From Malacoplasma penetrans HF-2 (GTDB lineage: Bacteria > Bacillota_I > Bacilli_A > Mycoplasmatales > Mycoplasmoidaceae): a stretch of 64,000 nucleotides of DNA. Below the pieces are notes generated by a model. It worked only from the letters and a program-made list of their open reading frames with translations. It had not been told where the DNA came from and made no database searches. Positions 1 through 64,000 of this stretch are shown here, in pieces. Location of the stretch: assembly GCF_000011225.1 (NCBI RefSeq), contig NC_004432.1, positions 1 to 64,000 on the forward strand, given 5' to 3'. How positions within the stretch are numbered: position 1 is the first letter of the stretch; the number at the start of each line of letters is the position of its first letter. Both the position numbers and the translations under genes were made by a program.

Positions 1-1359
1 ATGTTTACTTTAGCTCAAATTAAAAAAAAATACCTAATTATTAAAAAAGAAATTGAAAAAGAATTCCAAAATGAGAATTTTTACAATAACTATGTTTTAG
101 ATTCATCAATTTTTAAAATCAAAGATGAAAATGTTTATATCTTAGTAAAAAATGATTTTGTAAAAGAAGTTTTTACTAATGAATACAAAGAAATATTTGA
201 AGAATATTTTTCTATCAAGATGAATTCAAATTTAAATGTCTTTTTTATTACAAAAGAAGAAAAAGATATTAATAAAGAATTACCCACAATAGAAGAAAAA
301 CCAAAAACTTTAGAAATAAATCCTACATTGGATTCAAGGTTTACATTTGAAAATTACACAATTGGAATGTTTAATAAAAATGCATTTAAAGCTGCTTCTT
401 TATTTCTTGAAGAAAACAATAATTGAAAAACGCTACTGATTTATGGAAGTACAGGCCTTGGAAAAACCCATCTACTTCATGCTGTTGGTAATAAATTTGT
501 ACAGTTATTTCCTCAAAAAAATCTTATGTACATCCAAACAGAAGATTTTTTAGAAAAAATTTACAAAGCTATCTCAGAAGGTGGGACAAAAGTAGAAGAA
601 TTTAAAAATAGTTTTGATAATGTTGACCTACTTTTAATAGACGATATTCAATTTTTAAACAATAAAGAAAAATTAAATGAGATTTTTTTTAATATTTTTA
701 ATAGGTTGAATTCAAAAAACAAATATATAGTGATGACTTCAGATAAACTACCTACATCATTGAAAATAGATGACAGAATGATTTCAAGATTTAATTCTGG
801 TTTATCAATAAAAATTAATAAACCAGATACTGAATCAATTAAAAAAATAATCATAGAAAATATTAAAAAATCTAGGATTAAAAATCCTTTTTCTAATCTT
901 GCAATTGAATTTATTGCTTTAAGATTCAACTCTGACATCAGAACACTTGAGGGTGTTTTAAATAAAATATACTTTCACTTATTAGATAATGTTGATCCTA
1001 ATGAAATTATTAATGAAGAAAAAATTAGATCAATTATCGAATCAGACTCTGATTATGAAATTGTGTCAAATTTAGTTCAAATAAACCCAGATATCATTAT
1101 TGAAAGTATCTGTTTAGGTTATGGGGTTGATAAAAAATCTGTTATTTCTAAGAAAAGAAACAAACAATTCTCCTTTGTTAGAAAAGTGTGTATGTATGTT
1201 TTAAGAGAAAAAATTAACCTTTCTTACAATGAAATTGGATCTTTTTTCTCAAATAGAAATCATGCAACAGTTTTAGAAGCAATTAAAGATGTAGAAACTA
1301 AAGTAAAAAGTGATGAAGATTTAAAAGCTTTCTTAGATAATATAATGTCAAAATTTTAG
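1..1359 (+). CDS. dnaA: Chromosomal replication initiator protein DnaA
   Basis: This ATP-dependent initiator binds DnaA boxes and melts the origin. It is 452 aa when the TGA at 424-426 is read as Trp142. The Walker A loop GSTGLGKTH spans about residues 149-157 and the Walker B segment LLLIDD about 210-215. The C-terminal DNA-binding signature NRNHATV is at about 418-424. Length is normal for the family. The window opens exactly on its ATG, so the upstream promoter and any origin elements there are not visible. dnaN follows in the same direction after a 108-bp spacer, the usual arrangement. Confidence 0.98.
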
Positions 1360-1385
1360 TTTCCAACTTTCCAACATTTCCAACA
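1360..1385 (+). repeat. Three short direct repeats TTTCCAAC after dnaA
   Basis: Directly after the dnaA stop the octamer TTTCCAAC occurs three times, at 1360-1367, 1368-1375 and 1377-1384. No TTWTNCACA DnaA box is present in the dnaA-dnaN spacer. The same octamer followed by A recurs at 10874-10882 in the candidate origin region, and also once inside the rluD-type gene near 15656, so it is not specific. Confidence 0.5.
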
Positions 1386-1467
1386 GGCATAATAACAATA
1401 ATTAAAATAAGATAAATTAACAATAAATTAATTAAAATATATTAGTTGTTTGAAAAAGGATTTAAAA

Positions 1468-2586
1468 ATGAAAATCATTGTTAGTAAAACTAAACTTATT
1501 AATGCTTTAAGACTATGTAACTCAATTTCAGAAAATATTTTTTCTTCTCCAGTATTTTTAGGAACTCTTATAGAAGTAAATGACAATGAAATTAAATTTA
1601 CTACTTCTAATGGAATAATATCAACTCATTCTATTGTTGCTAAATCAGAAGATGCAAATATATTGGAAAAAGGAAGAATCTTAATAAAAACAAAGCCATT
1701 CTTTGCAATTATTTCTAAATTAAAGAATGAGATGATTACTTTAGAGAAAGTAGATAATTCGGTTATAAAAGTAAAAACATCTACTTTTGATTCAAATATT
1801 AATATTATGGATGAAGAACAATATCCAAATATTAACTTTTCATATAATGACTGAAACCAATTATCAATCTCACCTATAGTATTTAAAAAATCTATCTCTA
1901 AAGTTAAATATGCAGTTAATAACAATAAAGAAAAAATAAATATTATGAGTGGTATTTGTTTTAATTCAATAAGCAGTGAAAAAACTTTAGAGATAATAGC
2001 TACTGATGGATATAAACTTGCTCACTATAAATTTGAGTCAACTCCACAAGATTTTAGAATTGTCTTAGATGTTTCTTTAATAGAACTATTATTAGAGATA
2101 ATTGATTTTGATACTAATATTGAAATCTTCTTATTTGAAAGCAACATTATCTTTAAAGTTAGCAATACCATAATAGCTTCAAAAATTATTGAAGGTGACT
2201 ACCCTAATGTTTCGAGAATCATTGCAACACCTAAAGAAAACAAAGTAAATATATCTAAGAAAACTTTAGTTGAAGCTCTTGAAAGAGGATTAGCTATCTC
2301 ATCTTCTGAAAAGAAATCTATTGTTAAATTAAATTTTAGTAGTGAAGTACTAGAAGTCTCTTTTAGTAGTTCTGATCTTGGTAACTCTAAAGAAACTGTT
2401 TCATGCAAAGGAAAGGTTAATGAACCAACTCCAATTTCATTAAACAATCACTTCTTGTTATCACTTCTAAAAACATTTGATAATGATAACATCACAGTAG
2501 AGTTTTCAGATTCATTTAAACCAGTCCTTTTAAGAGATGAAAAAGACCCTAATTTTTTACAAATTTTAGTACCCATTAGAAACTAA
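1468..2586 (+). CDS. dnaN: DNA polymerase III beta subunit (sliding clamp)
   Basis: The sliding clamp tethers the replicative polymerase to DNA. The gene encodes 372 aa with one UGA Trp at 1852-1854. Residues such as the early MKIIVSKTKLINAL start, the central segment near ICFNSISSEKTLEIIATDGYKLA and the C-terminal ILVPIRN tail fit the three-domain clamp fold (last residues usually MP(M/V)R-type). The ATG at 1468 is chosen over a TTG at 1450 because AAAAGGA lies just upstream. Position after dnaA supports the call. Confidence 0.96.
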
Positions 2587-2641
2587 AAAAGAGTTTTTAA
2601 AAAATAGACATTTTAGTCATTTTTTCTTGAAAATGCTTCCA

Positions 2642-2675
2642 AAAACCATAAAAACAGTAATTTTATGGTTTTTTA
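2642..2675 (+). terminator. Rho-independent terminator after dnaN
   Basis: Arms AACCATAAAA (2644-2653) and TTTTATGGTT (2661-2670) form a 10-bp perfect stem with a 7-nt loop, followed by a T run. It separates dnaA-dnaN from the S4/gyrase transcription unit. Confidence 0.75.
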
Positions 2676-2775
2676 TTACTCATTTAGTATCAAAAATTCT
2701 ATTTTTTTAATTATTAAAATATATAATTCTATAGTTATGTATTCTTTTTATTAGAGAGTTTTTAAGTGATTTAAA

Positions 2776-3009
2776 ATGGAAAAAATTTATATTAAAACAC
2801 CATTCATTAAATTGTCTCAATTTTTGAAATTCATAGGCCTTATAGACAATGGTTCTTTATCTAAAATTTTTATTGAGGAAAATGAAATATTTGTGGATGG
2901 AGTTCTTGAAAAAAGAAGAAATAAGAAATTATATGAAAACTCTGTAATTTCTATAAATGAAAAAGAATACTTGATAGTGAATAGTGGAGAAAGGGTAAAA
3001 GATGAATAA
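2776..3009 (+). CDS. S4-domain RNA-binding protein, YaaA/RlbA type
   Basis: A 77-aa protein consisting of little more than an S4 RNA-binding fold: [30 protein letters not shown] at about 13-42 matches the helix-turn-strand core. The equivalent Bacillus gene (yaaA/rlbA) also sits between dnaN and the gyrase/recF genes, so synteny supports the call. Its end overlaps the gyrB start by 8 bp, suggesting translational coupling. The family is linked to ribosome assembly in Bacillus; the role here is inferred. Confidence 0.8.
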
Positions 3010-4951
3010 AGAAACTAAAAAAAATACCTATTCTGCTTCTAATATAAAAATCTTAGAAGGATTAGAAGCTGTAAGAAAAAGACCTGGGATGTATATTGGA
3101 TCTACTGATATCAAAGGTCTTCACCACATGGTATGAGAAATTGTAGATAACTCAATAGATGAAGCAATGACTGGAAATGCTTCTGAAATCACAATAACTT
3201 TAACTAAAGAAGGTTCAGCTAAAGTTCAAGATGATGGAAGAGGGATTCCTGTTGAAAAACATGCTAAAACTAAAAAATCAACTGTAGAAACTGTACTTAC
3301 AGTACTACATGCTGGTGGTAAGTTTGATAATGACTCATATAAAGTATCTGGAGGTCTTCATGGTGTAGGTGCTTCAGTTGTTAATGCATTATCTAGTTGA
3401 CTAAAAGTTTGAGTATATAAAGAATATAAAGAACATTATATTGAATTCAAAGATGGTGGAAAACCAGTTGCTGATCTAAAAGTAACTAATGAAAAAGCTA
3501 GTATTAAAAATGGTACTATTGTTGAATTCTATCCAGACTTTGAAATTATGGAAAGAGCAGAATTTGATGCAGATACTATTAAAAGTAGATTAAAACAATT
3601 AGCTTACTTAAATAAAGGTATCAAAATCAATTTCATTGATGAAAGAACAGATGATAAAGAAACTTTCTTATTTGCTGGTGGAATTAAGCAATGAGTTGAA
3701 GAATTAAACAATGAAAAAGAACCTATTGTTCCAACAATTGTTTATGATGAAAGAGAAGAAAGTGTTAAAGCTGCTAATAATAAAGATAAATACAATATTA
3801 GAGTAGAAGTTGCTTTCCAATACAACAAAACATACAACAATTCTACTTTTACTTTCTGTAACAATATTAATACTACAGAAGGTGGAAGTCATGAAGAAGG
3901 TTTCAAATTTGCATTACAAAAGATTATTAATAAATTTGCAGTAGAAAAGAAATTATTAAAAGAAACTGATGAAAAGATTTCTAAAGAAGATGCAATTGAA
4001 GGTTTAACTGCAATAGTTTCAATTAAACACCCTAATCCTCAATATGAAGGGCAAACTAAGAGAAAATTAGGAAACAGTGAAGTAAGACCATTTGTAAGTA
4101 ATGTGGTAAGTGAAATATTTGAAAAATATTTATTAGAAAACCCAGAAGATGCAAATGTAATTATTAAAAAATGTTTACTAGCAATGGAAGCTAGAAAAAA
4201 ATCTTTTGAAGCTAGAGAAGCTACAAGAAGAAAATCTCCATTTGAATCAAACTCTTTACCTGGAAAATTAGCAGATTGTTCTACTAAAGATAAAGAAATC
4301 TCTGAACTATATATAGTTGAGGGGGATTCAGCCGGTGGTAGTGCAAAATTAGGAAGAGATAGAATTTTCCAAGCAATCCTGCCATTAAAAGGGAAAATTA
4401 TAAATGTTGAAAAAGCTAAGAGTGATAAGATTTTTTCAAATGAAGAAATTATTAATTTAATTACTGCAATTGGTGCAGGTGTTGGTCCTGAATTTAAAAT
4501 AGATAAATTAAGATACAACAAAATTATTCTTATGACCGATGCTGATGTTGATGGTTCTCACATTAGAATCTTGCTATTAACATTCTTATTTAGATATATG
4601 TATCCATTATTAGAAAATGGGAATGTATATATTGCATGTCCTCCTTTATTCAAATTTTCTGTAGGTAAATCATCTAAATATGCATATGATGAAAAAACGC
4701 TAGAAGAATTCAAAAAAGAAAACAGTAAAGTTAAGTATCAAATTCAAAGATACAAAGGGTTAGGAGAAATGAATCCTGATCAATTGTGAGAAACAACAAT
4801 GGATCCTAAAAATAGATTACTTTTAAAAGTAACTATTGAAGATGCTTTAAATGCTGACAAAGTGTTTTCTTTACTAATGGGAGATGAAGTTGCCCCTAGA
4901 AGAGAATTCATTGAAAAGAATGCAAAATACGTGAAGAATTTAGATATTTAG
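3002..4951 (+). CDS. gyrB: DNA gyrase subunit B
   Basis: This is the ATPase subunit of gyrase, which introduces negative supercoils. The product is 649 aa with several UGA Trp codons (for example 3134, 3398, 4787). GHKL ATPase motifs are visible: NSIDEA near residue 50, DDGRGIPV near 77 and [15 protein letters not shown] near 120. The TOPRIM motif EGDSAGGS begins near 440 and DADVDGSHI near 514. The ATG overlaps the end of the S4 gene; gyrA begins 18 bp downstream, so the three form one transcription unit. Confidence 0.97.
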
Positions 4952-4969
4952 AAAAGATAGGTTTTAAAA

Positions 4970-7483
4970 ATGTCATCAAATATTAATATAGATAAAATAA
5001 AAGAGAGTTTAAACAAAACTAAAGTAACTGATAAACCAATTTCTAAAGAAGTTGAAAATTCTTTTATGGATTATGCAATGTCTGTTATAGTTTCAAGAGC
5101 TATTCCAGATGTAAGAGATGGTTTCAAACCTGTTCATAGAAGAGTTTTATATGCTGCATATAATATGGGGATGACTCATGATAAACCATATAAAAAGTCA
5201 GCTAGGCTTGTTGGGGAAGTTATCGGGAAATACCACCCTCATGGTGATACAGCTGCTTATGAAACAATGGTAAGAATGGCACAAGATTTCTCAATGAGAT
5301 ATATGCTAGTTGATGGTCATGGTAACTTTGGTTCAATTGATGGAGACTCAGCAGCTGCAATGAGATATACAGAAGCAAGATTATCTAAAATCTCTTCTGA
5401 AATGCTTAAAAACATTGAAAAAGAAACTGTTGATTTCTCAGAAAACTATGATGGTAGTGAAATGGAACCAACTGTTTTACCAGCATTGTTCCCAAATATG
5501 TTAGCTAATGGATCATCAGGTATTGCTGTTGGTATGGCTACAAATATACCACCACATAACTTATCTGAAATTATAGATGCAGTATTACTTTTAACTAAGA
5601 ATAAAGACGCATCAGTAAATGAAATTAAGCAAGTATTAAAAGGTCCTGATTTCCCTACAAAAGCAGAAATTGTTGGGACTGATGGAATTAATAGTTATTT
5701 TGAAACTGGAAGAGGATCAATTACTATTAGGTCTAAAGCTGAAATTATTCATAGTAGAGATTCAAAATCACAAATTATTATTAAAGAAATACCTTATATG
5801 GTAAATAAAAGTAACTTGATTGACAAAATTGTTGATCTTGTGAAAACTGAAGCAATTGAAGGAATTGCAGATTTAAGAGATGAATCTTCTAGAGAAGGTA
5901 TCAGAATTGTTATTGAAGTTAAAAAAGATACAGTTCCTGAAGTTCTTTTAAATAAATTATTCAAAATGACACCTCTTCAATCAAACTTTAGTGTTAACAT
6001 GTTGGCTTTAGTTGATAAAGAACCAAAATTATTAAATATTAAAGAAGTATTACAAGAATATTTAAAACACCAAGTTAATGTTTTAGTAAGAAAAACTAAG
6101 TTTGAACTTAAAAAAGCAGAAGAAAGAGAACATATTTTAGAAGGTTTATTTATTGCAGTTACTAACATTGATGCAGTAATTAAAATTATTAGAGAATCTA
6201 AAGATAATGATGAAGCTGAAAAGCAATTAATTACTAAATACAAACTAACTAAAATTCAAGCTAAAGCTATTTTAGATATGAGATTAAGAAGTCTTTCAAA
6301 TCTTGAAAGACTAAAAATTGAACAAGAATTAAAGGAAGTAAAAGCATTAATTCAAGAATTAAGTGGAATTTTAAAATCTAGTGATAAACAAATGGATATT
6401 ATTTCTAAAGAGTTAATCAATTTAAAAAACACTTATGGTGATGAAAGAAAAACTGAAATTTTATATGGAGTTTCAGCATCAATTGATGATGAAGACTTAA
6501 TCCCTGTTGAAAATATTGTTATTAGTAGATCTGCTAACAACTATTTAAAAAGAATTTCAATTGAAACTTACAAAATCCAACGTCGTGGAGGAGTAGGTGT
6601 AAAAGGGGTAAGTACCTATAACGATGATGAAGTAGATGATATTATTACAACTACAACTCATACTGATATCTTATTCTTCACAGATTTTGGTAAAGTTTAT
6701 AGAATTAGAGCTCATGAAATTCCACCAGGATCAAGACAATCTAAGGGTGTTCCAGCTTTAAACCTAATGAATATTGAAAAAAATGAGAAAATATTGGTTA
6801 TGTTACCGGTTGAAGATTATTCAAAAGGCTTCTTATTCTTAGCAACTACTAAAGGTATTGTTAAAAGAACTAGTCTTTCTGAATATAACTCTATTAAATC
6901 AAATGGTAAAAGAGCAATTACTTTAAGAGAAGGTGATCAATTATTATCAGCTTTCTTAACAAGAGGGAAAGATGAAATCTACTTAGGTGCTTCTAATGGT
7001 TTATTAACAAGATTTAATGAACAAGATGTTAGAGTAATGGGAAGAACTGCATCTGGTGTTAAAGGAATTAACATAGAAGTTAAAGCAGAAGGTAGAAATA
7101 AAAAGAAAATTGATACTTCAATTAATGTAGTTGGTGCTTCTTCTTCTCTAAGTGGTGATTTAATCCTTTCAATTGGTGAAAAAGGGTTAGGTAAATTATC
7201 AGAAGCTGAAAATTACCGTTTAACTAGAAGAGGTTCAAAAGGTGTTGTTACATTAAAACAAAATGACAAAACTGGTAAACTAATCTTCTCTTCAGCTGTT
7301 AAAGGTGATGAAGAAATTCTAATTGTAACAAGTTCTGGAAAAATTATTAGACAAGAATTGAAGAACTTAAGAGTAATTGGAAGATCAACTTCAGGTGTTA
7401 CTTTAGTAAAATTACAACCTAAAGAAAAAATTATTTCAGCTGCAGTTTATAAAAAAGAAGAAGATGAAAATGAAATTGAGTAA
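4970..7483 (+). CDS. gyrA: DNA gyrase subunit A
   Basis: This is the DNA-cleaving subunit of gyrase. It encodes 837 aa with no UGA or UGG codon, hence no Trp. The catalytic tyrosine lies in [10 protein letters not shown] (Tyr133), preceded by the winged-helix segment [17 protein letters not shown]. The GyrA box [10 protein letters not shown] near residue 537 marks the C-terminal DNA-wrapping beta-pinwheel and distinguishes it from ParC. The ribosome-binding site resembles AAAAGATAGG. It is the last gene of the S4-gyrB-gyrA unit and is followed by a strong terminator. Confidence 0.97.
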
Positions 7484-7526
7484 TCAATAACTCATTAAAT
7501 TCTTAAAATTACATATTTTATAATTA

Positions 7527-7553
7527 ACACTCCTAAACAGGAGTGTTTTTTTA
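7527..7553 (+). terminator. Rho-independent terminator after gyrA
   Basis: Stem ACACTCC (7527-7533) and GGAGTGT (7540-7546) with a TAAACA loop, followed by seven T. Confidence 0.9.
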
Positions 7554-8374
7554 TGTCAGAAAATTTAATAAGAATAGAGATAAAAGATATTAAAAATTTA
7601 AGAATATTATTTAGATGTTTTAGACAAAGTCAATAATCCATCATTTAAAAAAGTTCATTGACTAAATTTTTTGATGGTCTATATATAAAAAACTTTTTAA
7701 TTTATTAAGAATAGATAAAAATTTCAAAAAGAATAAAGAAATTGGATATTGTAAAAAAAGATTAAGTTTTAGTTGTTAAAGAGAAAAAACAAATATTTAT
7801 GGTTTTAGTCTTTAAAATACTTTTTACAAATTTTAAAGATTTATAAGAAAACCACAACTCTTTTTCAAATAAAGTTAATTTAATCATCTAATTAAAAATA
7901 AAACTTAACTTTTTTATTTAAAAAACTTTATTTAAGTTATGAGCACCTCTTAAAAATTTTTAAGTATTCCTAGCATTTTTCCTATCTATTTATAAATATC
8001 AAGACAAAATTTTAATTTTTAGTACTTTGATATTTTTGACAATTCTTTAATTTTGTTTATCTTTTCCATTTTGCACTCCTTTATTATAAAAATTATAAAA
8101 TCACCTTTTCTTTAGTTAAGTCCATCACAACTCTGGAGAAAGTAACTTTACCAACAATAATTAACCATATTAGGTATTTTTTAAAAACATGGTTTATTTA
8201 GTTAACTTTTTTACAAATGTTGGGAATAAACTTTATGGATAACAAAATGGAATATTTGTAAGAAATTAAAGGAATGAAAATAAGTTTTTAGTATTTAATT
8301 ATTTTTTATCTTTAACAGATTTAAAAACTAAAAAAATAACTTACAATAAATTTCTTAATTCCTACAAGAAATAG
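7554..8374. other. Decayed non-coding stretch between gyrA and the IS256-type element
   Basis: About 820 bp without a credible gene. A 27-codon frame opens at 7554 right after the terminator. On the minus strand AAGGAG and ATG at 8069-8067 start a 16-codon frame ending at 8019. An imperfect hairpin AAAGTTAA/TTAACTTT lies near 7874-7914. These look like remnants of decayed genes. I recognise no family. Confidence 0.6.
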
Positions 8375-9751
8375 GTACTGTAGCAAATTTTGGATAAACT
8401 CCATTTAGGAAATATTAAGATATTACTAACTGGAGTTTTTATTATGGCAAAAAAAGAAAAATCATCAGCTGAAAAATTATTAGAAAAATTAGGTGTTGAA
8501 AACAAAGAAGATTTTGACAACCTTTTAAAAGAATTAACCAAATCGTTTATAGAAAAAAGTTTAGATGTAGAAATGGATGGCCATTTAGGATATGAAAAAT
8601 GAGATCAGAATTCTAGAGAGTTTTCTAATAACTACCGGAAAGGAAAAACCAAAAAAACTTTAAATACTAAATATGGAAAATTGGATGTAGAAATTCCAAG
8701 AGATGTTAATTCTACATTTGAACCACAATTAGTAAGAAAACATCAAAGAAATTTAAATGACATAGAACACAATATTATTAAACTTTATTCTAAAGGAATG
8801 TCTACTAGAGAAATACAAGATGTTTTCCTAGACATGTATGGTGCAGGAGTAGATAAAGATTTAGTATCAAGAGTTACTGACAAAATTCTTCCTGAAATAC
8901 TTACATGACAGTCTAGACCTTTAGAAGATATATATATCTTATTATCTTTGTTGATGGAATTAGATTTAAAGTTAGAGATGACTCTCAATTTTTAGAAAAA
9001 TCAGTTTATATAATTCTTGGAGTTAATTTAGAAGGAATTAAGGAAATATTAGGTTTTTGAATAGGTGAAACAGAATCTGCTAAACAATGATTAAGTATTT
9101 TTAATGATTTAAAAAGTCGTGGTGTTAAAAAAGTATTTATTTCTTGTTCTGATAATCTAACTGGAATTAGTGATGCTTTTAAAAGTGCTTTCCCAGAAAC
9201 TTACATTCAAAAATGTATTGTTCATCAAGTAAGAAACTCTACAAAATTTGTTAGATATGATCACTTAAAAGAATTTACTGCAGATATGAAAAAAATCTAT
9301 CAAGCACCAAATTTTGATGTATCTATGAAAGCTTTAAAAATATTTACTGAAAAGTGATCTTCTAAATATGGCTATGCAACTAAATCTTGAAATAATAATA
9401 TAGAAGAGTTAACTACTTTCTTTCAATTTCCTGCAGAAATTAGAAGGCTAATTTACACTACAAATTTAATTGAAAATGTTAATAGAAATATTAGGAAGAT
9501 AACAAAAGCAAAAGGTGGAATTACATCTGTTAATGCATTATCTAAATTAATTTATTTAAGATTGATTAATATTTCAGAAAATTGGAAATCAAGAGTTGCT
9601 AATTGGGGTTTAATATTACAACAATTAAAAATCCTATTTGAAAATGAAATATAGGTTATTTCAAAATCAAACAGGATATGATATAAATTAAATCACTATA
9701 AACATTAGAAATGTTTAAAACCTAAATTGGACTTTATCCAAAAATCAGTAC
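8375..9751 (+). mobile_element. IS256-family insertion sequence, defective copy
   Basis: Imperfect terminal inverted repeats bound the element. The left end starts GTACTG at 8375 and continues into TTTTGGATAAACTCC. The reverse complement of the right end (9751 back) starts GTACTG and continues into TTTTTGGATAAAGTCC, so about 30 bp match with a 4-bp gap. The element is about 1.38 kb and carries one transposase frame. The flanking octamers (before 8375 and after 9751) do not match, so no target duplication is seen. The right end abuts a decayed IS3-type transposase. Confidence 0.8.
8444..9654 (+). pseudogene. IS256-family (mutator) transposase with a frameshift in an (AT)5 tract
   Basis: The first part matches the family N-terminal half: MDGHLGYEK, STREIQDVFLDMYGAGVDKDLVSRVTDKI, then a Trp-encoding TGA and RPLEDIY. 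The frame then fails at an (AT)5 run at 8928-8937. Removing one AT unit restores D-I-Y-L-I-I-F-V-D-G-I-R-F, the conserved strand with the first catalytic Asp. The rest continues intact through GVKKVFISCSDN, CIVHQVRNS and LIYTTNLIENVNRNIRK to TAG at 9652. The corrected product would be 402 aa, normal for IS256. The CDS has a GGAG upstream of ATG 8444. The copy is inactive unless slippage restores the frame. Confidence 0.88.
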
Positions 9752-10187
9752 ATTACCGCTGTCTCAGATATCAAAATGTACTTGTATAACTTTTTAAAAG
9801 TAAATAATTATTTTATTTATTTAAGTCATGTTATATATTTAAGAAACAAAGACCTAGTGATTTTTTTAAAAAAAAGAAATGATTTAAATATTGTTATGAA
9901 AACTTTTTGCAATAATGACTTTAGTAAGTATGAAATAGCTTATAGTGATCACAAAGCATAATACATAAGCAATATTTAAAATTATGTTAATTGGATATAA
10001 TACAGAAAACATCAGTGCAAAAGTCTGAAATCTTTACATAATGAGCTTATAAATCACTTCTGATTAGTATTTAACCAAGAATACTGAAATAATATTGATA
10101 CAAATAGTCTTAGTAATGAAGGAATTTGTAAAGAAACTACAAATGCAATTAATAGATCAATTTCAAAAGAATTTAAATTATTTTAGG
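9752..10187 (+). pseudogene. Decayed IS3-family transposase fragment (integrase core)
   Basis: From the IS256-type right end onward the translation reads VSDIKMYLYN, FIYLSHVIYLRNKDLVIF, RNDLNIVMKT and IAYSDHKAQYIS. This resembles the rve core of IS3-type transposases (TDIT, FLYLSPVIDLYNREI, HSDQGSQYTS) including two catalytic Asp positions. An ochre stop at 9959-9961 and further frameshifts break it. A later segment, LHNELINHFWLVFNQEYWN, resembles the region with the catalytic Glu. The N-terminal part is not found on the other side of the IS256-type element. Similarity was judged by eye. Confidence 0.5.
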
Positions 10188-10453
10188 TAGATTAACCCCT
10201 ATATGTCTTAGTTGTATTATTGATTAGTAAAACACTTATATAAAAATAAAAAACACTGCATTTTAAATTCAGTATAATCACAAATTTGTGTAGTTATTGA
10301 GGAATAGTAATTTACATTATGATCATTTAACTTACTTATTACTAAGTGTAATTTTTAAATTTAAATTCAAAAGAAAGCACTATCTGAAAATATATTATTT
10401 TTAAACTATTAAATGTGTTTTAAGTAAATAAGATATTTCCTAAGAACAATGAT

Positions 10454-10511
10454 AATAACAATGGAAGTTAATCTAATTCAAAGAATAGCTAACATTGTTA
10501 TTTTTTCTTTT
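10454..10511 (+). terminator. Terminator-like hairpin
   Basis: Arms AATAACAATG (10454-10463) and CATTGTTATT (10493-10502) form a 10-bp perfect stem with a 29-nt loop, followed by a T-rich run. It lies between the IS remnants and the AT-rich partition/origin region. Confidence 0.55.
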
Positions 10512-10777
10512 TGCAATGATTTTTAAAAGAAAAAAAGAAAATTTAACCTTATTTATTGTTTTTATAAAGCAAATATTTTTTATTATCAATAATTACGTAA
10601 TTAATTATATATTCATAATTATAATAATTACAATTACATAATTTTTTAGGTAATTGTTTAAAAAATAAAATAGTTCTAAATTTTTGGATTTCAACAAAAA
10701 TCATTTTTTAAAGATCAAAAACACACTTTAAACAAGTTTTAAGCATATTTTAAGAGATTTTAAATCAAAAACAATGA

Positions 10778-11369
10778 TTTTACACAGAATTGATTTTTAT
10801 TCTTCTCAGAGAGCTTTATTTTGATTTTTTTTACTAGAAAAAACAATTTTTAATTTTTTACTAATCCAACGACTTTCCAACACTTTTTAACTATTACTTT
10901 AGTAATAGTTAATATAACATAATTTTTTGAAAAAACAAGAGAAAATTTCAAAAAGTGAATTTTATTTTTTAAGTATTACTAAAGTAATACTTAAATTATA
11001 CACAAAGTTTAGCTTATTTCAAGAGAGATGTTTAGAAATCTTTCAATCATTACTTGGATTTCAGGTATAAAAATCAAAATAAAACTAATTTTTTCACAAT
11101 TATGAAAATTTAAGCAAAAAATATTCAAATAAACCTATTTTTAAAGCATTTTAAGAGGTTTTAAATAAAGTCTAGTGGTTTCCTACTGAAAATTATATAA
11201 AGTGTCTTAAAAAGGCTTATTTTGAAAAATACAGATATTTTACACACAGATAAAAGAGTTGATAGTTGTTTTATACCCGATATATTCCATAACTAATTAC
11301 GTAATTATTGAATAAAAACCCTGAAAACCTTGTTCTTGATAAAAAAGTTTCCATTTATTGTGTGTAAAA
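10778..11369. promoter_or_regulatory. Cluster of five DnaA-box-like 9-mers (TTWTNCACA)
   Basis: Matches are TTTTACACA 10778-10786, TTATACACA 10996-11004, TTTTTCACA 11090-11098, TTTTACACA 11238-11246 and TGTGTAAAA (minus strand) 11361-11369. TTWTNCACA is the classical bacterial DnaA-box consensus. At roughly 80 percent A+T I estimate well under one match per 1.8 kb on both strands by chance. No such box occurs in the dnaA-dnaN spacer. Binding is inferred. Confidence 0.5.
10888..10994. repeat. Pair of perfect inverted repeats with complementary cores
   Basis: The first, 10888-10911, has arms TAACTATTAC and GTAATAGTTA around TTTA. The second, 10969-10994, has arms TTAAGTATTAC and GTAATACTTAA around TAAA. 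The cores ATTACTTTAGTAAT and ATTACTAAAGTAAT are reverse complements of each other, so the two sites face opposite ways 81 bp apart. They lack a T tail suited to a terminator and may be protein-binding sites. Confidence 0.6.
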
Positions 11370-11739
11370 TCAATAAAAACATAACTAATTACGTAATTAT
11401 TGATATGAAAGGACAATATTGCATTTAGACTAGGATAAAAGGTACTTTATATCAATAAAAATGTAATTGATTACGTAATTATTAAAAATATCTATGTTTT
11501 TAAAGGGTTAAAAAGTAACAATAGTTTAAAATTTGTCAATAAAAACATAACTAATTACGTAATTATTGATAATTAATTTAAAAGAAAGTAATAATTTTAA
11601 TGGTTAATTTGAATTAACAAGCACTATTTCAAATAATAATGTAATTGATTACGTAATTATTGTTTTATTTATAAAAAAACAACTAAAAGTAATTTCTTTT
11701 ATATAAAAACCATTAATTGTATAACTAATTACGTAATTA
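11294..11739. repeat. Six spaced palindromes TAATTACGTAATTA upstream of parA (candidate parS/centromere)
   Basis: The 14-bp palindrome lies at 11294-11307, 11386-11399, 11552-11565 and 11726-11739; TGATTACGTAATTA (one mismatch) lies at 11468-11481 and 11646-11659. A seventh copy is upstream at 10590-10603. Start-to-start spacing is 92, 82, 84, 94 and 80 bp. The flanks are partly conserved: ATAAC before and TTATTG after most copies. CG dinucleotides are otherwise rare here, so ACGT centres stand out. They lie just upstream of parA and a probable ribbon-helix-helix protein, as centromeres do in type Ib partition systems. Confidence 0.7.
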
Positions 11740-12010
11740 TAGAAATTTTTAATTTTTTTTAAAAAATTTATAGATTTTTAAATCATTTTTAATAATTATG
11801 TATTTAATTACTTTTACACCATTAAAAGAATTACTTTTTAAGTTATGTAAATAGTTACTTTTTAATTATCTAATTAATTATCTAAAAAATTACTTATAAA
11901 ATTATGTATTCAATTATGTATTTATATATATAATTATTTAGATAACTAAAAAAGTAATTTTTAAAGTAATTATTGGTTATTTTAAAGGTTTATGAACTAT
12001 AAGGAGTCTT

Positions 12011-12838
12011 ATGAAAATAGGAGTAGTTAATAATAAAGGTGGTGTACTGAAAACCACTTTATCAACCAATTTAGCAGCATCGTTATCTTTAGATGGTAAA
12101 AAAGTCATTATTGTTGACCTTGATGGACAAGGTAATGTTATTGCTACATTTGGTAAAAAACCAGATGATTTAGAATTTGCTATAATGGATTTTTTAAAAG
12201 GGAAATGTTACTGAGAAGATATTTTAATTAAGAAAACTGAAAATCTTCATATTCTTCCTGGGAATGATGAATTAAACTATTTTGACTTTTTGTTAAATCA
12301 AAAACAAATAACTCAATCTAACTTAAAGATGCTTATCAACAAATTAGATGAGCTTTATGATTATGTAATTATAGACACACCACCAGCAATGTCAGTTGTT
12401 GTTGCCACAACACTATCAATAGTTGATGTAGCACTTGTTCCATTTGAACCTGATCAATATGCAACATTAGGTTTAAAAAGAATTATTAATGCTGCAAAAG
12501 AATTTAAAGAAAAAAATAACCACAACATGAAAATTGTGGCTATTCCTACAAAGGTTAATACAAGAGTTACTATTCACAATGATATTATTGAACAATCTCT
12601 TAAACCAAAACTTAAAACACAAGGTGTGTATGTAACATCTAATTTTATTAGTTCAACAACAAAATCAACTGCAGCTGTTGGTTATGAAAGAGTTCCAATT
12701 GTTATGAGTGTTTTTAAAAGTAAATATCAAGATGAATACCACAACTTAAAAAAAGAAATTTTAAATTATGTAATTTTTGGTAGAGAAACATCAGTAAACA
12801 ATGGAAATCAAGAAAATAGTTTTGGAGAAAATTTTTAA
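12011..12838 (+). CDS. parA: ParA/Soj-type partition ATPase
   Basis: This deviant-Walker ATPase of the ParA/MinD superfamily positions DNA cargo by ATP-dependent binding to nucleoid DNA. It encodes 275 aa with one UGA Trp (12212-12214). The deviant Walker A NKGGVLKTT is at 8-16 with both signature lysines (Lys9, Lys14). IVDLDGQGN is near 36-44 and YVIIDTPPAM near 118-127. The Leu in KGGVLKT instead of the common Gly is seen in some Gram-positive plasmid-type ParAs. The ribosome-binding site is AAGGAG. It is followed 12 bp later by the probable DNA-binding partner gene. Confidence 0.92.
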
Positions 12839-12850
12839 TGGTGAAAGAAG

Positions 12851-13678
12851 ATGGCAAGTAAAAAAAGAAAATTTACATTTACTGATTTAGCAGATGATGA
12901 TTTTGTTGACCAACAAGAAAACCAAAACACTACAAAACCAAGTGAAAATATAAATTTCACATTAAATGATTTAAAAAATGACCAAAAACCAGAACCTATT
13001 GTTCAACAAAACAACCATAGTGTTGAAAAAAAAGAAACTAATCAAGAACCAACAATAGTTAACACTGCTATTGCAAATAATGAACCAACTAAAAGTGAAT
13101 CTTTAAGTGAAGAAATTATTTATGAAAAATACAATTTAGAAAATGATAACCAACAACCTTCTTCTGTAGAAAATAATAACAAGATTGAAGTACAAAATAC
13201 TGAAACAGACAATAAAAATAATCAAGTAACTGAAAAAAAAGTATATGAGGTTAATTATGATGATATTTTAAATGATTCAGTTCCTCAAAAAAACAAAGAA
13301 GTTATTGATAGTCTTATTGAGAAAAAAGACCCTATAAAAGAACTTTTTAATACAAAAGAAGAAAAAGAAAATCCACAAAACTCTGAAGATTCTGAACAAG
13401 AAACTAAAGTATATAAAAATTTAAAACCAAGATCTACTGTGAAAACATATAATGAGGCTTTAAAAAAACAAGAACAAAGACAAGTTGATGTTCATTTTGA
13501 AGAAAACAAAATAAAACAATTTCTAAATGTTAGAGAAAAATTAGAAGTTAAAACAAATATTTATTTAAAAAATAGCATTGTAATTAAATTAAGTGAATTA
13601 GAAGCTAGAACTAATGAAAGTAGATCATCTATTATTAATAAACTAATAGAAATAGCTTTAAAAACAATTGAAGAGTAA
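12851..13678 (+). CDS. Probable centromere-binding partner with C-terminal ribbon-helix-helix-like domain
   Basis: A 275-aa protein with no UGA codon. Residues 1-210 are hydrophilic, rich in Asn, Gln, Glu and Lys, and probably disordered, with short repeated FTFTDL/FTLNDL motifs near residues 8 and 36. The C-terminal 45 residues (NIYLKNSIVIKLSELEARTN then ESRSSIINKLIEIALK) have the strand-helix-turn-helix pattern of ribbon-helix-helix DNA-binding proteins. It resembles no ParB/Spo0J HTH protein. Placement directly after parA and the palindrome array suggests it loads on those palindromes. Function is inferred from context. Confidence 0.65.
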   Translation: MASKKRKFTFTDLADDDFVDQQENQNTTKPSENINFTLNDLKNDQKPEPIVQQNNHSVEKKETNQEPTIVNTAIANNEPTKSESLSEEIIYEKYNLENDNQQPSSVENNNKIEVQNTETDNKNNQVTEKKVYEVNYDDILNDSVPQKNKEVIDSLIEKKDPIKELFNTKEEKENPQNSEDSEQETKVYKNLKPRSTVKTYNEALKKQEQRQVDVHFEENKIKQFLNVREKLEVKTNIYLKNSIVIKLSELEARTNESRSSIINKLIEIALKTIEE

Positions 13679-13681
13679 AAT

Positions 13682-14167
13682 ATGCTAAATATTGTGCTTT
13701 TTCAACCAGAAATACCTGAAAATACAGGAAATATTTCAAGAACTTGTGTTGGTTTTAATGCAACATTACATATGATTAGACCATTTGGTTTTATTTTAAA
13801 TGACAAAAGGATGAAAAGAGCTGGTCTAGATTATTGAGATCATCTGAAAAGAAAAGAGTATGATGATTGAAGTGATTTTGAAAGTCAAAATTTAGTAAAT
13901 AAAAACTCTAAAGTATTTTTAATCACTAAGTTTGCAGATAAATCCATTTCTAACTTAACTAAAGATGAGTTGACTAAAGATGAAGAAATATTTTTTGTTT
14001 TTGGTAGGGAAACAAAAGGATTAACATCTGAAATTATGGAAAAATACAAAAAATTCCAGTTAAAAATAGAAATGAACAGTAATATAAGAAGTTTTAATTT
14101 ATCAAATTCTGTTGCAATTGTAGCTTTCCACTATCATTTTTTAACCAATTTCAATGATTTAAAGTAA
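13682..14167 (+). CDS. trmL: tRNA (cytidine/uridine-34-2'-O)-methyltransferase TrmL
   Basis: This SPOUT (alpha/beta-knot) enzyme methylates the ribose of the wobble base of tRNALeu. It encodes 161 aa with two UGA Trp codons (13836 and 13869). It begins [20 protein letters not shown], the family hallmark. [10 protein letters not shown] (about 101-110) and the [15 protein letters not shown] segment near the end form the SAM-binding knot. Length is normal. The ATG lies 3 bp after the upstream stop, so the gene probably shares a transcript with the parA unit. Confidence 0.93.
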
Positions 14168-14204
14168 CTAGAATTCCTTTGTTTTTGGAATAATTTAAGT
14201 TTTT

Positions 14205-14241
14205 AAAAAAGCAGTTAACTATTATGTCGACTGCTTTTTTT
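14205..14241 (+). terminator. Rho-independent terminator after trmL
   Basis: Arms AAAAAAGCAGT (14205-14215) and ACTGCTTTTTT (14230-14240) with a 14-nt loop and T run. It may also terminate the converging minus-strand fragment. Confidence 0.8.
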
Positions 14242-14263
14242 CTTATTTAACATTTTGTTTGAA

Positions 14264-14537
14264 TTAATGCAATTGAGCTAATTCTCTAGCAATTGTTGGA
14301 CATCTTTTGATTTTTGATACATCTTCCTTAAGGACTGCAACATCTTCCTTAAGAACTGTTACATCCTTTTTAAGAACTCTTATATCTGATTCAATCAATT
14401 CTAATTTATCTAAAATTTTACCCAAGACCTCTCAAATAGGGTCTTTTGGATCTTTAGGTTTTTGATATTTTTTAGTTTTAGATGCTTTCATATTACCTTC
14501 AAACACTGATGTTTCAATTATATCATCTGTCTTTCGA
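14264..14537 (-). pseudogene. 5'-truncated paralogue of the neighbouring coiled-coil repeat protein
   Basis: This is a near-identical copy of the C-terminal part of the gene at 14624-15082, from the ETSVFEGNMKASKTKKYQKP segment to the terminal RELAQL. Homology stops abruptly near 14537, removing the N-terminal domain. It has only three heptad units (LKKDVTV, LKEDVAV, LKEDVSK) against five in the full copy. A 75-codon frame from ATG 14491 to TAA 14264 remains, but no good ribosome-binding site precedes it. Probably a duplication remnant. Confidence 0.75.
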
Positions 14538-14623
14538 CAGGAAATTAATCAGCAAACCCATTAAAAAATATGAGTTTTATTGTGTTTATAAAAAAAACCA
14601 AACTTTTTTAATTCTTTATTTTA

Positions 14624-15082
14624 TTAGTTAAGTTGAGCTAATTCTCTAGTAATTGTTGGACATCTTTTGATTTTTGACATATCTTCTTTAAGAACAGCAA
14701 CATCTTCCTTAAGAACGGCAACATCCTCTTTAAGAACAGCTACATCTTCTTTAAGAACTGTTACATCCTCTTTAAGAATTCTTATATCTGATTCAATCAC
14801 TTCTAATTTATCTAAAATTTTACCCAAGACCTCTCAAATAGGGTCTTTTGGATCTTTAGGTTTTTGATATTTTTTAGTTTTAGATGCTTTCATATTACCT
14901 TCAAACACTGATGTTTCAATTATATCACCTGTCTTTTGATCTTCATATGAACTCAATGATATGAAAAAGTTATCAACATCTATAAATTTGCAACCTTTAA
15001 TCATTTCTATAAACTCTTTTTCAGAATATTTTCCTTTAAAAGGTTTATTTTTGTTATTTTTAATGTTTTTGTTTTCTTTCAT
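14624..15082 (-). CDS. Coiled-coil heptad-repeat protein, DUF16-like
   Basis: 152 aa, reading the TGA near 14831 as Trp. The N-terminal part (YSEKEFIEMIK, then a KYQKPKDPKDPIW linker near 75-87) is followed by a coiled coil made of heptads LKEDVTV, LKEDVAV (three times) and LKEDMSK. The layout recalls the DUF16 proteins of Mycoplasma pneumoniae, which also join a short conserved head to a variable heptad coiled coil; family membership is by resemblance only. AAAGGAG precedes the ATG. The heptads are encoded by 21-bp tandem repeats. Function unknown. Confidence 0.7.
14681..14785 (-). repeat. Five 21-bp tandem repeats encoding coiled-coil heptads
   Basis: Units start at 14681, 14702, 14723, 14744 and 14765, each one heptad long, differing by a few bases. 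The truncated copy near 14318-14384 has about three units, so copy number has already changed between paralogues. Confidence 0.85.
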
Positions 15083-15437
15083 AAGCTCTCCTTTTGTTAA
15101 AAAAATAAACTGAAGATTATTCTATAAGCATGAAAAATTTTTGTTTGGAGTTTTAGACTGTAATTTTTAAATAAAGAATTAATAAAAACAACAACTATTT
15201 TCATTATTTAGAATTAATCTTAAATTCTTTGAAAAACACGTTAGATGGGTGAGGTTTAACACTATAAAAAAGTGTTTTTTTAAAAAAAATAGAAATTATC
15301 TCCATTTTCACCATCTACACTATATTAATGTTTAAAAATTAGGTAAATGTCATAAAAAAACAGCAAAAAATCTTTATTTTTTATTTAAAAATCTTTAATC
15401 GAACTCTTTTTCAATGCCTAGTTTCAGTTTTATGAAT
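15083..15437. other. Intergenic region between the coiled-coil gene and the RluD-type gene
   Basis: 355 bp without a gene. It holds the ribosome-binding site of the minus-strand coiled-coil gene and a small hairpin with arms ACACT/AGTGT at about 15259-15275 followed by seven T (plus-strand orientation). TAGATGGGTGA near 15242 and TTCACCATCTA near 15307 form a loose inverted repeat around it. No other feature is recognised. Confidence 0.5.
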
Positions 15438-16343
15438 CTACTTAAATTTGATATTTTTAACTTCTAGGTTTAATTTGTTTAGATAATGTAAAAAGTGATT
15501 TTTATCAAAATTGAATTTAATTTTATAAGATGTTAAGCAAGGGAATTGGAAACCAAAATTACCTTTTTTATTATATTTTGTGTCTCCCAACACTGGGTGA
15601 CCAATTGAAGCCATGTGAACCCTAATTTGGTGTTTTTTACCTGTTAGCAGTTGTATTTCCAACAATGCCATGTCCTTTTTTTGTTCTATTACCCTATATT
15701 TTGTAATGATTTCTTTATTAAATTTATTTTCTCTATCTATTTCCATAATCTGTTTTTCTTCATTAAGAAAAATAAAATCTTTTAAAGTATCACTTTTCTT
15801 TTTAAATTTTCCATAACATAAGCAAAGATAGTATTTAGAAACAGCTTCTGTATTTCATAAATTATTTAATTCTGTTAGGGTTTTTTGATTTTTTGCAGCA
15901 ACACATAATCCTGTTGTATATTTATCTAATCTGTGACAAAGATTAGCTTCTAAATAATTTTTATCTTTTTTTTCATATAGATATTTTTTGATTCTGTTGT
16001 TTAAAGTATCTATTTTTTCATTTTTATCAGGTTGGCAAATAAGACCTCTTGGTTTGTTTACAACTATAATGTTTTTATCTTCATAGATAACATTTAGAAT
16101 TGGTTTAGCTTCTAAGAAATTCAATTTAAGTTCTTTTTTAATTGGTTTTAATCTTAAAAATATTTGTAAAGAATCATTTTCTTGTAACTTATAGTTTCAT
16201 GTTGTTTTTTTGTGGTTTACCTTAATATCCCCATTTTTAATGGATTTACTAATTTTAGATAAACTTAGTTCTTTAAAAGATTTACTAATAAAATCTTTTA
16301 ATATTTGATTTTCTTCTTCTTTTTTAATAAAAATTTGTATCAT
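15438..16343 (-). CDS. RluC/RluD-family 23S rRNA pseudouridine synthase
   Basis: It converts specific uridines of large-subunit rRNA to pseudouridine. It encodes 301 aa on the minus strand with UGA Trp codons. Residues 1-70 hold an S4 domain (LSLSKISKSIKNGDIKVNHK). The catalytic motif HRLDKYTTG has its Asp at about 140, and TGKKHQIRVHMASIGHPVLGD near 230-250 is the conserved C-terminal motif. Start ATG at 16343-16341. Which uridines are targeted (RluC versus RluD) cannot be told. It is divergent from the next gene. Confidence 0.92.
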
Positions 16344-16423
16344 ATGATTAGTTTATAATGTACTTGATTATAAAATAGATTAGTAGACTTTATTTATAAT
16401 AAATAAATTGTGAGGTATTTAAA

Positions 16424-16906
16424 ATGCTTATTGGCAGAAAATATATAAATTTTTTTAGCAAAGCATATAGTGGTAAAACTGATTCAATTTTAAATTATGA
16501 TTTAACCAAAAATATGGGTAAAAATGGAACATTATTGTTTTTTATTCACCAAGATTTTTATCCAACCTCAACTAGTGAAATCATTGAATTAAACCAAAAA
16601 CACCAAAATTTTGTTAATTTAGGTGTTAATCCCATAGTAATTAGTGTTGATTCAGAGCTAACTCATCAACAACTTGTTAAAAATTTAAAAGATAAAAAAA
16701 CTATTAATAATATGTCTTTAGACTTTGTTTCAGATATTTCAAAAGAAATATCTAGAGATTATTTAGTCTTATTTGAAGAAGGGTATAGCTTACCTTCTAC
16801 TATCTTTATAGATAAAAAAGGTATTATCAAATACTTTAGCACAGGGTCTGTTGAAGTAAAAAGAGATATTGATTCAATCTTAAAAACTATAGCCACATAC
16901 CAATAG
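16424..16906 (+). CDS. Peroxiredoxin-fold protein lacking all cysteines
   Basis: 160 aa with the AhpC/TSA thioredoxin-like layout: LLFFIHQDF, PIVISVDSELTHQ, FVSDISKEISRDYLVLFEEGYSLPSTIFIDKKG. Aligning F40-I53 to the family signature FYPADFTFVCPTEI places Ser49 at the peroxidatic Cys. The whole protein has no Cys, so peroxidase chemistry of the usual kind is not possible. The ATG at 16424 follows GAGG, with a TATAAT at 16395-16400. Monocistronic by appearance and divergent from the RluD-type gene. Function unknown; a chaperone or structural role is a guess. Confidence 0.75.
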   Translation: MLIGRKYINFFSKAYSGKTDSILNYDLTKNMGKNGTLLFFIHQDFYPTSTSEIIELNQKHQNFVNLGVNPIVISVDSELTHQQLVKNLKDKKTINNMSLDFVSDISKEISRDYLVLFEEGYSLPSTIFIDKKGIIKYFSTGSVEVKRDIDSILKTIATYQ

Positions 16907-17114
16907 CTTTTAAGTACCAATTAAATATTAAAATTAAGAAAATTTATTGTTTTTATTAGCAAATTATTAAATTTTACTAAATTTTGTTAAATAAATTATT
17001 TTCCTTATTATGTTTTAATTTTTGTTATTATTAATAAGTTATATTGTATTTTTAGTTATTTAAAAGTTTTTACTAATTCAATTAAATAATTTTTCATAAA
17101 TAAAAGGTTTGACT

Positions 17115-18683
17115 ATGTATACTCAAGAAAATAGCTTTAATGTAAAAGACCTGAGGGTTTCTTTTAACAAAAAAGCAAATATTAGTAAAATATATGAAAA
17201 AATCCAAAAAAAGTATTCTTTAAGAGAAATAACAATTCATGCATTTGTGGGATACCACAAATTTAAAAAGAATACTTTATTGGTTTGTTTTAGCAATCAA
17301 AAGATCTTTATTGATGATGAAAAGTCTAAAGTATTTTTTTCTGGTGTCTATACATATAGAGATATTAAAGAAATTAAATATCACTGAAATGAAAAAAATG
17401 AACTAAAGTCTTATATTGAATTTATTACTGAAAATTACAATACTTTCAAAATCAAAGGTATTTCTAAAAGAGAATTTAACAAAATCTTAGAAGTTTTTGA
17501 TAAACAAAAAGAGATATATGTTAAATCTTTTTTAGAAAAGATCTCTTCTGATGAGAAAAAATTTGAATTAATAGATGAAACCTTTTCTTATTCTTCAGTT
17601 TCAAATTTTTTAAAAAATAATAAAAATCCAGAAAATAATACTAATAATGAGGAGAGAAAAGACTTAGAGAATATGATTTTAGATAAAAACTTAAATAATC
17701 CAGTACAAGATAGTAATCAAGAAGAACAAAAGAAATTAATTAACACTTCTTTAAATTCTGTTGATGAAGATAAAGAACCAATATTATCAAGTGATTTAAT
17801 TAACCAATCAAATCTTTTAGTTGAATCTCTAGAATCTCCTAAAAATAAAAAAGTAGTTAATGATAGTTTAATTACTAACACTAATTCTTTTAGTAGTTCA
17901 TATTTAGTTAATTTATTAACTAATGAAGACACTTTGTTACCAGGTGGTAAAAAAACAGTTGTTTATTATTTATCTAAAAAGATTAAAGAATTAGAATCTA
18001 AAAGTTTAGCAATTAACGGGATTGATACTACTCCTATTCATTTAGATAAGAAAGTATTAAAGTTAAACACAATCCCTGTAATTGTAGAAACTAAACCTAT
18101 TAGTATCCAATCTACAAATGCAGAAGATGAATTAGAAAACAGATTAATTTTTACTAGAAACTGAATTGAATACACTAAACATAATGTAGTCAACAAAGTG
18201 TTAGGTGTAGATGCTAATGGTAATGGAGCATATATTGACATCTCAAAAGCTAGTTCTACTAGCACAATAGATGTATATAAAGCTAGAGAATATAAGGTTA
18301 ATGATGAAGTTAGAAGTGGATTAAGATCTTCACTTACTATTCCTTTCTTTGAAAAAAACAGTAGACCAGGATTAGATTTTTTCTATAACAACTCTAAAAC
18401 TGGAGAAAAACTTAACATCACTAAATATGATGGAATCTTATTCCAAGGTGTTAAATACTATTTTAATGTTTATAATGAATTCTCTAAATTACAAAAGAAA
18501 TATATCAGAATCTTTGTAGAAGATAAAAAGAGTAATGGAGACATCTTTAGAAAATATGAACTAATTTTTGAAGATGACTCAGTAACATATAAAGCTTATA
18601 ATGAGAGATCTCACATAATTGATGATACTTCTCCAAATTCAAGCTCATATGATTTAAAATGATTAATGTTTTTTAAAGAATAA
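17115..18683 (+). CDS. Hypothetical cytoplasmic protein with PH-like N-terminal domain
   Basis: 522 aa with UGA Trp codons at 17385, 18162 and 18660. I do not recognise the family. Residues 1-150 are compact and strand-rich with a hydrophobic pattern (FVGYHKFKKNTLLVCFSNQ, then VYTYRDIKEIKYHW) reminiscent of bacterial PH-like domains; this is only a resemblance. Residues 175-290 are Asn/Ser/Glu-rich and probably disordered. Residues 300-522 form a second folded region. There is no signal peptide or membrane segment. ATG 17115 is preferred to TTG 17109, which lies too close to AAAAGG. Confidence 0.7.
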
Positions 18684-18722
18684 AAAACATAAAATACAAC
18701 TAAATATAGTTAATTAGTATTC

Positions 18723-18767
18723 AAAAAGTTAATATAACCTTTATTATCAAGTTATATTAACTTTTTT
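18723..18767 (+). terminator. Rho-independent terminator
   Basis: A 16-bp perfect stem (AAAAAGTTAATATAAC at 18723-18738, its complement at 18751-18766) with a 12-nt loop and T tail ends the unit of the 522-aa protein. Confidence 0.85.
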
Positions 18768-18804
18768 ATATATCACTAACTAAATTAATAAATAAAGGAA
18801 TTTT

Positions 18805-19704
18805 ATGAAAAAAAGAGTTACAAAAGCAGTAATTCCAGCAGCTGGAATGGGAACAAGGTTTTTACCAGCTACTAAAGCTATGCCTAAAGAAATGCTTCCA
18901 ATTCTAGATAAGCCTACTATTCAATTTATAGTAGAAGAAGCAGTGGCATCTGGGATTGAAGATATTTTAATTATTGTTTCACAATATAAAAATTCAATTA
19001 TGGATCACTTTGATTATTTTTTTGAATTAGAAGAAAGACTAAAGCAAAAAAATAAAGTAGAAGATTACAAATTAGTAAGAAATATTAGTGATATGGCACA
19101 TATTCACTATATTAGACAAAAAGAACCAATGGGATTAGGACATGCTATTAATATGGCTAAAAGGTTTATAGGTAATGAACCTTTTGCCATATTATTAGGA
19201 GATGATGTTATTGTTCAAAATAACCAATCAGACAAACCTGCATTAAAACAATGTATTGAGTTATTTGAAGAAAAAAATGTTTCTATTGTAGGTGTTCAAG
19301 AAGTTGAACATAAAGAGGTTAGTAAATATGGGATTATAGACCCATTAGAACAAGTAGATCTAAAAACTCAATCTATGAGAGTAAAAAATATGATTGAAAA
19401 ACCAGATCCTAGTATTAGTCCAAGTAATTATGCAATTTTAGGAAGATATGTTCTAACTCCTTCTATTTTTAAGGAGTTAGAAGAAACTCAAGTTAGTCCT
19501 AGAGGAGAAATAGAAATTACAGGATCATTATTAAATTTAGCCCAAAAAGAAGGAGTATATGCGAAAGTGTTTACTGGTAAAAGATATGACATTGGTTCTA
19601 AAATTGGTTATTTAAAAGCAACTTTAGATATTTCTTTATCTAAACCAGATGTTAGAGATGAATTACTAGAATATATGAAATTATTAGTAGAAACTAACAA
19701 ATAA
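18805..19704 (+). CDS. galU: UTP-glucose-1-phosphate uridylyltransferase
   Basis: It makes UDP-glucose from UTP and glucose-1-phosphate for glycolipid or capsule synthesis. It encodes 299 aa. The nucleotide-binding signature AAGMGTRFLPATKAMPKEMLP is at about 12-32, and ILLGDDVIV (about 131-139), IEKP and the C-terminal YDIGSKIGYLKA are conserved. No UGA is present. Length is normal. It stands alone between two terminator/IS boundaries. The glycosyltransferase at 37157-38092 could be a consumer, but linkage is not shown. Confidence 0.95.
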   Translation: MKKRVTKAVIPAAGMGTRFLPATKAMPKEMLPILDKPTIQFIVEEAVASGIEDILIIVSQYKNSIMDHFDYFFELEERLKQKNKVEDYKLVRNISDMAHIHYIRQKEPMGLGHAINMAKRFIGNEPFAILLGDDVIVQNNQSDKPALKQCIELFEEKNVSIVGVQEVEHKEVSKYGIIDPLEQVDLKTQSMRVKNMIEKPDPSISPSNYAILGRYVLTPSIFKELEETQVSPRGEIEITGSLLNLAQKEGVYAKVFTGKRYDIGSKIGYLKATLDISLSKPDVRDELLEYMKLLVETNK

Positions 19705-19736
19705 GACAAATAAATAATTATACTCGTATTTTTTAT

Positions 19737-19773
19737 TTTTTTACAAAAAATTTATAAAAAATTTGATTTATAA
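19737..19773 (+). repeat. Left copy of 37-bp target-site duplication
   Basis: This 37-bp sequence is identical to 21470-21506 and abuts the left end of the ISNCY-type element exactly. The perfect match suggests a recent insertion. Confidence 0.9.
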
Positions 19774-21469
19774 TGTTAATTTTATGTGACTTTGTCCCTA
19801 TTAAATAGAACTTGGAGCAACTAAATTATATCAATGAGAAAAATATAATTTAGTTGCTTTTTGATATTTTTGGTTTTTGCTTTTTATTGCTCAATTAAAT
19901 ATTTAAAGAAAGTTCAATTTCTCTAATTTTAATTTTTTCCTCCCTTTCTTTTAAACTGTCGCTTCATCTTTCTAAAGCTATTCTTGTGTTTTCATTTTTT
20001 TGATAAATAGCTTTAGAAGTAGCTATACTTTTTCTTTTAATTTTTTCTAATTTTAAAAACTCATTATCATGAATCTCATTTATATATTCGTTTAATAAAT
20101 CATCATTTATTTCTCTGGCAAAATATTTAGTATTTTTATCAAGTACAAATTTTTCACCCGTTAACATGTTGGTTCTTAATAAGATTTGATTTTTCATATT
20201 AACTCTTTTATCTTCTTTGGTGAACAAACCCATAGCCTTCCCATTAAGGAAAAAATAAAAACCTTTTAGAACTTTACAAATCTTAGTTGTATAGAACAAG
20301 TCTTTTAAATCATCTTTACTTATTTTTATGAATTGGTTTCTTTTTCCTTTTTCAGACTTTTTATATCTTTGATTGTAAGCATCAACAATTAACTGATAGT
20401 TCTTTTGTATTTTTTCTTTAGTATTCAAACCATGTTTTAAAAATAATTTGTAATAAATTTGTTGTGCATTTTTAAATGATCTTTCAACATTAGCTTTAAA
20501 AGTTGGTTGGCTTTCTGACTTAACTTGTATTTCTAGTTTATTTAAACAATAAGTTAAATTGGTAACTGAATTTTCAGATCAAAATGTTTTTCTTCTGTCT
20601 GTTTTTATAATGTTTGGAGCCCCATACTTTTCTAGGACCTGTTTAAGCAGTTTACAATACCCAAAATTTGTTTCCTCATCATCAATTCAAAAACCTAGTA
20701 ACTTACCAGTCCCAGCATCAATGGCATGGTATATGTAGTATTTTTTAATTCCTATTCAAACACTAACGCAAGCATCTACTTCAACTATGTGACCAAAATC
20801 ATAGTTGTGTTTTACATAAGGGGGATTTTTAGTTTTTAAATATTCTGTGTACGTTGGTTTATATTTTCTTAGAAATTCCAAAATTTTTTCCTGGATTTTT
20901 AACTCTGCTAAATTTCCTTCTTTAAGTTTTTTCTTCATAGTTTTTCTTGTGATCTTTTTTGAATATGAAGTGAGTAAAAAATTTTCATTTAGAAGTTTAT
21001 TTACAAATCCGTATTTAACATTAAACTTGTCTTTTATTTCATCTAAATAAAAATCTAAATGAGTCATTTCATAATGACCATCACTCATTTCTTTGCATGG
21101 AGTAGTTACTTCAATATATTTCTCTATAATTGCTCTTTTTACTTCATCTTTTATTTTGTTAACATTTTCCTTATTTTTGTTTTTATGGCTAATCAAAAAA
21201 GTATTATCTTTAAAACTTTTTATAAACCTTCTAGACTGTTTGATTGAATATCCTGTTTTATTACTTAAAGTTTTTGGATTTAACTTTCCTTTTTTATTCA
21301 AAGAACCCATTTCTTCTAAAATTCAGAACCTACTATTCTCAAATTTTGTTAAATTGTTTTTTATTATTTCTTTCATAAAAAAACACCTCACTAGATTAAA
21401 CTCCAAGAGGGACAAAATCACAAATAATTGATTAGTCTTTTTTAGGGACAAAGTCTTGTAAAATCCACA
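19774..21469 (-). mobile_element. Intact ISNCY (IS1202-type) insertion sequence, 1696 bp
   Basis: The element begins TGT and ends ACA. Its imperfect terminal inverted repeats are about 27 bp, containing the perfect 13-bp pair GACTTTGTCCCTA (19788-19800) and TAGGGACAAAGTC (21443-21455). It carries one intact transposase on the minus strand and is flanked by a perfect 37-bp duplication. Long target duplications are a known trait of IS1202-type elements. A second AGGGACAAA copy near 21410 is a subterminal repeat. It sits between galU and the surface-protein operon. Confidence 0.88.
19895..21376 (-). CDS. ISNCY-family transposase
   Basis: This is a 493-aa DDE transposase, intact when the TGA codons are read as Trp. 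N-terminal HTH segments (LSNKTGYSIKQSRRFIKSF) precede the catalytic core: EVDACVSVWIG with the first Asp, IYHAIDAGTGKLLGFWID, then KTDRRKTFW with the second Asp, and ANVERSFKN with the probable Glu. The spacing and wording match ISNCY/IS1202-type transposases. AGGTG precedes the ATG at 21376. Assignment to the IS1202 group rests on motifs and the long target duplication. Confidence 0.85.
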
Positions 21470-21506
21470 TTTTTTACAAAAAATTTATAAAAAATTTGAT
21501 TTATAA
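21470..21506 (+). repeat. Right copy of 37-bp target-site duplication
   Basis: Identical to 19737-19773. It lies about 130 bp upstream of the first surface-protein gene, and because the target was duplicated, promoter sequence inside it would be retained on this side. Confidence 0.9.
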
Positions 21507-21633
21507 AAACCAATATCCTAAAATATATATAAATTAGTCTTGTGAGCTTACTCTGATTTTTTTTAAAAATAAAAGTAAAATTACTGACTAATTTTGTATT
21601 GAGCAAGATAGTTCAGGATATTGGTGTTTCATT

Positions 21634-24378
21634 ATGAAGAGTTTGAATAAATCATTTATTTCTAAAAGAAAAAAAAGAAAGTTATTAGTTTTCTCTAGTA
21701 GCTTGTTTTCTATGTTTGCAATAGGATTAGGGTTATCTTTAACAAGTTCTTTATCACTTAATAAAGATTCAATCACTAGTGTTAACTCAAATTTAAATGC
21801 TTTGAAAAATACTACAACTTCTACTCAGTCTGCAGCTAATTTTACTGTTAATGCTGCACAAACACCTTTAAATAAAAAAGCAAATGAAGTTACAAACAGT
21901 GATATTCAAAACATTTTAACCCCAAGTGCCACTGTATCTTCTTATAATGTTGTTATATTACCAGTTACAGAAACCAATATTAATAAAGGTTATGTAAACT
22001 TTTTAGTTTATCAAACTTATTGAGATGGTTCACTAATGAAAACAGAATTTGCAGATGCATCTAAATCTATGAATACTGCAAATGGAGGGACACAAACAAA
22101 TTATCAAAGTGATGATACATATGATAATGTTGTCTTAAATGAATATGGTTTTACAAGTGGGGAGGCAACTACAAATCCTTCTACTACCAATATTTTTAGT
22201 ACTGCTAAAATAAATAATTTAGCAAATTGAATAACTGCAGAAAAATATAATATTGAATGAAAGAGTGATGAAGAATTAAAAACTTATATTACTAATTCAA
22301 CAGCAACAACATTAACTACAGAAATGTTAGTTAATAATTTTTTTAGCAATACAACAAACTTACCTAATTTAGCAACGAGTGGTAGTACAAACGCCAATAA
22401 TCAACCTTCTTCTACTACTATAACTGTTACATCAGTAGATAAAAACGGGAATACAGCAAATGATAGTAATTCTGTTGGTTTATTTAAAATTAAAATTCAA
22501 ATAAATCAAACTTCTAAATCAAATTGATTAAATGACAATTTTCCTACTGGTTCAACAGGTGGTGAAAGTGCAAATGGAAATGATGACAAAAAAACTATTA
22601 CTATTACAAAATATATTGGAGGTTTTAATACAGCTTCTGGACAAAGATATATAGTTGATATTGATTCTGAATTGCAAACTATTAGAAACTGAACAATTTC
22701 TGATACATCTTTATTTGATGGAGAATCAACTGAAAATAACACAGTTTCAAGTTTAAGACCATCACAATTTGAATCTCCATATGGTGGTAAAACTGCTTTA
22801 ATAAGTCTTTTTTCAACGGGGACAGGATTATATAGCACAGGAAATACTGTGACACCTATTGTTCAATATTCTTTTACAGAAAGCACTAATACAAAATACA
22901 ATTTCCATGATCCTTCTGCTTCAAACAATAATGGATCAAATGGAACTCAAGGATCTGGTCTTATTCAAGAAATCAACAACCAGAGAGAAAACATCAAAAT
23001 CACTGACATTACAACTATAGCAAATGATGTTGATGGAAGTTTAAGAATAATTATTAAGTATGATGGGTTCAGCATATACTCAGGAACTGTAGTATCTCAA
23101 ACAAAAACATATGATTATGTTGCTGGTACTTTTGCAACTTCTAGTCAACCTGAAAATTTATTCTTTTCTTGAAAAGATGTAAATACATTATCAGCATATG
23201 GATTAAATACACCTTCTGATATTGTTAATCAATTCATGAGAAATAACTCAAACACTGAATTTGTTAGAGTTTTTACTAATCAATTTATAAATGCTTCTTC
23301 TGAAATTCAAGCATTAAATAGAACAGCTACAATTTTATTTGGAACAGCCACTGGAGAAGATGCTCTACCAGAAACTAATAATTCTTTAAATGATCAAACA
23401 GGATTATATAGTCCAGGAAATAGTGTGAGTGGTAGATCTATTACAGTGAGACTGACTTTTGATAACTGAAATGGAACAACTCAACAAAAAGTTTTTCAAC
23501 AGAGTTTCACTTTCTCTGGTGTTAGTGACACTGGGACATATAGCTACAGTACTACTGGCAATACAACAGGGTATGATGACAGTCTTGTATTGACATGACG
23601 TTCAAATGATGCTGTATTAACTAATAATCCATCATTTGCTAGTACAACACCTTCAACTGTTGTTTACAATATTATGACTTCAGGAACTTCTACAAGTTAT
23701 TATGAAACTTTTGCTAGTACAAATAATAATGCTTCAGAAATAAGTGTTTCATTTGAAGCAAATGATGTTGATGGTTCATTAATAGTTTTTTTAACAAAAA
23801 CATCAACAAGCACTGATGCAAATATAAAAACCCAAAATGCTCATATTTATTCTCAATTATTTACAGGATTTAGAAAAACAACTGAAACTACTGGTGTTGT
23901 TTCATTTAGTTGAATACCTAATGAGGAAGTATCTGGAGCATTACAATCAATCCCTGTAAACAATGTTACTAAAGAAGATATTATTGAACATTATCTAAGT
24001 AATTCAGCATTGTTCCAAAATGGTGATTTAGGAACAGCTGATATTACATTAACACCAAATATTAATGAAAATTCATTAACAATAGAAGTTACAATGTCAT
24101 TCTTCAATCAAGATAATGTAACTACAACTAACAGAACTTTTGCTACAAAACTAACAGGTTTTGCAACATATCAATATACAAATAGCAGTTCATTTACACC
24201 ACCTAAAAACATGACAGCTGTATTTGCGATTTCAGCAGCAACAGTTTTATCTATTACACTAGGTGTTGTTTTATTAGCAATGCTATTAAAAAGAGCTAGA
24301 TTGAGAAACTTCAAAAGTTACCATGATAGTGTTTTAGAAAAGAAAGTAAAGAAACACACAAGAAGAACTATTAAATAA
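21634..24378 (+). CDS. Large surface protein with signal anchor and C-terminal membrane segment
   Basis: 914 aa with many UGA Trp codons. A basic start (KSFISKRKKRKLL) precedes a hydrophobic segment at about 18-40 and no lipobox Cys. The ectodomain is Ser/Thr/Asn-rich and repeats a module with the pattern (V)DGSL.I.(V/I)...(F).GF, for example near residues 470, 705 and 800. This resembles mycoplasmal lipoprotein-associated (Lipoprotein_17-type) domains. One membrane span (about 862-884) and a short, strongly basic cytoplasmic tail end the protein. The next surface gene starts 27 bp downstream. Probable adhesin or surface scaffold; function inferred. Confidence 0.75.
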
Positions 24379-24404
24379 AAACAAAATAAATATTGGAGAA
24401 AATT

Positions 24405-27400
24405 ATGAATAAAAAATTAAAAAATAGATTATACATTTCAACATTAGCTATTTCTTTAACTGGAACTTTTGCGGCAATTGGTTCTGTTGCTTTGCCTAGT
24501 TCTTCTTTCAACAACTCATCAAGTAGTGAAATTTCAAGTGTTTCTAAAAATTTAAATGCAGCCACAACAACAGCTGCCACTCCTAGAGCAACTAGTGAGT
24601 ATGTTGCTTCTTGAAATATAGGAACTCAAGATATTAATAATTTAAATTCTCCAATTCAAAACATAGCTTTTAATACTTCAAACACTCAATATGCTTTGTT
24701 AACAACTGCTGAAAGTAAATATGACAACAGTAGTTATTCTATTACTTCAAGAACAACAGAAGAAAATGTAAATTTTAATGCATTATCTGTTTTCAAAATG
24801 TCAGATGGTTCTTTAAGTTGAACAAAAAAAGCATCAGATATAAAATTAAGTGCTACAAGAGTAACTTCATTAGTTACAGGCTCTAAATTTGTTGCAGTAA
24901 CTTATTTAGATTCTTATATGGATAGAGAGGCTTATTATCTGGCAGTAGTTCAAGGTAGTGATAATAAATATTATTTAGTATTTTTAAAAGAGGGAGATAC
25001 AACAAATTTTTCTCCTGAAAAAATAAAATTAAATGCAACAGGGGCAGGAGCAGCATCTTCAAGCTCAACTTCTCAATTTTATATAAATGTTGTTTCTTCT
25101 AGTAATTGAGATATTAATATTTATCAAATTCAAACTGATACTTCAGGTAGTAGCAATAACTTAGGTGTTAATTTATTTGATTTAAAAAATAATGGTTCTA
25201 CTAGTACAACAGTATCTGCATCAAGTTTAAGTGTTTCTAATAATTTTGCTAGTATTTCTTCTGAATTATTAAGTTCTTACTTTTATAAAACAAATGGAGC
25301 TAAAATTTCATCTAAGCTTACAAAATCATTTAAAGATGATGATTATGTTTATTTTGTATTCCAACAAGAACCTGCAAATGTAACTGCAGCAGATTTTAAT
25401 AATTTTGTTTCAATCTTAAGACTTCCTCTTTCATCTCATGAAATTACAATTTCATCTGAATCTTTATATAGTTTAAGTTTAAGTTCTCAACAAGTGGATG
25501 TAATTTTAGGAAGTGCAATAAATAATTATAGACCAAGTGTTGCTATTGCTTCAAATGGTGATCAACATACTGTAATTTTGTCTAGTAAAAATTCTGATAA
25601 ATATTTTTATTCTGTTGTTGAACCAGATATGTTCAATAATTCTGACCCTGCAACATTTAATGAATTAACTTCAACTGATTCTGCTTATATAGTAAGTGTT
25701 AATCCAATATATAATTCAGATTCTTCAATTAATAGTTATGTTGCTTTATTGAGCAATAACAAAGCTATAAGAATTAATTCTGATTTTTCAGCAATTAGTT
25801 TAATGTATGATTTCACAACATTAAATGCAACTACATCTAAATTAATATTTAACATTTTTACTATTCCTGGAGATGTTAACTGATATGCTCAAATGACTGA
25901 TGGTAAAATTATTCAATTTAATGGGACAAACCTTATTGGGGAATTAGGAAATACTGCAGTTTCAAATAGAAGAGAAAATAGTGCCAATGTTGTTTTATTA
26001 CAAGAAAGTCAAATTTCTTCAGAAGTTTTATTCCAAAAAGTTACTGATAACTCAAACACTAGTCAGGCATCAGATTATTTTAAACAATATGTAACAAGCA
26101 ATGTAACAAGTTTTTTACAGATTAATTCATATGATACAGCTTTTGGGACTCCGTCTTTCACTGCTGATGTAAAAACAGTGTCAAAAATTGGATCAACAAA
26201 CAATTATAGTGTTACTATTGCTTTTTCACAAAATATAAGACAAATGACTAATGGTAGTATACCTACTACTGCAACTAGTAAAGTTCTTTTTGCAACTCAA
26301 ACTTATACTTTCATTAATGAAAATTCTAGTATTACTGTAAGAGATAGAGGGAGTGTTTCTGCAAGCATCACAGGTAAACTACCAAGTGAAATTACAAATG
26401 CAGATGTAGCTTCAATATTAAATTTCCAAAATGTTGGAAATTATTCATTAACACTTGATCCAAATGACACACAAGGGATTTTAACTGTACAAGTTAAATC
26501 TGATGCTGTTTGAATAAATGGTAGTTTAGAAACTAATAATGTTCAAACTATTACAATTGGAGAAGAAAATAATCCATACTTCAAAGTTGATTTATTCAAT
26601 GGATTAAGTTCTAACATTGATTTAGTAACTCAAGATTATATAGATCAATCAGCAAATGCTGCTTTAAAAACAACTCTAACAAATAAATATTCCACAACAT
26701 TAGCTTCACAAGTTACAGCTCAAAATATTGTTGATGACTTCTTAGTTTATGGTAATGCATTTAGTAGTGCTCAATTAACTGCTAATAATATTATTCAAAG
26801 ACCAACAGCTGATAATGTTCAACTATATCCAATGGATTCAGAAGGACAATTATATGTAATTGTTACTGTTCCTAAAATTGGGGATAGAACAAATGTGGTG
26901 TATTCATTCACAACAGCAGCTATTTTTAGAAAAAACTTTACTACTAATCACAATGTTTATTTAAGTTTTAAACACAACAATACTGTATTAAACACAACAC
27001 ATACTGTTACTACAGGTGGTTCAACTACAGAAACTCAATTAAGTACATTAACACCATCATCTATTGTTAGTTTAATAAACTCTAATAAAAGTTTATTGTT
27101 CTATTTTATGGATATGTCTAATTATGTGTTTAATATCTTGGCTAACTTAGTAGACAATAGTAATAGTGAAGCAGTACTAACTATTGCTCCAAGTGATCCA
27201 TTAGGTACAATTACATTTACAATTAATTTCCAACAACAAATTCCTGGATTAGATTCTTCTTATAGCTACACTTTCTCAGGGTTTACAACTGCTAATACTA
27301 ACTTATCTGGTAGACCACAACAAATGCCAGGTTTTAGTTGAGGTACAATACAATCAACAGCACTAAATGGTAGAAAACCAACTGATATTACAAGTGAGTA

Positions 27401-28433
27401 TTTAGAACAAAACTTTTCAACTTTATTTGTGTATACAAACAATGCTAATCAATTAGATCGTGATATTACTGTAACACCATTGAATGGTAGTGGTGGAGTA
27501 TTAGTTACTATTACTTTCTATGATTGATGAGAAGAACAAACTAATAATGGTCAAACTACTTATGTAAAATTAGCTCAAAAAACATTCTCAACTATTATTA
27601 AGAGTGGTCTTTCTCAATCAAGAGAACCAATTAATGCTGTTGTTTGAAAATCATTCTATCAATTATCAACTACAAACAATGCATATACAACAGGTACTGC
27701 ATCAAATGCATTAACATTAATTAATTCAGTTGCTACAACTGAATTAGAAAAATTAGATTTACTTGCAAACATTTCTGATTACTTTAGAAATAATGTTCAA
27801 ACAGCACTACAAAGTGATCCAAGTGCATTATCATTATCAATTGTTCCAAATGATAATGAAGGAACATTATCAATGTATGCAGTTGTTAAATTAGATGGAC
27901 AAACATATAGTTATAGCAGTGTACTATCTGGATTTAATCTTAATGGTGTAGATTATTCAGTAGTATTAGCTCAAGAAACTTCTGATGCTGTACAAGCATT
28001 AAAGAGTTCATTACCTTCTAACCTAACAGAACAACAAATTGAATCTCTTGTGAATGTTAGTGTGGGAAATGGTTTAACAAAAAACATTCAAGTTACATAT
28101 GATGATATTAAAGGTACATTATCATTAACTGTAAGCTTATACAAAGATGGTCAAGTAGTTGCTACAACTACTAGAGATTATTCAGGATTCTCAACAAGTA
28201 CAATTGTTTATAATGGTACAAATGCATTAATTATAATAGCAGCAGTTGTAATTCCTATTATTCTGTTATTAACTCCAATTCTATACATCTCATTATTTAA
28301 AAATAGAAGAGATATTAAAAAAGTTTCTAAAGTTCTTGATAAGAGATTATCAGAACAAGCTGTTAAGAAAAAAGTTACTGAAGTTAACACAATTGCAGAT
28401 CTATTGAATTTAGAAACTGACAAAAACTGATAA
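24405..28433 (+). CDS. Very large surface protein with repeated lipoprotein-associated domains
   Basis: 1342 aa with numerous UGA Trp codons; GGAG precedes ATG 24405. A signal-like segment (about 8-30) has no lipobox. Residues about 65-500 may form a repeated beta structure with recurring short W-containing strands. At least four later modules follow the pattern LP(S)...(I)...(PND)..G.L.(V)........(F/Y)SGF (near residues 660, 880, 1145 and 1220), resembling Lipoprotein_17-type domains. A membrane span at about 1272-1294 and a charged cytoplasmic tail of about 45 residues end it. Its architecture is the same as that of the preceding protein. Confidence 0.75.
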
Positions 28434-28476
28434 AAATTAATATTATTTACAAACAAATTATAAAGAAAGGGAAATT

Positions 28477-31400
28477 ATGAAAAATACATTAATATTTCTA
28501 GTTACTGAAGGGATAGGGTTAAACAAGAAATGAAAAGGAAATTATTTAAAGTTAGCTAATAAACCTAATATTAACTATCTAATTTCTGGTATCTATCCTT
28601 GAGCATTATTATCAAATGATAGAAAAAGAAATAAGTATATTCCTAAAAAAACTTATCCTTCAGTTAAAAGAGATGTAGATTCTAACTTTTATGAAATGTT
28701 ATATGGTGAAACAGACATAAAAACATACTTAGAATTATTAGATGAACAAATTAAAAGTAAATCTTTACACAACCTAGAAATATTTAATAAACTAATTGAC
28801 CGTTCTAATAAAACAAATTCAAAAATAGTTCATATTTTCTCAATGTTGTCTTTTAATGAAAATAAATTTAATGCTAAAAATTTATTTTATGTTATCAATG
28901 TCTTAATTAAAAAAGGACTAAAACCTGTTCTTCATTTAATTGCTGATGGTCAAGATGAAAGACCTTATAGTTTTAATAAAAACTTATCAAATTTCTCTAA
29001 ATTCTTATTAAAAAGAAACACACCTATAGTTACTGTAGCTGGTAGAAACCATGTCTTTGGAAAAAAAGGTAGAGACTTTTTAGACAATGAACATGTAATG
29101 GATTATTTTGAAACAATCTGTGGTTTAGGTGAACAAGCTTTTACTGAAGCTAGTGAATATACTAATGAAAACCTAGCAAATAAAGTAATGGATGCTGATA
29201 TTCTTCCGGCATACAATACAATCATGGATGGATACTTTGTATCTAAAGATGACAGTGTATTATTTTTAAACAGTGATCCAGATGATTTTGCTTCACTTGC
29301 TAGAATGATGAAAACATCACCTAAATTAAAAGGATTATTTTTATCAAGTTTAGCTCCAATCTATGGAACAAAATTAGATGCAGTATTTTTTGAAAACCCT
29401 GTTAAAGGTAAAGAAGAATCATTATTAGCTAACATGGTTGCTAAAAATGATAATAAAGTTTTAGTGCTTGGTTTAAACCATAAAAAAGGATTTATTAATA
29501 AATTTTTTGGTGAAAATACTAATAATGAAAACATAACAAGAAAAATACTATCAAGTCCTGCATGTACTTCTGATAAAGAATACTTCTCTTTATCTTCAAA
29601 AATGTTGATTGATAAAACAATAGATTCAATTGGTAAGTATGATGTTATTTTTGTAATGTGTCCAATGATTGCTGAAGCTGCAAGATCTTCTGACTTAAAA
29701 CAACTATTATCTACTATTGAAACATTTGACCAACACTTAGGAAGATTAATTAACCTATGTAGATGTACTGGTAACATTATTGCTCTAACTTCAGCTTATG
29801 GTGCTGCTGAAAAGATGTTAGATAAACACTTAAATATTGTTCCACATAACAAATCTTCTTTAGTTCCATTTGTGTTTACTAATGGAGATCTATGACCTAA
29901 GAAAATGCAAAGTAACTTTTTAGGTGTATATTCTTCAATCTTATCAACTCTAGATTCATTAGATACTGAACATAAATTGTTCTACACTTCTTTAATTGAT
30001 CCTAATTTTACAAAGAGTAAAATTGAAGAATCATTAAATGATATGTTCTTAATTTGAAAAGAAACAATTTCAGATGACTTAATTAAAAGTTTTGAAGATA
30101 ACAAATTAAACTTTTATAGTGAGTTTTCAAAAGATGAACAATTCTTAAGTGAAAAACAAAAATATGTTGTTCTAAAAGAAATTATTGAAGTTAATAAAAA
30201 AGTTTTATTAACTCCAGAAGCTAGAAAAAAACTATACAATGTTTTAATTGATTATGTTGAATACAACAAAATTGACTTTGTTGGTTTAGACATTAACTAT
30301 AAGAAAACTTTCCAAACATTGTTTGATAAAGAAATTAAAATGTTAAAACTTTCAAAATTATCTAATAAATATTTTGATAAGAAAATTTGAATTACAAACT
30401 TTGTTAGAAATGATGAATGAATTAACTCAATTAAATTTGATTTACTAGAATCATCAAAAAGAACATTTGATGTTGATAAAAATGAGAAGTTTAGTACTAG
30501 AGTTTACAATGAAATGATTCCTTTCTTATTCTTTGAAAAAATAAGAAAATCTGAAGTTGAAATCTTAAAAACTAATGATGCTGTTTCAATTGCTCAATTC
30601 TATGAATTGATTAAAGAAGAAGTTAGAGATATTTTTGAACAATATATCTTAGATAAACTTCCAGTTGAAAGTGAAGATGCAACTGATGAAGTAGTTGAAG
30701 AAGAAAAATCACCTGAACAAATTGCTACTGAAAAAGCAGTTCATTCAATCTCAGTATATTTTGATTACTTTGTAGAAGTAGTTGATTTAATTAGATATGA
30801 AAGAGATTATCTTGAAAGCTTCAATAGAAGATATAAAGAAACTCAAGAACATCTTGCTAAACAAAACAAAATATATGATTCAACAGATATCTTTAATGTA
30901 CCTGAAATTGCTTTAAACCCATTAACAGCTAAAATTGTTTCATTAATTAGACTTTATAAAAGTGAATTGAAAAGTCATGCTAAAACAGAAAAAACTGAAA
31001 ATAAGAAAACTATTTACAAGTTTGACATGGCATATTCAACAAAAATTGATATTGCAAAACAATCAATTGCATATGATGGTGAATTTAATGAAGAAGTAAA
31101 CTTAAAGAAACAAGATGAGTTTGAAAAGAAATTTGCTGAGTATGTTGAAGTTTACAAAGAGTTTGATAACACTGTTATTGAATGAGAATCAGATGAAGAA
31201 AAAGATGATGAGTATTCAATGGATGATGAAACAATTGAATATGATGAAAATGGTAACCCAATAATGGTTGATAAAATTGATACTAAGATCAAAACAAGAC
31301 CTGAGTATGATTTAACAGAAGTTTGAGTTCAAAAAAGAATTGATGAATACAACAATGTTGATAACTACAAACCAAATATTGCAGTAGATGCTATTAAACA

Positions 31401-31512
31401 ACTTGATAAAAATAAACAAACTAGTGTTGCTAAAGCTAGACTTAGAGATTACAGCAAACTAAGTGAAGTATGAAAAAAGACAGCCCAATCTGAAACGGAA
31501 AATAATGGATAG
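28477..31512 (+). CDS. Phosphoglycerate-mutase-like pseudoenzyme with long helical extension
   Basis: 1011 aa with UGA Trp codons. Residues 1-480 follow the order of cofactor-independent phosphoglycerate mutase (iPGM), but catalytic elements are altered. The first metal-binding LDGWG is VTEGIG (9-14). The GNSEVGH segment with the phosphoserine is absent. DGRD is DGQD (Asp157 region). GRYYAMDRD is GRNHVFGKKG (about 189). NpDMVGHTG is CPMIAEAA (about 395), and TADHGNAE is TSAYGAAE (438-445). Residues about 480-1011 are acidic, Lys/Glu-rich and mostly helical, with no family match. AAAGGG precedes the ATG. It lies 43 bp after the surface gene and 8 bp before the TPI-like gene. Confidence 0.75.
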
Positions 31513-31520
31513 GAGATAGT

Positions 31521-32438
31521 ATGAGAGAAAAAATATTAATTACTAACTGAAAAATGAATGCTGACTATGTGTCAATATCAAAATTCTTTAAAAATATACC
31601 TAATTTTGAAAATGTGAAAGTAATGGTAGCACCATCTTATTTAGGTATTGTTCCAAGTTTAGGGATGTCTAAAAATGCAAAAGTAGAAGTGGTTGCTCAA
31701 AATGTATCATTTCCTTCACTTGGTAACCATACTGGTAGTGTTTCTTGATTGGAATTAAAAGATTATGGAATTAAAACTGCTTTCTTAGGTCACCCTGATG
31801 TTAAAGTAGATTTCAAAGAAAAAAACTATCAAGTTAATGCTAAACTTCAAAAACTTCTTAAAAATGGAATGAATGCTGTTCTTTTTATTGAAGAAACAAA
31901 AGTAGATTTGTCTGAAGAAAGTACTAAAGAAAACTTAAGATTACAAATTAATCAAATTTTTAATGGGATTGATGCATTAGATATAGTTGATAGAGTTTAT
32001 ATAGTTTATAAACCAACTTTTATGGGTGAGATTAATTCTAAGTTTGACAATGAATTTATCTTTGGAACTATAAGAGTTATTAGAGAATTCTTAAGAACTA
32101 AATTCGGATACTATGTTGCTAATAATTTACCAATTCTTTATGGTGGTGAAATTATTAATGATGATATTGAAGAAATTTGTAAAAACAATGATGTTGATGG
32201 AATCTTAATTGAAGATGAAAGAGCATTATCTAACAAATATATTTCAATCTTATACAAACACTTATTCAATGGTTCAACATATGCATACAAACAACATTAT
32301 GATCATAAGGTTGCATTAGATATTCCTACTGAAGAAGAAAGAATTAAAAATGCTACTCAAGTTTCAGACTTTGATATGTATGACATTACTAGTGAAACTT
32401 ACTTTGATGATATTAAGATTAATGAAGAAAACATGTAA
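31521..32438 (+). CDS. Triosephosphate-isomerase-like protein with catalytic Glu replaced
   Basis: 305 aa with two UGA Trp codons. TPI landmarks are kept: TNWKMN (Lys11), AQNVS, FLGHPDVK (His91 at the catalytic His position) and LPILYGGEI. The motif YEPVWAIGTG that carries the catalytic base reads YKPTFMGEIN, so Lys164 replaces the Glu and loop 6 is lost. GHSERR is GHPDVK. A tail of about 45 residues exceeds the usual 250-aa length. Activity is unlikely. AGGAG precedes the ATG. It is the last gene of the surface-protein/PGM-like unit and precedes a terminator. Confidence 0.8.
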
Positions 32439-32461
32439 TCTTGTTAATTATTAATTACTAA

Positions 32462-32487
32462 AAATAGCTTAACAGCTATTTTTTTTA
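32462..32487 (+). terminator. Rho-independent terminator after the TPI-like gene
   Basis: Arms AAAATAGCT (32462-32470) and AGCTATTTT (32475-32483) with loop TAAC and T run. Confidence 0.85.
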
Positions 32488-32758
32488 TTTCTTTAAAGCA
32501 AGAAATTTGAAAGAAAAAGGAAAGAATTTTGAAAGATTTAGGAAAAAAATAAAAGAGCATTCTAATTTTATAATTTATTGTTACTAAACAAATCTCATTT
32601 GATTTTTTATTAACAATAAATAAAAGGAAATAAAAATAATAAAGAATAACAAAATTTTTAAATTATTAATTAGATTGTTCTTATCTATAAAATTGAATTT
32701 ATAAAAAGAGTATAGTTTATATATAATAATTGAGATATTGAAGAATTAGTAGATTGTT

Positions 32759-34078
32759 ATGAAAATATATGATTTTGTAAGCAAAACAGATAAAGAAGTA
32801 AGTTTAGATAAAAAAAATATCAAAATGTATGTTTGTGGACCTACAGTTTATAACCATGTTCATATTGGTAACTTAAGACCAATTATTACTTTTGATGTTT
32901 TAAATAGATTATTTTTAGAACTTGGTTATAATGTTACTTTTATTCATAACATTACAGATATTGATGACAAAATAGTTAATAAAGCTAAAGAAGAAAATAT
33001 TGGAGAACTAGAACTTTCTTCATATTATGAAACTCAATATTTTGACATTTTAAAAACAATCAATATTCATACTTCTAATATGAAATTCCCTAGAGTTTCA
33101 GATCATATTAAAGATATTGAAAACTATATTCAAAAAATCGTTAATAATAAGTTTGCATATTTAGTAGATGGTGATGTTTATTTTGACACTACTAAATCTA
33201 ACCAATATGGAAAAATTTCTAATAAAAAATTAGATGAACTATTAGTTGGTGATAAATCTGAAGATAATTTGAAAAAAAACAATCCCCAAGATTTTGCTTT
33301 ATGAAAACAAACTACAATTGGATTAAACTGAGACTTAAAATTTTCTACAGGAAGACCAGGATGACATACTGAATGTTCTTGTTTAATAAATAAATATTTA
33401 GGTGATCAAATAGATATTCATGGAGGAGGAATAGATTTAAAATTTCCACACCATGAAAATGAAAATATTCAAAATATAGCTGTAAATAATAAAGATTTGG
33501 CAAGAATTTGAATGCATGTAGGACATTTAAATATTAATAACCAAAAGATGTCTAAATCACTTTCAAATTTTATCCTAGCTAAAGATTTATTGAGTGAATA
33601 TAACACTAATACTGTTAGATGGTTCTTTTATCAAACAAGTTATTCAAACCCATTAAACTTCACTACTGAAAATCTTATTAATTCAAAAAATCAATTAGAA
33701 AATATTATATACAACCTAAATATTTTTAAAAGTCACTTAATAATAGAACAGAAGTATAATGAGAAAAATTTAGAGTTTGATAAAAGTAATTTAATTGAAT
33801 TAACAAACAATTTTAACTTACCAAACATTGTTTCTTTTATTGAAGAAAAAATTAAATATAGTTCAATATTGTTAAGAAATAAAAACTTTGAAGAACTAAA
33901 CAAACTACATTTTAATCTTTCTTACTTACTAACAAAAATATTAGGAATTATACATGTTAATTTATTTGATGATGAAGCTATAGAACTTTTAAATAAATGA
34001 AATAAATTAAAACAAGAAAAGAATTTTAGTGAGTCAGATAAATATAGAAAATTATTAATGGAAAAGAAGTTATTATAA
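32759..34078 (+). CDS. cysS: Cysteinyl-tRNA synthetase
   Basis: This class I synthetase charges tRNACys. It encodes 439 aa with several UGA Trp codons. The zinc/ATP-binding start [19 protein letters not shown] contains the HIGH-type motif [12 protein letters not shown] starts at Lys263, and GWHTECS and HHENE are conserved. The ATG lies 32 bp after a TATAAT at 32722-32727. rlmB follows after 7 bp; the cysS-rlmB-sigma-rplK-rplA order matches Firmicutes. Confidence 0.96.
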
Positions 34079-34085
34079 GAACATT

Positions 34086-34802
34086 ATGAAAAAATTCTTT
34101 GGTAAAAAAGCTGTTATAGAAGCATTTAAACAAAATGAATTAAGTGAAGTTTATTATGTTTCATATTTTGATGAATTGAAAGAATTTAAATCAAAAAACA
34201 TTAAACTAAATAAAGTTAATAAAAAGTTTTTTGATAAATATGAAGTTGTTCATCAAAATATTTTAGGAATTGCAAAAGAATCATCTTTAACTATTCATAC
34301 TGATTTTGACTCATTTATAGAAAAAATTAATAATTTAAATACTGATAAAAAAATTATTTTGGTTTTAGATGAAATTCAAGACCCAGGTAATTTTGGCGCA
34401 ATTTGTAGAACATCTAAATCTTTTCAAGTAGCTGGAATTATCTTTAAAAAGAATAACCAAATTCAAATAAATGAAACAGTTATTAAAACTAGTTTAGGAA
34501 CTGTAAACTATCTAAATTTTTTAAAAGTTAATAATTTATCAGAAGTACTAAACAAACTAAAGAAAGAAAACTATTGAACTGTTTGTACAGCACTTGATGA
34601 AAAATCAATTCCTTTATCAAAATTTAAAACTGATATTAATAAACTTGTTGTAATAGTTGGTAATGAGAATAAAGGGGTTTCAGAACTTATTAAAAAAGAC
34701 TCTGATTTCATTGTCAAAATTGAAATGGATTCTAGTGTTCAATCTTTAAATGTTTCAGTATCAACTGCTATTATTCTTTATTATTTAACACATTGCTTAT
34801 AA
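34086..34802 (+). CDS. rlmB: TrmH-family rRNA 2'-O-methyltransferase (RlmB-like)
   Basis: A SPOUT methyltransferase that modifies 23S rRNA, by analogy with RlmB. It encodes 238 aa with one UGA Trp (34575). The three knot motifs are present: LDEIQDPGNFGAICRTS, VIVGNENKGVS and SLNVSVSTAIILYYL. A short N-terminal substrate-binding domain (KKFFGKKAVIEAFK) is conserved. Its stop overlaps the ATG of the next gene by one base. Position next to cysS supports RlmB over other TrmH members. Confidence 0.9.
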
Positions 34803-35407
34803 TGTTAAAAAAATTTTTTTATAAAGTTAATTGAAATGAATGTCTTTACTTATATAGAACTGGTGGAAGTAAACACATAGAAAATTTACTAAATGATTTG
34901 TATTTTACTATTTTATCTAAATGAATTTGAAAACATTTAAAATCTAAAGAACCATTGTTTGATGATTTACAGTTATTTGGATATGAATCTTTTAAAAAGA
35001 TTATTAATACAATGGATTACAAGAATAAAGATTTTATTAGATGAACAGTATCTTGTTTAATCTATTCGTATAAAAATGAACTAAGAAAACAAAAAACTAA
35101 AAATAAAGCCTGAGATGATTTAGATTTCAATTCTTTAAATATAATTAGTGATATTTTCTATAAAAGTCCTTCAGAAATTTATGAAAATAAAGAGAATGAT
35201 AAAATAAAATCTCAATGATTTAAAAAAGCTTTAAAAGAAGTTAACTCAGCTTTGTTTGAACAAATTGTTTCTTATAAAAATCAAGGATATACACATAAAG
35301 AAATTTCTAAATTGTTAAATAAAAGTCTTGATCAAATTAGAGGTTGCTGAAATTACTATAAACAAAAGATTTTTGAATTGTCTATTAGAGACCAAATATT
35401 TAAGTAA
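34802..35407 (+). CDS. Sigma-70-like factor in the SigH position
   Basis: 201 aa, continuous only with seven TGA codons read as Trp. The C-terminal part FEQIVSYKNQGYTHKEISKLLNKSLDQIRGCW fits a sigma region-4 type helix-turn-helix. The middle part (INTMDYKNKDFIRWTVSCLIYSY) could correspond to region 2. The order cysS-rlmB-X-rplK-rplA matches Bacillus, where the sigma-H gene lies between rlmB and rplK, so synteny strongly favours a divergent SigH orthologue. Sequence similarity by eye is modest. It is translationally coupled to rlmB and followed by a terminator. Confidence 0.65.
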
Positions 35408-35425
35408 TTGTTTTTTAGTTTGAGC

Positions 35426-35454
35426 AAAGATCTATTATCAAAATAGATCTTTTT
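35426..35454 (+). terminator. Rho-independent terminator after the sigma-like gene
   Basis: Arms AAAGATCTAT (35426-35435) and ATAGATCTTT (35443-35452), 7-nt loop, T run. Confidence 0.85.
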
Positions 35455-35524
35455 ATTTTTTTATTTGATACTTAAATTCAAAAAATATTTTAAGAACTTT
35501 GATATATTAAAAAATAATCTAATG

Positions 35525-35610
35525 TATAATTATTACTGCGTATATTTTTTGGTATGCGTGAAAAAGCATGTGGGAGAGTTTGATAACTCATTATTAACCA
35601 CGTAGAGAAT
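35525..35610 (+). promoter_or_regulatory. rplK promoter -10 and structured ribosomal-protein leader
   Basis: A TATAAT at 35525-35530 precedes a leader that can fold: GTGG (35570-35573) pairs with CCAC (35598-35601) and encloses a hairpin GAGTT-TGAT-AACTC. A GTGGGAG...ACCAC element of this kind is typical upstream of rplK in Gram-positives and is probably the site for autogenous control. The regulator (L1 or L11) is inferred. Confidence 0.5.
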
Positions 35611-35636
35611 ATATTTATTGAAAGGATGTGTTGCTT

Positions 35637-36095
35637 GTGGCTTTTAAAGATCCAAGAATAACAAGAATTGCCAAGGTTAACCTAATAGGTGGTCAAGCTA
35701 AACCTGGTCCTCAGTTAGCTTCTATTGGTATTAACATGGGTGAATTTACTAAACAATTTAATGACCAAACTAAAGATAAAAATGGTGAAGTTATACCTTG
35801 TATAATTACAGCATTTAAAGATAAATCTTTTACTTTTGAAATTAAAACAACTCCAGTTACTATGTTGCTTAAAAAAGCAGCTAACATTAAAGTTGGAGCT
35901 AAAAATTCAAAAACTGAAACAGTTGCTACTATTAGTAGAGAAAAAGCATTAGAAATTGCAAAAACTAAATTAGTTGATACTAATGCAAATGATGAAGAAG
36001 CAGTATTAAGAATGGTTGCTGGTTCTGCAAAACAAATGGGAATCAAAATTGAAGGTGTTGATCCTGTAGTTCATAAAGATGGGAAAAAGAAATAG
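35637..36095 (+). CDS. rplK: 50S ribosomal protein L11
   Basis: L11 belongs to the GTPase-associated centre. It encodes 152 aa from a GTG start: [20 protein letters not shown] corresponds to the family N-terminus, with [21 protein letters not shown] and the C-terminal domain ending EGVDP. Alternative GTG 35628 and TTG 35631 are less likely because AAAGGATG ends about 8 bp upstream of 35637. It forms an operon with rplA 10 bp downstream. Slightly longer than the usual 141 aa. Confidence 0.94.
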
Positions 36096-36105
36096 GAGAT
36101 AGATT

Positions 36106-37116
36106 ATGGCAAATCAAAAAAAAGTAACTAATAAAACTCCTAAAAAACCTTCAGTGAATTTTGATAGAACAAAATTCTATACAATTGAAGAAGCTGTTAA
36201 CTTAGCTAAACAAACTTCAAATGCTAAATTCTTATCATCAATTGATATTGCAATTAAATTAAACTTAGATACTTCTAAATCTGACCAACAATTAAGAGGG
36301 ACTGTTAGTCTTCCTTACTTCTTTGGTAAAGAAAAAAGAATTTTAGTTTTAGATAAAGGTCTAACTCAAAAAGATGCTAAATCATTAGGTGTTAACCATG
36401 CAGGGGATTCTGAACTAATTGCTGAAATTAGCAAAGGATGATTAGATTTTGATCTAATTATTACAACTCCTAAAATGATGCCTGAATTAAGTAAATTAGG
36501 GAAAATCTTAGGAACAAGAGGTTTAATGCCTAACCCTAAAAATGGGAACGTAACTACAGATTTACCTAAAACTATAGCTGAATTCAAAAAAGGTATTAAC
36601 CAATATAGAACAGATAGCTATGGAAACATTCACATGGTTGTAGGTAAAGCAAATGCTGATACTGCAAAGATTGTTGAAAACATTAATTTCTTATTAAGTT
36701 TTATAGCTGCTAAAAGACTAACTTCTGTAAAAGGTATTTTTATTGAAAAAGTTAACTTATCTTCTACCATGGGTCCTGGAATTAGAGTTTTAGTTAACAA
36801 AACAGCTGTTGTTAAGAAAACTGCTAAAGGAAAAGTTATTGCAGATGATAGTGCTAAAGGTGAAAATAAAAAACCAGCATATTTAATTCAAAGAGTTAAG
36901 TATGCTCAAAAGAAAAAACCTTCTAAGCACCCTGAAAACCCACCTGTAATTACTGAAGCTAAAAAGAAAAAAGTTAAAAAAATTCTTAAAAAAGCTAAAC
37001 CAGCTAAAAAAGCTGCTGTAGCTAAAAAACCAGTTGTTGTAAATAAAAAAACTGCAACTAAAAAATCACCAGCTAAAAAAGGTGATGTTAAAAAAGCTAA
37101 AACTTCAAAGAAATAG
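36106..37116 (+). CDS. rplA: 50S ribosomal protein L1 with long basic C-terminal tail
   Basis: L1 forms the L1 stalk and represses its own operon. The first 230 residues match the family (KFLSSIDIAIKLNLDTSKSDQQLRGTVSLP, GTRGLMPNPKNGNVT). About 105 extra residues follow, dominated by Lys, Ala, Pro and Val (AKKKKVKKILKKAKPAKKA and similar), giving 336 aa against a usual 230. The tail resembles histone H1-like basic repeats. One UGA Trp occurs at 36439. Confidence 0.95.
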
Positions 37117-37120
37117 TTTA

Positions 37121-37153
37121 AAAAATCTATGAGATAACTCATAGATTTTTTTA
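37121..37153. terminator. Bidirectional terminator
   Basis: A 13-bp perfect stem (AAAAATCTATGAG / CTCATAGATTTTT) around ATAA with A and T runs on either side serves rplA and the converging minus-strand genes. Confidence 0.85.
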
Positions 37154-37156
37154 TTG

Positions 37157-38092
37157 TTATGAAACTACTTTTTTAATTCATAAAGCTTTGTAAATGAATC
37201 ATATTTTATGAAAACCAATTGTTTCTAAATTATAAAAGTTATTATTTCCAATGAATTTGTTATGTGTTTTTTGTACATTAATTAGATCTATATAATTTAG
37301 TTGATTTAAAGCACCTAATCAATTTGAAGCATAGAAGTATCAATTGTTATTAAATAACTTATTTTCTAATAAATAATTTTTATTTTTAAAGATGATGCTT
37401 ACTAAATCATTTGCTTTGTATTTATAAGTATTTAATGATGACTCTACATTTAATCTATTATAGAAATAAAGTTTTTTAGAAGTTAGTAATGCTTTTTTAT
37501 ATAAAACTTTTCATATTAATCCAAAATAAACATCTTCAAAGATATTAACTTTATCAGGGTGTGAAATTTTGTTTTTCACTAAAAACTCTTTTTTAAAACA
37601 AACCCTTCAATCAGTTTGATAGTTATTATGAAACCATGGCATTTTACTTTTATTAACATTATTCTTAACTATGATTTCATCAAATTGATTATGTTTTGAA
37701 AACAGATTAATTTGCTTTTTATCAAACACTCATTCATACTCAAACATAATGAAATCAATGTTTTGGTATTTATAAAAACTTTTTAAAAGATAATCAATTG
37801 CATCAACATATAATCAATCATCACTATCAACAAATCAAATATATTCTCCATTAGCTAGTGTTACACCATAATCTCTGATTTTTCCAACACCTATATTATT
37901 GGGAATATTTTGAACATACTGATATCCATTTTTATTAATTAAATCTATATAAACTTGTGGATTTGTTGAATTATCATCAATAAAAAAAACTTCAAAATTC
38001 TTATTAGTTTGATTATTTAAACTAGTAATTAATTGCTTAATTCATTTAAGGGGTGTATTTTTAAAAGGAATAATAACTGATACTTTTTTCAT
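37157..38092 (-). CDS. Family 2 glycosyltransferase
   Basis: 311 aa, continuous when the many TGA codons are read as Trp. The GT-A fold signature is clear: MKKVSVIIPFKNTPLKWIKQ at the start, FFIDDNSTN near 42-50, and GEYIWFVDSDDWL with the DxD metal-binding motif near 92. EDVYFGLIWK could be the catalytic-base motif. No membrane span is evident except perhaps near the C-terminus (IGFHKIWFIYKALWIKK). It probably transfers a sugar to a lipid or surface glycan. Donor and acceptor are unknown. It lies 11 bp after the LRR gene. Confidence 0.88.
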
Positions 38093-38103
38093 ATAAATAA
38101 AAC

Positions 38104-38559
38104 TTAGTTTTTAAATTGTTCAGTAACTGGATTTTTATGTAGAGCTTTTTTTGTAAACAAAAGGATATTAGGTGCATTTTGAAAGTTAGTGATACGGTTA
38201 TAAAAAAAGCTGTAGTCTTCTATAACTTCTAAATTTTTATAATTTGTTAAATCTAATTCTTTAATCATGTTGTTAGCAAAACTATATTTAGCTATAACTA
38301 CAATCCTTTTAGGAAGAATAACTTTTTCAATACCTTTAGAATGGAAAGCAAATTCATCAATCACTTCATAATGTGTATCCCACAAATCTAAAGTTTTAGT
38401 ATCTTTATAAAAATATTCAGAATCTTCTAGTAGTTCTAATGCTTTAGCACTACTAATGTGATTAAAATCATCATATTTATGATTTTCTGATCACTTTAAA
38501 TTAGTTAATTCTTCTTTTAACTTTAATAAATTTAATTTAGTTTGATTTTTTTGATCCAT
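38104..38559 (-). CDS. Leucine-rich-repeat (BspA/LRR_5-type) protein
   Basis: 151 aa. After a helical N-terminus come repeats of the LRR_5 pattern: EFAFHSKGIEKVILPKRIVVIAKYSFANNMIKELDL, then YKNLEVIEDYSFFYNRITNF. Such repeats occur in mycoplasmal surface and cytoplasmic proteins of unknown function. No signal peptide is visible. Start ATG 38559-38557; one UGA and one TGG Trp. It shares an apparent two-gene minus-strand unit with the glycosyltransferase. Confidence 0.75.
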
Positions 38560-38729
38560 ATTTATATTCTTTAATATGCTTTATCATTATTCTAAATTAT
38601 ACATTATTAGATAACTTTAGAACTTCTAAAGAGAAGTGACTATTTGAAATAGATAGATAAAATTTACTAATGAGATTTTAAATTAATTTATATTTCATAA
38701 TAAAATATAAAAAAATAGGAGGAAAGCAA

Positions 38730-38858
38730 ATGGAAAAGAAGAAACCTGAAAAATTTGTTTTAACTCTTGAACATGTAAAACAATCTATTGAGAATCTTTA
38801 TAAAGAAGAAGATTTTGAAAATATTAAAATGATCATTAGAGAGTTAGCAAAAAAATAA
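38730..38858 (+). CDS. Small hypothetical protein, 42 aa
   Basis: A perfect AGGAGG lies 7 bp before the ATG. The product (VLTLEHVKQSIENLY then KEEDFENIKMIIRELAKK) is a charged, probably two-helix peptide. The strong ribosome-binding site and a downstream terminator argue for expression. No family recognised. Confidence 0.55.
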   Translation: MEKKKPEKFVLTLEHVKQSIENLYKEEDFENIKMIIRELAKK

Positions 38859-38913
38859 AGGAGATCATAAAGATCTTAGTTTAATATTTATTAAATTGAT
38901 AATTACTCTATTA

Positions 38914-38946
38914 AAAACACTGGTTAACTAATCAATCAGTGTTTTT
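38914..38946 (+). terminator. Rho-independent terminator after the 42-aa gene
   Basis: Arms AAAACACTG (38914-38922) and CAGTGTTTT (38937-38945) with a 14-nt loop and T run. Confidence 0.75.
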
Positions 38947-39082
38947 ATATTATGAATAAAACAATAAAAATATATCACTTTGATGTTTTGTTTCTATAAG
39001 CAACTAATAGAAAGGACATCTATTTTAATAGATTAATACCTGGATTTATTAATTTGATCAGATTATAAAATCTGTTAAGATT

Positions 39083-39112
39083 TTGAATTTTATTTTATAT
39101 TTATGTTACAAT
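39083..39112 (+). promoter_or_regulatory. Promoter of the rpsL-rpsG-fusA operon
   Basis: TTGAAT (39083-39088) and TACAAT (39107-39112) with an 18-bp spacer, about 50 bp before rpsL. Confidence 0.6.
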
Positions 39113-39161
39113 ATTTGAGTGTTTTTGATACACACGGATATGTTGTTAAAAGGAGTTTAAT

Positions 39162-39584
39162 ATGGCAACTATTGCACAACTTATTAGACATGATCGTAAA
39201 GATAAGTTTAAAAAGTCAAAATCTCCTGCTTTAATGTACACTTATAATTCTTTAAAGAAAAAAAGAACTTATAATCCATCTCCTTATAAAAGGGGTGTTT
39301 GTACCAGAGTAGGGACTATGACACCAAAGAAACCAAATTCAGCACTTCGTAAATATGCAAAGGTTAAATTAACAAATGGATACGAAGTATTGGCTTATAT
39401 TCCAGGTGAAGGACACAACCTTCAAGAACATAGTGTTGTTTTAATTGAAGGTGGTAGAGTTAAGGACCTTCCTGGGGTTAGATACCACATTGTAAGAGGT
39501 ACTTTAGATACTTCTGGTGTTGAAAAAAGAAGACAACAAAGATCTGGATATGGTGCTAAGAGACCTAAAGAGAAGAAAGAATAA
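39162..39584 (+). CDS. rpsL: 30S ribosomal protein S12
   Basis: S12 acts in decoding at the A site. It encodes 140 aa with the family signatures [34 protein letters not shown] and the [24 protein letters not shown] segment. The Lys residues targeted in streptomycin resistance elsewhere are present as Lys in [15 protein letters not shown] precedes the ATG. First gene of the str operon. Confidence 0.98.
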
Positions 39585-39598
39585 TTTAGGAGTAGACA

Positions 39599-40066
<468 letters not shown>

Positions 40067-40084
40067 TTTTTGGTGAAATAAATT

Positions 40085-42133
40085 ATGGCAAGAAAATTTG
40101 ATATACAAAAATTTAGAAACTTTGGGATTATGGCCCATATTGATGCTGGTAAAACTACTACATCAGAAAGAATTTTGTTTCATTCAGGTAGAACTCACAA
40201 GATTGGAGAAGTTCATGATGGTGGTGCTACTATGGACTGAATGGAACAAGAAAAAGAAAGAGGGATTACAATTACCTCAGCTGCAACTTACGTTACTTGA
40301 AAAGACTGTGAATTAAACTTAATTGACACACCAGGTCACGTGGACTTTACAGTAGAAGTTGAAAGATCTCTTAGAGTATTAGATGGTGCAGTTGCAGTTC
40401 TTGATGCTCAAAATGGTGTTGAACCTCAAACTGAAACAGTTTGAAGACAAGCATCAAAATATAAAGTTCCAAGAATTGTTTATGTAAACAAAATGGATAA
40501 AACTGGTGCTGATTTCAAAATGTGTTTAGAATCACTTAATGAAAGATTAGCAGCACATGCAGTTGCTATCCAATTACCAATTGGTGCAGAAGCTAACTTT
40601 AATGGAATCATTAACTTAGTTACTATGCAAGCTTATATGTATGATGGAAAACAAGATGAAGAATTTAAAGTAGTTGAAATTCCAGCAGACATGAAAAAAG
40701 AAGCAGAAGAAATGAGACACCACATGATTGAAGAAGTTGTTAACTTCGATGATGAAATCATGGAAAAATATTTAAATGGTAATGAATTATCAGAAGACGA
40801 TATTAAAAAATGTATTAGAAAAGGTGTTTTAACTGCAGAATTCTTCCCAGTAGTTTGTGGGACTTCATTCAAAAATAAAGGTGTTAAAGCTTTATTAGAT
40901 GCAGTAGTAGATTACCTACCATCTCCTGTAGATGTTCCTCCAATTAAAGGTTATAAAGATGATGGTTCTGAAATTTTAATTAAAAATGAAGATGATGGAC
41001 CATTAGCTGCATTAGCATTTAAAATTGCTACTGACCCATATGTTGGAAAACTAACATTTATCCGTGTGTATTCAGGAGTTCTTAAAAAAGGTTCTTATGT
41101 TTTAAATGCAACAAAAGGAATCAAAGAAAGAGTTTCACGTTTAGTGAAAATGCACTCTAATAACAGAGAAGAAATCGATGAAATTAGAGCAGGGGATATC
41201 TGTGCTGTAATTGGTTTAAAAGATACAGTAACAGGTAACTCATTATCATCAGAAGAAAAAGAATTACACTTAGAAGCAATGAACTTTGCTGAACCTGTAA
41301 TCTCTTTAGCTGTTGAACCTAAAACTAAAGCAGACCAAGAAAAAATGGCTATTGCTTTATCAAAACTTTCAGAAGAAGATCCGACATTTAGAACTTATAC
41401 AGATGATGAAACTAATCAAACAATTATTTCAGGTATGGGTGAATTACACTTAGAAATTATTGTTGATCGTTTAAGAAGAGAATTCAAAGTAGAAGTTAAT
41501 GTAGGTGCTCCACAAGTTTCTTACCGTGAAACATTTACAAAAGAAGCAGATTCTGAAGGGAAATATATTAAACAATCTGGTGGACGTGGTCAATATGGTC
41601 ATGTATTCATTAAGTTTGAACCAAATCCTGAAAAAGGTTTTGAATTTGTAGATAAAATTGTTGGTGGAAAAATTCCAAAAGAATATATTAAACCAATTAA
41701 AGCAGGTCTAGAAGATGCTATGAAAGCTGGTCCATTAAGTGGATTCCCTATGATTGATGTGAAAGCAACTTTATATGATGGTTCATACCATGATGTGGAC
41801 TCTTCAGAAATGGCATATAAAATTGCTGCATCAATGGCTTTAAAAGAAGCTTCTAAAACTGCTGGATTAGTATTATTAGAACCAATCATGGCTGTAGAAG
41901 TTACAGTTCCTGAACAATACTTTGGGGATGCAATGGGAGATATTTCTTCTAGAAGAGGGTCTATTGAAGGTCAAGAACAAAGAGGAAATACTCAAGTAAT
42001 TAAAGCTAAGGTGCCTTTAAAAGAAATGTTTGGTTATGCTACAGATCTTAGATCATTCACACAAGGTCGTGGTAATTATGTATATGCATTTAGTCATTAT
42101 GAAAAAGCACCTAAATCATTATTGAAGAAGTAG
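40085..42133 (+). CDS. fusA: Elongation factor G
   Basis: This GTPase drives ribosomal translocation. It encodes 682 aa with UGA Trp codons. The P-loop [19 protein letters not shown] is near 17-35. The switch [29 protein letters not shown] (NKxD) and the domain [18 protein letters not shown] segment are conserved. It belongs to the rpsL-rpsG operon. A spacer of about 160 bp separates it from tuf. Confidence 0.98.
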
Positions 42134-42177
42134 TTTCTTCAAGAACTATAAATAATTTTAGGAAAAATAGATTAGCC

Positions 42178-42259
42178 TTACCACTGCTTAATAAATGTTT
42201 AAAAAAGTGGTAAATATTATATAATTTTTATTGTTGTAAAACATTATTGTTGTAAAACA
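42178..42259 (+). promoter_or_regulatory. fusA-tuf spacer with inverted repeat and two tandem 16-mers
   Basis: TTACCACT (42178-42185) and AGTGGTAA (42206-42213) form an inverted repeat without a T tail. A 16-bp sequence beginning TTATTGTTG is tandemly repeated at 42228-42243 and 42244-42259. TATATAAT-like sequence (near 42217) sits between them. The region likely holds the tuf promoter and leader. Confidence 0.45.
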
Positions 42260-42292
42260 GAAAAGTAAATTGAATTAATTAGGAGATTAATT

Positions 42293-43477
42293 ATGGCAAA
42301 ACAAAAGTTTGATAGATCAAAAGCTCACGTTAATATTGGGACAATTGGACATATTGACCATGGTAAAACAACTTTAACAGCTGCAATCTGTACTTACCTT
42401 GCAAAAAAAGGTGGTGCTAAAGCAATGAAATATGATGAAATTGATAAAGCACCTGAAGAAAAAGCTAGAGGTATTACTATTAATACTGCTCACGTTGAAT
42501 ATGAAACAGAAAACAGACACTATGCTCACGTAGACTGTCCAGGTCACGCTGACTACGTTAAGAACATGATTACTGGTGCTGCTCAAATGGATGGTGCAAT
42601 CTTAGTAGTTGCTGCATCTGATGGACCAATGCCACAAACAAGAGAACACATCTTATTAGCTAGACAAGTTGGTGTTCCTAAAATGGTAGTTTTCTTAAAC
42701 AAATGTGATATGGTATCTGATGCTGAAATGCAAGACCTAGTAGAAATGGAAGTTAGAGAATTACTTTCTTCTTATGGTTTTGATGGAGATAACACTCCAG
42801 TTATTAGAGGTTCAGCTTTAAAAGCATTAGAAGGTGATGCTACTTGAGAAGCTAAAATTGATGAATTAATGGCTTCAGTAGATAGCTACATCCCAACTCC
42901 AACAAGAGATACAGACAAACCTTTCTTATTAGCGGTAGAAGACGTTATGACTATTACTGGTAGAGGTACTGTAGTAACTGGTAGAGTTGAAAGAGGTACT
43001 TTAAAATTAAACGATGAAGTTGAAATCGTTGGTATCCATGATACTAGAAAAGCAGTTGTTACTGGTATGGAAATGTTAAGAAAAACATTAGACGAAGTAA
43101 AAGCTGGGGATAACGCTGGTATCTTATTAAGAGGTATTGATAGAAAAGATGTTGAACGTGGACAAGTATTAGCTAAACCTGGTTCAATTAAACCTCACAA
43201 ACAATTTGAAGCAGAAATCTATGCTCTTAAAAAAGAAGAAGGTGGAAGACATACTCCAGTATTAAATGGATATAGACCACAATTCTACTTCAGAACTACT
43301 GATGTTACTGGACAAATCACACTTGATAAAGGTGTTGAAATGATTAACCCAGGAGATAACACTAAGATTACTGTTGAACTTATTTCTCCAATTGCTGTTG
43401 AAGAAGGAAGTAAATTCTCAATCCGTGAAGGTGGAAGAACAGTAGGTGCTGGTACAGTAACTAAAGTTATTAAGTAA
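42293..43477 (+). CDS. tuf: Elongation factor Tu
   Basis: EF-Tu delivers aminoacyl-tRNA to the ribosome. It encodes 394 aa with one UGA Trp (42845). [14 protein letters not shown] is at about 19-32, [23 protein letters not shown] and NKCDM are conserved, and the protein ends TVTKVIK. TTAGGAG precedes the ATG. A terminator follows. Confidence 0.99.
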
Positions 43478-43503
43478 TTTAACTTTACTTATTAAATAAA
43501 TTT

Positions 43504-43530
43504 AAACTATGCTAAACAAGCATAGTTTTT
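43504..43530 (+). terminator. Rho-independent terminator after tuf
   Basis: Arms AAACTATGC and GCATAGTTT around TAAACAA, then T run. Confidence 0.85.
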
Positions 43531-43740
43531 ATTTTGTCATTAACGATGATTTAAATTTTTAAAATAATTTGAATAGTAAATAAAATACCCCTTTATTACT
43601 AAGGAGCATTTTCTTACTAACTGTTAAAATATTTTTTTAAAAAACAAAATTTAATTATATTACAAATTGAAACTTATTTTTAAATTATTTATAATTATTA
43701 ATAGTGAATGTCTTAATTATATTTTGTTTGGTGAGATTAT

Positions 43741-44757
43741 ATGTATCGTAATAAAAAGAAAATGATTATTGTTGGTGCAACTTCAGTTGGTGTATTAGCA
43801 GTTTTTGGAGTGAGTGCTTGAGCTATTATCAACCAATCTTACAAAACTCCTTTAGATAGTGTATCTGGAGCAAGAGTAAGTGGAGCTACAGTATTTTTAG
43901 GCGATAATGGTCAATTTCAATATGGCAAAATGTCTTTTAATGATTGACTAATCTATAATTATGCTCACAAAATTGATGTTGCAAGATCTGGATCAACTAC
44001 AACTTATACATTTTATTCTAGAGCTGCTAGTCCTACTACTGGTGGAACAGGTGGAACTGGAGGAGGAACTACACAAGCTGCAGAATATGTTTTTGCTACA
44101 TTAGCATATGACTCATCTAATAATTCATATCTTTTAAAAACAGGTAGCAACCAAGACTTTGAGTTAGTAAATTCTACAATTACTGGAACTTCATCAGATT
44201 CTTCATTTGGTGTAGCAAACAATTATAGTAGTTGATCATCAACAACTAGTTTAAACCAATCATTTACTTTTAATCAAGGAAGTGATTCTTCTACTCACAT
44301 TTACTCTGGTGCAAACTATAGCATTAGTTACTCTAAAGCTACTAGCACAGGTGGTGGCAGTGGGACTAGTACAAATACAACAACTTATACAACTAGAGTA
44401 ACTTCAACTGCTACAAACTCTACTTTATGGGAAAGAACTATGGTTATTCCTGGTGCAGGTGATACCTCAACAGCAACTAGAACAACTTATACTTCTGCTA
44501 CATTAGGTGGGTCACTAACAATAACTTACACTCCAACTGCAACTGATGGGAACATAACATCTTATACAGTAGCATATACAAGTAACACAACAAGTGGTGG
44601 AACAGGTGGAGGTACTGGGGGGTCAACTGTAGCATCTCAAAGCCAATTGTTTACTTTTTTAGGTATTACTTCAACATCTAATACTAAAGCTGATTTTTCA
44701 CAATCAAGATTATCATCTGAAGATTATTTCCTATATCTTCCTGATATGACTCTTTAA
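43741..44757 (+). CDS. Surface protein with N-terminal membrane anchor and Gly/Thr linkers
   Basis: 338 aa with UGA and one TGG Trp. Residues 1-30 (MYRNKKKMIIVGATSVGVLAVFGVS) form a signal anchor without lipobox Cys. The rest is Ser/Thr-rich and strand-forming, interrupted by flexible Gly-Gly-Thr linkers near residues 101-112, 203-207 and 289-298, which suggests three or four small extracellular domains. No C-terminal membrane segment. No family recognised. Its composition resembles that of the large surface proteins at 21634-28433. GGTGAG precedes the ATG. Confidence 0.7.
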
Positions 44758-44859
44758 AATATTAAATATAGGTGCTTCATCTATATTTTTTATTTTTTAT
44801 AAAAAAACTCAAAAAATAATTTATTATTTTTTGTAATCTAAATTAGAGGTGTTACTTAT

Positions 44860-45213
44860 ATGAAAGAAAATATTAAAAAACTATACAATGATATATTAGA
44901 ACGTAAGTTCTCAAAAAATATGAGTGCTGGATATGAACCACTAGAAGTGGATATATTTTTAGACAGTGTAAGAAGTGCATTGGTTGGAATTGATAAAGAA
45001 CAAAGAAGTTTGTATCAAGACCTTAACCAAAAAAACCAAGAAATATTAGATTTAAAAAACATTATTAATCAAAAAGATAGTATTATCCAGTCCCTTAGAG
45101 CTGATAATGAAAGTTTAAAAAAAGATGGTTACCAAAGTCAAAAACTCATGAATGACCTTGGAAAACTACATGTAGCTGTTAGTGAACTACAAAATGGAAA
45201 AAACAATAAATAA
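44860..45213 (+). CDS. DivIVA/GpsB-family protein
   Basis: 117 aa. The N-terminus (YNDILERKFSKNMSAGYEPLEVDIFLDSVRSAL) fits the DivIVA lipid-binding domain (KKFS...GYD..EVD.FLD). Residues 45-100 form a coiled coil (QDLNQKNQEILDLKNIINQK). Such proteins mark curved membranes or division sites in Firmicutes. Length is closer to GpsB than to DivIVA. Preceded by AGAGGTG; its 3' end overlaps acpS by 20 bp. Confidence 0.78.
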   Translation: MKENIKKLYNDILERKFSKNMSAGYEPLEVDIFLDSVRSALVGIDKEQRSLYQDLNQKNQEILDLKNIINQKDSIIQSLRADNESLKKDGYQSQKLMNDLGKLHVAVSELQNGKNNK

Positions 45214-45544
45214 ACCTAATTTTAATATAGGTATAGATGTAACTAAAATTGATTATTTTGTTAATAAGTCAGATAAATTTATAAAAAGATTATTAACAGA
45301 TAATGAATACAATCAATATTTAAAAATTGATAATAATTTAAAACCTAGATTTTTAGCTTCTAGGTGAGCATTAAAAGAAGCTACATTTAAAGCAATAAAT
45401 GAATTCCATAAAATCTTTTTTATAAATATTGAATTTATAAAAAATGATAACAACTCATACACTTGCACAACATTTAAAAATGTTAAAGTTTCAATCTCTT
45501 ATGATGGCAATCAAGTGTTTGCTACTGCAATTTATTTAAATTAG
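45194..45544 (+). CDS. acpS: Holo-[acyl-carrier-protein] synthase
   Basis: It transfers 4'-phosphopantetheine from CoA to acyl carrier protein. It encodes 116 aa. FNIGIDVTKIDYF near the start holds the metal-binding Asp of the family IGxD motif, and FLASRWALKEATFKAI matches the second motif (F..RWA.KEA..KA), using a UGA Trp. Length is normal. It overlaps the DivIVA-like gene, so coupled translation is likely. Confidence 0.88.
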
Positions 45545-45635
45545 AAAGAATTTGTAAAGAAAAAGTAAAGAAAAAGTGAAGATTTAGTGAAGATTTTGGA
45601 AAGAACAAAATCTTAATAAATTCATATTATTTAGT

Positions 45636-45653
45636 TGTACTAGTTTTAGTACA
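45636..45653. promoter_or_regulatory. Short inverted repeat upstream of the SSB-like gene
   Basis: TGTACTA and TAGTACA around GTTT, 31 bp before the ATG at 45685. Possible operator; no T tail. Confidence 0.3.
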
Positions 45654-45684
45654 TTTAAATATTTCAACAAGGAGAAATGATAAT

Positions 45685-45951
45685 ATGAATTTAATTGCTA
45701 TGATTGGCACAGTAGACAAAGTAAGAAGAGATGATCAAACTTCTATTGTTACTTTGAAAGTAGAAAAACCCTTTTTTGATAGTACTAATGAGAATGACTT
45801 TTTTGACACCATAGATGTTAATGTTAATAGTGCTTTATTCTCACAAGATTTAAGTTTAATAAACTCAGGGGTACTATTAGGCTTAAAGGGTAGATTAAGA
45901 AATGATAACCAATCATTAAAAGTAGTTGCAGAAAAAATACAAATTTTCTAA
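45685..45951 (+). CDS. Small SSB-like OB-fold protein
   Basis: 88 aa. The start MNLIAMIGTVDKVRRDDQ and the later GVLLGLKGRLRNDNQSLKVVAEKI follow the strand pattern of single-stranded DNA-binding proteins (LIGRL..D, G..V.V.G.L). It is much shorter than typical SSB and lacks the acidic C-terminal tail that recruits partners, so it may be a PriB-like or accessory protein. AAGGAG precedes the ATG. It is a single-gene unit with its own terminator. Confidence 0.65.
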   Translation: MNLIAMIGTVDKVRRDDQTSIVTLKVEKPFFDSTNENDFFDTIDVNVNSALFSQDLSLINSGVLLGLKGRLRNDNQSLKVVAEKIQIF

Positions 45952-45960
45952 AACAGAAAT

Positions 45961-45999
45961 ACCACAAATATCCTATAAAAGATATTTGTGGTATTTTTT
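45961..45999 (+). terminator. Rho-independent terminator
   Basis: A 12-bp perfect stem (ACCACAAATATC / GATATTTGTGGT) around 8 nt, followed by ATTTTTT. Confidence 0.9.
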
Positions 46000-46090
46000 A
46001 ATTTGTTTTAGATTAACAAAAAATGGTAAATGTTTTTTTGTTAAATATTTTATAATTTTTTAGATACTTCTTTTATTAGGTTTTTTATTT

Positions 46091-46903
46091 ATGAAAGCAA
46101 AAAAATTTTTATTTAAATTAGGACACTCATTAGGATTCCCGTTTTGTGTATTTTTTCTTTGATTATCTTTAAGATCTAGTAAGAAAAAATACAAAAGATG
46201 ACAAGAAGATCCTGAATTATTAGGTCTAACAGAAAGACAAAATTATGTTTATAGTTTAGCAAGTAAAGCAGTTTTTTGTACCTTCACAAAAGTTAAAATA
46301 AAGGGAAGTAAAAACATTCCTGCAAATAAATCTGTTATGTTTGTTCCAAACCATAAATCTAATTTTGATGTTCTTGTTTATCTAAAAGCTTTTAAGATGA
46401 TTAAAGAAAAAAGACCTGAAATCTTAGATCCAACTTTTGTTTCAAAAATTGAAATTTCAAAAACAAAAAGAGTTGGTTTTGCAGCCAAATTAATTAACAC
46501 TATCTTTATTGATAGACAAAATTTAAGAGATTTTGTAAGAGTTAATCAAGAAGAAAAAGAGTTACTTCAAAAAGGTGAACAATCACTTACTGTATTTATT
46601 GAAGGAACAAGAATTAAAAAAGATGAATTTGGTGAATTTAAATCTGCTGCTTTAACTCCAGCTTATTCTACTTTTTGTCAAATAGTTCCTGTTGTGATTT
46701 ATGGAACACTTGGTGTAGAAAAAGAGCACAAGTCTAATATTTTTAAATACAAAGAAGTAACAGTAGAATTTTTAGAACCAATTAAATACAAAGACTATAT
46801 TCAAACAAGCAAAGAATTAGTATCTGAAAAAATGAAAGCAAAAATGGAAGCTGCTTATTTAAAAATAAAAGAAGATCCTAATTGATCAGAAAAAGAAGAA
46901 TAA
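46091..46903 (+). CDS. plsC: 1-acyl-sn-glycerol-3-phosphate acyltransferase
   Basis: It acylates lysophosphatidic acid in phospholipid synthesis. It encodes 270 aa with three UGA Trp codons. A hydrophobic N-terminus (LGFPFCVFFLWLSL) anchors it to the membrane. The catalytic motif NHKSNFD is at 87-93 (His88, Asp93), FIDRQN follows, and FIEGTRIKK is the substrate-binding motif. The protein ends with a Lys-rich helix. scpA begins 16 bp downstream. Confidence 0.93.
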
Positions 46904-46919
46904 AATTAAGTATTAAATT

Positions 46920-47795
46920 ATGAATGATAACAACAATAACAATGAATTTAAACCTGAAAATCTTGAATCATTAAATAATACTGAATTCCACATATCTATA
47001 AAAGATATTACAGGGAAAGAATTTAATGGTCCATTTGAATTATTTTATTCTTTGATAAAAGAAAGAAAAATGGATATTTTAAATATTAATTTAGTTGAAG
47101 TTATTCAATTATATGTAGATTACATTAATAACTATTTAACTAAATTAAAGATTGATGATTTAACAGAATATTTATTAATGGCTACATATCTTTTAGAACA
47201 AAAATCTAAAAGAATTTTGCCTTCTATGGATACTGAGGAGAAAATTAGTAAAGACATTGAAAGAGATAAATATATTCAAAGATTGTTGGTTTACAAACAA
47301 TATCAAGAAATAGTTCCAAAATTAATGGAAAAGCTTGAAAGAAGATCTAGAATGTTTGAAAAACCAACTCAATCAGGAGAAGATAAAGAATCTTTATTAA
47401 AAGAATTTCAAGACAACTCTTATGTTCCCGCAATGGATCTTGATGTAATTTTAAAAGCAATGCAAAAGGTCTATTTAAAATTGGTTACAACTAAAAAAAC
47501 TAAATCACCAAAAGACAATGTTAAATTAATTGATGTTAGTGAAATTTCAATAGATGATGTAGAAAAGGAAATTAGAGAATTTTTAGAACCATTCCCACAT
47601 TTATACAAAATATCTTTTATGGATTATTTCAAAAATATTCCAGATGAAAAATTTACTAAAAGGTATTTTGTGGTTGCCTTTGTTGCTATTTTAGTTTTGG
47701 TAAGAAATGGACATATTCAATTAGAACAAAACAGTAGTGATGAAAATATATTTATTGTTAAAATAGATAAAGAGGTAGAAAGCAATGAGTATTAA
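46920..47795 (+). CDS. scpA: Segregation and condensation protein A
   Basis: The kleisin subunit bridges the SMC heads with ScpB. It encodes 291 aa with no UGA. The N-terminal FNGPFELFYSLIKERKMDILNINLVEVIQLYVDYI motif (about 40-75) and TEYLLMATYLLEQKSKRILP are characteristic. The C-terminal winged-helix region (YFVVAFVAILVLVRNGHIQLEQ) is conserved. Its end overlaps scpB by 11 bp. Confidence 0.95.
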   Translation: MNDNNNNNEFKPENLESLNNTEFHISIKDITGKEFNGPFELFYSLIKERKMDILNINLVEVIQLYVDYINNYLTKLKIDDLTEYLLMATYLLEQKSKRILPSMDTEEKISKDIERDKYIQRLLVYKQYQEIVPKLMEKLERRSRMFEKPTQSGEDKESLLKEFQDNSYVPAMDLDVILKAMQKVYLKLVTTKKTKSPKDNVKLIDVSEISIDDVEKEIREFLEPFPHLYKISFMDYFKNIPDEKFTKRYFVVAFVAILVLVRNGHIQLEQNSSDENIFIVKIDKEVESNEY

Positions 47796-48378
47796 TGTTA
47801 AAAGTGTTATTGAAGCAGCTTTATTCATTGCTGGTAATGAGGGAGTTCACAAAGATAAGCTAAAATCTATTTCTAGATTATCTGTCCAAGACTTTGAAGC
47901 AGTTATGGAAGAAATGATTTTTGAATATGAAAAGGATCCTCAAAGAGGTCTTGTAGTTAGAAAAGTGGGTGAAAATTATAAATTATTCACTAAACCAGAT
48001 ATTTCTAAAATTGTTGCATCTGGTTTTGGGATAAAGCAAAAAAACCCTTTAAACCAAGGGATGATTGAAACACTTGCTATAATTGCATACAACCATCCTT
48101 GTACAAGATCACAAATTCATGAATTAAGAAAAACTGATCCTACACCAATGTTGGAAAAATTAATTGAAATAGGATTAGTTGAAGAAGCAGGAAGATCAGA
48201 AGCTGTTGGGAAACCATATCTATATCAAGTTACCCCAAAGTTTTATGATATTTTTGGATTAGATTCAATAAAAGACTTACCTGAAATTGTTCTACCTGAA
48301 CAAAAAATAGAAGAATTAACATATGAAGAAGAAATTAACTTCTTTGATACTAATAGAGAAGATAATGGAGATGAATAG
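47785..48378 (+). CDS. scpB: Segregation and condensation protein B
   Basis: The winged-helix partner of ScpA in the SMC complex. It encodes 197 aa with no UGA. Conserved segments are VIEAALFIAGNEGV, ETLAIIAYNHPCTRSQIHELR and LIEIGLVEEAGRSEAVGKPYLYQVTPKFYDIFGLDS. It is coupled to scpA by overlap; the UPF0154 gene follows in 9 bp. Confidence 0.95.
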   Translation: MSINVKSVIEAALFIAGNEGVHKDKLKSISRLSVQDFEAVMEEMIFEYEKDPQRGLVVRKVGENYKLFTKPDISKIVASGFGIKQKNPLNQGMIETLAIIAYNHPCTRSQIHELRKTDPTPMLEKLIEIGLVEEAGRSEAVGKPYLYQVTPKFYDIFGLDSIKDLPEIVLPEQKIEELTYEEEINFFDTNREDNGDE

Positions 48379-48387
48379 GAGTAATAT

Positions 48388-48615
48388 ATGGCATTAGCAA
48401 TAGGATTGTGTTTGGGATTAGGAATTCCAATTAGTTTAATAATAGGGGCAGTAATTGGTTACTACTTTGCTGGTAAATATTTTAAAAAACAATTAAAAGA
48501 AAACCCACCAATTACAGAAAGTCAAATTAGAGCAATGTATCAACAAATGGGTAGAAAACCAACAGAAAAACAAATTAAACAAATCATGGCAACATTTAAG
48601 AAAAATAACAAATAA
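48388..48615 (+). CDS. UPF0154 family small membrane protein
   Basis: 75 aa with one membrane span (about 3-27, LAIGLCLGLGIPISLIIGAVIGYYF) followed by FKKQLKENPPITESQIRAMYQQMGRKPTEKQIKQIM, the diagnostic UPF0154 (YneF-type) sequence. Function unknown. The last base of its TAA is the A of the engB start codon. Confidence 0.9.
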   Translation: MALAIGLCLGLGIPISLIIGAVIGYYFAGKYFKKQLKENPPITESQIRAMYQQMGRKPTEKQIKQIMATFKKNNK

Positions 48616-49175
48616 TGCCAAGTTTTATTAAATCTTGTTTTTCTAGTAATGATTGAATAACTGATGATAAAAAAGAGATCTGTTTTATTGGTAGATCTAA
48701 TGTTGGTAAGTCATCATTAATAAATGCTTTAGCAAATGCAAAAATTGCTAAAACTTCAAATACCCCAGGAAGAACTCAGTTAGCTAATTTTTATGATTTT
48801 GATAAATTTAGATTAATTGATTTACCAGGATATGGTTATGCTAAAGTAAGTAAATCTAAACATTTTGAATTATCTAAAATTATTTCTGAATATATTTATT
48901 TAAGAAAAAACTTAGTAGCTGTTTTTCAAATTATTGATATATCAGTAATCACTGATTTAGATCTTCAAATGTCTGAATTATTATCAAATAGATTTAACCA
49001 ACATTATATTGTTTTGAATAAGGCTGATAAAGAAGCTAAAAGTTATTTTGATAATAACTTTGCTAAAATTGCTGCAAAACTAAAAAAAGATAAAGAAAAT
49101 ATAGTTTGTGTTAGTGCTAAAAATAAAACTAACATTCCTAATTTAAAAAAATTAATAGGTTCTGTTATTTTGTAA
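48615..49175 (+). CDS. engB: Ribosome biogenesis GTP-binding protein EngB/YsxC
   Basis: This GTPase acts in 50S assembly. It encodes 186 aa with one UGA Trp. The P-loop CFIGRSNVGKSSLINALAN, switch I NTPGRTQLANFY, switch II DLPGYGYAKVSK, NKADK and the SAKN motif are all present. It overlaps the UPF0154 stop by one base, so the two are coupled. Confidence 0.95.
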
Positions 49176-49193
49176 AAAGTAAGGATGGTTACA

Positions 49194-51803
49194 ATGAGTA
49201 ATATCAAAAACAATAATGATTTAAGTAAGAAATATGATCATAAGATTTGTGAGCAACAATTTTCACTTTGAACAACTCAAAAAGAATTGAATAAAAAGAA
49301 TTTAAAAGCTAATAAAAATTCTTATTCAATTCTTTTGCCACCTCCTAATGTTACAGGTAACTTACATTTAGGACATGCATTAAATGGAACTATTCAAGAT
49401 TGCTTAATTAGATTTAATAATTTAAAAGGATTGTCAGCTTACTGAATTTGTGGGATGGACCATGCTGGGATTGCTACTCAAACTAAATATGAAAAATATT
49501 TAAGAGAAAATAAAATTAGTAATAAAGATAAATCAAGAGATGAAAAAGTTGCTGACTTATTTGAGTGATCTCAAAATGTGGGAAATAACATTAGAAACCA
49601 ATGAAAGAATATGGGATTCTTTTTAGATTATGAGAATGAGCATTTTACTTTAGAAAAAAAATCTAATGAAATGGTTAATCAAGTTTTTGTAAAAATGTAC
49701 AATGATGGATTAATCTATAGAAGTAAAACATTAGTTAACTGAGATATTAAATTACAATCAGCGATTTCAAATATTGAAGTAATCAAAAAAGAAGTAGAAA
49801 CAAACTTGTACTACATTAGATACTATTTAAGTAATTCAAAGGATTATTTATTAGTTGCAACTACTAGACCTGAAACTATTTTTGTAGATGAATGTTTGGT
49901 TGTTAACCCAAAGGATAAAAGATATAAAAACTATATTAATAAATTTGCAATTAATCCTTTAACTAACAAAGAAATAAAAATAATTGCAGATGAATATGTA
50001 GACATTCAATTTGGTACTGGAGTAATGAAGTGTACACCAGCACATGACTTCAATGACTATGAATTAGGTAAAAAATATAAATTAAATATTATATCTTGTT
50101 TTAATGAAGATGGAACAACAAATAATTATGCAGTTGGTTTTGAAAATTTAAAAATAGCAGATGCTAGAGTTAAGTGTGTTGAATACTTAGAAAAAAATAA
50201 TTTATTAGAAAAAGTAGAAAAAACAATTAGCAATGTTGGTTTTTCTGAACGTACTAATGCAGTTGTTGAGCCTATGATGTCAGAACAGTGATTTGTTAAA
50301 GTTTCTGAATATTCTAAAAAAGTAATTGAGCTACAAAAAAGTTCTAAGAAAATTCAATTTTTCCCAATCAAGTTTGAAAAGAACTTAATTAACTGAATGA
50401 CTAATTTAAATGACTGATGTATTTCTAGACAGCTATGATGAGGGCATCAAATTCCTGTTTGATATAAAAAAGATAGTAAAGAAATTTATGTTGGTACTAA
50501 ACCTCCTAAAAATGAAGAACTATATGTTAGAGATAATGATGTATTAGATACTTGATTCTCTTCAGGTTTATGACCAATTACAACCACTGATGCTTTAAAG
50601 TCTAAAGATGCATTATTCCCTACAAATGTTTTAGTTACAGGTTTTGATATCATCTTTTTCTGAGTTTTTAGAATGATGTTTTTCAGTCTATATTTGAAAA
50701 AAGAAGTGCCTTTTAAACACTGTTACATAACAGGTTTAATTAGAGATGAACACAATAATAAGATGTCTAAATCTTTAGGTAATGGTGTAGATCCAAATGA
50801 TGTAATAGAAAAATATGGAGCTGATGCTTTAAGATTATTTTTATTATCATCATCTTCTCCAGGTGAAGATTTATGTTATGTAGAAGAAAAGGTGAAATCT
50901 TGCTGAGGTTTTATTAATAAACTTTGAAACTCATTTAGATATGTGGAAATGAATAGTTCTGATTTCAACTTTGATGAAGATAAAACTCCTAAGAATTTAG
51001 AAGACTTTGATAAATGAATTCTTAATAAATTTAATAAAGCATATTCTGAATTTTTACAACAATTTAATAAATATAATTTCTTAGTATCAATTAAAAAGAT
51101 ATTGGATTTTACTTGGGATGATTTTTGTAATACTTATATTGAATTGTCTAAGAACAGAACATCTAACCAAGAATCAAAATTATGAGTATTAAATTACTTA
51201 ATTAAAAAAATCTTAATTTTATTTCACCCTATGTGTCCGTTTGTGACATCAAATTTATATGATAATTTTAAATTTAAAACAAAAGATTCAATCTTGTTAG
51301 AAAGATTAGATTTTAAGAAAATTTCAAATTTAAAAGAATCATCAATTGAAGATGTTTTACAAATTATTAATAAAATTAGAATTTTCAATTTTGAAAATAA
51401 AATTCCAAACAATAAAGTTATAGATATTCACCTAGAAGTTTTAAATCCTAAATTATTTAAAATCTCAGATGAAGTTATTAACATTTTAAATACAGCTAAG
51501 ATTAATATAGTTAAACAAGATATTAAATCTTTAAAACCAGATTATGTAGAAAACAATTATCTAATTTTTATTTTGAATAAAGAAGATTTATTAGGTTCTA
51601 ATAATGAAGCTAATAATATTGAAAAAATAAAAAAAGAAATTGAATTTGTTAAAAGTGAAATTAGTAGATGTAATGGTATGCTTTCTAATAAATCTTTTAT
51701 AGAAAAAGCACCTAAAGAAAAGATTGAGTTAGAAAAGTCTAAAAAAGAAAAACATGAGATGAAACTTAAAGAACTTGAGAAACTATTAAGTAGCCATAAA
51801 TAA
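49194..51803 (+). CDS. valS: Valyl-tRNA synthetase
   Basis: This class I synthetase has an editing domain. It encodes 869 aa with many UGA Trp codons. [18 protein letters not shown] carries the HIGH motif near residue 45. The CP1 editing domain includes [18 protein letters not shown] and [31 protein letters not shown] is near 523. The C-terminal coiled coil is at about 800-865. AAGGATGG precedes the start. Last gene of the plsC-to-valS run, followed by a terminator. Confidence 0.97.
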
Positions 51804-51810
51804 TTAGAGA

Positions 51811-51843
51811 AAATCCTATATTGAAAAATATAGGATTTTTTTA
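51811..51843 (+). terminator. Rho-independent terminator after valS
   Basis: A 12-bp perfect stem (AAATCCTATATT / AATATAGGATTT) with GAAA loop and T run. Confidence 0.9.
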
Positions 51844-52002
51844 TTCTCTTTTTAAATACTTTTAGATGAAGTTTTAAAGATTTGTATTTATTTTTCTATT
51901 TATGCTCTAAATAAAAAATACATTTAGAAAAAAATAGCAAAAACCAATTCTGCCAAAATGGTTGATCATTCTCTTTGTAAAGAAAAATACATTTGAAACC
52001 CA

Positions 52003-52035
52003 ACTATTACTTTTTAAAAAAAGTGATAGTTTTTT
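52003..52035 (+). terminator. Terminator-like hairpin before the first 43-bp repeat
   Basis: ACTATTACTTTTT (52003-52015) pairs with AAAAAGTGATAGT (52018-52030), one wobble pair, followed by five T. The T run is also the start of the first 43-bp module. Confidence 0.55.
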
Positions 52036-52572
52036 ATGACATTCACCCTAAAAATTTACATACATATAATGAGGGGGAAATAGAGCTGATGATTTATTGG
52101 ATTGGATTTATTCAAAACTTTTATTCACAACATTGATGAACTAAACCACAAGCTTAGTTAAATTTAAAATTAATTTCAAAAAAGTTGTTGTTTTTTATGA
52201 CATTCACCCTAAAAATTTACATACATATAATGAGAGGGTAAATAGAACCAATGATTTTGATTAAATCAAAATTTCCTTTAATAACATTAGCTTTATTACT
52301 CTCTTAAACAAACTTTGTAAACGAAAAAAATTCAAAATTAATTATTTTAAAAAAACCTTACTTTTTTTATGACATTCACCCTAAAAATTTACATACATAT
52401 AATGAGAGGATAAATAGAGACAATGTTTTATTGAATCAGATTATCTTTAATTTCATTAGATCTTTACCTCTCTAAACTTATTTTTTTAACAGGTGAAATC
52501 TAAATTTATTTATTAAAAAAATATTTAATTTTTTATGACATTCACCCTAAAAATTTACATACATATAATGAG
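52031..52572 (+). repeat. Four perfect 43-bp promoter-like repeats upstream of comEC-like gene
   Basis: Identical 43-bp copies lie at 52031-52073, 52192-52234, 52364-52406 and 52530-52572; start-to-start distances are 161, 172 and 166 bp. Each contains TTCACC, a 17-bp spacer and a perfect TATAAT (first copy 52065-52070), so each could be a promoter. A purine-rich GAGGGGG/GAGAGGG/GAGAGGA/GAGGAG follows every copy. In the fourth copy this is the ribosome-binding site of the comEC-like gene, 12 bp before its ATG. The 118-129 bp between copies are related but strongly diverged. No long frame lies between them. Confidence 0.85.
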
Positions 52573-52583
52573 GAGTACAAATT

Positions 52584-53678
52584 ATGAAAATTACAAACAC
52601 AATAATTTTATGAATGTTAGCATGCTGCTTTTACATGAATTCAGAAACTGTTTCTTCTACCTTTCTGTTTCTTTTTTTCTTTGGAAGTTGTTTAGTTAAC
52701 CATGTTAATAAATTTAAGGTTTTATTAATTTCTGGATTGGGGTTTATTTTTCTTTTCTATGTTTTGTCCTTTGAAACCCCAAGCTCATTTAATTTCTTAA
52801 ATGATTATTTAAATAAAATAATGGGTATAAATTTAAGAGAAATTATTAATTCCTACTTTATAAAAATACATGGTCAAACTTTGGGATCATTTATAAGTTT
52901 AGTTTTGTTAAATATTAAAAATGATTACAACTATCCAATTTATTACAAATTAATTGACCTTTCCATAGTCCATTTAATAGTCATAAGTTCCTATCATATA
53001 AATATATTTTGTGGTTTAGTAAATAAAATTTTTCATAAATTCCCTACATTAGGGAGAATTATTTCAGCCCTCCTTTCTTTTACTATCAGTTATTTAAATG
53101 GTTTTTCACCATCTAGTATTAGGGTTTTTTGTGCTAATGTTTTTGGTATTTTTAAAAGCACAAGAAATTGTAAAGCTAATCTTTCTTTTATTTTTCTTGG
53201 ATTAGTGGCACCAAAAGTTTTAATATCTTTTGGTTTTCTTATGAGTTTTTTAGGATCTAGAGGAGTGAAACTCTTCTATAAAACTCATAATAGTGGTAAA
53301 TTGTATGAAGCTTTTTTTACTTCAATTTTTGCAACAATTTATATTATCCCTTCTTTGGGAATAATAAATAATTCAATATCGCTTTGGGGTGTCTTTCTTA
53401 GCCTTTTATATTCCCCGATTTTTATTTTGGTTTACATTTTCTTATTTATTTTTTCTTGAGTAAATTGGCTTGATCCGGTTTTTATTGTTGCTTATAACCT
53501 TATCTTTGAAGTGTCAAAAGTTTTAGAACATATAAATGTAGTTATTCCTATTTCTATATTTAAAAATGAATGGATTTTTTCCATTTATTATTCTTCTTTA
53601 GAATTATTCAATTTATATATATTTCGAAAAAGGAGTTCAATGAAATGAAAATTAAACAAATTAGAAAGAGTGTACTAG
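52584..53678 (+). CDS. comEC: ComEC/Rec2-like DNA-uptake channel core
   Basis: 364 aa, strongly hydrophobic, about 8-9 predicted spans, several UGA Trp codons. Near residue 130 VHLIVISSYHINIF corresponds to the ComEC competence-domain motif (HLLAISGLHI). LNGFSPSSIRVFCANVFGIF corresponds to the (SxxRA) motif region. Neither the N-terminal OB domain nor the C-terminal metallo-beta-lactamase domain is present. In Mycoplasma genitalium comEC likewise neighbours holA. Reading frame ends with TAG 53676, overlapping the next gene by 34 bp. Four promoter-like repeats precede it. Confidence 0.78.
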
Positions 53679-55570
53679 GTTTTATTTCTTTCTTCCCTTG
53701 TATACCTTTTGCTACAGCATATTCCTTTCATGCTGAAAATAATAATTTACAAATTAATAATTTCCAGACATCTTCAACCTCAAATATACCATCTTTTCAA
53801 ACTGCAACATCTTCTTTAAGGACATCTGAAAATTCTTTATACATTGCAACTCCAAATAATGAAATTAATAAAATGTTGAATTTTAATTTTAGTTATAATA
53901 GTTCATCCAACAACGTCCTCTATATAAATGAAAGTAATAAAAATAAAATTGCTAAAATCATAGCTTTGTATATGTTTCAAAACTATGATTTTTTCTTTGA
54001 TGATGCATTAAATACTGTAAGCAGTGTTATAAAACAAGAATATGAAAAAATTAGTTCAAATAAAGGTCTTGTTTATAGTAAATTAGAAAATACTTCTAGT
54101 GAACCACTTTTAAGTTTCTTTTATTTTTTTAAATATGAAAATTCAATGCTAGGTTCAGCTGGTATAAAAGTTAGTTCTGTTCCTATAATGAAATACTTAA
54201 AGTGAAATAATATTGGTAACGATCAATACACTATTAGTTTTACTATTCCATATACTTGAACAAGTGGTCCAAGATTTTATTTAGATAACATAAAAGCAAA
54301 TCATAAATTAATAGATATTTATTATCAAACTAGGTATGAAAATGAATTTATAACTATAGGGTTTGGAAATATTATTTTTAGAAACATAGCTAATAACATC
54401 TCAAATTTTTCTTATACAAATATTGATCCAATGGATTTAACTTATGAAAAACTTAAAATTTTATTTAAATTAAACAATAGTTTAATTCCATCCTCTTTAA
54501 GTTACACAATGGAAAAAAGTGATGGATTCTATAAAATAAATATTAAAAAAATAACTTATGAAATTAAGGATATTCAAAAGTTCAATCTTTATTATGAAGG
54601 CAATTATTCAGTTGTTTTTACTAAGAGTAATTATGAGTTTAATTGAGATGTTATTAAATCTAGACATAATTTGATAAGTCTTTCTACCAATGATTTGTGG
54701 AATGAATTAGTTATTAACCAAAGTTACAAAAATATGATTAATAATATTTCATTATCAAAAGATTATCAAAATAACAAAATAAGAATAGATATTGATTTTA
54801 ATAAATATAAATATCAAAATTTACTTCTATTTACTTTAATGGAACAACTGTTTAAAGATCAATCTTTTGAAATTAAATTAGATACTGATAGTTCTGTAAA
54901 TTTTTATGTAGATGACAAATATGAACATATTCTTTTTAAAAACTTTAACTTAGATTTAATAAATGCCAAATTCAATTTATTACCATATGATTTAAAGCTT
55001 AATAAAATAGAGTTAGTTAATGAAGATTTAGAAAAAGAAACTATATCTTTTAAATCTTATTTATCAACAACAATAAATAAAATTAATTATGATTTTTCTG
55101 TTTTTGGAATCTTTACAAATTTTGAAAATTATAACTTTTGAGATATAGAAAAAATTACTAATTTTTTTAATAATAATTTTTATGATGAAGAACAAAATTT
55201 AGATATTGAAAAAATTGAAGAAGTTTTTAAAGTTCAATCAAATTGATCTTATTTATTAGACCACTCAAAAAATTTAATTTTTAAAAACTTGAAAATTGAT
55301 CTTAATGATGATGAAAACAAGTTTGTTTTATCTTTTGATATTTTTAACAATAAGAATTTATATTTAGATTCATCTTTTATTGAGATAAAAACAAAAGAAA
55401 AAATAGTGGTTGAAGATAATGAAGAATCAGAAGAAACTAATAAACCTGAAGAAGAAATTGTTGTTCCCCAAAAAAAGAAATCTAATTTAAATTATTTATG
55501 ATTTTTGATTTTGCTAATACCAGCTATCATTATTTCTATAAAGTTTAAATACTTTAAGAAAAAGAAATAA
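53645..55570 (+). CDS. Surface protein with signal peptide and C-terminal membrane anchor
   Basis: 641 aa with UGA Trp codons. AAAAGGAG lies 9 bp before ATG 53645. A signal sequence (VLGFISFFPCIPFATAYSFHA, about 10-30) is followed by an Asn/Ser-rich ectodomain, an acidic Glu/Lys stretch (about 595-620) and a membrane span (about 621-636) with a KFKYFKKKK tail. I recognise no family. It starts inside the end of comEC and precedes holA by 12 bp, so it is co-transcribed with both. A role in DNA capture is possible but unsupported beyond context. Confidence 0.65.
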
Positions 55571-55582
55571 AATAATAATAGT

Positions 55583-56521
55583 ATGATTTTGATTCATGGT
55601 GAAGATATTGGTTTATTAGAAGAAAAAGTTAGTGAATTAACAAATAATAAATTCACTAAAATAATTTTTGATTCTAACTTTGATGATATTTTTTTAAGAT
55701 TCACACAGAGAAATTTGTTTGATGATTTTGATTTAGAAAACAATCATGTAGATTCTGAAAAATTTTTAATTTATGATTTTAAAAAAATTTTAAGTAATTC
55801 AAAAACTGAAGAGAATAAAAAGATTTTAGAAATGCTACAATTTTTAACAGATTCTAAAAAAGAAATTATTTTTTTATCCAACATTAAAGAACCTTCAAAA
55901 GTTTATTCAAAGTTTTTCAAAGTTATGAACATTAAAAAACTTAATAAATTAACTATGAAAAACTATACTTTAAAGTTATTAAAACAAAACAACCTTTCTT
56001 TGAAGCAAAATGAGTTTGAATATTTAATAGACTGTTTGCAACCAGATAGTTTATTAATTAAAAACGAAATAGAGAAATTAAGCTTAGTTACTGAAACTTT
56101 AAATATGGATACTATTACAAAAATTATTTCAAATGATATCAGTAAAAATACATTTGAATTAATAGATAACTTCTTTAATAGAAGATATGAAAAGATTGTT
56201 AAACAAATAATTGCTTTAGAAAATTCTAAAATAGATTTCACAGAAATATTTAATATTATGGTTTCTCAATTATTTTCTTTAAAATTATATAGGTTGAATT
56301 ATTTGGAAAATAGAAGCTATAGAAAAATATGTATGGATTTCAATGTCCAACAATTTCAAATAGATAAGTGAGAAAAACTTATCTTAAACATAGATGTTTT
56401 TCAAATTGATAACTTGTTAAATAATTTGTTAAAATTAAACATATTTTATTTAAGTGGTAAGAAATCATTACCAACTTACTTAAAAATAATTCTCTTAAAT
56501 GGAGGAGAATATGGACTATAG
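55583..56521 (+). CDS. holA: DNA polymerase III delta subunit
   Basis: Delta opens the sliding clamp within the clamp loader. It encodes 312 aa with one UGA Trp. The family is divergent; recognisable features are the N-terminal MILIHGEDIGLLEEKVSEL, LIYDFKKIL and IIFLSNIK strands, the LIDCLQPDSLLIKNEIEKLSL helix pair, and the C-terminal ISKNTFELIDNFFNRRYEKIVKQI domain. The comEC neighbour supports the call. It overlaps the next gene by 11 bp. Confidence 0.82.
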
Positions 56522-57842
56522 TAAAATTAAAAAACTGTATTTGGAGCAAACAAAAACTGTAATTACATTATTAGACAACCAAGAGTTTGTTGGTCTTCTT
56601 ACTAGTAATGAACTTTTAAGAACAAATTTTGTTGATCAAATTTCAGTTCTAAGATTTTTAGAAAAAAAGCTTACAGACACGAAATTAATTGAGAAAGAAA
56701 TTAGTGATTCAAAAAAGAAAAAAACAAAGTTAGATTTAATAGAAATTAAAGATTTAGACAAATCAGATATTTATATTAAAAAGTTCAAAGAAATAACTAG
56801 TAGTTCTCCTGAATTTAATGAATTCTCTGAAATTAAAAAAACAGAAAATATAAAAGATATTATTAAGTATTTAAATGTTTTCTTAAAAAATACTTTTAAT
56901 AAAGATTTGGATTATTTTTTAAAAAATAAATCTGAAAATGAAACTGTTAGAGCAGAGAAGATTGAAAATGATAACTTTGATAGTAACACTAATCAAAATC
57001 CACACTCAAACACTTCTCAACCTAATGGTGGGCCAGGGATGTTTGGCAATATGTTCGGTGGTCAAGGACCTATGTTTAGAGGGTGGCCAAACTATGAACA
57101 AAATTTGCAAGAACAATTATTAATCATTGCTAGTACAGAGCTTAAAAACCAAATTAACTCAGGCAAGTTTTATCTTTATAAAACAAAACCTAAAATAATG
57201 CTTTATTTAAAAAATATTATTGGTTGTTTATCTCTTTTTGTTTCAGCTATTTGAATAATAGTAATGGTGATGCAAATTATTACCACTTCACTTCAATCAG
57301 GTAATTTATCTGCTTTATGATATGGAGATCCATCTGCTTCAACTCCAATTGTATTAGCTCCAGGAAACACTTTCTTTACCTACATCCTCCATATATTTTT
57401 AATAGGATGTTTTGGATTCTATGGATATAAACATCTTGTTAACAAAAAGAATGAAAACATTCTTTATGGTTTTGATAAAAGAACAGCAATGCTATTAACT
57501 TTTGTGATGATATCAGTTTCTGGAATATTCATATTTTATTTAGCTAATTGAATACCTTATATTGATGATGTTAAAAACTTCACAGGTGGAGCTTATTCTT
57601 CTCAAAGTATACCAAGTAGAGCTGTACAAAATTCTAGTGGTGCAGTAGTTACTTTCCAAATATTTGTTTGAACATTATTGTCTGGTTTAGTTATGTTTGC
57701 TTTCTTAATCATTTCTTACATTTTTGCATGAGTATATATGCCTAAAATTGATGAAGAAAGAATTAGATTAAAAACTCAAGAAATTATTGAACAACTAAAA
57801 AAAGGTGATCAGTTTAAAAGTGCTGCTAACCCAATAAATTAA
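56511..57842 (+). CDS. Polytopic membrane protein with long cytoplasmic N-terminus
   Basis: 443 aa with UGA Trp codons. ATG 56511 follows GGAGGAG; an in-frame ATG at 56499 is less likely because it lies inside that ribosome-binding site. Residues 1-150 are charged and helical. A Gly/Asn/Pro/Met-rich patch (GGPGMFGNMFGGQGP, about 174-188) follows. Four probable spans lie at about 232-256, 288-304, 325-345 and 383-407. I do not recognise the family. It is last in the comEC operon, just before a terminator. Confidence 0.65.
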
Positions 57843-57848
57843 AAAAAT

Positions 57849-57892
57849 TAATGCTTACTTTAATTTAAAAATTAATGTGAGCATTTTTTATT
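57849..57892 (+). terminator. Rho-independent terminator
   Basis: AATGCTTACTTTAATT pairs imperfectly with AATTAATGTGAGCATT around a short A-rich loop, followed by a T run. Confidence 0.7.
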
Positions 57893-57934
57893 TTTTTTGT
57901 TTTATAATTGATTGATGAAAAATGAAGATGCCAA

Positions 57935-58846
57935 ATGAAACAAATATTTACAATCAAAAAAGAACAAAGCAAAAACAGATTACTTTCATTTCTTTTTCCT
58001 TTGTATCCATTAAAAATTTTCTCTAGTGTTAATTCAATTGCAATCCTAGCAGTTTTAATAGCACTTAGATTAGTGTTGCAAAAGTTCTCAATTTTTATTC
58101 CAGCTTTTAGTTTATCTATTTCACTGGCTTGAACACCACTAATTATTATTGGATGAATCTATGGTCCTATTTTTGGTTTAGTTTCTGGGATAGTTACAGA
58201 TAGTTTGGCATTATTAATGTCCAAATCTACATGGTTTTGATTGTATGCAATTCAAGAACCAATGTTAGGTTTAATAGCTAGTTTATTTGGGTATGCATAT
58301 AGGTTATTAACTAATAAAAATAACCCAAACAAAATTTGATCCTTTATTTTCTTTCAAACAATCTTACTTATCTTCTCTTCTATTTGTATTTATATTTTGA
58401 TTTTTAAAGTTTCTACAGACATTAGATTTGAAGGTAAAAGTTCATTGGAGAAATTCTTATATAGTAATTCCAAATGAGTCATATTATCATCCATCATATT
58501 CTTTGCAGTATGTATGGAAACATTAGCTTTAGTCTTTTTCAAAAAATTTAGTAAGAATTTTATTATGTGTGCTTTGATCATATCTTTAGTTTGCTCTATT
58601 TCAATTATCTTCTCATTTGTATTGGGACCAATCTCAGCTAATGAATATTATAAATTTATTCACAATGGAATAGACTCCCCTTACTTTGTTAAATATGGTG
58701 TAATCTTTTATTTAATTCCAAGAGCTATTAAAGAATCAATTAAAGCACCAATTCAAATTTATGTCTTAATTGTTTTAATTCCAATAGCAAATATTTATAT
58801 CAACCAACTTAAGATGTCAAAATTCTTAAAGTGAAAAATAGGATAA
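57935..58846 (+). CDS. ECF transporter S component (folate-type)
   Basis: This integral membrane substrate-binding subunit works with the shared EcfT/EcfA module. It encodes 303 aa with UGA Trp codons. SIAILAVLIALRLVLQKFSIFIP, then SISLAWTPLIIIGWIYGPIFGLVSGIVTDSL, follows the FolT-like pattern; a total of about six spans is visible. Substrate is unproven. A TATAAT at 57903-57908 suggests a short leader. ATG 57935 is the first in-frame ATG; the upstream ribosome-binding site is weak. Confidence 0.78.
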
Positions 58847-58879
58847 AAAAATCTATAGAAATTAATCTATAGATTTTTT
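58846..58879. terminator. Bidirectional terminator
   Basis: A 13-bp perfect stem (AAAAAATCTATAG / CTATAGATTTTTT) with an 8-nt loop between converging genes. Confidence 0.85.
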
Positions 58880-58900
58880 GTTTTATAAATAAACCTTGAA

Positions 58901-59137
58901 TTATCTTGCTACATTTAAAGCTAATCTTGATTTTAATCTATCAGCTTTATTTTGTTTAATAATCCCTTTAGCTAAAGCAGAATCAATTTTTTTGTAAGCA
59001 AGACTCAAGTCCTTTTGTGATTTAGAAGCTTGTGTTTTTTTAATTTGAGTTTTTACAGCAGAAGTTTGAGAGTGAACTACTGTATGTCTTGCTCTGTTTT
59101 GCTTATTTCTTTTAAGGTTAGATTTAATATTTGCCAT
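58901..59137 (-). CDS. rpsT: 30S ribosomal protein S20
   Basis: S20 binds 16S rRNA early in assembly. It encodes 78 aa on the minus strand. The start MANIKSNLKRNKQNRARHTVVHSQ and the end GIIKQNKADRLKSRLALNVA are diagnostic. It is all helical and very basic, of normal length. GAGGTAAA precedes the ATG. Its upstream region is shared divergently with the next plus-strand gene. Confidence 0.96.
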   Translation of the reverse strand: MANIKSNLKRNKQNRARHTVVHSQTSAVKTQIKKTQASKSQKDLSLAYKKIDSALAKGIIKQNKADRLKSRLALNVAR

Positions 59138-59211
59138 TATTTTACCTCTACATATAACACTATATTATAATATTATATTGTACTAAGTGTTTAATTAAAA
59201 GTTGGATTTTT

Positions 59212-60006
59212 ATGAATAATAATTTTTTTATGTTACTTCTAATCATTGTCATTCCTATTGGAATTTGATGATGATGAAAAAAAAGAAAAAATGGACCTTC
59301 AAATAATGGTGGAGCAATCCAAAAAAGAAGAGAAGGTGATGAAGTTTGAAAAACTATTAAAGATTTTCTTAAGTCTAACAATGAAAAAGGAAAAGAGATA
59401 GTTGAATCATATGTTGCTAAAAGACCAGATCCAAATGTAGTAGACCGTACATTACCAAAGGATTTACAAAAGAAGCAAAAACTAGAAATTAAAGAAAATA
59501 AAAAGCTTGAACAAGAGAAAAAGAAAGAGCTAAAAAAAGAAGGAAAGACTTATCAAAAAGAAAAACCAAAAGAATTATATGTAGTTCTTTTTGTTACTAG
59601 AACTTCAAAAAACAATACTGAAGATAAGCCTAGAGCTATTGAGTGTGAAGTTAAAAATGTAAGAGTTCCTAATGGTAAGAAGAATCAAACTGAAAAGAAA
59701 ATTGTAATCCTTGGAGAAAGAGATTATGAAACTGAAAGCAAATGAATTCTTCCTATTAAAACAGCAGAAGAAAATAAAATTAAAAAAGAATATGCTAAAC
59801 AACAAAAATTCAAAAAATTAAACATTATAAAAACAGTTAAAGATAAAAAAATTAAAAACTTAGAAAAAGATCCAGAAAAATTAGAAATTTATAATCAAAA
59901 ATTAAAAGAAAAAGAAGATAAAAAACTTCTTAAACAACAAGAAAAAGAAAAGAGAGAAAAAGTAAAATGGGAGAAAAAAGAAATAGTTGTAAAAACAAAA
60001 AAATAG
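59212..60006 (+). CDS. Hypothetical membrane-anchored Lys/Glu-rich protein with WWWW
   Basis: 264 aa. A single N-terminal span (FFMLLLIIVIPIGIWWWWKKRK, residues 5-26) has four Trp in a row, encoded by four consecutive UGA codons. The cytoplasmic part is very basic and acidic with long Lys/Glu helices (about 75-115 and 195-255) flanking a compact segment (ELYVVLFVTRTSKN). No family recognised. Its 3' end overlaps fmt by 40 bp in another frame. No strong ribosome-binding site. Confidence 0.7.
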
Positions 60007-60923
60007 TTTTTATGGGTACTCCTGAAATTGCTACTTATGCATTAAATGCATTATTAGAAAAATCTTTTGATGTTGTAGCTGTTGTTTGTCAACCAGATAA
60101 ACCAATTGGTAGAAAAAAAGAAATTATTTTTTCTTCTGTTAAAAAATTAGCAATTGAAAAAAATATTAAGTTTTTTCAACCAAATAAAATTAAAGAAATT
60201 GAAAATGAATTAAAGGAATTAAATCCTTTTGCTTTTGTAACTTGTGCTTTTGGCCAATTTATTCCAGATTCTATATTATCTATCCCAGAATTTGGTTGTA
60301 TTAATATTCATGCTTCATTATTGCCAAAATATCGTGGTGGTGCTCCAATCCACTGAGCAGTCATAAATGGAGAAAAAGAAACTGGTGTTTGTTTAATGAG
60401 AACAATTAAACAAATGGATGCTGGTGATGTTTATTGTTCTAGAAAAGTAAACATTGAAGAAAGTGATACAACTTCTACACTGTTTAAAAAAATGAATAAT
60501 TTAGTTTATGACATTGTATTAAATGATTTAGAAAAAGTTTTTAATTTGGAATATCCACCAATAAAACAAGATGAATCTAAAGTTAGTTTTGCTTATAACA
60601 TTTCAAAAGATGATGAAAAAATTAATTTTGAAAAAAATGCAGTTGAGATTGTTAACTTAATTAGGGGATTATCTGAAACTCCAGGTGCATATTGTTTTAT
60701 TAATGATAAAAAAATGAAATTATTTAAAGCTGTTTCAACAAACAGTAAATCAAATAATGCACCAGGAACAATTAATAATATTTCAAAAGAAGGAATTTTA
60801 ATTTCTACAAAAGATTTTGATATCTTAGTTAAAGAAGTTCAAATTGAAGGTAAGAATAGACAAGAAGTAAAAAATATTTTGAATGGTAATTCTGAAATCA
60901 AAATTGGAGTCACATTAAAATAA
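59967..60923 (+). CDS. fmt: Methionyl-tRNA formyltransferase
   Basis: It formylates initiator Met-tRNA using 10-formyl-THF. It encodes 318 aa with one UGA Trp (60354). KIVFMGTPEIATYAL is at about 12-26. The catalytic segment INIHASLLPKYRGGAPIHW (Asn, His) and the later MRTIKQMDAGDVY, normally containing the catalytic Asp, are present. The C-terminal domain is somewhat short but complete. It overlaps the upstream gene by 40 bp; lepA begins 9 bp downstream. Confidence 0.95.
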
Positions 60924-60932
60924 GGATAAACT

Positions 60933-62735
60933 ATGGATAAAAAGTACATAAGAAACTTTAGTATTGTAGCTCATATTGACCATGGTAAATCTACCTTGTC
61001 AGACAGAATTATTGAATTCACAAATACTTTGACTACAAGAGAAATGAAAAACCAAATTCTAGATTCAATGGATATTGAAAGAGAAAGAGGAATTACTATC
61101 AAATTGAATGCTGTTCAATTGATTTATCACAATCCTAAAGACAACCAAGATTATTATTTTCATTTAATTGATACTCCTGGACATGTTGACTTTACTTATG
61201 AGGTATCTAGAAGTTTGGCTGCATGTGAAGGTGCATTATTAGTAGTTGATGCTTCTCAAGGTGTAGAAGCTCAAACCCTTTCTAATGTTTATTTAGCTTT
61301 AGAAAATAATTTAGAAATAGTACCTGTTATTAATAAAATTGATTTACCATCTGCTGACATTGATAGAGTGAAAAAGCAAGTAGAAGATACAATTGGCTTA
61401 GATTGTTCGAATGCACCATTAGTATCTGCTAAAACTGGTTTAAACATTAACCAAATTATGGAAGCAATTATTGAACAAATTCCTCCACCACTAGATTCTG
61501 ATGATAATAAACCATTACAAGCATTAGTATTTGATTCATATTATGATGCTTATAAAGGTGCAGTTTGTTTAGTGAGAATTAAAAATGGACAAGTAAAAGT
61601 TGGAACTAAAATTAGATTTATGTCTAACAATGAAACTTTTATTGTTTCAGCTCTTGGGGTAAATACACCAAAGATTGTTAATAAAGAAGTATTGGTTGCT
61701 GGAGAAGTTGGGTGAATCGCAGCATCAATTAAAAATATTAAATCTATTAGTGTTGGGGATACTATTACAGATGATGCAAATCCAGCAACTACATCATTGC
61801 CAGGATATAAAAAGATATTACCAATGGTATATTGTGGTTTATATCCAATAGATAGTACTCAATATGAATTATTTAAAGAAGCATTAGAAAAAATATACTT
61901 ATCTGATTCTTCTTTAACTTATGAATATGAAACATCACAAGCTTTAGGTTTTGGGATTAGATGTGGATTTTTAGGATTACTTCACATGGATGTAATTAGA
62001 GAAAGATTAGATCGTGAATTTAATATTGCTTTAATTGCAACAGCTCCATCTGTAATCTATAAAGTTCTTTTAAATGATGGGACTATTTTAGAAATAGATT
62101 CTGCTGCTAAACTACCAGACAAAACTCTTTATAAAGAAATCCAAGAACCATTTGCTAAAGCTGAAATCATTGTTCCAGATGATTTTTTAGGAAATGTTAT
62201 GGAACTTTGTCAAAACTATAGAGGTGAATATTTAGATTTAGTTAATGTAGATAGCACTAGAAAAAAAGTAACCTATTTAATTCCATTAGCTGAAATTATG
62301 TACAGCTTCTTTGATAAATTAAAATCTTGTTCTAAAGGATATGCTACTTTAGACTATGAGATTTTAGACTATCGTAAACAAGATTTAGTAAAAGTAGATA
62401 TTTTATTAAATGGCAATAAAGTAGATGCATTATCTACTATTATGCACCGTGAATTTGCAAGTGACCGTTCTAGAAAGATTTGTTTAAAACTAAAAGAGCA
62501 CATACCTAAACATCAATTTGAAATACCTATCCAAGCTGTAATTGGTGGGAAAATTATTGCTAGAGAAACTGTATCTGCAATGAGAAAAAATGTACTAGCT
62601 AAATGTTATGGTGGTGACATTACTAGAAAGAAAAAATTATTAGAACAACAAAAAGAAGGTAAAAAAAGATTAAAAGCAATTGGGAATGTTTCTGTTCCTC
62701 ATGATACTTTTGTTAAGATTCTTTCTGAAGAGTAA
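60933..62735 (+). CDS. lepA: Elongation factor 4 (LepA)
   Basis: This translational GTPase is related to EF-G. It encodes 600 aa with one UGA Trp (61713). The P-loop [14 protein letters not shown] is at about 13-26, [21 protein letters not shown] and NKIDLPSAD follow. The unique C-terminal domain ([35 protein letters not shown]) separates it from EF-G. AAGGAT precedes the start. Confidence 0.98.
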
Positions 62736-62764
62736 AAATTATCTTATTAAATTTATTAACAAAC

Positions 62765-62798
62765 AAAAAAGACCTTTAAGAATTTAAAGGTTTTTTTC
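62765..62798 (+). terminator. Rho-independent terminator after lepA
   Basis: ACCTTTAA (62772-62779) and TTAAAGGT (62784-62791) with A run before and T run after. Confidence 0.8.
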
Positions 62799-62844
62799 TT
62801 ATAATATATATTAATTTTGTTATTATTTGGGGAGTTTATTAAAT

Positions 62845-64000
62845 ATGAGTGTGAAATTGAATGATAAAACAAAAATTTTAATTGTTACAGGTGGTGTATT
62901 TTCAAGCCTTGGTAAAGGTGTTGCTTGTTCAAGTTTAGGTGCAATGCTTAAATGTTTTGGTCAAGAAGTATTAATTATGAAGTTTGATCCTTATCTAAAT
63001 GTGGATGCAGGAACTATGGCACCAGGTCAACATGGTGAAGTTTTTGTAACATTTGATGGTAGAGAAACAGATTTAGATATTGGTAATTATGAAAGATTTT
63101 TAAATATTAACTTACCCAAAGAATCCAATGTAACTGCTGGAAGAGTTTATTATGAAACTATAGCTAAAGAAAGAGATGGTAAATTCTTGGGTGCAACTAT
63201 TCAAGTTGTGCCTCATATTACTGAAGCTATTAGTCAAAAAATAATTTTATTATCTAATAAATACCAACCAGATTTTTTAATAGTTGAAGTTGGTGGAACT
63301 GTTGGAGATATTGAATCTATTCCATTTTTAGAAGCAACTAGACAATTGCAAGCAAAATATCGTTCTCAAGTAATGTTTATTCATACTGTTCCTTTAATTG
63401 AATTATTAACAGGAAGTGATTTGAAAACTAAACCATTACAACATTCAGTAAAAGATTTAATGTCAGCTGGAATTTTCCCAAATTTATTATTAGTAAGATC
63501 TAAAGATGCAGTATCAAATAAATTAAAAGAGAAAATAAGTTTAACAACAGGTATTGAGAATGAAAACATTTATTCATTAATCAATTTAAAACATATTTAT
63601 TTATTGCCTGAGTCTTTAGAAAACCAAAAAGTTCAAAATTCTATTTTTAATTTCTTTAAAATGGAAGTTCCAAACAGAATTGGATACAAACACTGAGATA
63701 CTTTCACTTCTTTAATTAAAGAACCTAAAAAATACAAAGCAAGAATTGCAGTTGTTGGAAAATACTCTGATTCTCCAGATGCTTATTTATCAATTATTTC
63801 AAGTTTAGAAATTTCTTCATTCTATTTAAAAACAGATCTTTCTATTGAATTTATTAACTCTTCTTCATTAAATGAAAATAATATCTCTGAATTAAGTGAG
63901 TTTGATGCAATTTTAGTACCAGGTGGATTTGGTAAAAGAGATATAGAAGGTAAAATTTTAGCTATTCAATATGCTAGAGAAAACAATATTCCATTCTTTG
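62845..64000 (+). CDS. pyrG: CTP synthase (3' end outside the window)
   Basis: It aminates UTP to CTP using glutamine. The first 385 codons are present. The synthetase domain starts ILIVTGGVFSSLGKGVACSSLG. DPYLNVDAGTMAPGQHGEVFV, DGRETDLDIGNYERF and EVGGTVGDIESIPFLEATRQL are conserved. The glutaminase domain begins near RIAVVGKYSDSPDAYLS and VPGGFGKRDIEGK. One UGA Trp at 63694. ATG 62845 is preferred over TTG 62827, which overlaps the GGGGAG ribosome-binding site. Confidence 0.97.

Follow-up and report, generated by a model that had tools for sequence, protein, structure and literature searches.

A candidate chromosomal type Ib-like ParA–ribbon-helix-helix–centromere system near oriC in Malacoplasma penetrans

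A 2016 review held that the centromere-binding proteins of bacterial chromosomes are all helix-turn-helix (HTH) ParBs (PMC5002424), and other reviews describe the Mycoplasmataceae as lacking par genes (PMC7022226, PMC4368675). Plasmid pSM19035 partitions with a ribbon-helix-helix (RHH) protein and requires at least four contiguous repeats for full ATPase activation (PMC9499535), while the only chromosomal RHH partner that we found described is archaeal SegB (PMC12284271). Our search of the literature, mostly without subscription journals, found no published account of a mycoplasma partner. We studied the first 64,000 bp (positions 1–64000, “the window”) of the single 1,358,633-bp contig of M. 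penetrans HF-2, which starts with dnaA and in which an initial annotation had seen regularly spaced ACGT-centred palindromes upstream of parA as a candidate centromere. We consider it likely that this locus is a chromosomal type Ib-like ParA–RHH–centromere system near oriC, and one that probably segregates the chromosome. What the sequences themselves establish is the exclusivity and conservation of the sites, a conserved gene pair, the RHH match, the lack of ParB and the ancestry of ParA.

Six TRATTACGTAATTA sites occupy 11294–11739 at spacings of 92, 82, 84, 94 and 80 bp, with a seventh copy at 10590 (Table 1), just where and as regularly as first annotated. They lie 10.6–11.7 kb from dnaA (at position 1), i.e., near oriC, in a locus that runs gyrA, remains of an IS256-type transposase, ~2 kb without genes, parA, a 275-aa ORF and a trmL-like gene. 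The gene-free, AT-rich setting was likewise borne out, with no plausible gene in the ORF list for 9962–12010 and a GC content of 18.6% over 10001–12000; an Rfam search of the region found no RNA. The transposase (8390–9654, between gyrA and the array) is split into two frames, and gyrA and parA stand farther apart in the window than in two relatives (G004 and G009). On the minus strand at 14264–15082, two related ORFs, an apparent duplication, carry 21-bp tandem repeats that encode a VLKEDVA coiled-coil-like stretch.

Table 1. Sequence features around parA (positions in the window)
Feature	Position	Strand	Description
Distal ACGT palindrome	10590..10603	.	exact TAATTACGTAATTA; position kept in G004, G007, G009
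Class II inverted repeat 1	10886..10912	.	ACTATTACT-TT-AGTAATAGT
Class II inverted repeat 2	10969..10995	.	AGTATTACT-AA-AGTAATACT; 82 bp from repeat 1
Array site 1	11294..11307	.	exact TAATTACGTAATTA
Array site 2	11386..11399	.	exact TAATTACGTAATTA
Array site 3	11468..11481	.	TGATTACGTAATTA, 1 mismatch
Array site 4	11552..11565	.	exact TAATTACGTAATTA
Array site 5	11646..11659	.	TGATTACGTAATTA, 1 mismatch
Array site 6	11726..11739	.	exact TAATTACGTAATTA
AATTA/TAATT half-site array	11793..11975	.	12-bp period, degenerate
parA	12011..12838	+	275-aa ParA ATPase (code 4), no N-terminal HTH, Walker A KGGVLKTT
Partner gene	12851..13678	+	275 aa (code 4); N-terminal KKRKFTFTDLADDDF, disordered linker, C-terminal RHH ~residues 229–275

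A pattern search of the whole 1.36-Mb genome at up to one mismatch places TRATTACGTAATTA at seven positions, all of them within 10590–11739. Markov models predict ~0.01 exact and ~1 one-mismatch copies per genome, the clustering of all seven sites in 1.15 kb has a chance probability of ~3e-18, and spacing as regular as the array's arises in ~5e-5 of random placements. The composition of the region (81% AT) and spacer sequence partly common to several array sites could point to chance, low-complexity AT-rich repeats or recent duplication, but we regard such an origin as next to impossible: it sits badly with the expected copy number and with a palindrome core that alone is constant across divergent species, and it is refuted by the cross-species exclusivity of the sites. 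Specifically, in the nine parA-bearing genomes of the genus, 50 of 50 copies of RATTACGTAATY are confined to the parA locus (counted from coordinates, 42 upstream of parA, within ~2.3 kb, and 8 intragenic). The question of scattered copies of the 14-mer, raised with the initial annotation, is thereby answered in favor of a parA-specific motif; the tenth genus genome (G002), a fragmented assembly, has neither parA nor motif.

The array extends to a second genus, where exact sites lie at −155, −88 and −32 from parA (G011), and throughout these divergent species the 10-bp core ATTACGTAAT is constant while array spacing and flanks vary. Neighboring sites are ~60–70 bp apart in G001, G004 and G007 and 18–74 bp apart in G006 and G008, with some preference for multiples of 10.5 bp among genomes that are not independent of one another; blastn of the upstream regions was hampered by their composition. 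The sites at one locus may number a dozen or more over 1–2 kb, with distal clusters 0.7–2.2 kb upstream and an intragenic one. As a separate observation, the codons GAT TAC GTA ATT at parA +347 (window 12358–12371) restore the site core in 7/9 genus genomes and may form an intragenic site; TAC is the rarer tyrosine codon (0.13–0.24 in the genomes measured), and M. penetrans has TAT at this position.

Such numbers bear on what the palindromes are for. They might be an operator array only, used by the RHH protein or ParA to regulate parA–parB, while ParA does a non-segregation job, e.g., DnaA control or the positioning of some other cargo; the sites do lie upstream of parA, the half-site array extends to the start codon region, the parA operon of genus g7 adjoins dnaA, and plasmid RHH partition proteins also act as repressors (PMC4498918). 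We find this unlikely, as a dozen or more sites over 1–2 kb, with distal and intragenic clusters, exceed an operator's needs, and as the near-origin position and the absence of sites elsewhere suit a centromere. Considerably less likely still is that the sites serve replication initiation or another origin-proximal process (as DnaA-like or nucleoid-protein sites) and that their link with parA is positional, although the array is ~11 kb from dnaA and, in M. gallisepticum, an oriC containing short repeats is annotated in the dnaN–soj gap (PMC3835672). On the contrary, the array in the genus does not stand at dnaA and follows parA even where the neighbor genes differ (G011, G020). The DnaA box is TTATCCACA, and the site is unlike it.

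Two further elements of the upstream region were missed by the initial annotation. Adjoining the parA start (~11793–11975) is a degenerate 12-bp-period array of AATTA/TAATT half-sites, possibly an operator or a contiguous binding platform, and farther upstream are two “class II” inverted repeats (consensus ASTATTACT-WW-AGTAATAST, at 10890 and 10972), whose half-sites ATTAC/GTAAT are those of the ACGT palindrome set 4 bp further apart. The class II repeat is among the best-conserved intergenic blocks and recurs in one or two copies, always upstream of parA, in 8/8 genus genomes with enough upstream sequence; none was found elsewhere in those eight genomes or in other genera of the family. We also considered these repeats as recombination sites of an invertible segment and rejected the idea: the central dinucleotide (AA/TT) is not the same in G004 and G007, yet the stretch that the repeats enclose has kept its orientation, which counts against recombination.

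In g7, which takes in a 580,076-bp M. genitalium-sized genome and M. gallisepticum-like genomes, the upstream regions hold no ACGT site and instead carry RRTAYY repeats with an 11-bp period. Triple units number six in G024, four in G015 and two in G033, all upstream of parA (12/12), with zero or one match in reversed controls. Arrays of this kind lie between parA and dnaN in L066 (1–330, from the 580,076-bp genome), L063 and L067. The putative DNA-contacting strand of the partner reads GVHFYT or GMHFYT in g7 vs. KTNIYL, and the joint change of strand and site hints at co-evolution. If the system is confirmed, some of the “short repeats” that precede soj in M. gallisepticum and have been read as oriC (PMC3835672) may be centromere.

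The ParA encoded downstream, whose gene is preceded by a Shine-Dalgarno-like AAGGAG, has its Walker A motif at residue 9 and an AAA_31/ParA match from residue 3, with no N-terminal HTH. All 16 mycoplasma ParAs have the Walker A form KGGVLKT[TS], as do, in the form KGG[VAI]LKT[TS], 11 of the 14 Firmicute plasmid ParAs compared; mollicute Soj proteins have KGGVGKTT. In a tree of 41 ParAs, for which the plasmid sample was picked by similarity to the query, KGGxLKT ParAs separate from the rest, mollicute Soj included, with 100/100 support, and mycoplasma ParAs form one clade beside ParAs from plasmids of lactic acid bacteria, a modestly supported placement (85/71); pSM19035 delta falls outside the KGGxLKT plasmid group, its placement unsure on a long branch. 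The module most likely derives from a Firmicute plasmid and took the place of Soj–Spo0J–parS in the common ancestor of the Mycoplasmoidaceae concerned. Capture of a plasmid module by the chromosome is the natural interpretation, and we infer its direction. As parA lies on the chromosome, 12 kb from dnaA, and not on a plasmid, our claim is limited to a locus that “works like” type Ib and is plasmid-derived.

The ORF that follows parA is our proposed centromere-binding protein. It adjoins parA in 16/16 loci first compared and in six further g7 genomes, is conserved across the genus and g3, and is recognized after parA in g7 and g8 by gene position and architecture. All partners begin with a basic N-terminus that bears F-x-D-L-A/S (in g8, FDEL) and continue through a linker rich in disorder-prone residues to a C-terminal domain, e.g., VKTNIYLKNSIVIKLSELEARTNESRSSIINKLIEIAL; the N-terminal motif is present in 13/16 mycoplasma partners and 7/11 plasmid partners (omega included) vs. 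6/92 control ORFs. The most divergent form, QSLQLYVYPDVKREVAKIMNKYNLSENAVGNILL, is that of g8 (G016 and G025), in which no recognized array stands upstream of parA. Plasmid partners in turn have a basic N-terminus, F-x-[DE]-hydrophobic-A, an Asn-rich linker and a short C-terminal domain, and one exceeds the RHH_3 cut-off.

That the gene directly behind the array and parA encodes a probable RHH protein, as the initial annotation held, is supported by several comparisons with relatives. The domain passes the Pfam cut-offs for RHH_3 in G005 and for RHH_1 in G008, RHH families give weak matches in the proteins most closely related to the window partner, and a 12-sequence C-terminal profile gave weak PDB matches to TraM and CopG; no Pfam family scored for the window protein itself in a scan up to E=1, and a PDB profile search with the five closest C-termini matched no chain. 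Foldseek with the domain returned 11/11 matches that are RHH or RHH-containing (MatP, PutA, CopG, CdbA, YiiF), at E-values >1. AlphaFold2 monomer models show an all-helical C-terminal domain (helical also where a beta-strand was expected) and, for the whole protein, mostly disorder, and we rejected them as proof of the RHH fold; poor strand modeling may fit a domain that forms its sheet only upon dimerization. Profile–profile comparison between the RHH domains of mycoplasma and plasmid partners is weak (probability 24%), so we base homology between the two sets of partners on gene order, architecture and the ParA tree.

A difference from the classical Spo0J parS site had also been noted at the outset, and it extends to the protein. 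A ParB_N (PF02195) search that detected the controls gave no match in the window genome or in any family genome searched, a separate element of G020 excepted; where parA is retained in the order's other families, ParB_N is encoded beside it. In the G020 element (G020:C95:7092-8265, g3), which is perhaps mobile or a contamination, an additional ParA is accompanied by a gene for ParB_N. The canonical 16-bp parS has no match in the genome at 0–1 mismatches, one at two mismatches, far from dnaA, and 18 at up to three vs. 11 for the reversed control. A PF02463 search found an SMC gene, whose presence fits all explanations alike.

The parA–RHH pair is found in every examined Mycoplasmoidaceae genome with a KGGxLKT-type ParA, the M. 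genitalium-sized one included. Among 95 family genomes, that ParA is present in g1 (9/10), g3 (2/3), g7 (11/11) and g8 (2/2) and was not found in g4, g5 and g6; this patchy distribution over genera implies that the system goes back to an ancestor of part of the family or has been lost more than once, and that, with several genera lacking it, it is not essential to the family. With somewhat less assurance than for the locus itself, we favor a broader history in which several Mycoplasmoidaceae genera, among them M. genitalium relatives, came to rely mainly on a plasmid-derived ParA–RHH module for chromosome segregation in place of Soj–Spo0J–parS, with a centromere sequence that changed between genera together with the DNA-contacting strand of the RHH protein.

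For the working of the system we infer partner binding, ATPase stimulation, autoregulation and chromosome segregation. RHH dimers of the 275-aa partner would bind the TRATTACGTAATTA palindromes ~11 kb from dnaA and build a partition complex near oriC, with the spaced palindromes as high-affinity loading sites. The flexible basic N-terminus (KKRKFTFTDLADDD) would touch nucleoid-bound ParA and stimulate its ATPase, and upon ATP hydrolysis the complex would track the ParA gradient, by analogy with pSM19035 and TP228; we propose that, because the ATPase is thus stimulated, new origins move apart along that gradient. The 12-bp-period array could supply contiguous repeats for ATPase activation and serve as operator, and the partner probably represses parA via these promoter-proximal half-sites.

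If true, an RHH-based centromere would for the first time be documented on a bacterial chromosome, and the mycoplasma ParA, apparently an orphan, would have its missing partner. Confirmation would break the HTH-only rule for bacterial chromosomal centromere-binding proteins, establish that a plasmid inheritance module was domesticated as a chromosome centromere, give a testable answer to how near-minimal cells sort chromosomes (e.g., M. genitalium, which keeps ParA and has no ParB) and offer three-component segregation modules for minimal-cell design.

Among known systems, chromosomal Soj–Spo0J–parS (ParABS) likewise has ParA adjoining a DNA-binding partner and palindromic sites near oriC, but the mycoplasma locus is without a ParB_N CTPase and without TGTTTCACGTGAAACA sites, and its ParA belongs to another clade. 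SegAB of the Sulfolobales is similar by description, with a chromosomal ParA orthologue, an RHH protein and palindromes upstream of segA (PMC12284271); it is, however, archaeal, and SegB sites are scattered over the chromosome. The plasmid-like type Ib character first suggested for the locus is backed by the KGGxLKT Walker A, the ParA tree and partner architecture: as in pSM19035 delta–omega–parS and TP228 ParF–ParG, a small ParA without HTH is followed by an RHH gene with an unstructured basic N-terminus, and repeats lie upstream of parA. Type Ib systems differ in being plasmid-borne, the mycoplasma partner (137–287 aa) has a long disordered linker, its ParA has Walker A KGGVLKTT and is distant from pSM19035 delta, and discrete 14-bp palindromes 80–94 bp apart plus a 12-bp-period array replace the contiguous 7-bp heptads of pSM19035 (PMC9499535). 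Modules of a KGGxLKT ParA and a small hypothetical protein on Firmicute plasmids (Bacillus, Exiguobacterium, lactobacilli, Enterococcus) are plasmid-borne too, and their partners have DNA-binding domains of other sequence, but they share with the mycoplasma locus the Walker A variant, the side of the ParA tree and the architecture of the partner.

Follow-up and report, generated by a model that had tools for sequence, protein, structure and literature searches.

A conserved Malacoplasma operon joining two surface proteins to two enzyme-fold paralogues, a candidate attachment complex

Gene organization and flanks of the operon

Why would two large surface proteins of Malacoplasma penetrans be encoded together with two cytoplasmic proteins whose folds are those of glycolytic enzymes? 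The question was raised by a locus in the window, by which we mean the first 64,000 nucleotides, forward strand, of the M. penetrans HF-2 genome (contig NC_004432.1), a genome consisting of a single contig of 1,358,633 bp. Four plus-strand reading frames, open under translation table 4, span positions 21634-32438 with intergenic gaps of 26, 43 and 8 bp. The gap of 26 bp assumes that gene 2 starts at the ATG at 24405, a start that is backed by the orthologues. The features of the locus are as follows.

21634..24378, plus strand: surface protein 1 (gene 1), 914 aa; N-terminal hydrophobic segment, ectodomain, transmembrane (TM) helix at about 863-881, basic 30-aa tail
24405..28433, plus strand: surface protein 2 (gene 2), 1342 aa counted from the ATG, or 1346 aa from a TTG at 24393; propeller of seven blades (predicted), repeat stalk with PF04200 domains, TM helix at about 1275-1293, conserved basic 45-aa tail
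28296..28430, plus strand: cytoplasmic tail of surface protein 2, with the motif K-x-[ILFV]-[AS]-[KN]-x-L-x-x-R-L-x-[EQ]
28477..31512, plus strand: pseudoenzyme (gene 3) with the fold of cofactor-independent (2,3-bisphosphoglycerate-independent) phosphoglycerate mutase (iPGM), 1011 aa; residues 1-500 iPGM fold, 501-1011 acidic all-helical extension
31521..32438, plus strand: pseudoenzyme (gene 4) with the fold of triosephosphate isomerase (TIM), 305 aa; E167 replaced by K, acidic C-terminal extension of about 60 aa
about 32463-32490, plus strand: probable intrinsic terminator, a AAATAGCT-TAAC-AGCTATTT hairpin and then a T run (TTTT), read by eye

A terminator scan found no plus-strand terminator-like sites within the operon. 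With just two G-C pairs in its stem, the hairpin 3' of gene 4 escaped the consensus scan. The coordinates, the hairpin with its T run and the empty internal scan agree with the sequence-only reading of the locus, which had described four plus-strand genes with these gaps and a terminator past the last gene only.

The downstream neighbours of the operon are cysS and rlmB. Upstream, on the minus strand, lies an insertion sequence (19895-21451), and relatives have none at the same place. Its transposase had an ISNCY-like match in NCBIfam that was under the model cut-off. A 99.4% identical transposase copy at about 1035998-1037554 lies beside a tandem cluster of three surface protein 2 paralogues, and the same mobile element therefore adjoins both surface loci. 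Further upstream, positions 17109-18683 encode a 524-aa protein without a Pfam match that also stands ahead of the operon at six other loci of the genus (L035, L036, L037, L038, L039 and L041); at some loci of the genus a nucleotidyl-transferase gene lies between its gene and the operon. This protein may belong to the operon's system.

Loss of catalytic residues in both cytoplasmic proteins

Gene 3 matched the Pfam families iPGM_N and Metalloenzyme above their cut-offs, as expected from its earlier description as phosphoglycerate-mutase-like, and scored far under the NCBIfam equivalog cut-off for a working enzyme. The iPGM part of the structural model aligned with the solved iPGM 1o98 over 412 residues (Z 19.4, rmsd 5.0), which indicated an iPGM fold. 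The whole model was of low confidence (mean pLDDT 53.7), and for this reason only its secondary structure was usable. The extension (residues 501-1011) is acidic (pI 4.9) and predicted to be all-helical, with helices of 45-50 residues, and no sequence relatives of it were found in the PDB. At about 505 residues it is somewhat shorter than the roughly 530 extra residues first estimated.

The residues that define iPGM are largely missing from the protein (numbered as in the Bacillus enzyme). The GNSEVGH nucleophile motif (Ser62) is absent, the metal ligands D403, H407 and H462 are replaced, and D444-H445 is A-Y or P-Y. The D12 position is occupied by E, or by D in one genome, and H123 and the substrate-binding R261/R264 are also lost.

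Gene 4, previously called triosephosphate-isomerase-like, earned that name by its match to the Pfam TIM family, which was above the cut-off (E 2.4e-37), and it too was far under the NCBIfam equivalog cut-off for a working enzyme. PDB TIM chains matched it at E 4e-31, so that the sequence profile indicates a TIM fold. Catalytic E167 is K in 10/10 orthologues, the loop 6 motif WAIGTGK is replaced, phosphate-binding S213 has become E (D in one genome), and GG has become acidic or Asn residues. Its C-terminal extension, of 60 residues, is acidic as well (pI 4.6).

Neither protein is an iPGM or TIM enzyme, because the defining residues were tested and are missing. The sequences of the iPGM-like and TIM-like orthologues, in which key catalytic residues are gone just as a single sequence had suggested, give good support to a loss of catalysis in the two paralogues. 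The pseudoenzymes share folds and homology with iPGM and TIM enzymes, but differ from them in these losses and in having gained helical and acidic C-terminal extensions.

Some of the residues were kept: the R185 and K336 positions in the iPGM-like protein, and N11, K13, H95 and the TG-containing loop 3 in the TIM-like protein. Such retention would be in keeping with pseudoenzymes that regulate glycolysis, as inactive TIM/iPGM partners or metabolite sensors, and merely share a transcript with the surface genes. We consider this quite unlikely, as the proteins lack R261/R264, H123 and the TIM phosphate loop, their operon includes the surface pair without variation across the genus, and a 505-aa helical extension would be unneeded for such a role.

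Working copies and selection on the pseudoenzymes

At 482 kb the M. penetrans genome carries separate, working tpiA and gpmI genes as neighbours, with eno after them, and the active site of this gpmI is intact. Separate copies had been anticipated from the operon sequence, and their presence rules out the operon copies as the sole gpmI and tpiA. The tpiA-gpmI pair was present in seven congeners, and the same adjacency was found in several other genera. Two metagenome bins (G005 and G003) had no tpiA, gpmI or eno but retained the pseudoenzyme pair and phosphoglycerate kinase. As the three missing genes form one adjacent locus and the kinase is present, we favour an assembly gap over gene loss.

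In the tree each pseudoenzyme formed one clade with support of 100/100 and a long stem, indicating that the sampled genus inherited both from its common ancestor. The genes of the two working enzymes are themselves neighbours, and it is possible that both pseudoenzymes arose from one duplication of the adjacent tpiA-gpmI pair. The order of the pseudoenzyme genes in the operon is reversed relative to tpiA-gpmI.

Between genomes G007 and G004 dN/dS was 0.005 for the TIM-like gene (99.7% identical) and 0.052 for the iPGM-like gene, compared with 0.085 for tpiA, 0.052 for gpmI, 0.088 for cysS and 0.123 for rplA. The comparison of G006 with G008 gave 0.041 and 0.059 against 0.084 (tpiA) and 0.065 (gpmI). 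Purifying selection on the pseudoenzymes is at least as strong as that on the working enzymes (0.005-0.059 vs 0.052-0.085), and these ratios rule out decaying duplicates. The surface genes had dN/dS values of 0.149-0.195.

Selection of this strength might also be expected if the paralogues were enzymes with a new, metal-independent activity, and K164, H91 and K11 are invariant in the TIM-like pocket. That alternative appears highly improbable to us, since both metal sites and phosphate sites are lost and no pathway is hinted at by the genome.

Conservation and restriction to Malacoplasma

Loss of the gene order, like a lack of separate gpmI and tpiA, would have counted against the sequence-only reading; instead, all nine congeners have the four genes in the same order on one strand, to the extent that their contigs cover them. 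Most of the congeners sampled are metagenome bins; in one genome the four-gene set is divided between contigs L041 and L042, and contig L043 starts within the iPGM-like gene. The conserved order in nine congeners rules out chance co-location of the four genes. Identity to M. penetrans for genes 1-4 was 48, 49, 67 and 72% in a near species and 29, 32, 44 and 44% in a distant one, and across the distant clade it fell to 28-33% for the surface orthologues and to 41-46% for the pseudoenzymes. Genes around the operon were gained or lost among the congeners while the four-gene order persisted. In three distant genomes a second tandem surface pair lies beside the four-gene set, giving one pseudoenzyme pair per two tandem surface pairs, with the tail motif in all.

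The surface pair was identified in 10 of 95 genomes of the family and the extension of the iPGM paralogue likewise in 10 of 95, all of them Malacoplasma. In the 85 other family genomes the iPGM-paralogue extension was missing, and the search for the surface pair gave nothing but weak domain-level matches in two genera. In a scan of 84,980 species genomes the long iPGM paralogue was exclusive to Malacoplasma; the remaining matches, in Tissierellaceae and Clostridia, covered the enzyme part only. The suggestion that the same operon might be found in Ureaplasma did not hold, as the long paralogue and the surface pair occurred in no sampled genus of the family except Malacoplasma. The operon is a real, conserved and lineage-specific system.

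The surface pair

By hydropathy, each surface protein has an N-terminal hydrophobic segment and, towards the C terminus, a single TM helix with a basic tail behind it; the pI of the tail is 11.5 for the 30 residues of surface protein 1 and 9.9 for the 45 residues of surface protein 2. This agrees with the initial view of two anchored surface proteins with short basic cytoplasmic tails. They had also been said to have the same architecture, which stands for the C-terminal halves, as these are homologous (hhalign 98%), while a propeller was seen for surface protein 2 only.

In the model of surface protein 2 (residues 66-1262; mean pLDDT 74.4) the first 450 residues hold 28 strands, the number expected of a propeller with seven blades, and the N-terminal part is predicted to adopt this fold. 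Among the fold matches listed, WD-type propellers were the best (Z 18.7, rmsd 4.0, 290 aligned), with propeller lectins (Z 17.3, rmsd 3.9, 311 aligned) and the Met chain (Z 16.6, rmsd 4.5, 337 aligned) close behind. The fold is uninformative on the ligand. After the propeller the stalk consists of alternating beta/alpha domains, several of which are PF04200. Identity of surface protein 2 between clades was 0.23 for the propeller, 0.32 for the stalk, 0.49 for the tail and 0.56 for the tail core.

The tail motif was common to every surface protein 2 paralogue compared, and within M. penetrans it was limited to the four members of this family, as would be expected for a dedicated cytosolic partner. 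Membrane insertion or sorting could account for part of the tail conservation. Away from any pseudoenzyme, M. penetrans also encodes four surface protein 1 paralogues and three more of surface protein 2, the latter bearing the tail motif, and the partner of the tail could therefore be something else.

The four surface protein 1 paralogues, of about 880 aa each and with near-identical tails, are in tandem at about 462043-473187, and roughly 9 kb separates them from the working tpiA-gpmI-eno genes downstream. The three tandem surface protein 2 paralogues (about 1037799-1050640) also have near-identical tails; the 5'-most seems to be interrupted close to its 5' end, and a separate fragment lies ahead of it. 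This cluster may be a reservoir for surface variation.

The existence of tandem paralogues elsewhere, together with surface genes that evolve about three times or more faster than the pseudoenzymes, would suit co-transcription only, in which variable surface antigens happen to lie upstream of two structural cytosolic proteins and form no complex with them. We regard this as very unlikely, because the four-gene order outlasted divergence to about 30% identity amid turnover of neighbouring genes, and because conservation in surface protein 2 peaks at the tail.

Proposed function of the operon

As the pseudoenzymes lack the residues for catalysis and yet are as strictly preserved as the working enzymes, the operon is a strong candidate for an attachment or gliding machine. 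We propose, with slightly better than even confidence, that its products form an envelope-spanning attachment complex specific to Malacoplasma, which most probably belongs to the attachment or gliding organelle. The two surface proteins, surface protein 1 sharing the stalk-TM part of surface protein 2, would act as a pair and form an adhesin complex. Their basic tails would dock on a cytoplasmic platform of pseudo-TIM and pseudo-iPGM, in which the enzyme folds may serve as rigid assembly modules with no catalytic role. The acidic helical extension of pseudo-iPGM might then tie complexes to each other or to the internal material of the organelle, and the pseudoenzymes could form an internal lattice. 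A more specific and tentative version, to which we give clearly less than even weight, is that the operon is the core of the Malacoplasma gliding/attachment machine, a surface pair with no sequence relation to known mycoplasma adhesins, coupled by its conserved tails to an internal lattice of pseudoenzymes.

We infer a physical link among the four products. The joint membrane-spanning adhesion or motility apparatus proposed from the sequence has gained support from the co-occurrence of the genes, selection without catalysis, the layout, the peak of conservation at the tail and the precedents considered below; the joint function itself is something we still infer. The functional reading is good but unproven.

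Comparison with known systems

The closest parallels in layout are the Nap complexes (P1 with P40/P90 in M. pneumoniae and P140 with P110 in M. genitalium), in which two large single-pass surface proteins are likewise made together. P110 has a seven-bladed propeller-type N-domain (PMC6203739), and surface protein 2 has a predicted N-terminal propeller-type domain, a C-terminal TM helix and a cytoplasmic tail, as Nap adhesins do. Identity between P1 and P40/P90 of M. pneumoniae rises from N-domain to tail (12, 17 and 43%; PMC7560827), and conservation of surface protein 2 rises similarly from propeller to stalk to tail. The surface proteins of the operon, like the Nap pair, are mutually homologous in the membrane-proximal part. 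In contrast to Nap, the Malacoplasma stalk has PF04200 domains and two enzyme-fold cytosolic proteins share the operon. Searches of Pfam and the PDB gave no sequence match of the surface proteins to the P1/P110 families; Pfam P1_N matched no control genome, and a search with that model is uninformative here. No mycoplasma adhesin was among the 50 chains listed after fold comparison, although this does not prove absence. As modelled, the operon appears to resemble the Nap adhesin complex in layout, and no relatedness by sequence was found.

The complex might instead do another surface task, such as immunoglobulin binding, nutrient capture or secretion, with cytosolic modules in the manner of MIB-MIP. 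Propellers bind many ligands, and the MIB-MIP surface system requires an atypical F-type ATPase (PMC12994834). By analogy this is conceivable but unlikely, as no protease or immunoglobulin-binding domain was identified by Pfam or NCBIfam and the layout is closer to that of the adhesins P1/P110.

For the attachment complex that we favour, precedents from M. mobile and M. penetrans make an adhesin-on-pseudoenzyme-platform mechanism reasonable. The M. mobile motor is F1-ATPase-derived (the G1-ATPase twin motor) and contains phosphoglycerate kinase (PMC11864180, PMC8406192), so that its gliding machine also has metabolic-enzyme folds as internal parts, a glycolytic enzyme among them. However, the M. 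mobile kinase MMOB4530 still has the residues of its active site and is presumably the working enzyme, whereas both Malacoplasma proteins are inactive paralogues with working copies elsewhere. No F1-like (type 2) ATPase paralogues were found among the operon genes or the scanned flanking genes. In Spiroplasma, the N-terminal part of the fibril protein is derived from MTA/SAH nucleosidase (PMC9582952). The fibril is similarly a mollicute protein, in this case cytoskeletal, with an enzyme-derived N-terminal part and a long extension, but it uses a different enzyme fold from those of the Malacoplasma pseudoenzymes. The pseudoenzymes also have surface proteins encoded with them, which the fibril is not known to have.

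If the proposed function is correct, the operon would be a clear bacterial case of two glycolytic-enzyme paralogues jointly made into non-catalytic parts of a surface apparatus, and would widen the reuse of enzyme folds in mollicute motility and cytoskeleton beyond F1-ATPase, phosphoglycerate kinase and fibril. M. penetrans glides with a machinery that has no obvious similarity to those of other gliders (PMC9282661). Our analysis names four candidate genes for this gliding that can be tested together. In one report, M. penetrans gliding is said to be resistant to inhibitors of ATP and ion-gradient energy; as a lead only, this would be compatible with a machine that has no classical motor enzyme.

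Follow-up and report, generated by a model that had tools for sequence, protein, structure and literature searches.

A putative iPGM-like pseudoenzyme with an acidic helical extension, encoded beside a TIM-like pseudoenzyme and two predicted surface proteins in Malacoplasma penetrans

Glycolytic folds have been described before in the context of mycoplasma motility. In the gliding motor of M. mobile, the N-terminal region of the F1-like beta subunit holds PGK, and MMOB4490, a second PGK homologue of the same species, is without catalytic residues (both according to PMC11864180). M. penetrans glides with the tip leading, and its gliding has been described as bearing no evident molecular resemblance to that of M. 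pneumoniae or M. mobile, which likewise differ from each other (PMC9282661). Here, we describe a cassette of four genes within the first 64 kb (denoted as the window) of the M. penetrans HF-2 genome, a single contig of 1,358,633 bases. The cassette encodes two predicted surface proteins (SMALL and BIG) and two putative pseudoenzymes, namely an iPGM-like protein with a long acidic extension (iPGM*) and a TIM-like protein (TIM*). The constituent features are listed in Table 1. The iPGM*/TIM* gene pair was not found described in the literature searched, a collection that lacks most subscription papers.

Table 1. Positions of the cassette features in the window and the evidence for each.
Feature	Coordinates	Strand	Evidence
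SMALL, predicted surface protein of 914 aa, first cassette gene	21634..24378	+	hydropathy, orthologues
BIG, predicted surface protein of about 1342 aa	24405..28433	+	Lipoprotein_17, topology
Candidate docking peptide VxxI/VxDLL, last 26 residues of the BIG cytoplasmic tail	28353..28430	+	motif in 9/9
iPGM-like pseudoenzyme domain (iPGM*), residues 1-494, putative	28477..29958	+	hhalign, AF2 model, fold match, active-site tally
Acidic helical extension of iPGM*, residues 495-1011, genus-restricted	29959..31512	+	pI, low-confidence helices, phylum scan
TIM-like pseudoenzyme (TIM*), 305 aa, putative, acidic tail of about 60 residues	31521..32438	+	PF00121, E 2.4e-37

The iPGM* gene (28477-31512, + strand) comprises 1011 codons that are open in genetic code 4, including 9 TGA codons for Trp. 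Read with table 11 the ORF is split into pieces, hence it is open at full length only because TGA is read as Trp. Residues 1-494 are a homologue of iPGM (gpmI). Pfam identifies iPGM_N (E 1.8e-14) and Metalloenzyme (E 1.1e-11), both above cut-offs, and the NCBIfam model TIGR01307 spans iPGM* end to end, with 105.5 bits against an equivalog cut-off of 330.65. The domain order of iPGM is therefore retained, as had been proposed in the original prediction. A profile comparison (hhalign) of residues 1-494 with 13 ordinary iPGMs results in an E-value of 3.7e-40; the identity to ordinary iPGM is 22-25%. The AF2 model of residues 1-500 (pLDDT 77.7, pTM 0.79) was built from an alignment in which the window protein and 6 of its orthologues were joined by 6 ordinary iPGMs taken from IMG/VR contigs; these ordinary rows may have drawn the model towards the iPGM fold. 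Of the 8 iPGM loci found on viral contigs, L111 (stop in translation) and L112 (short) were left out. The best fold matches of the model, which is mostly poorly predicted at residues 15-59, are solved iPGMs (1o98: Z 33.4, 468 residues aligned, rmsd 3.2, VIA-align), and the modelled chain, helped by the six iPGM rows, is consistent with the two-domain iPGM fold. The next matches after the iPGMs, at a Z of about 15-17, come mainly from phosphodiesterases, sulfatases and alkaline phosphatases, which belong to the same superfamily. A model of the full-length protein (7 sequences, pLDDT 51, pTM 0.36) was left out of the fold search.

The active site was tallied for 8 complete iPGM* orthologues, 8 ordinary iPGMs of the genus and 5 from outside it; another 5 of the 10 outside iPGM loci were dropped for want of a clean ORF. 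The numbering of the site (D12, D403, H407, D444, H445, H462) is that of the Geobacillus enzyme. The D403 and H445 columns hold Ala and Tyr, respectively, in 8/8 orthologues. The D444 column holds Ala (5) or Pro (3), the H462 column Asn (7) or Ile (1), and the H407 column Arg (4), Lys (1) or Gln (1), with His left in two. D12 (Glu in seven orthologues, Asp in one) is the sole conservatively kept of seven metal-site residues, and the two-metal site of iPGM is missing from iPGM* throughout these 8 orthologues. Of the arginines, R257 is replaced by Asp in 8/8, R261 by Asp (5) or Asn (3), and R191 by Lys or Gln; K336, R185 and the first Asp of DGRD are kept. In total, 126 gap-filtered columns are invariant in the 13 ordinary iPGMs: iPGM* keeps 24 of these, has a different invariant residue in another 24, and varies in 78. 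With both metal sites and the phosphate-binding arginines lost across all 8 complete orthologues, iPGM* is predicted to be catalytically dead.

The individual motif changes claimed originally were recovered, namely LDG to TEG (residues 10-12), DMVGHTG to AEAARSS (near 395-405) and TADHGNAE to TSAYGAAE (438-445). The claim of a missing phosphoserine motif requires a qualification: the GNSEVGH motif is indeed absent, yet Ser62 of the window protein is placed on the phosphoserine column in three alignments. The placement is uncertain, because a 6-residue insertion comes directly after. Since the column is occupied by Ser (5), Thr (1) or Ala (2) in the 8 orthologues, Ser62 cannot be a shared catalytic residue. 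Intact metal ligands together with a phosphorylatable Ser, an arrangement that would contradict a pseudoenzyme, were looked for in the orthologues without success: the ligands are replaced and the Ser is unconserved.

The C-terminal part of iPGM* had been predicted as an acidic helical extension of 530 residues without recognisable counterpart. The extension as such is real, but its length is corrected to about 517 residues, with a start near residue 495. Residues 491-1011 have a pI of 4.85 and an Asp plus Glu content of 21% (median of the window ORFs: 12%); the pI of residues 1-490 is 9.1. The helices of the extension are seen in the full-length model of low confidence (pLDDT 51), and the term arm, as used below, therefore denotes secondary structure only. 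Hydrophobic periodicity is weak in most of these helices, so that no coiled coil is called. Among 392 genomes of the phylum, the extension turned up in 5, each belonging to this genus, and a scan of one genome per species (84,980 species) returned 7 loci, all of them Malacoplasma or uncultured Mycoplasma. A PDB sequence search with the extension gave no match at E 1, and Pfam yielded only scattered weak matches, each in 1 or 2 of 8 extensions. The missing counterpart thus holds outside the genus, whereas orthologues exist within it. Overall, sequence, 8 orthologues, profile comparison and modelled fold agree with the original interpretation, namely a pseudoenzyme derived from iPGM that carries a long extension of acidic and helical character.

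A second putative pseudoenzyme, absent from the original prediction, is encoded by a gene that starts 8 nt downstream of iPGM*. TIM* belongs to the TIM sequence family (PF00121, 129 bits, cut-off 20.1), but scores far under the cut-offs of the NCBIfam TIM equivalogs (TIGR00419: 76.2 bits, cut-off 130.6). The tally for TIM* covers 10 orthologues, and 10 of 20 outside TIM loci were dropped for lack of a clean ORF; the catalytic residues of TIM are Lys12, His95 and Glu165. In 10/10 orthologues, the Glu165 column holds Lys (Lys164 in the window) and the Ser96 column holds Pro (Pro92 in the window). The Ser211 column holds Glu (9) or Asp (1), and loop 6 is lost. Asn10, Lys12 and His95 (Asn9, Lys11 and His91 in the numbering used further below) are kept in 10/10, that is, the catalytic set retains its Lys and His and has Lys in place of Glu. 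In loop 3, which forms the TIM dimer contact, all 10 orthologues retain Gln, Gly, Thr, Gly and Ser, and the fold of TIM* is probably still dimeric. Judged by these residues, TIM* is a triosephosphate isomerase homologue that is predicted to be catalytically dead. Two neighbouring glycolytic genes, tpiA and gpmI, appear to have dead counterparts side by side.

The ordinary tpiA-gpmI pair of this genome is located at 482028-484284, in an order that is swapped relative to iPGM*-TIM*. The ordinary gpmI (482779-484284) has all tallied active-site residues intact and lies next to tpiA. Because both ordinary genes are neighbours, a duplication of the pair is attractive as the origin of the pseudoenzymes. 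In phylogenetic trees each pseudoenzyme sits on a long stem, and the AU p values for a clade with the genus's ordinary genes are 0.34 and 0.28; such a common clade is, as far as the sequences indicate, neither favoured nor rejected. An ordinary gpmI is found in 8 of the 10 genus genomes. It was not found in the draft genomes G003 (78% complete) and G005 (93% complete), and the single TIM match in each of these is TIM*. The missing genes may be gaps, but gene content alone would still allow a metabolic role of the pseudoenzymes. As tpiA and gpmI are neighbours, one assembly gap would hide both.

The cassette itself is conserved. The order SMALL-BIG-iPGM*-TIM*, on one strand and with gaps of 2-43 nt, is found in 8/8 complete cassettes, corresponding to 8 of the 10 genus genomes. 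The constant order and strand together with the short gaps favour an operon. A consensus scan of window positions 21300-33000 detected no terminator-like site on the + strand and promoter-like sites no commoner than chance. Orthologues of iPGM* are present in 9/9 other genus genomes, which speaks against a chance finding: 7 are of full length, one is split over two contigs by a contig break within the gene (G002), and one is cut by a contig that begins inside it (G003). TIM* is likewise present in 9/9, directly downstream of iPGM*. The genes beyond the cassette differ between the two clades of the genus. Outside the genus, only ordinary enzymes were matched, with an identity of at most 27% (iPGM) and 32% (TIM), and a search of viral contigs for iPGM* relatives yielded 88 stretches, none of them confirmed. 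The dN/dS ratio is 0.04-0.17 for residues 1-486 of iPGM*, 0.07-0.34 for the extension and 0.006-0.20 for TIM*, compared to 0.06-0.21 for gpmI and 0.09-0.22 for tpiA (counting method, four pairs, the widest of which is near saturation at synonymous sites). These ratios indicate that purifying selection acts on iPGM* and TIM* with a strength similar to that on gpmI and tpiA.

The first two genes of the cassette encode SMALL and BIG, both predicted to be membrane-anchored surface proteins. SMALL has an N-terminal hydrophobic segment (17-35), a C-terminal transmembrane segment (863-881) and a short basic cytoplasmic tail. An orthologue adjoins BIG in 9/9 genomes that have this side of the cassette on the contig; across the 9 SMALL orthologues, no Pfam family was matched by more than one. 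BIG, with its start assumed at 24405 (the ORF opens at 24393), contains 4 stretches matching Lipoprotein_17 (Pfam, E 7.9e-13), a family found in 9/9 orthologues; its C-terminal transmembrane segment leads into a tail of about 48 aa on the cytoplasmic side. A hydropathy scan of iPGM* and TIM* revealed no hydrophobic signal or transmembrane segment, and both are predicted to be cytoplasmic. Across 8 orthologues, the identity to the BIG of the window is 51-62% in the cytoplasmic tail versus 28-50% in the ectodomain; the tail of SMALL (24-62%) is without special conservation. In 9/9 cassette orthologues the tail of BIG ends in the motif VxxI/VxDLL, and all nine match the profile (length 1323) to position 1318 or beyond. 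In contrast, for 13/13 other BIG-family copies whose match extends to position 1300, it breaks off at 1305-1307 of 1323, as judged by local matches to a profile built from cassette BIGs, with ends read directly in three. Of these 13 copies, three are located just downstream of a cassette and ten elsewhere; the three BIG copies of this genome have ends that, read directly, differ from the cassette tail. The simplest reading of an extra conserved cytoplasmic peptide on the cassette BIG is a docking site for the pseudoenzymes, and we regard the peptide as a candidate docking site for iPGM* or TIM*. Copies of both families also occur elsewhere in the genome: three large BIG-family copies with near-identical C-terminal tails lie in a row at G000:C1:1037841-1050766, and full or partial SMALL-family copies are arranged in tandem at G000:C1:462925-473163, about 10 kb upstream of the ordinary tpiA-gpmI pair.

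Several further features were observed in the window. Directly upstream of it lies an integrase-core (rve) ORF of 518 aa (19895-21451, - strand), which is perhaps part of a mobile element; an ORF equal to it in length and hydrophobic-segment score adjoins BIG copies at L087:5999-7555. A fragment of a Mutator-family transposase (8390-8995, E 2e-40 over part of the model) is located in an AT-rich stretch with few long ORFs. An ORF of 524 aa (17109-18683, + strand) has no Pfam match at E 0.01, and six relatives (L025, L026, L027, L028, L030, L031) have ORFs of 464-546 aa on the corresponding side of the cassette, whose N-termini resemble one another.

We consider the chances about even that iPGM* and TIM* constitute a structural adapter under the membrane and are no longer metabolic. 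The basic iPGM fold and the TIM fold would interact with one another, with the conserved cytoplasmic tail of BIG, or with both, the contact to BIG being made via the cassette-specific VxxI/VxDLL peptide. The long acidic helical arm of iPGM* would reach to internal cytoskeletal material, and the assembly would thereby clamp or cluster BIG and SMALL, a putative pair of adhesins. The most plausible site of such an assembly would be the attachment (gliding) organelle of tip-bearing mycoplasmas. Against the adapter, BIG need not be what iPGM* and TIM* bind, and the tail peptide may have a role in export or for a different partner. Likewise, the genus-wide link to gliding is extrapolated from M. penetrans, and most relatives considered here are uncultured. 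If correct, the cassette would be a clear example of how folds from metabolism are reused for structural purposes in the small genome of a parasite. The cassette genes also offer concrete candidates for the gliding system of M. penetrans, for which no evident molecular resemblance to the systems of M. mobile and M. pneumoniae is described (PMC9282661).

A more specific proposal, which we put forward as doubtful, is that the cassette may form the core of the Malacoplasma attachment or gliding organelle, with BIG and SMALL as legs and the dead enzymes as an internal plate that holds and moves them. In this case, glycolytic folds would have entered mycoplasma motility at least twice independently (PGK, and iPGM together with TIM).

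Other explanations are considered less likely. As regulatory pseudoenzymes, iPGM* and TIM* would bind active glycolytic enzymes or metabolites, for example as TIM/TIM* heterodimers, and link sugar metabolism with the surface proteins or with adhesion. Some ligand binding is conceivable given that TIM* keeps Asn9, Lys11 and His91 as well as the dimer residues of loop 3 in 10/10 orthologues and iPGM* keeps Lys336 and Arg190 in 8/8. However, the residues that grip phosphate are gone or charge-reversed (R257 to Asp in 8/8, Ser211 of TIM to Glu or Asp in 10/10), and binding of a phosphate substrate therefore looks unlikely. As an ordinary gpmI was, moreover, not found in 2 of the 10 genus genomes, we consider a regulatory function unlikely. 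Alternatively, both folds may have acquired a remodelled active site and now catalyse a different reaction. The active-site columns with other invariant residues (24 in iPGM*, Lys164 and Pro92 in TIM*) as well as Lys11 and His91, still present in TIM*, are what such new enzymes might be expected to display. But both iPGM metal sites are without ligands, some of the columns vary (H407, D444), and the conserved cassette mates are structural surface proteins, which makes new enzymes quite improbable.

A role at the outer surface, with iPGM* and TIM* leaving the cell to bind host matrix in the manner of ordinary mycoplasma glycolytic enzymes, has a precedent in M. pneumoniae, whose glycolytic enzymes, including phosphoglycerate mutase, are reported to bind matrix components (PMC7954426). 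Such moonlighting is nevertheless very improbable here, as the hydropathy scan indicates neither a hydrophobic signal nor a transmembrane segment, and the strong conservation is unlike that of exposed antigens. Finally, back-up glycolytic isozymes that are active despite all changes are hardly credible: G003 and G005 do harbor the pseudoenzyme pair without a detected ordinary gpmI and with TIM* as sole TIM match, and Ser62 does fall on the phosphoserine column, but the metal ligands and the TIM catalytic base are lost in every orthologue examined (including those of G005), both genomes are drafts in which one gap would hide tpiA and gpmI together, and 8 of 10 genomes have the ordinary gpmI.

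Returning to the structural adapter, the cassette can be compared to several known systems. With ordinary iPGM (gpmI), iPGM* shares the fold and domain order of residues 1-494 (Z 33 to 1o98), but it differs by the absence of metal ligands, phosphoserine motif and substrate arginines and by the additional acidic extension of 517 residues. With ordinary TIM (tpiA), TIM* shares the whole family profile, the dimer residues of loop 3 and the Asn, Lys and His of the site; it differs by the replacement of Glu by Lys, the loss of loop 6 and the phosphate Ser, and an acidic tail of 60 residues. With respect to gliding, the F1Fo operon of this genome (66-74 kb) contains both full PF00006 genes (F1 alpha/beta), the genome further has one sub-cut-off match of 33 residues, and no second F1 alpha/beta-like set was found in the genome by PF00006; a single full pair implies that a motor set of the M. 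mobile type is not present. The genome encodes one PGK, and no PGK pseudoenzyme was found. As a separate observation outside the window, the F1Fo beta subunit (G000:C1:71304-73634, L089:7304-9634, 777 aa) carries some 300 additional residues N-terminal to its first ATP-synthase domain; in M. mobile, PGK is held by an N-terminal region of a beta subunit.

The likeness to M. mobile consists in a glycolytic fold that is part of the surface or motility machinery (PGK) or is kept without catalytic residues (MMOB4490). The motor PGK is, however, thought to be active and binds the F1-like ATPase (PMC11864180), whereas the cassette combines two other enzymes, both predicted to be dead, in a putative operon with surface proteins. 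The genes Gli123-Gli349-Gli521-Gli42 of M. mobile, a tandem array that encodes very large surface proteins among others (PMC7052211), resemble the cassette in gene arrangement only. The cassette therefore falls outside the M. mobile system and at most resembles it in the structural recruitment of glycolytic folds.

Follow-up and report, generated by a model that had tools for sequence, protein, structure and literature searches.

A 44-bp module that stands in four identical copies before a comEC-like gene of Malacoplasma penetrans HF-2 is quite probably the promoter of a competence and recombination regulon, read by a SigH/MG428-like sigma factor. The cores of the array are identical, the motif is dispersed across the genome before a particular set of genes, this set is conserved in related species despite turnover of the promoter, and tandem copies recur at other loci; beyond this, we infer that every copy fires, that expression can be induced and that the cells import DNA. 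The stretch analysed, referred to here as the window, comprises the first 64,000 nucleotides of contig NC_004432.1.

A four-copy array of promoter-like modules before comEC

The 44-bp core (TTTTTTATGACATTCACCCTAAAAATTTACATACATATAATGAG) occurs on the forward strand at positions 52030..52073, 52191..52234, 52363..52406 and 52529..52572, all four copies before comEC being identical (E 3e-15, 6.5e-15, 8.7e-15 and 5.4e-15, respectively, under the motif model R1 described below), and the comEC start codon lies 11 bp beyond the fourth. An earlier note on this DNA had described four perfect 43-bp modules in tandem, which was confirmed, the identical block measuring 44 bp and the spacers 117, 128 and 122 bp, with no match to the core in 100 dinucleotide shuffles of the window, even when three mismatches were allowed. 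The stretch at 52030..52528 (+) consists of three tandem units of core plus diverged spacer, 161, 172 and 166 bp long, whose spacers are mutually homologous (68–74% identity over aligned positions, z 5.5–10.3 against mononucleotide shuffles), and the array is therefore an old tandem duplication of a ca. 165-bp unit in which the core alone is still perfect. Identity of 100% in the core against 68–74% in the remainder of the units supports the suggestion that the core is kept by selection.

Each of the four copies contains TTCACC, 17 bp and TATAAT, as previously noted, but TTCACC did not hold up as a conserved element, the bases after TT varying across 23 aligned sites in which ATGACATT is invariant. 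The Shine-Dalgarno-like run said to follow each core leads directly into comEC (ATG 52584) at copy 4 alone, where it reads GAGGAG, whilst the purine runs of copies 1–3 precede the ATGs of very short open-reading frames (18–26 codons, UGA read as Trp). An Rfam scan of 51000–58000 gave no match, and the inverted repeats at 51000–54000 are AT-rich, imperfect and unpaired around any core (longest 25 of 74).

These short open-reading frames, together with the hairpins that directly follow the −10 box in other arrays of the genome, would fit a role for copies 1–3 as decoys that bind the sigma factor, or as sources of short RNAs with tiny open-reading frames, which add nothing to comEC expression. 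Such a role for the array would not conflict with a regulon promoter, but we think it rather unlikely: the comEC units have no such hairpins, and no terminator-like site was found between the promoter copies and comEC, so transcripts from copies 1–3 should run through. If the module is a regulon promoter throughout, these transcripts would include the comEC ribosome site GAGGAG, which the transcript of copy 4 would largely lack if it starts 6–8 nt after TATAAT, and with several copies in tandem transcription would begin at more places where the need for output is greatest and the sigma factor is scarce. The role of the four copies, be it as initiation sites, as a means to a better ribosome site on longer transcripts or as decoys, is the least certain part of our interpretation.

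The comEC-like gene (52584..53678, +), encoding a putative DNA uptake channel, matches PF03772 (42.4 bits, cut-off 23) and TIGR00360 (49.8 bits, cut-off 36.5); the gene models in this region require UGA to be read as Trp. The second gene of the operon (53645..55570, +) encodes a surface-type protein with N-terminal signal-like and C-terminal membrane segments, for which no family match was found, and is followed by holA (DNA polymerase III delta; 55583..56521, +; TIGR01128 98.4 bits, cut-off 80) and by a gene for an MPN449-family membrane protein (56499..57842, +; NF045753 E 3e-18, below the curated cut-off), the last of a conserved gene order. Among five congeners (G004, G005, G006, G008 and G009), homologues of the second gene adjoin comEC in G009, G004 and G005 (a weak match in the last) and were not found in G006 or G008, whilst the position of holA is kept in G009, G005, G006 and G008; the G004 stretch stops before holA and its order is readable only up to that point. 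The full order from comEC to the MPN449-family gene is kept in G009, and also in G005 with the weak second gene. The earlier idea of a multi-promoter array tied to DNA uptake stands in that the downstream gene is comEC, but its confinement to one operon gives way to a genome-wide regulon.

Distribution of the motif in the M. penetrans genome

The motif model R1 was built from the 23 aligned sites, which match it by construction, and whose invariant parts are a T-rich run plus ATGACATT, then ACAT-nn-ATATA at a fixed distance. Searching the whole genome (1,358,633 bp, one contig) gave 30 sites at E ≤ 5e-4, sites inside one tandem locus or one paralogous family not being independent, and the genes downstream were read at 19 of the 30. 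One site precedes ruvAB (367072, −) and another cinA-recA (818765, −), recA and ruvAB thus sharing a conserved promoter motif. Others precede a C39-peptidase ABC exporter gene (983072; NF045998 307 bits, below the curated cut-off of 500) and, at 455243, an MPN313-family gene (31 bits, cut-off 100) that encodes a KKKLKGG leader, this GG-leader peptide gene being preceded by seven tandem promoter copies. Weaker copies stand at 65313, before a weak dprA-like gene (PF02481 22 bits, below cut-off), and at 15314..15359 (−; R1 E 1.2e-7), before a coiled-coil family gene (15082–14624, −). The remaining sites that were read all lie before genes of this one paralogous coiled-coil family, which matched no Pfam or NCBIfam family; its assignment to DUF16 was considered and found unsupported. 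No comG, comF or comEA-type genes were seen. The same promoter before comEC, recombination genes and a peptide exporter appears to mark a set of genes for taking up and recombining DNA.

Several further observations concern these genes. The coiled-coil family is large, stands behind about half of the promoter copies, and is also seen in records L014, L015, L016, L018, L082 and L084–L087. Short MPN313-family proteins with a double-glycine-type leader occur in L014 (11244–11546), L127 and L134, and the dprA-like gene (L083, 3384–3914) is short and lies just before an apparent ATP synthase operon. A hairpin directly after the −10 box is present at many sites (mpn313 and cinA; L014, L016, L018 and L085; G009 and G004), the sequences differing whilst the pairing is kept; it is missing from the comEC array and was for that reason excluded from the promoter definition.

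The genome-wide search for the core, which the earlier note had proposed, bears on the alternative that a dispersed repeat, mobile or satellite-like, accounts for the 44-mer, which would then lie near genes by chance and owe its identity within the array to recombination rather than selection. Thirty genome copies, tandem arrays at two main loci and four perfect copies before comEC are in keeping with such a repeat, yet the sites, dispersed as they are, each face a same-strand gene wherever their surroundings were read, and these genes form one coherent set, which argues that the module is not a mobile repeat. Moreover, identity ends sharply at the edge of the core whilst the surrounding unit has diverged, no notable inverted repeats flank the copies in 51000–54000, and in congeners these genes are preceded by motifs of unrelated sequence and like layout. 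We consider a repeat of this kind highly improbable.

The same genes under other promoter-like motifs in congeners

R1 itself found nothing convincing in 24 relatives (best E 0.0024). A joined-query protein search placed ruvA, recA, cinA, comEC and the C39 gene in the five congeners; G004 and G009 also yielded an MPN313-like gene, which in G004 directly precedes comEC. Within each species, the upstream regions share a species-specific 36-mer (z 19.7 in G009, 9.1 in G004, 7.3 in G005, 6.1 in G006 and 4.8 in G008), each score exceeding all 200 dinucleotide shuffles searched likewise, and comEC carries its own species-specific motif in all five. The gene sets comprised ruvA, C39 and comEC throughout, together with mpn313 in G004 and G009 and cinA in G004; they were picked after the sequences had been viewed, G009 and G008 being scored without cinA, and since the motifs had first been spotted by eye, the z values serve to confirm them and not to discover them. 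With cinA added, z was 17.2 in G009 and 3.5 in G008, the G008 set then being unconvincing, not above the largest shuffle (77 against 76). In G004, G009 and G008 the upstream box and the −10 box are as far apart as in the window module, as counted by hand and without statistics. In G034 (M. genitalium-like) and in G043 and G025, inspection of the upstream regions by eye gave faint common words, for which no motif is claimed. The C39 genes of G008 and G006 (L137, L141) have their start codon 1–3 nt past the −10 box, which would mean leaderless mRNA.

A separate model trained on four G009 sites (before C39, ruvA, comEC and mpn313) found 12 sites at E ≤ 2e-10 in the G009 genome, four of them the training sites. 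The eight new sites comprise five before coiled-coil genes (at four loci), two before cinA-recA and one, C8:113887, without a resolved open-reading frame behind it. Two tandem pairs, 189 and 192 bp apart, are among them, one before a coiled-coil gene and one 570–760 bp upstream of cinA-recA, and single sites stand before coiled-coil genes at C5:144553, C10:31571 and C12:17904 (the latter two partly masked). Every resolved G009 site (11 of 12) fits the gene set of the window's species, the independent new loci numbering about five. The tandem copies before the MPN313-family gene of M. penetrans and at two loci in G009 imply that arrays are a habit of the regulon and not an accident of comEC.

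A candidate sigma factor

The product of 34802..35407 (+) is likely a sigma factor, and a candidate for one dedicated to this regulon; its gene occupies the slot between rlmB and rplK, the sigH position. It scores 38.3 bits against TIGR02937 (cut-off 42.9), and in a genome search this model matched positions 34919–35341 of the window at E 9e-8, besides rpoD, and also a short HTH gene after ftsY; a PF04542 search found RpoD alone, and there is a weak match to PRK08295. The order cysS-rlmB-sigma-rplK occurs in the window and in L214, L215 (G004), L216 and L218 (G009), thus in four congeners, and the relatives of the protein (L097/L215 of G004, L098/L218 of G009, L214 and L216) share 31–37% identity. 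In the Malacoplasma-like records L217, L219 and L220 the slot before rplK showed no sigma-like gene, and a protein search for the candidate in G005, G006 and G008 found none; the latter three nevertheless have shared promoters, which counts against the sigma reading.

Weak matches suggest that SigH and MG428, the sigma factor of recombination in M. genitalium, may be relatives of the protein. A five-sequence profile matched the PDB sigma-H chain 3mzy at E 0.0048, although a ‘CAP repeat’ chain, 8vd6, was a stronger local match than 3mzy, and hhalign against three MG428-like sigma factors gave a probability of 84.5 and E 7e-6, with only 16–18% identity and a different gene order. The AlphaFold model is poor outside the C-terminal HTH (mean pLDDT 52), and Foldseek returned no match at E 0.001, the top ones being sigma factors. 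In G008, about 60 near-identical 82-codon HTH matches to TIGR02937 resemble a high-copy insertion sequence.

That the candidate reads the 44-bp promoter we infer from the company it keeps. In the window copies a good TATAAT follows TTCACC after 17 bp, a pair that the housekeeping sigma factor could also read, and the block that varies least is found immediately upstream of where a −35 element usually lies; the module might accordingly be an RpoD promoter in which ATGACATT (about −41 to −34) is an activator or repressor site, the regulon being real but served by no alternative sigma factor. We regard this as unlikely, in view of the upstream box and the ACATnnATATA near the −10 changing together between species at a seemingly constant distance, as expected if one protein reads both, and of the sigma-like gene being syntenic in several of the species.

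In our preferred interpretation, RNA polymerase carrying an alternative sigma factor akin to SigH and MG428, for which the 34802–35407 product is the most likely choice, would recognise the module by its ATGACATT box and, at a fixed distance, its ACAT-nn-ATATAATG region. Once active, the sigma factor would switch on ComEC for DNA import, along with the surface protein and holA behind comEC, and the same switch would turn on CinA-RecA for strand exchange and RuvAB for branch migration, as well as the C39 exporter, the GG-leader peptide and the coiled-coil family.

Comparison with known systems

The sigma-20 system of M. genitalium has reportedly been described as one for recombination and gene transfer. 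In G034 the sigma gene stands in the order osmC-sigma-ptsI, and on this basis we treat that genome as M. genitalium; we also equate MG220 with MPN313, the family to which the GG-leader gene of M. penetrans belongs. Sigma-20 (MG428) activates recA and ruvAB, and RrlA, an accessory protein of the system, is MG220 (PMC9262362). The regulon proposed here would resemble it in having an alternative sigma-like protein, in a member of the same bacterial family, with recA and ruvAB co-regulated, the comparison covering gene set and sigma protein. It differs in that comEC, the C39 exporter and the coiled-coil family carry the promoter, that tandem arrays occur, and that the sigma gene is at the sigH position, whilst MG428 lies between osmC and ptsI.

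In Lactobacillus sakei the sigH locus is cysS–nusG, and sigma-H activates comEC and dprA (PMC3364868). By analogy with this factor and streptococcal ComX, one sigma factor would here serve comEC, the weak dprA-like gene and recA; its gene likewise lies in the cysS–nusG/rplK region, here as cysS-rlmB-sigma-rplK, and the DNA-uptake gene comEC carries the regulon promoter, in this case fourfold. Unlike in the SigH/ComX systems, the promoter is a different one, RuvAB, the coiled-coil family and tandem promoters are included, and comG/comF/comEA-type genes were not seen. Promoter repeats are also known from M. penetrans itself, those of the mpl/P35 lipoproteins being, in work cited in PMC8614714, an invertible phase-variation device with flanking inverted repeats; measured against that account, the comEC array is alike in being promoter repeats of the same species and unlike in consisting of direct repeats without flanking inverted repeats.

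A literature search, with the key MG428 papers outside its scope, brought up no publication that describes such a regulon for M. penetrans or Malacoplasma. It is conceivable, and we put it forward tentatively, that Malacoplasma possesses a previously undescribed, peptide-linked competence programme, in which a sigma factor descended from SigH evolves fast and jointly with its promoter, towards near species-specific recognition, whilst the targets comEC, recA, ruvAB and a GG peptide with its C39 exporter stay fixed and tandem arrays recur. The proposed regulon bears on the question of whether, and by what means, mycoplasmas become competent, as it supplies a target list, a promoter sequence and a candidate sigma factor in further species. 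Recombination is thereby linked to comEC and to a peptide exporter, and a regulator and its promoter would be seen to diverge jointly whilst the set of genes stays fixed.
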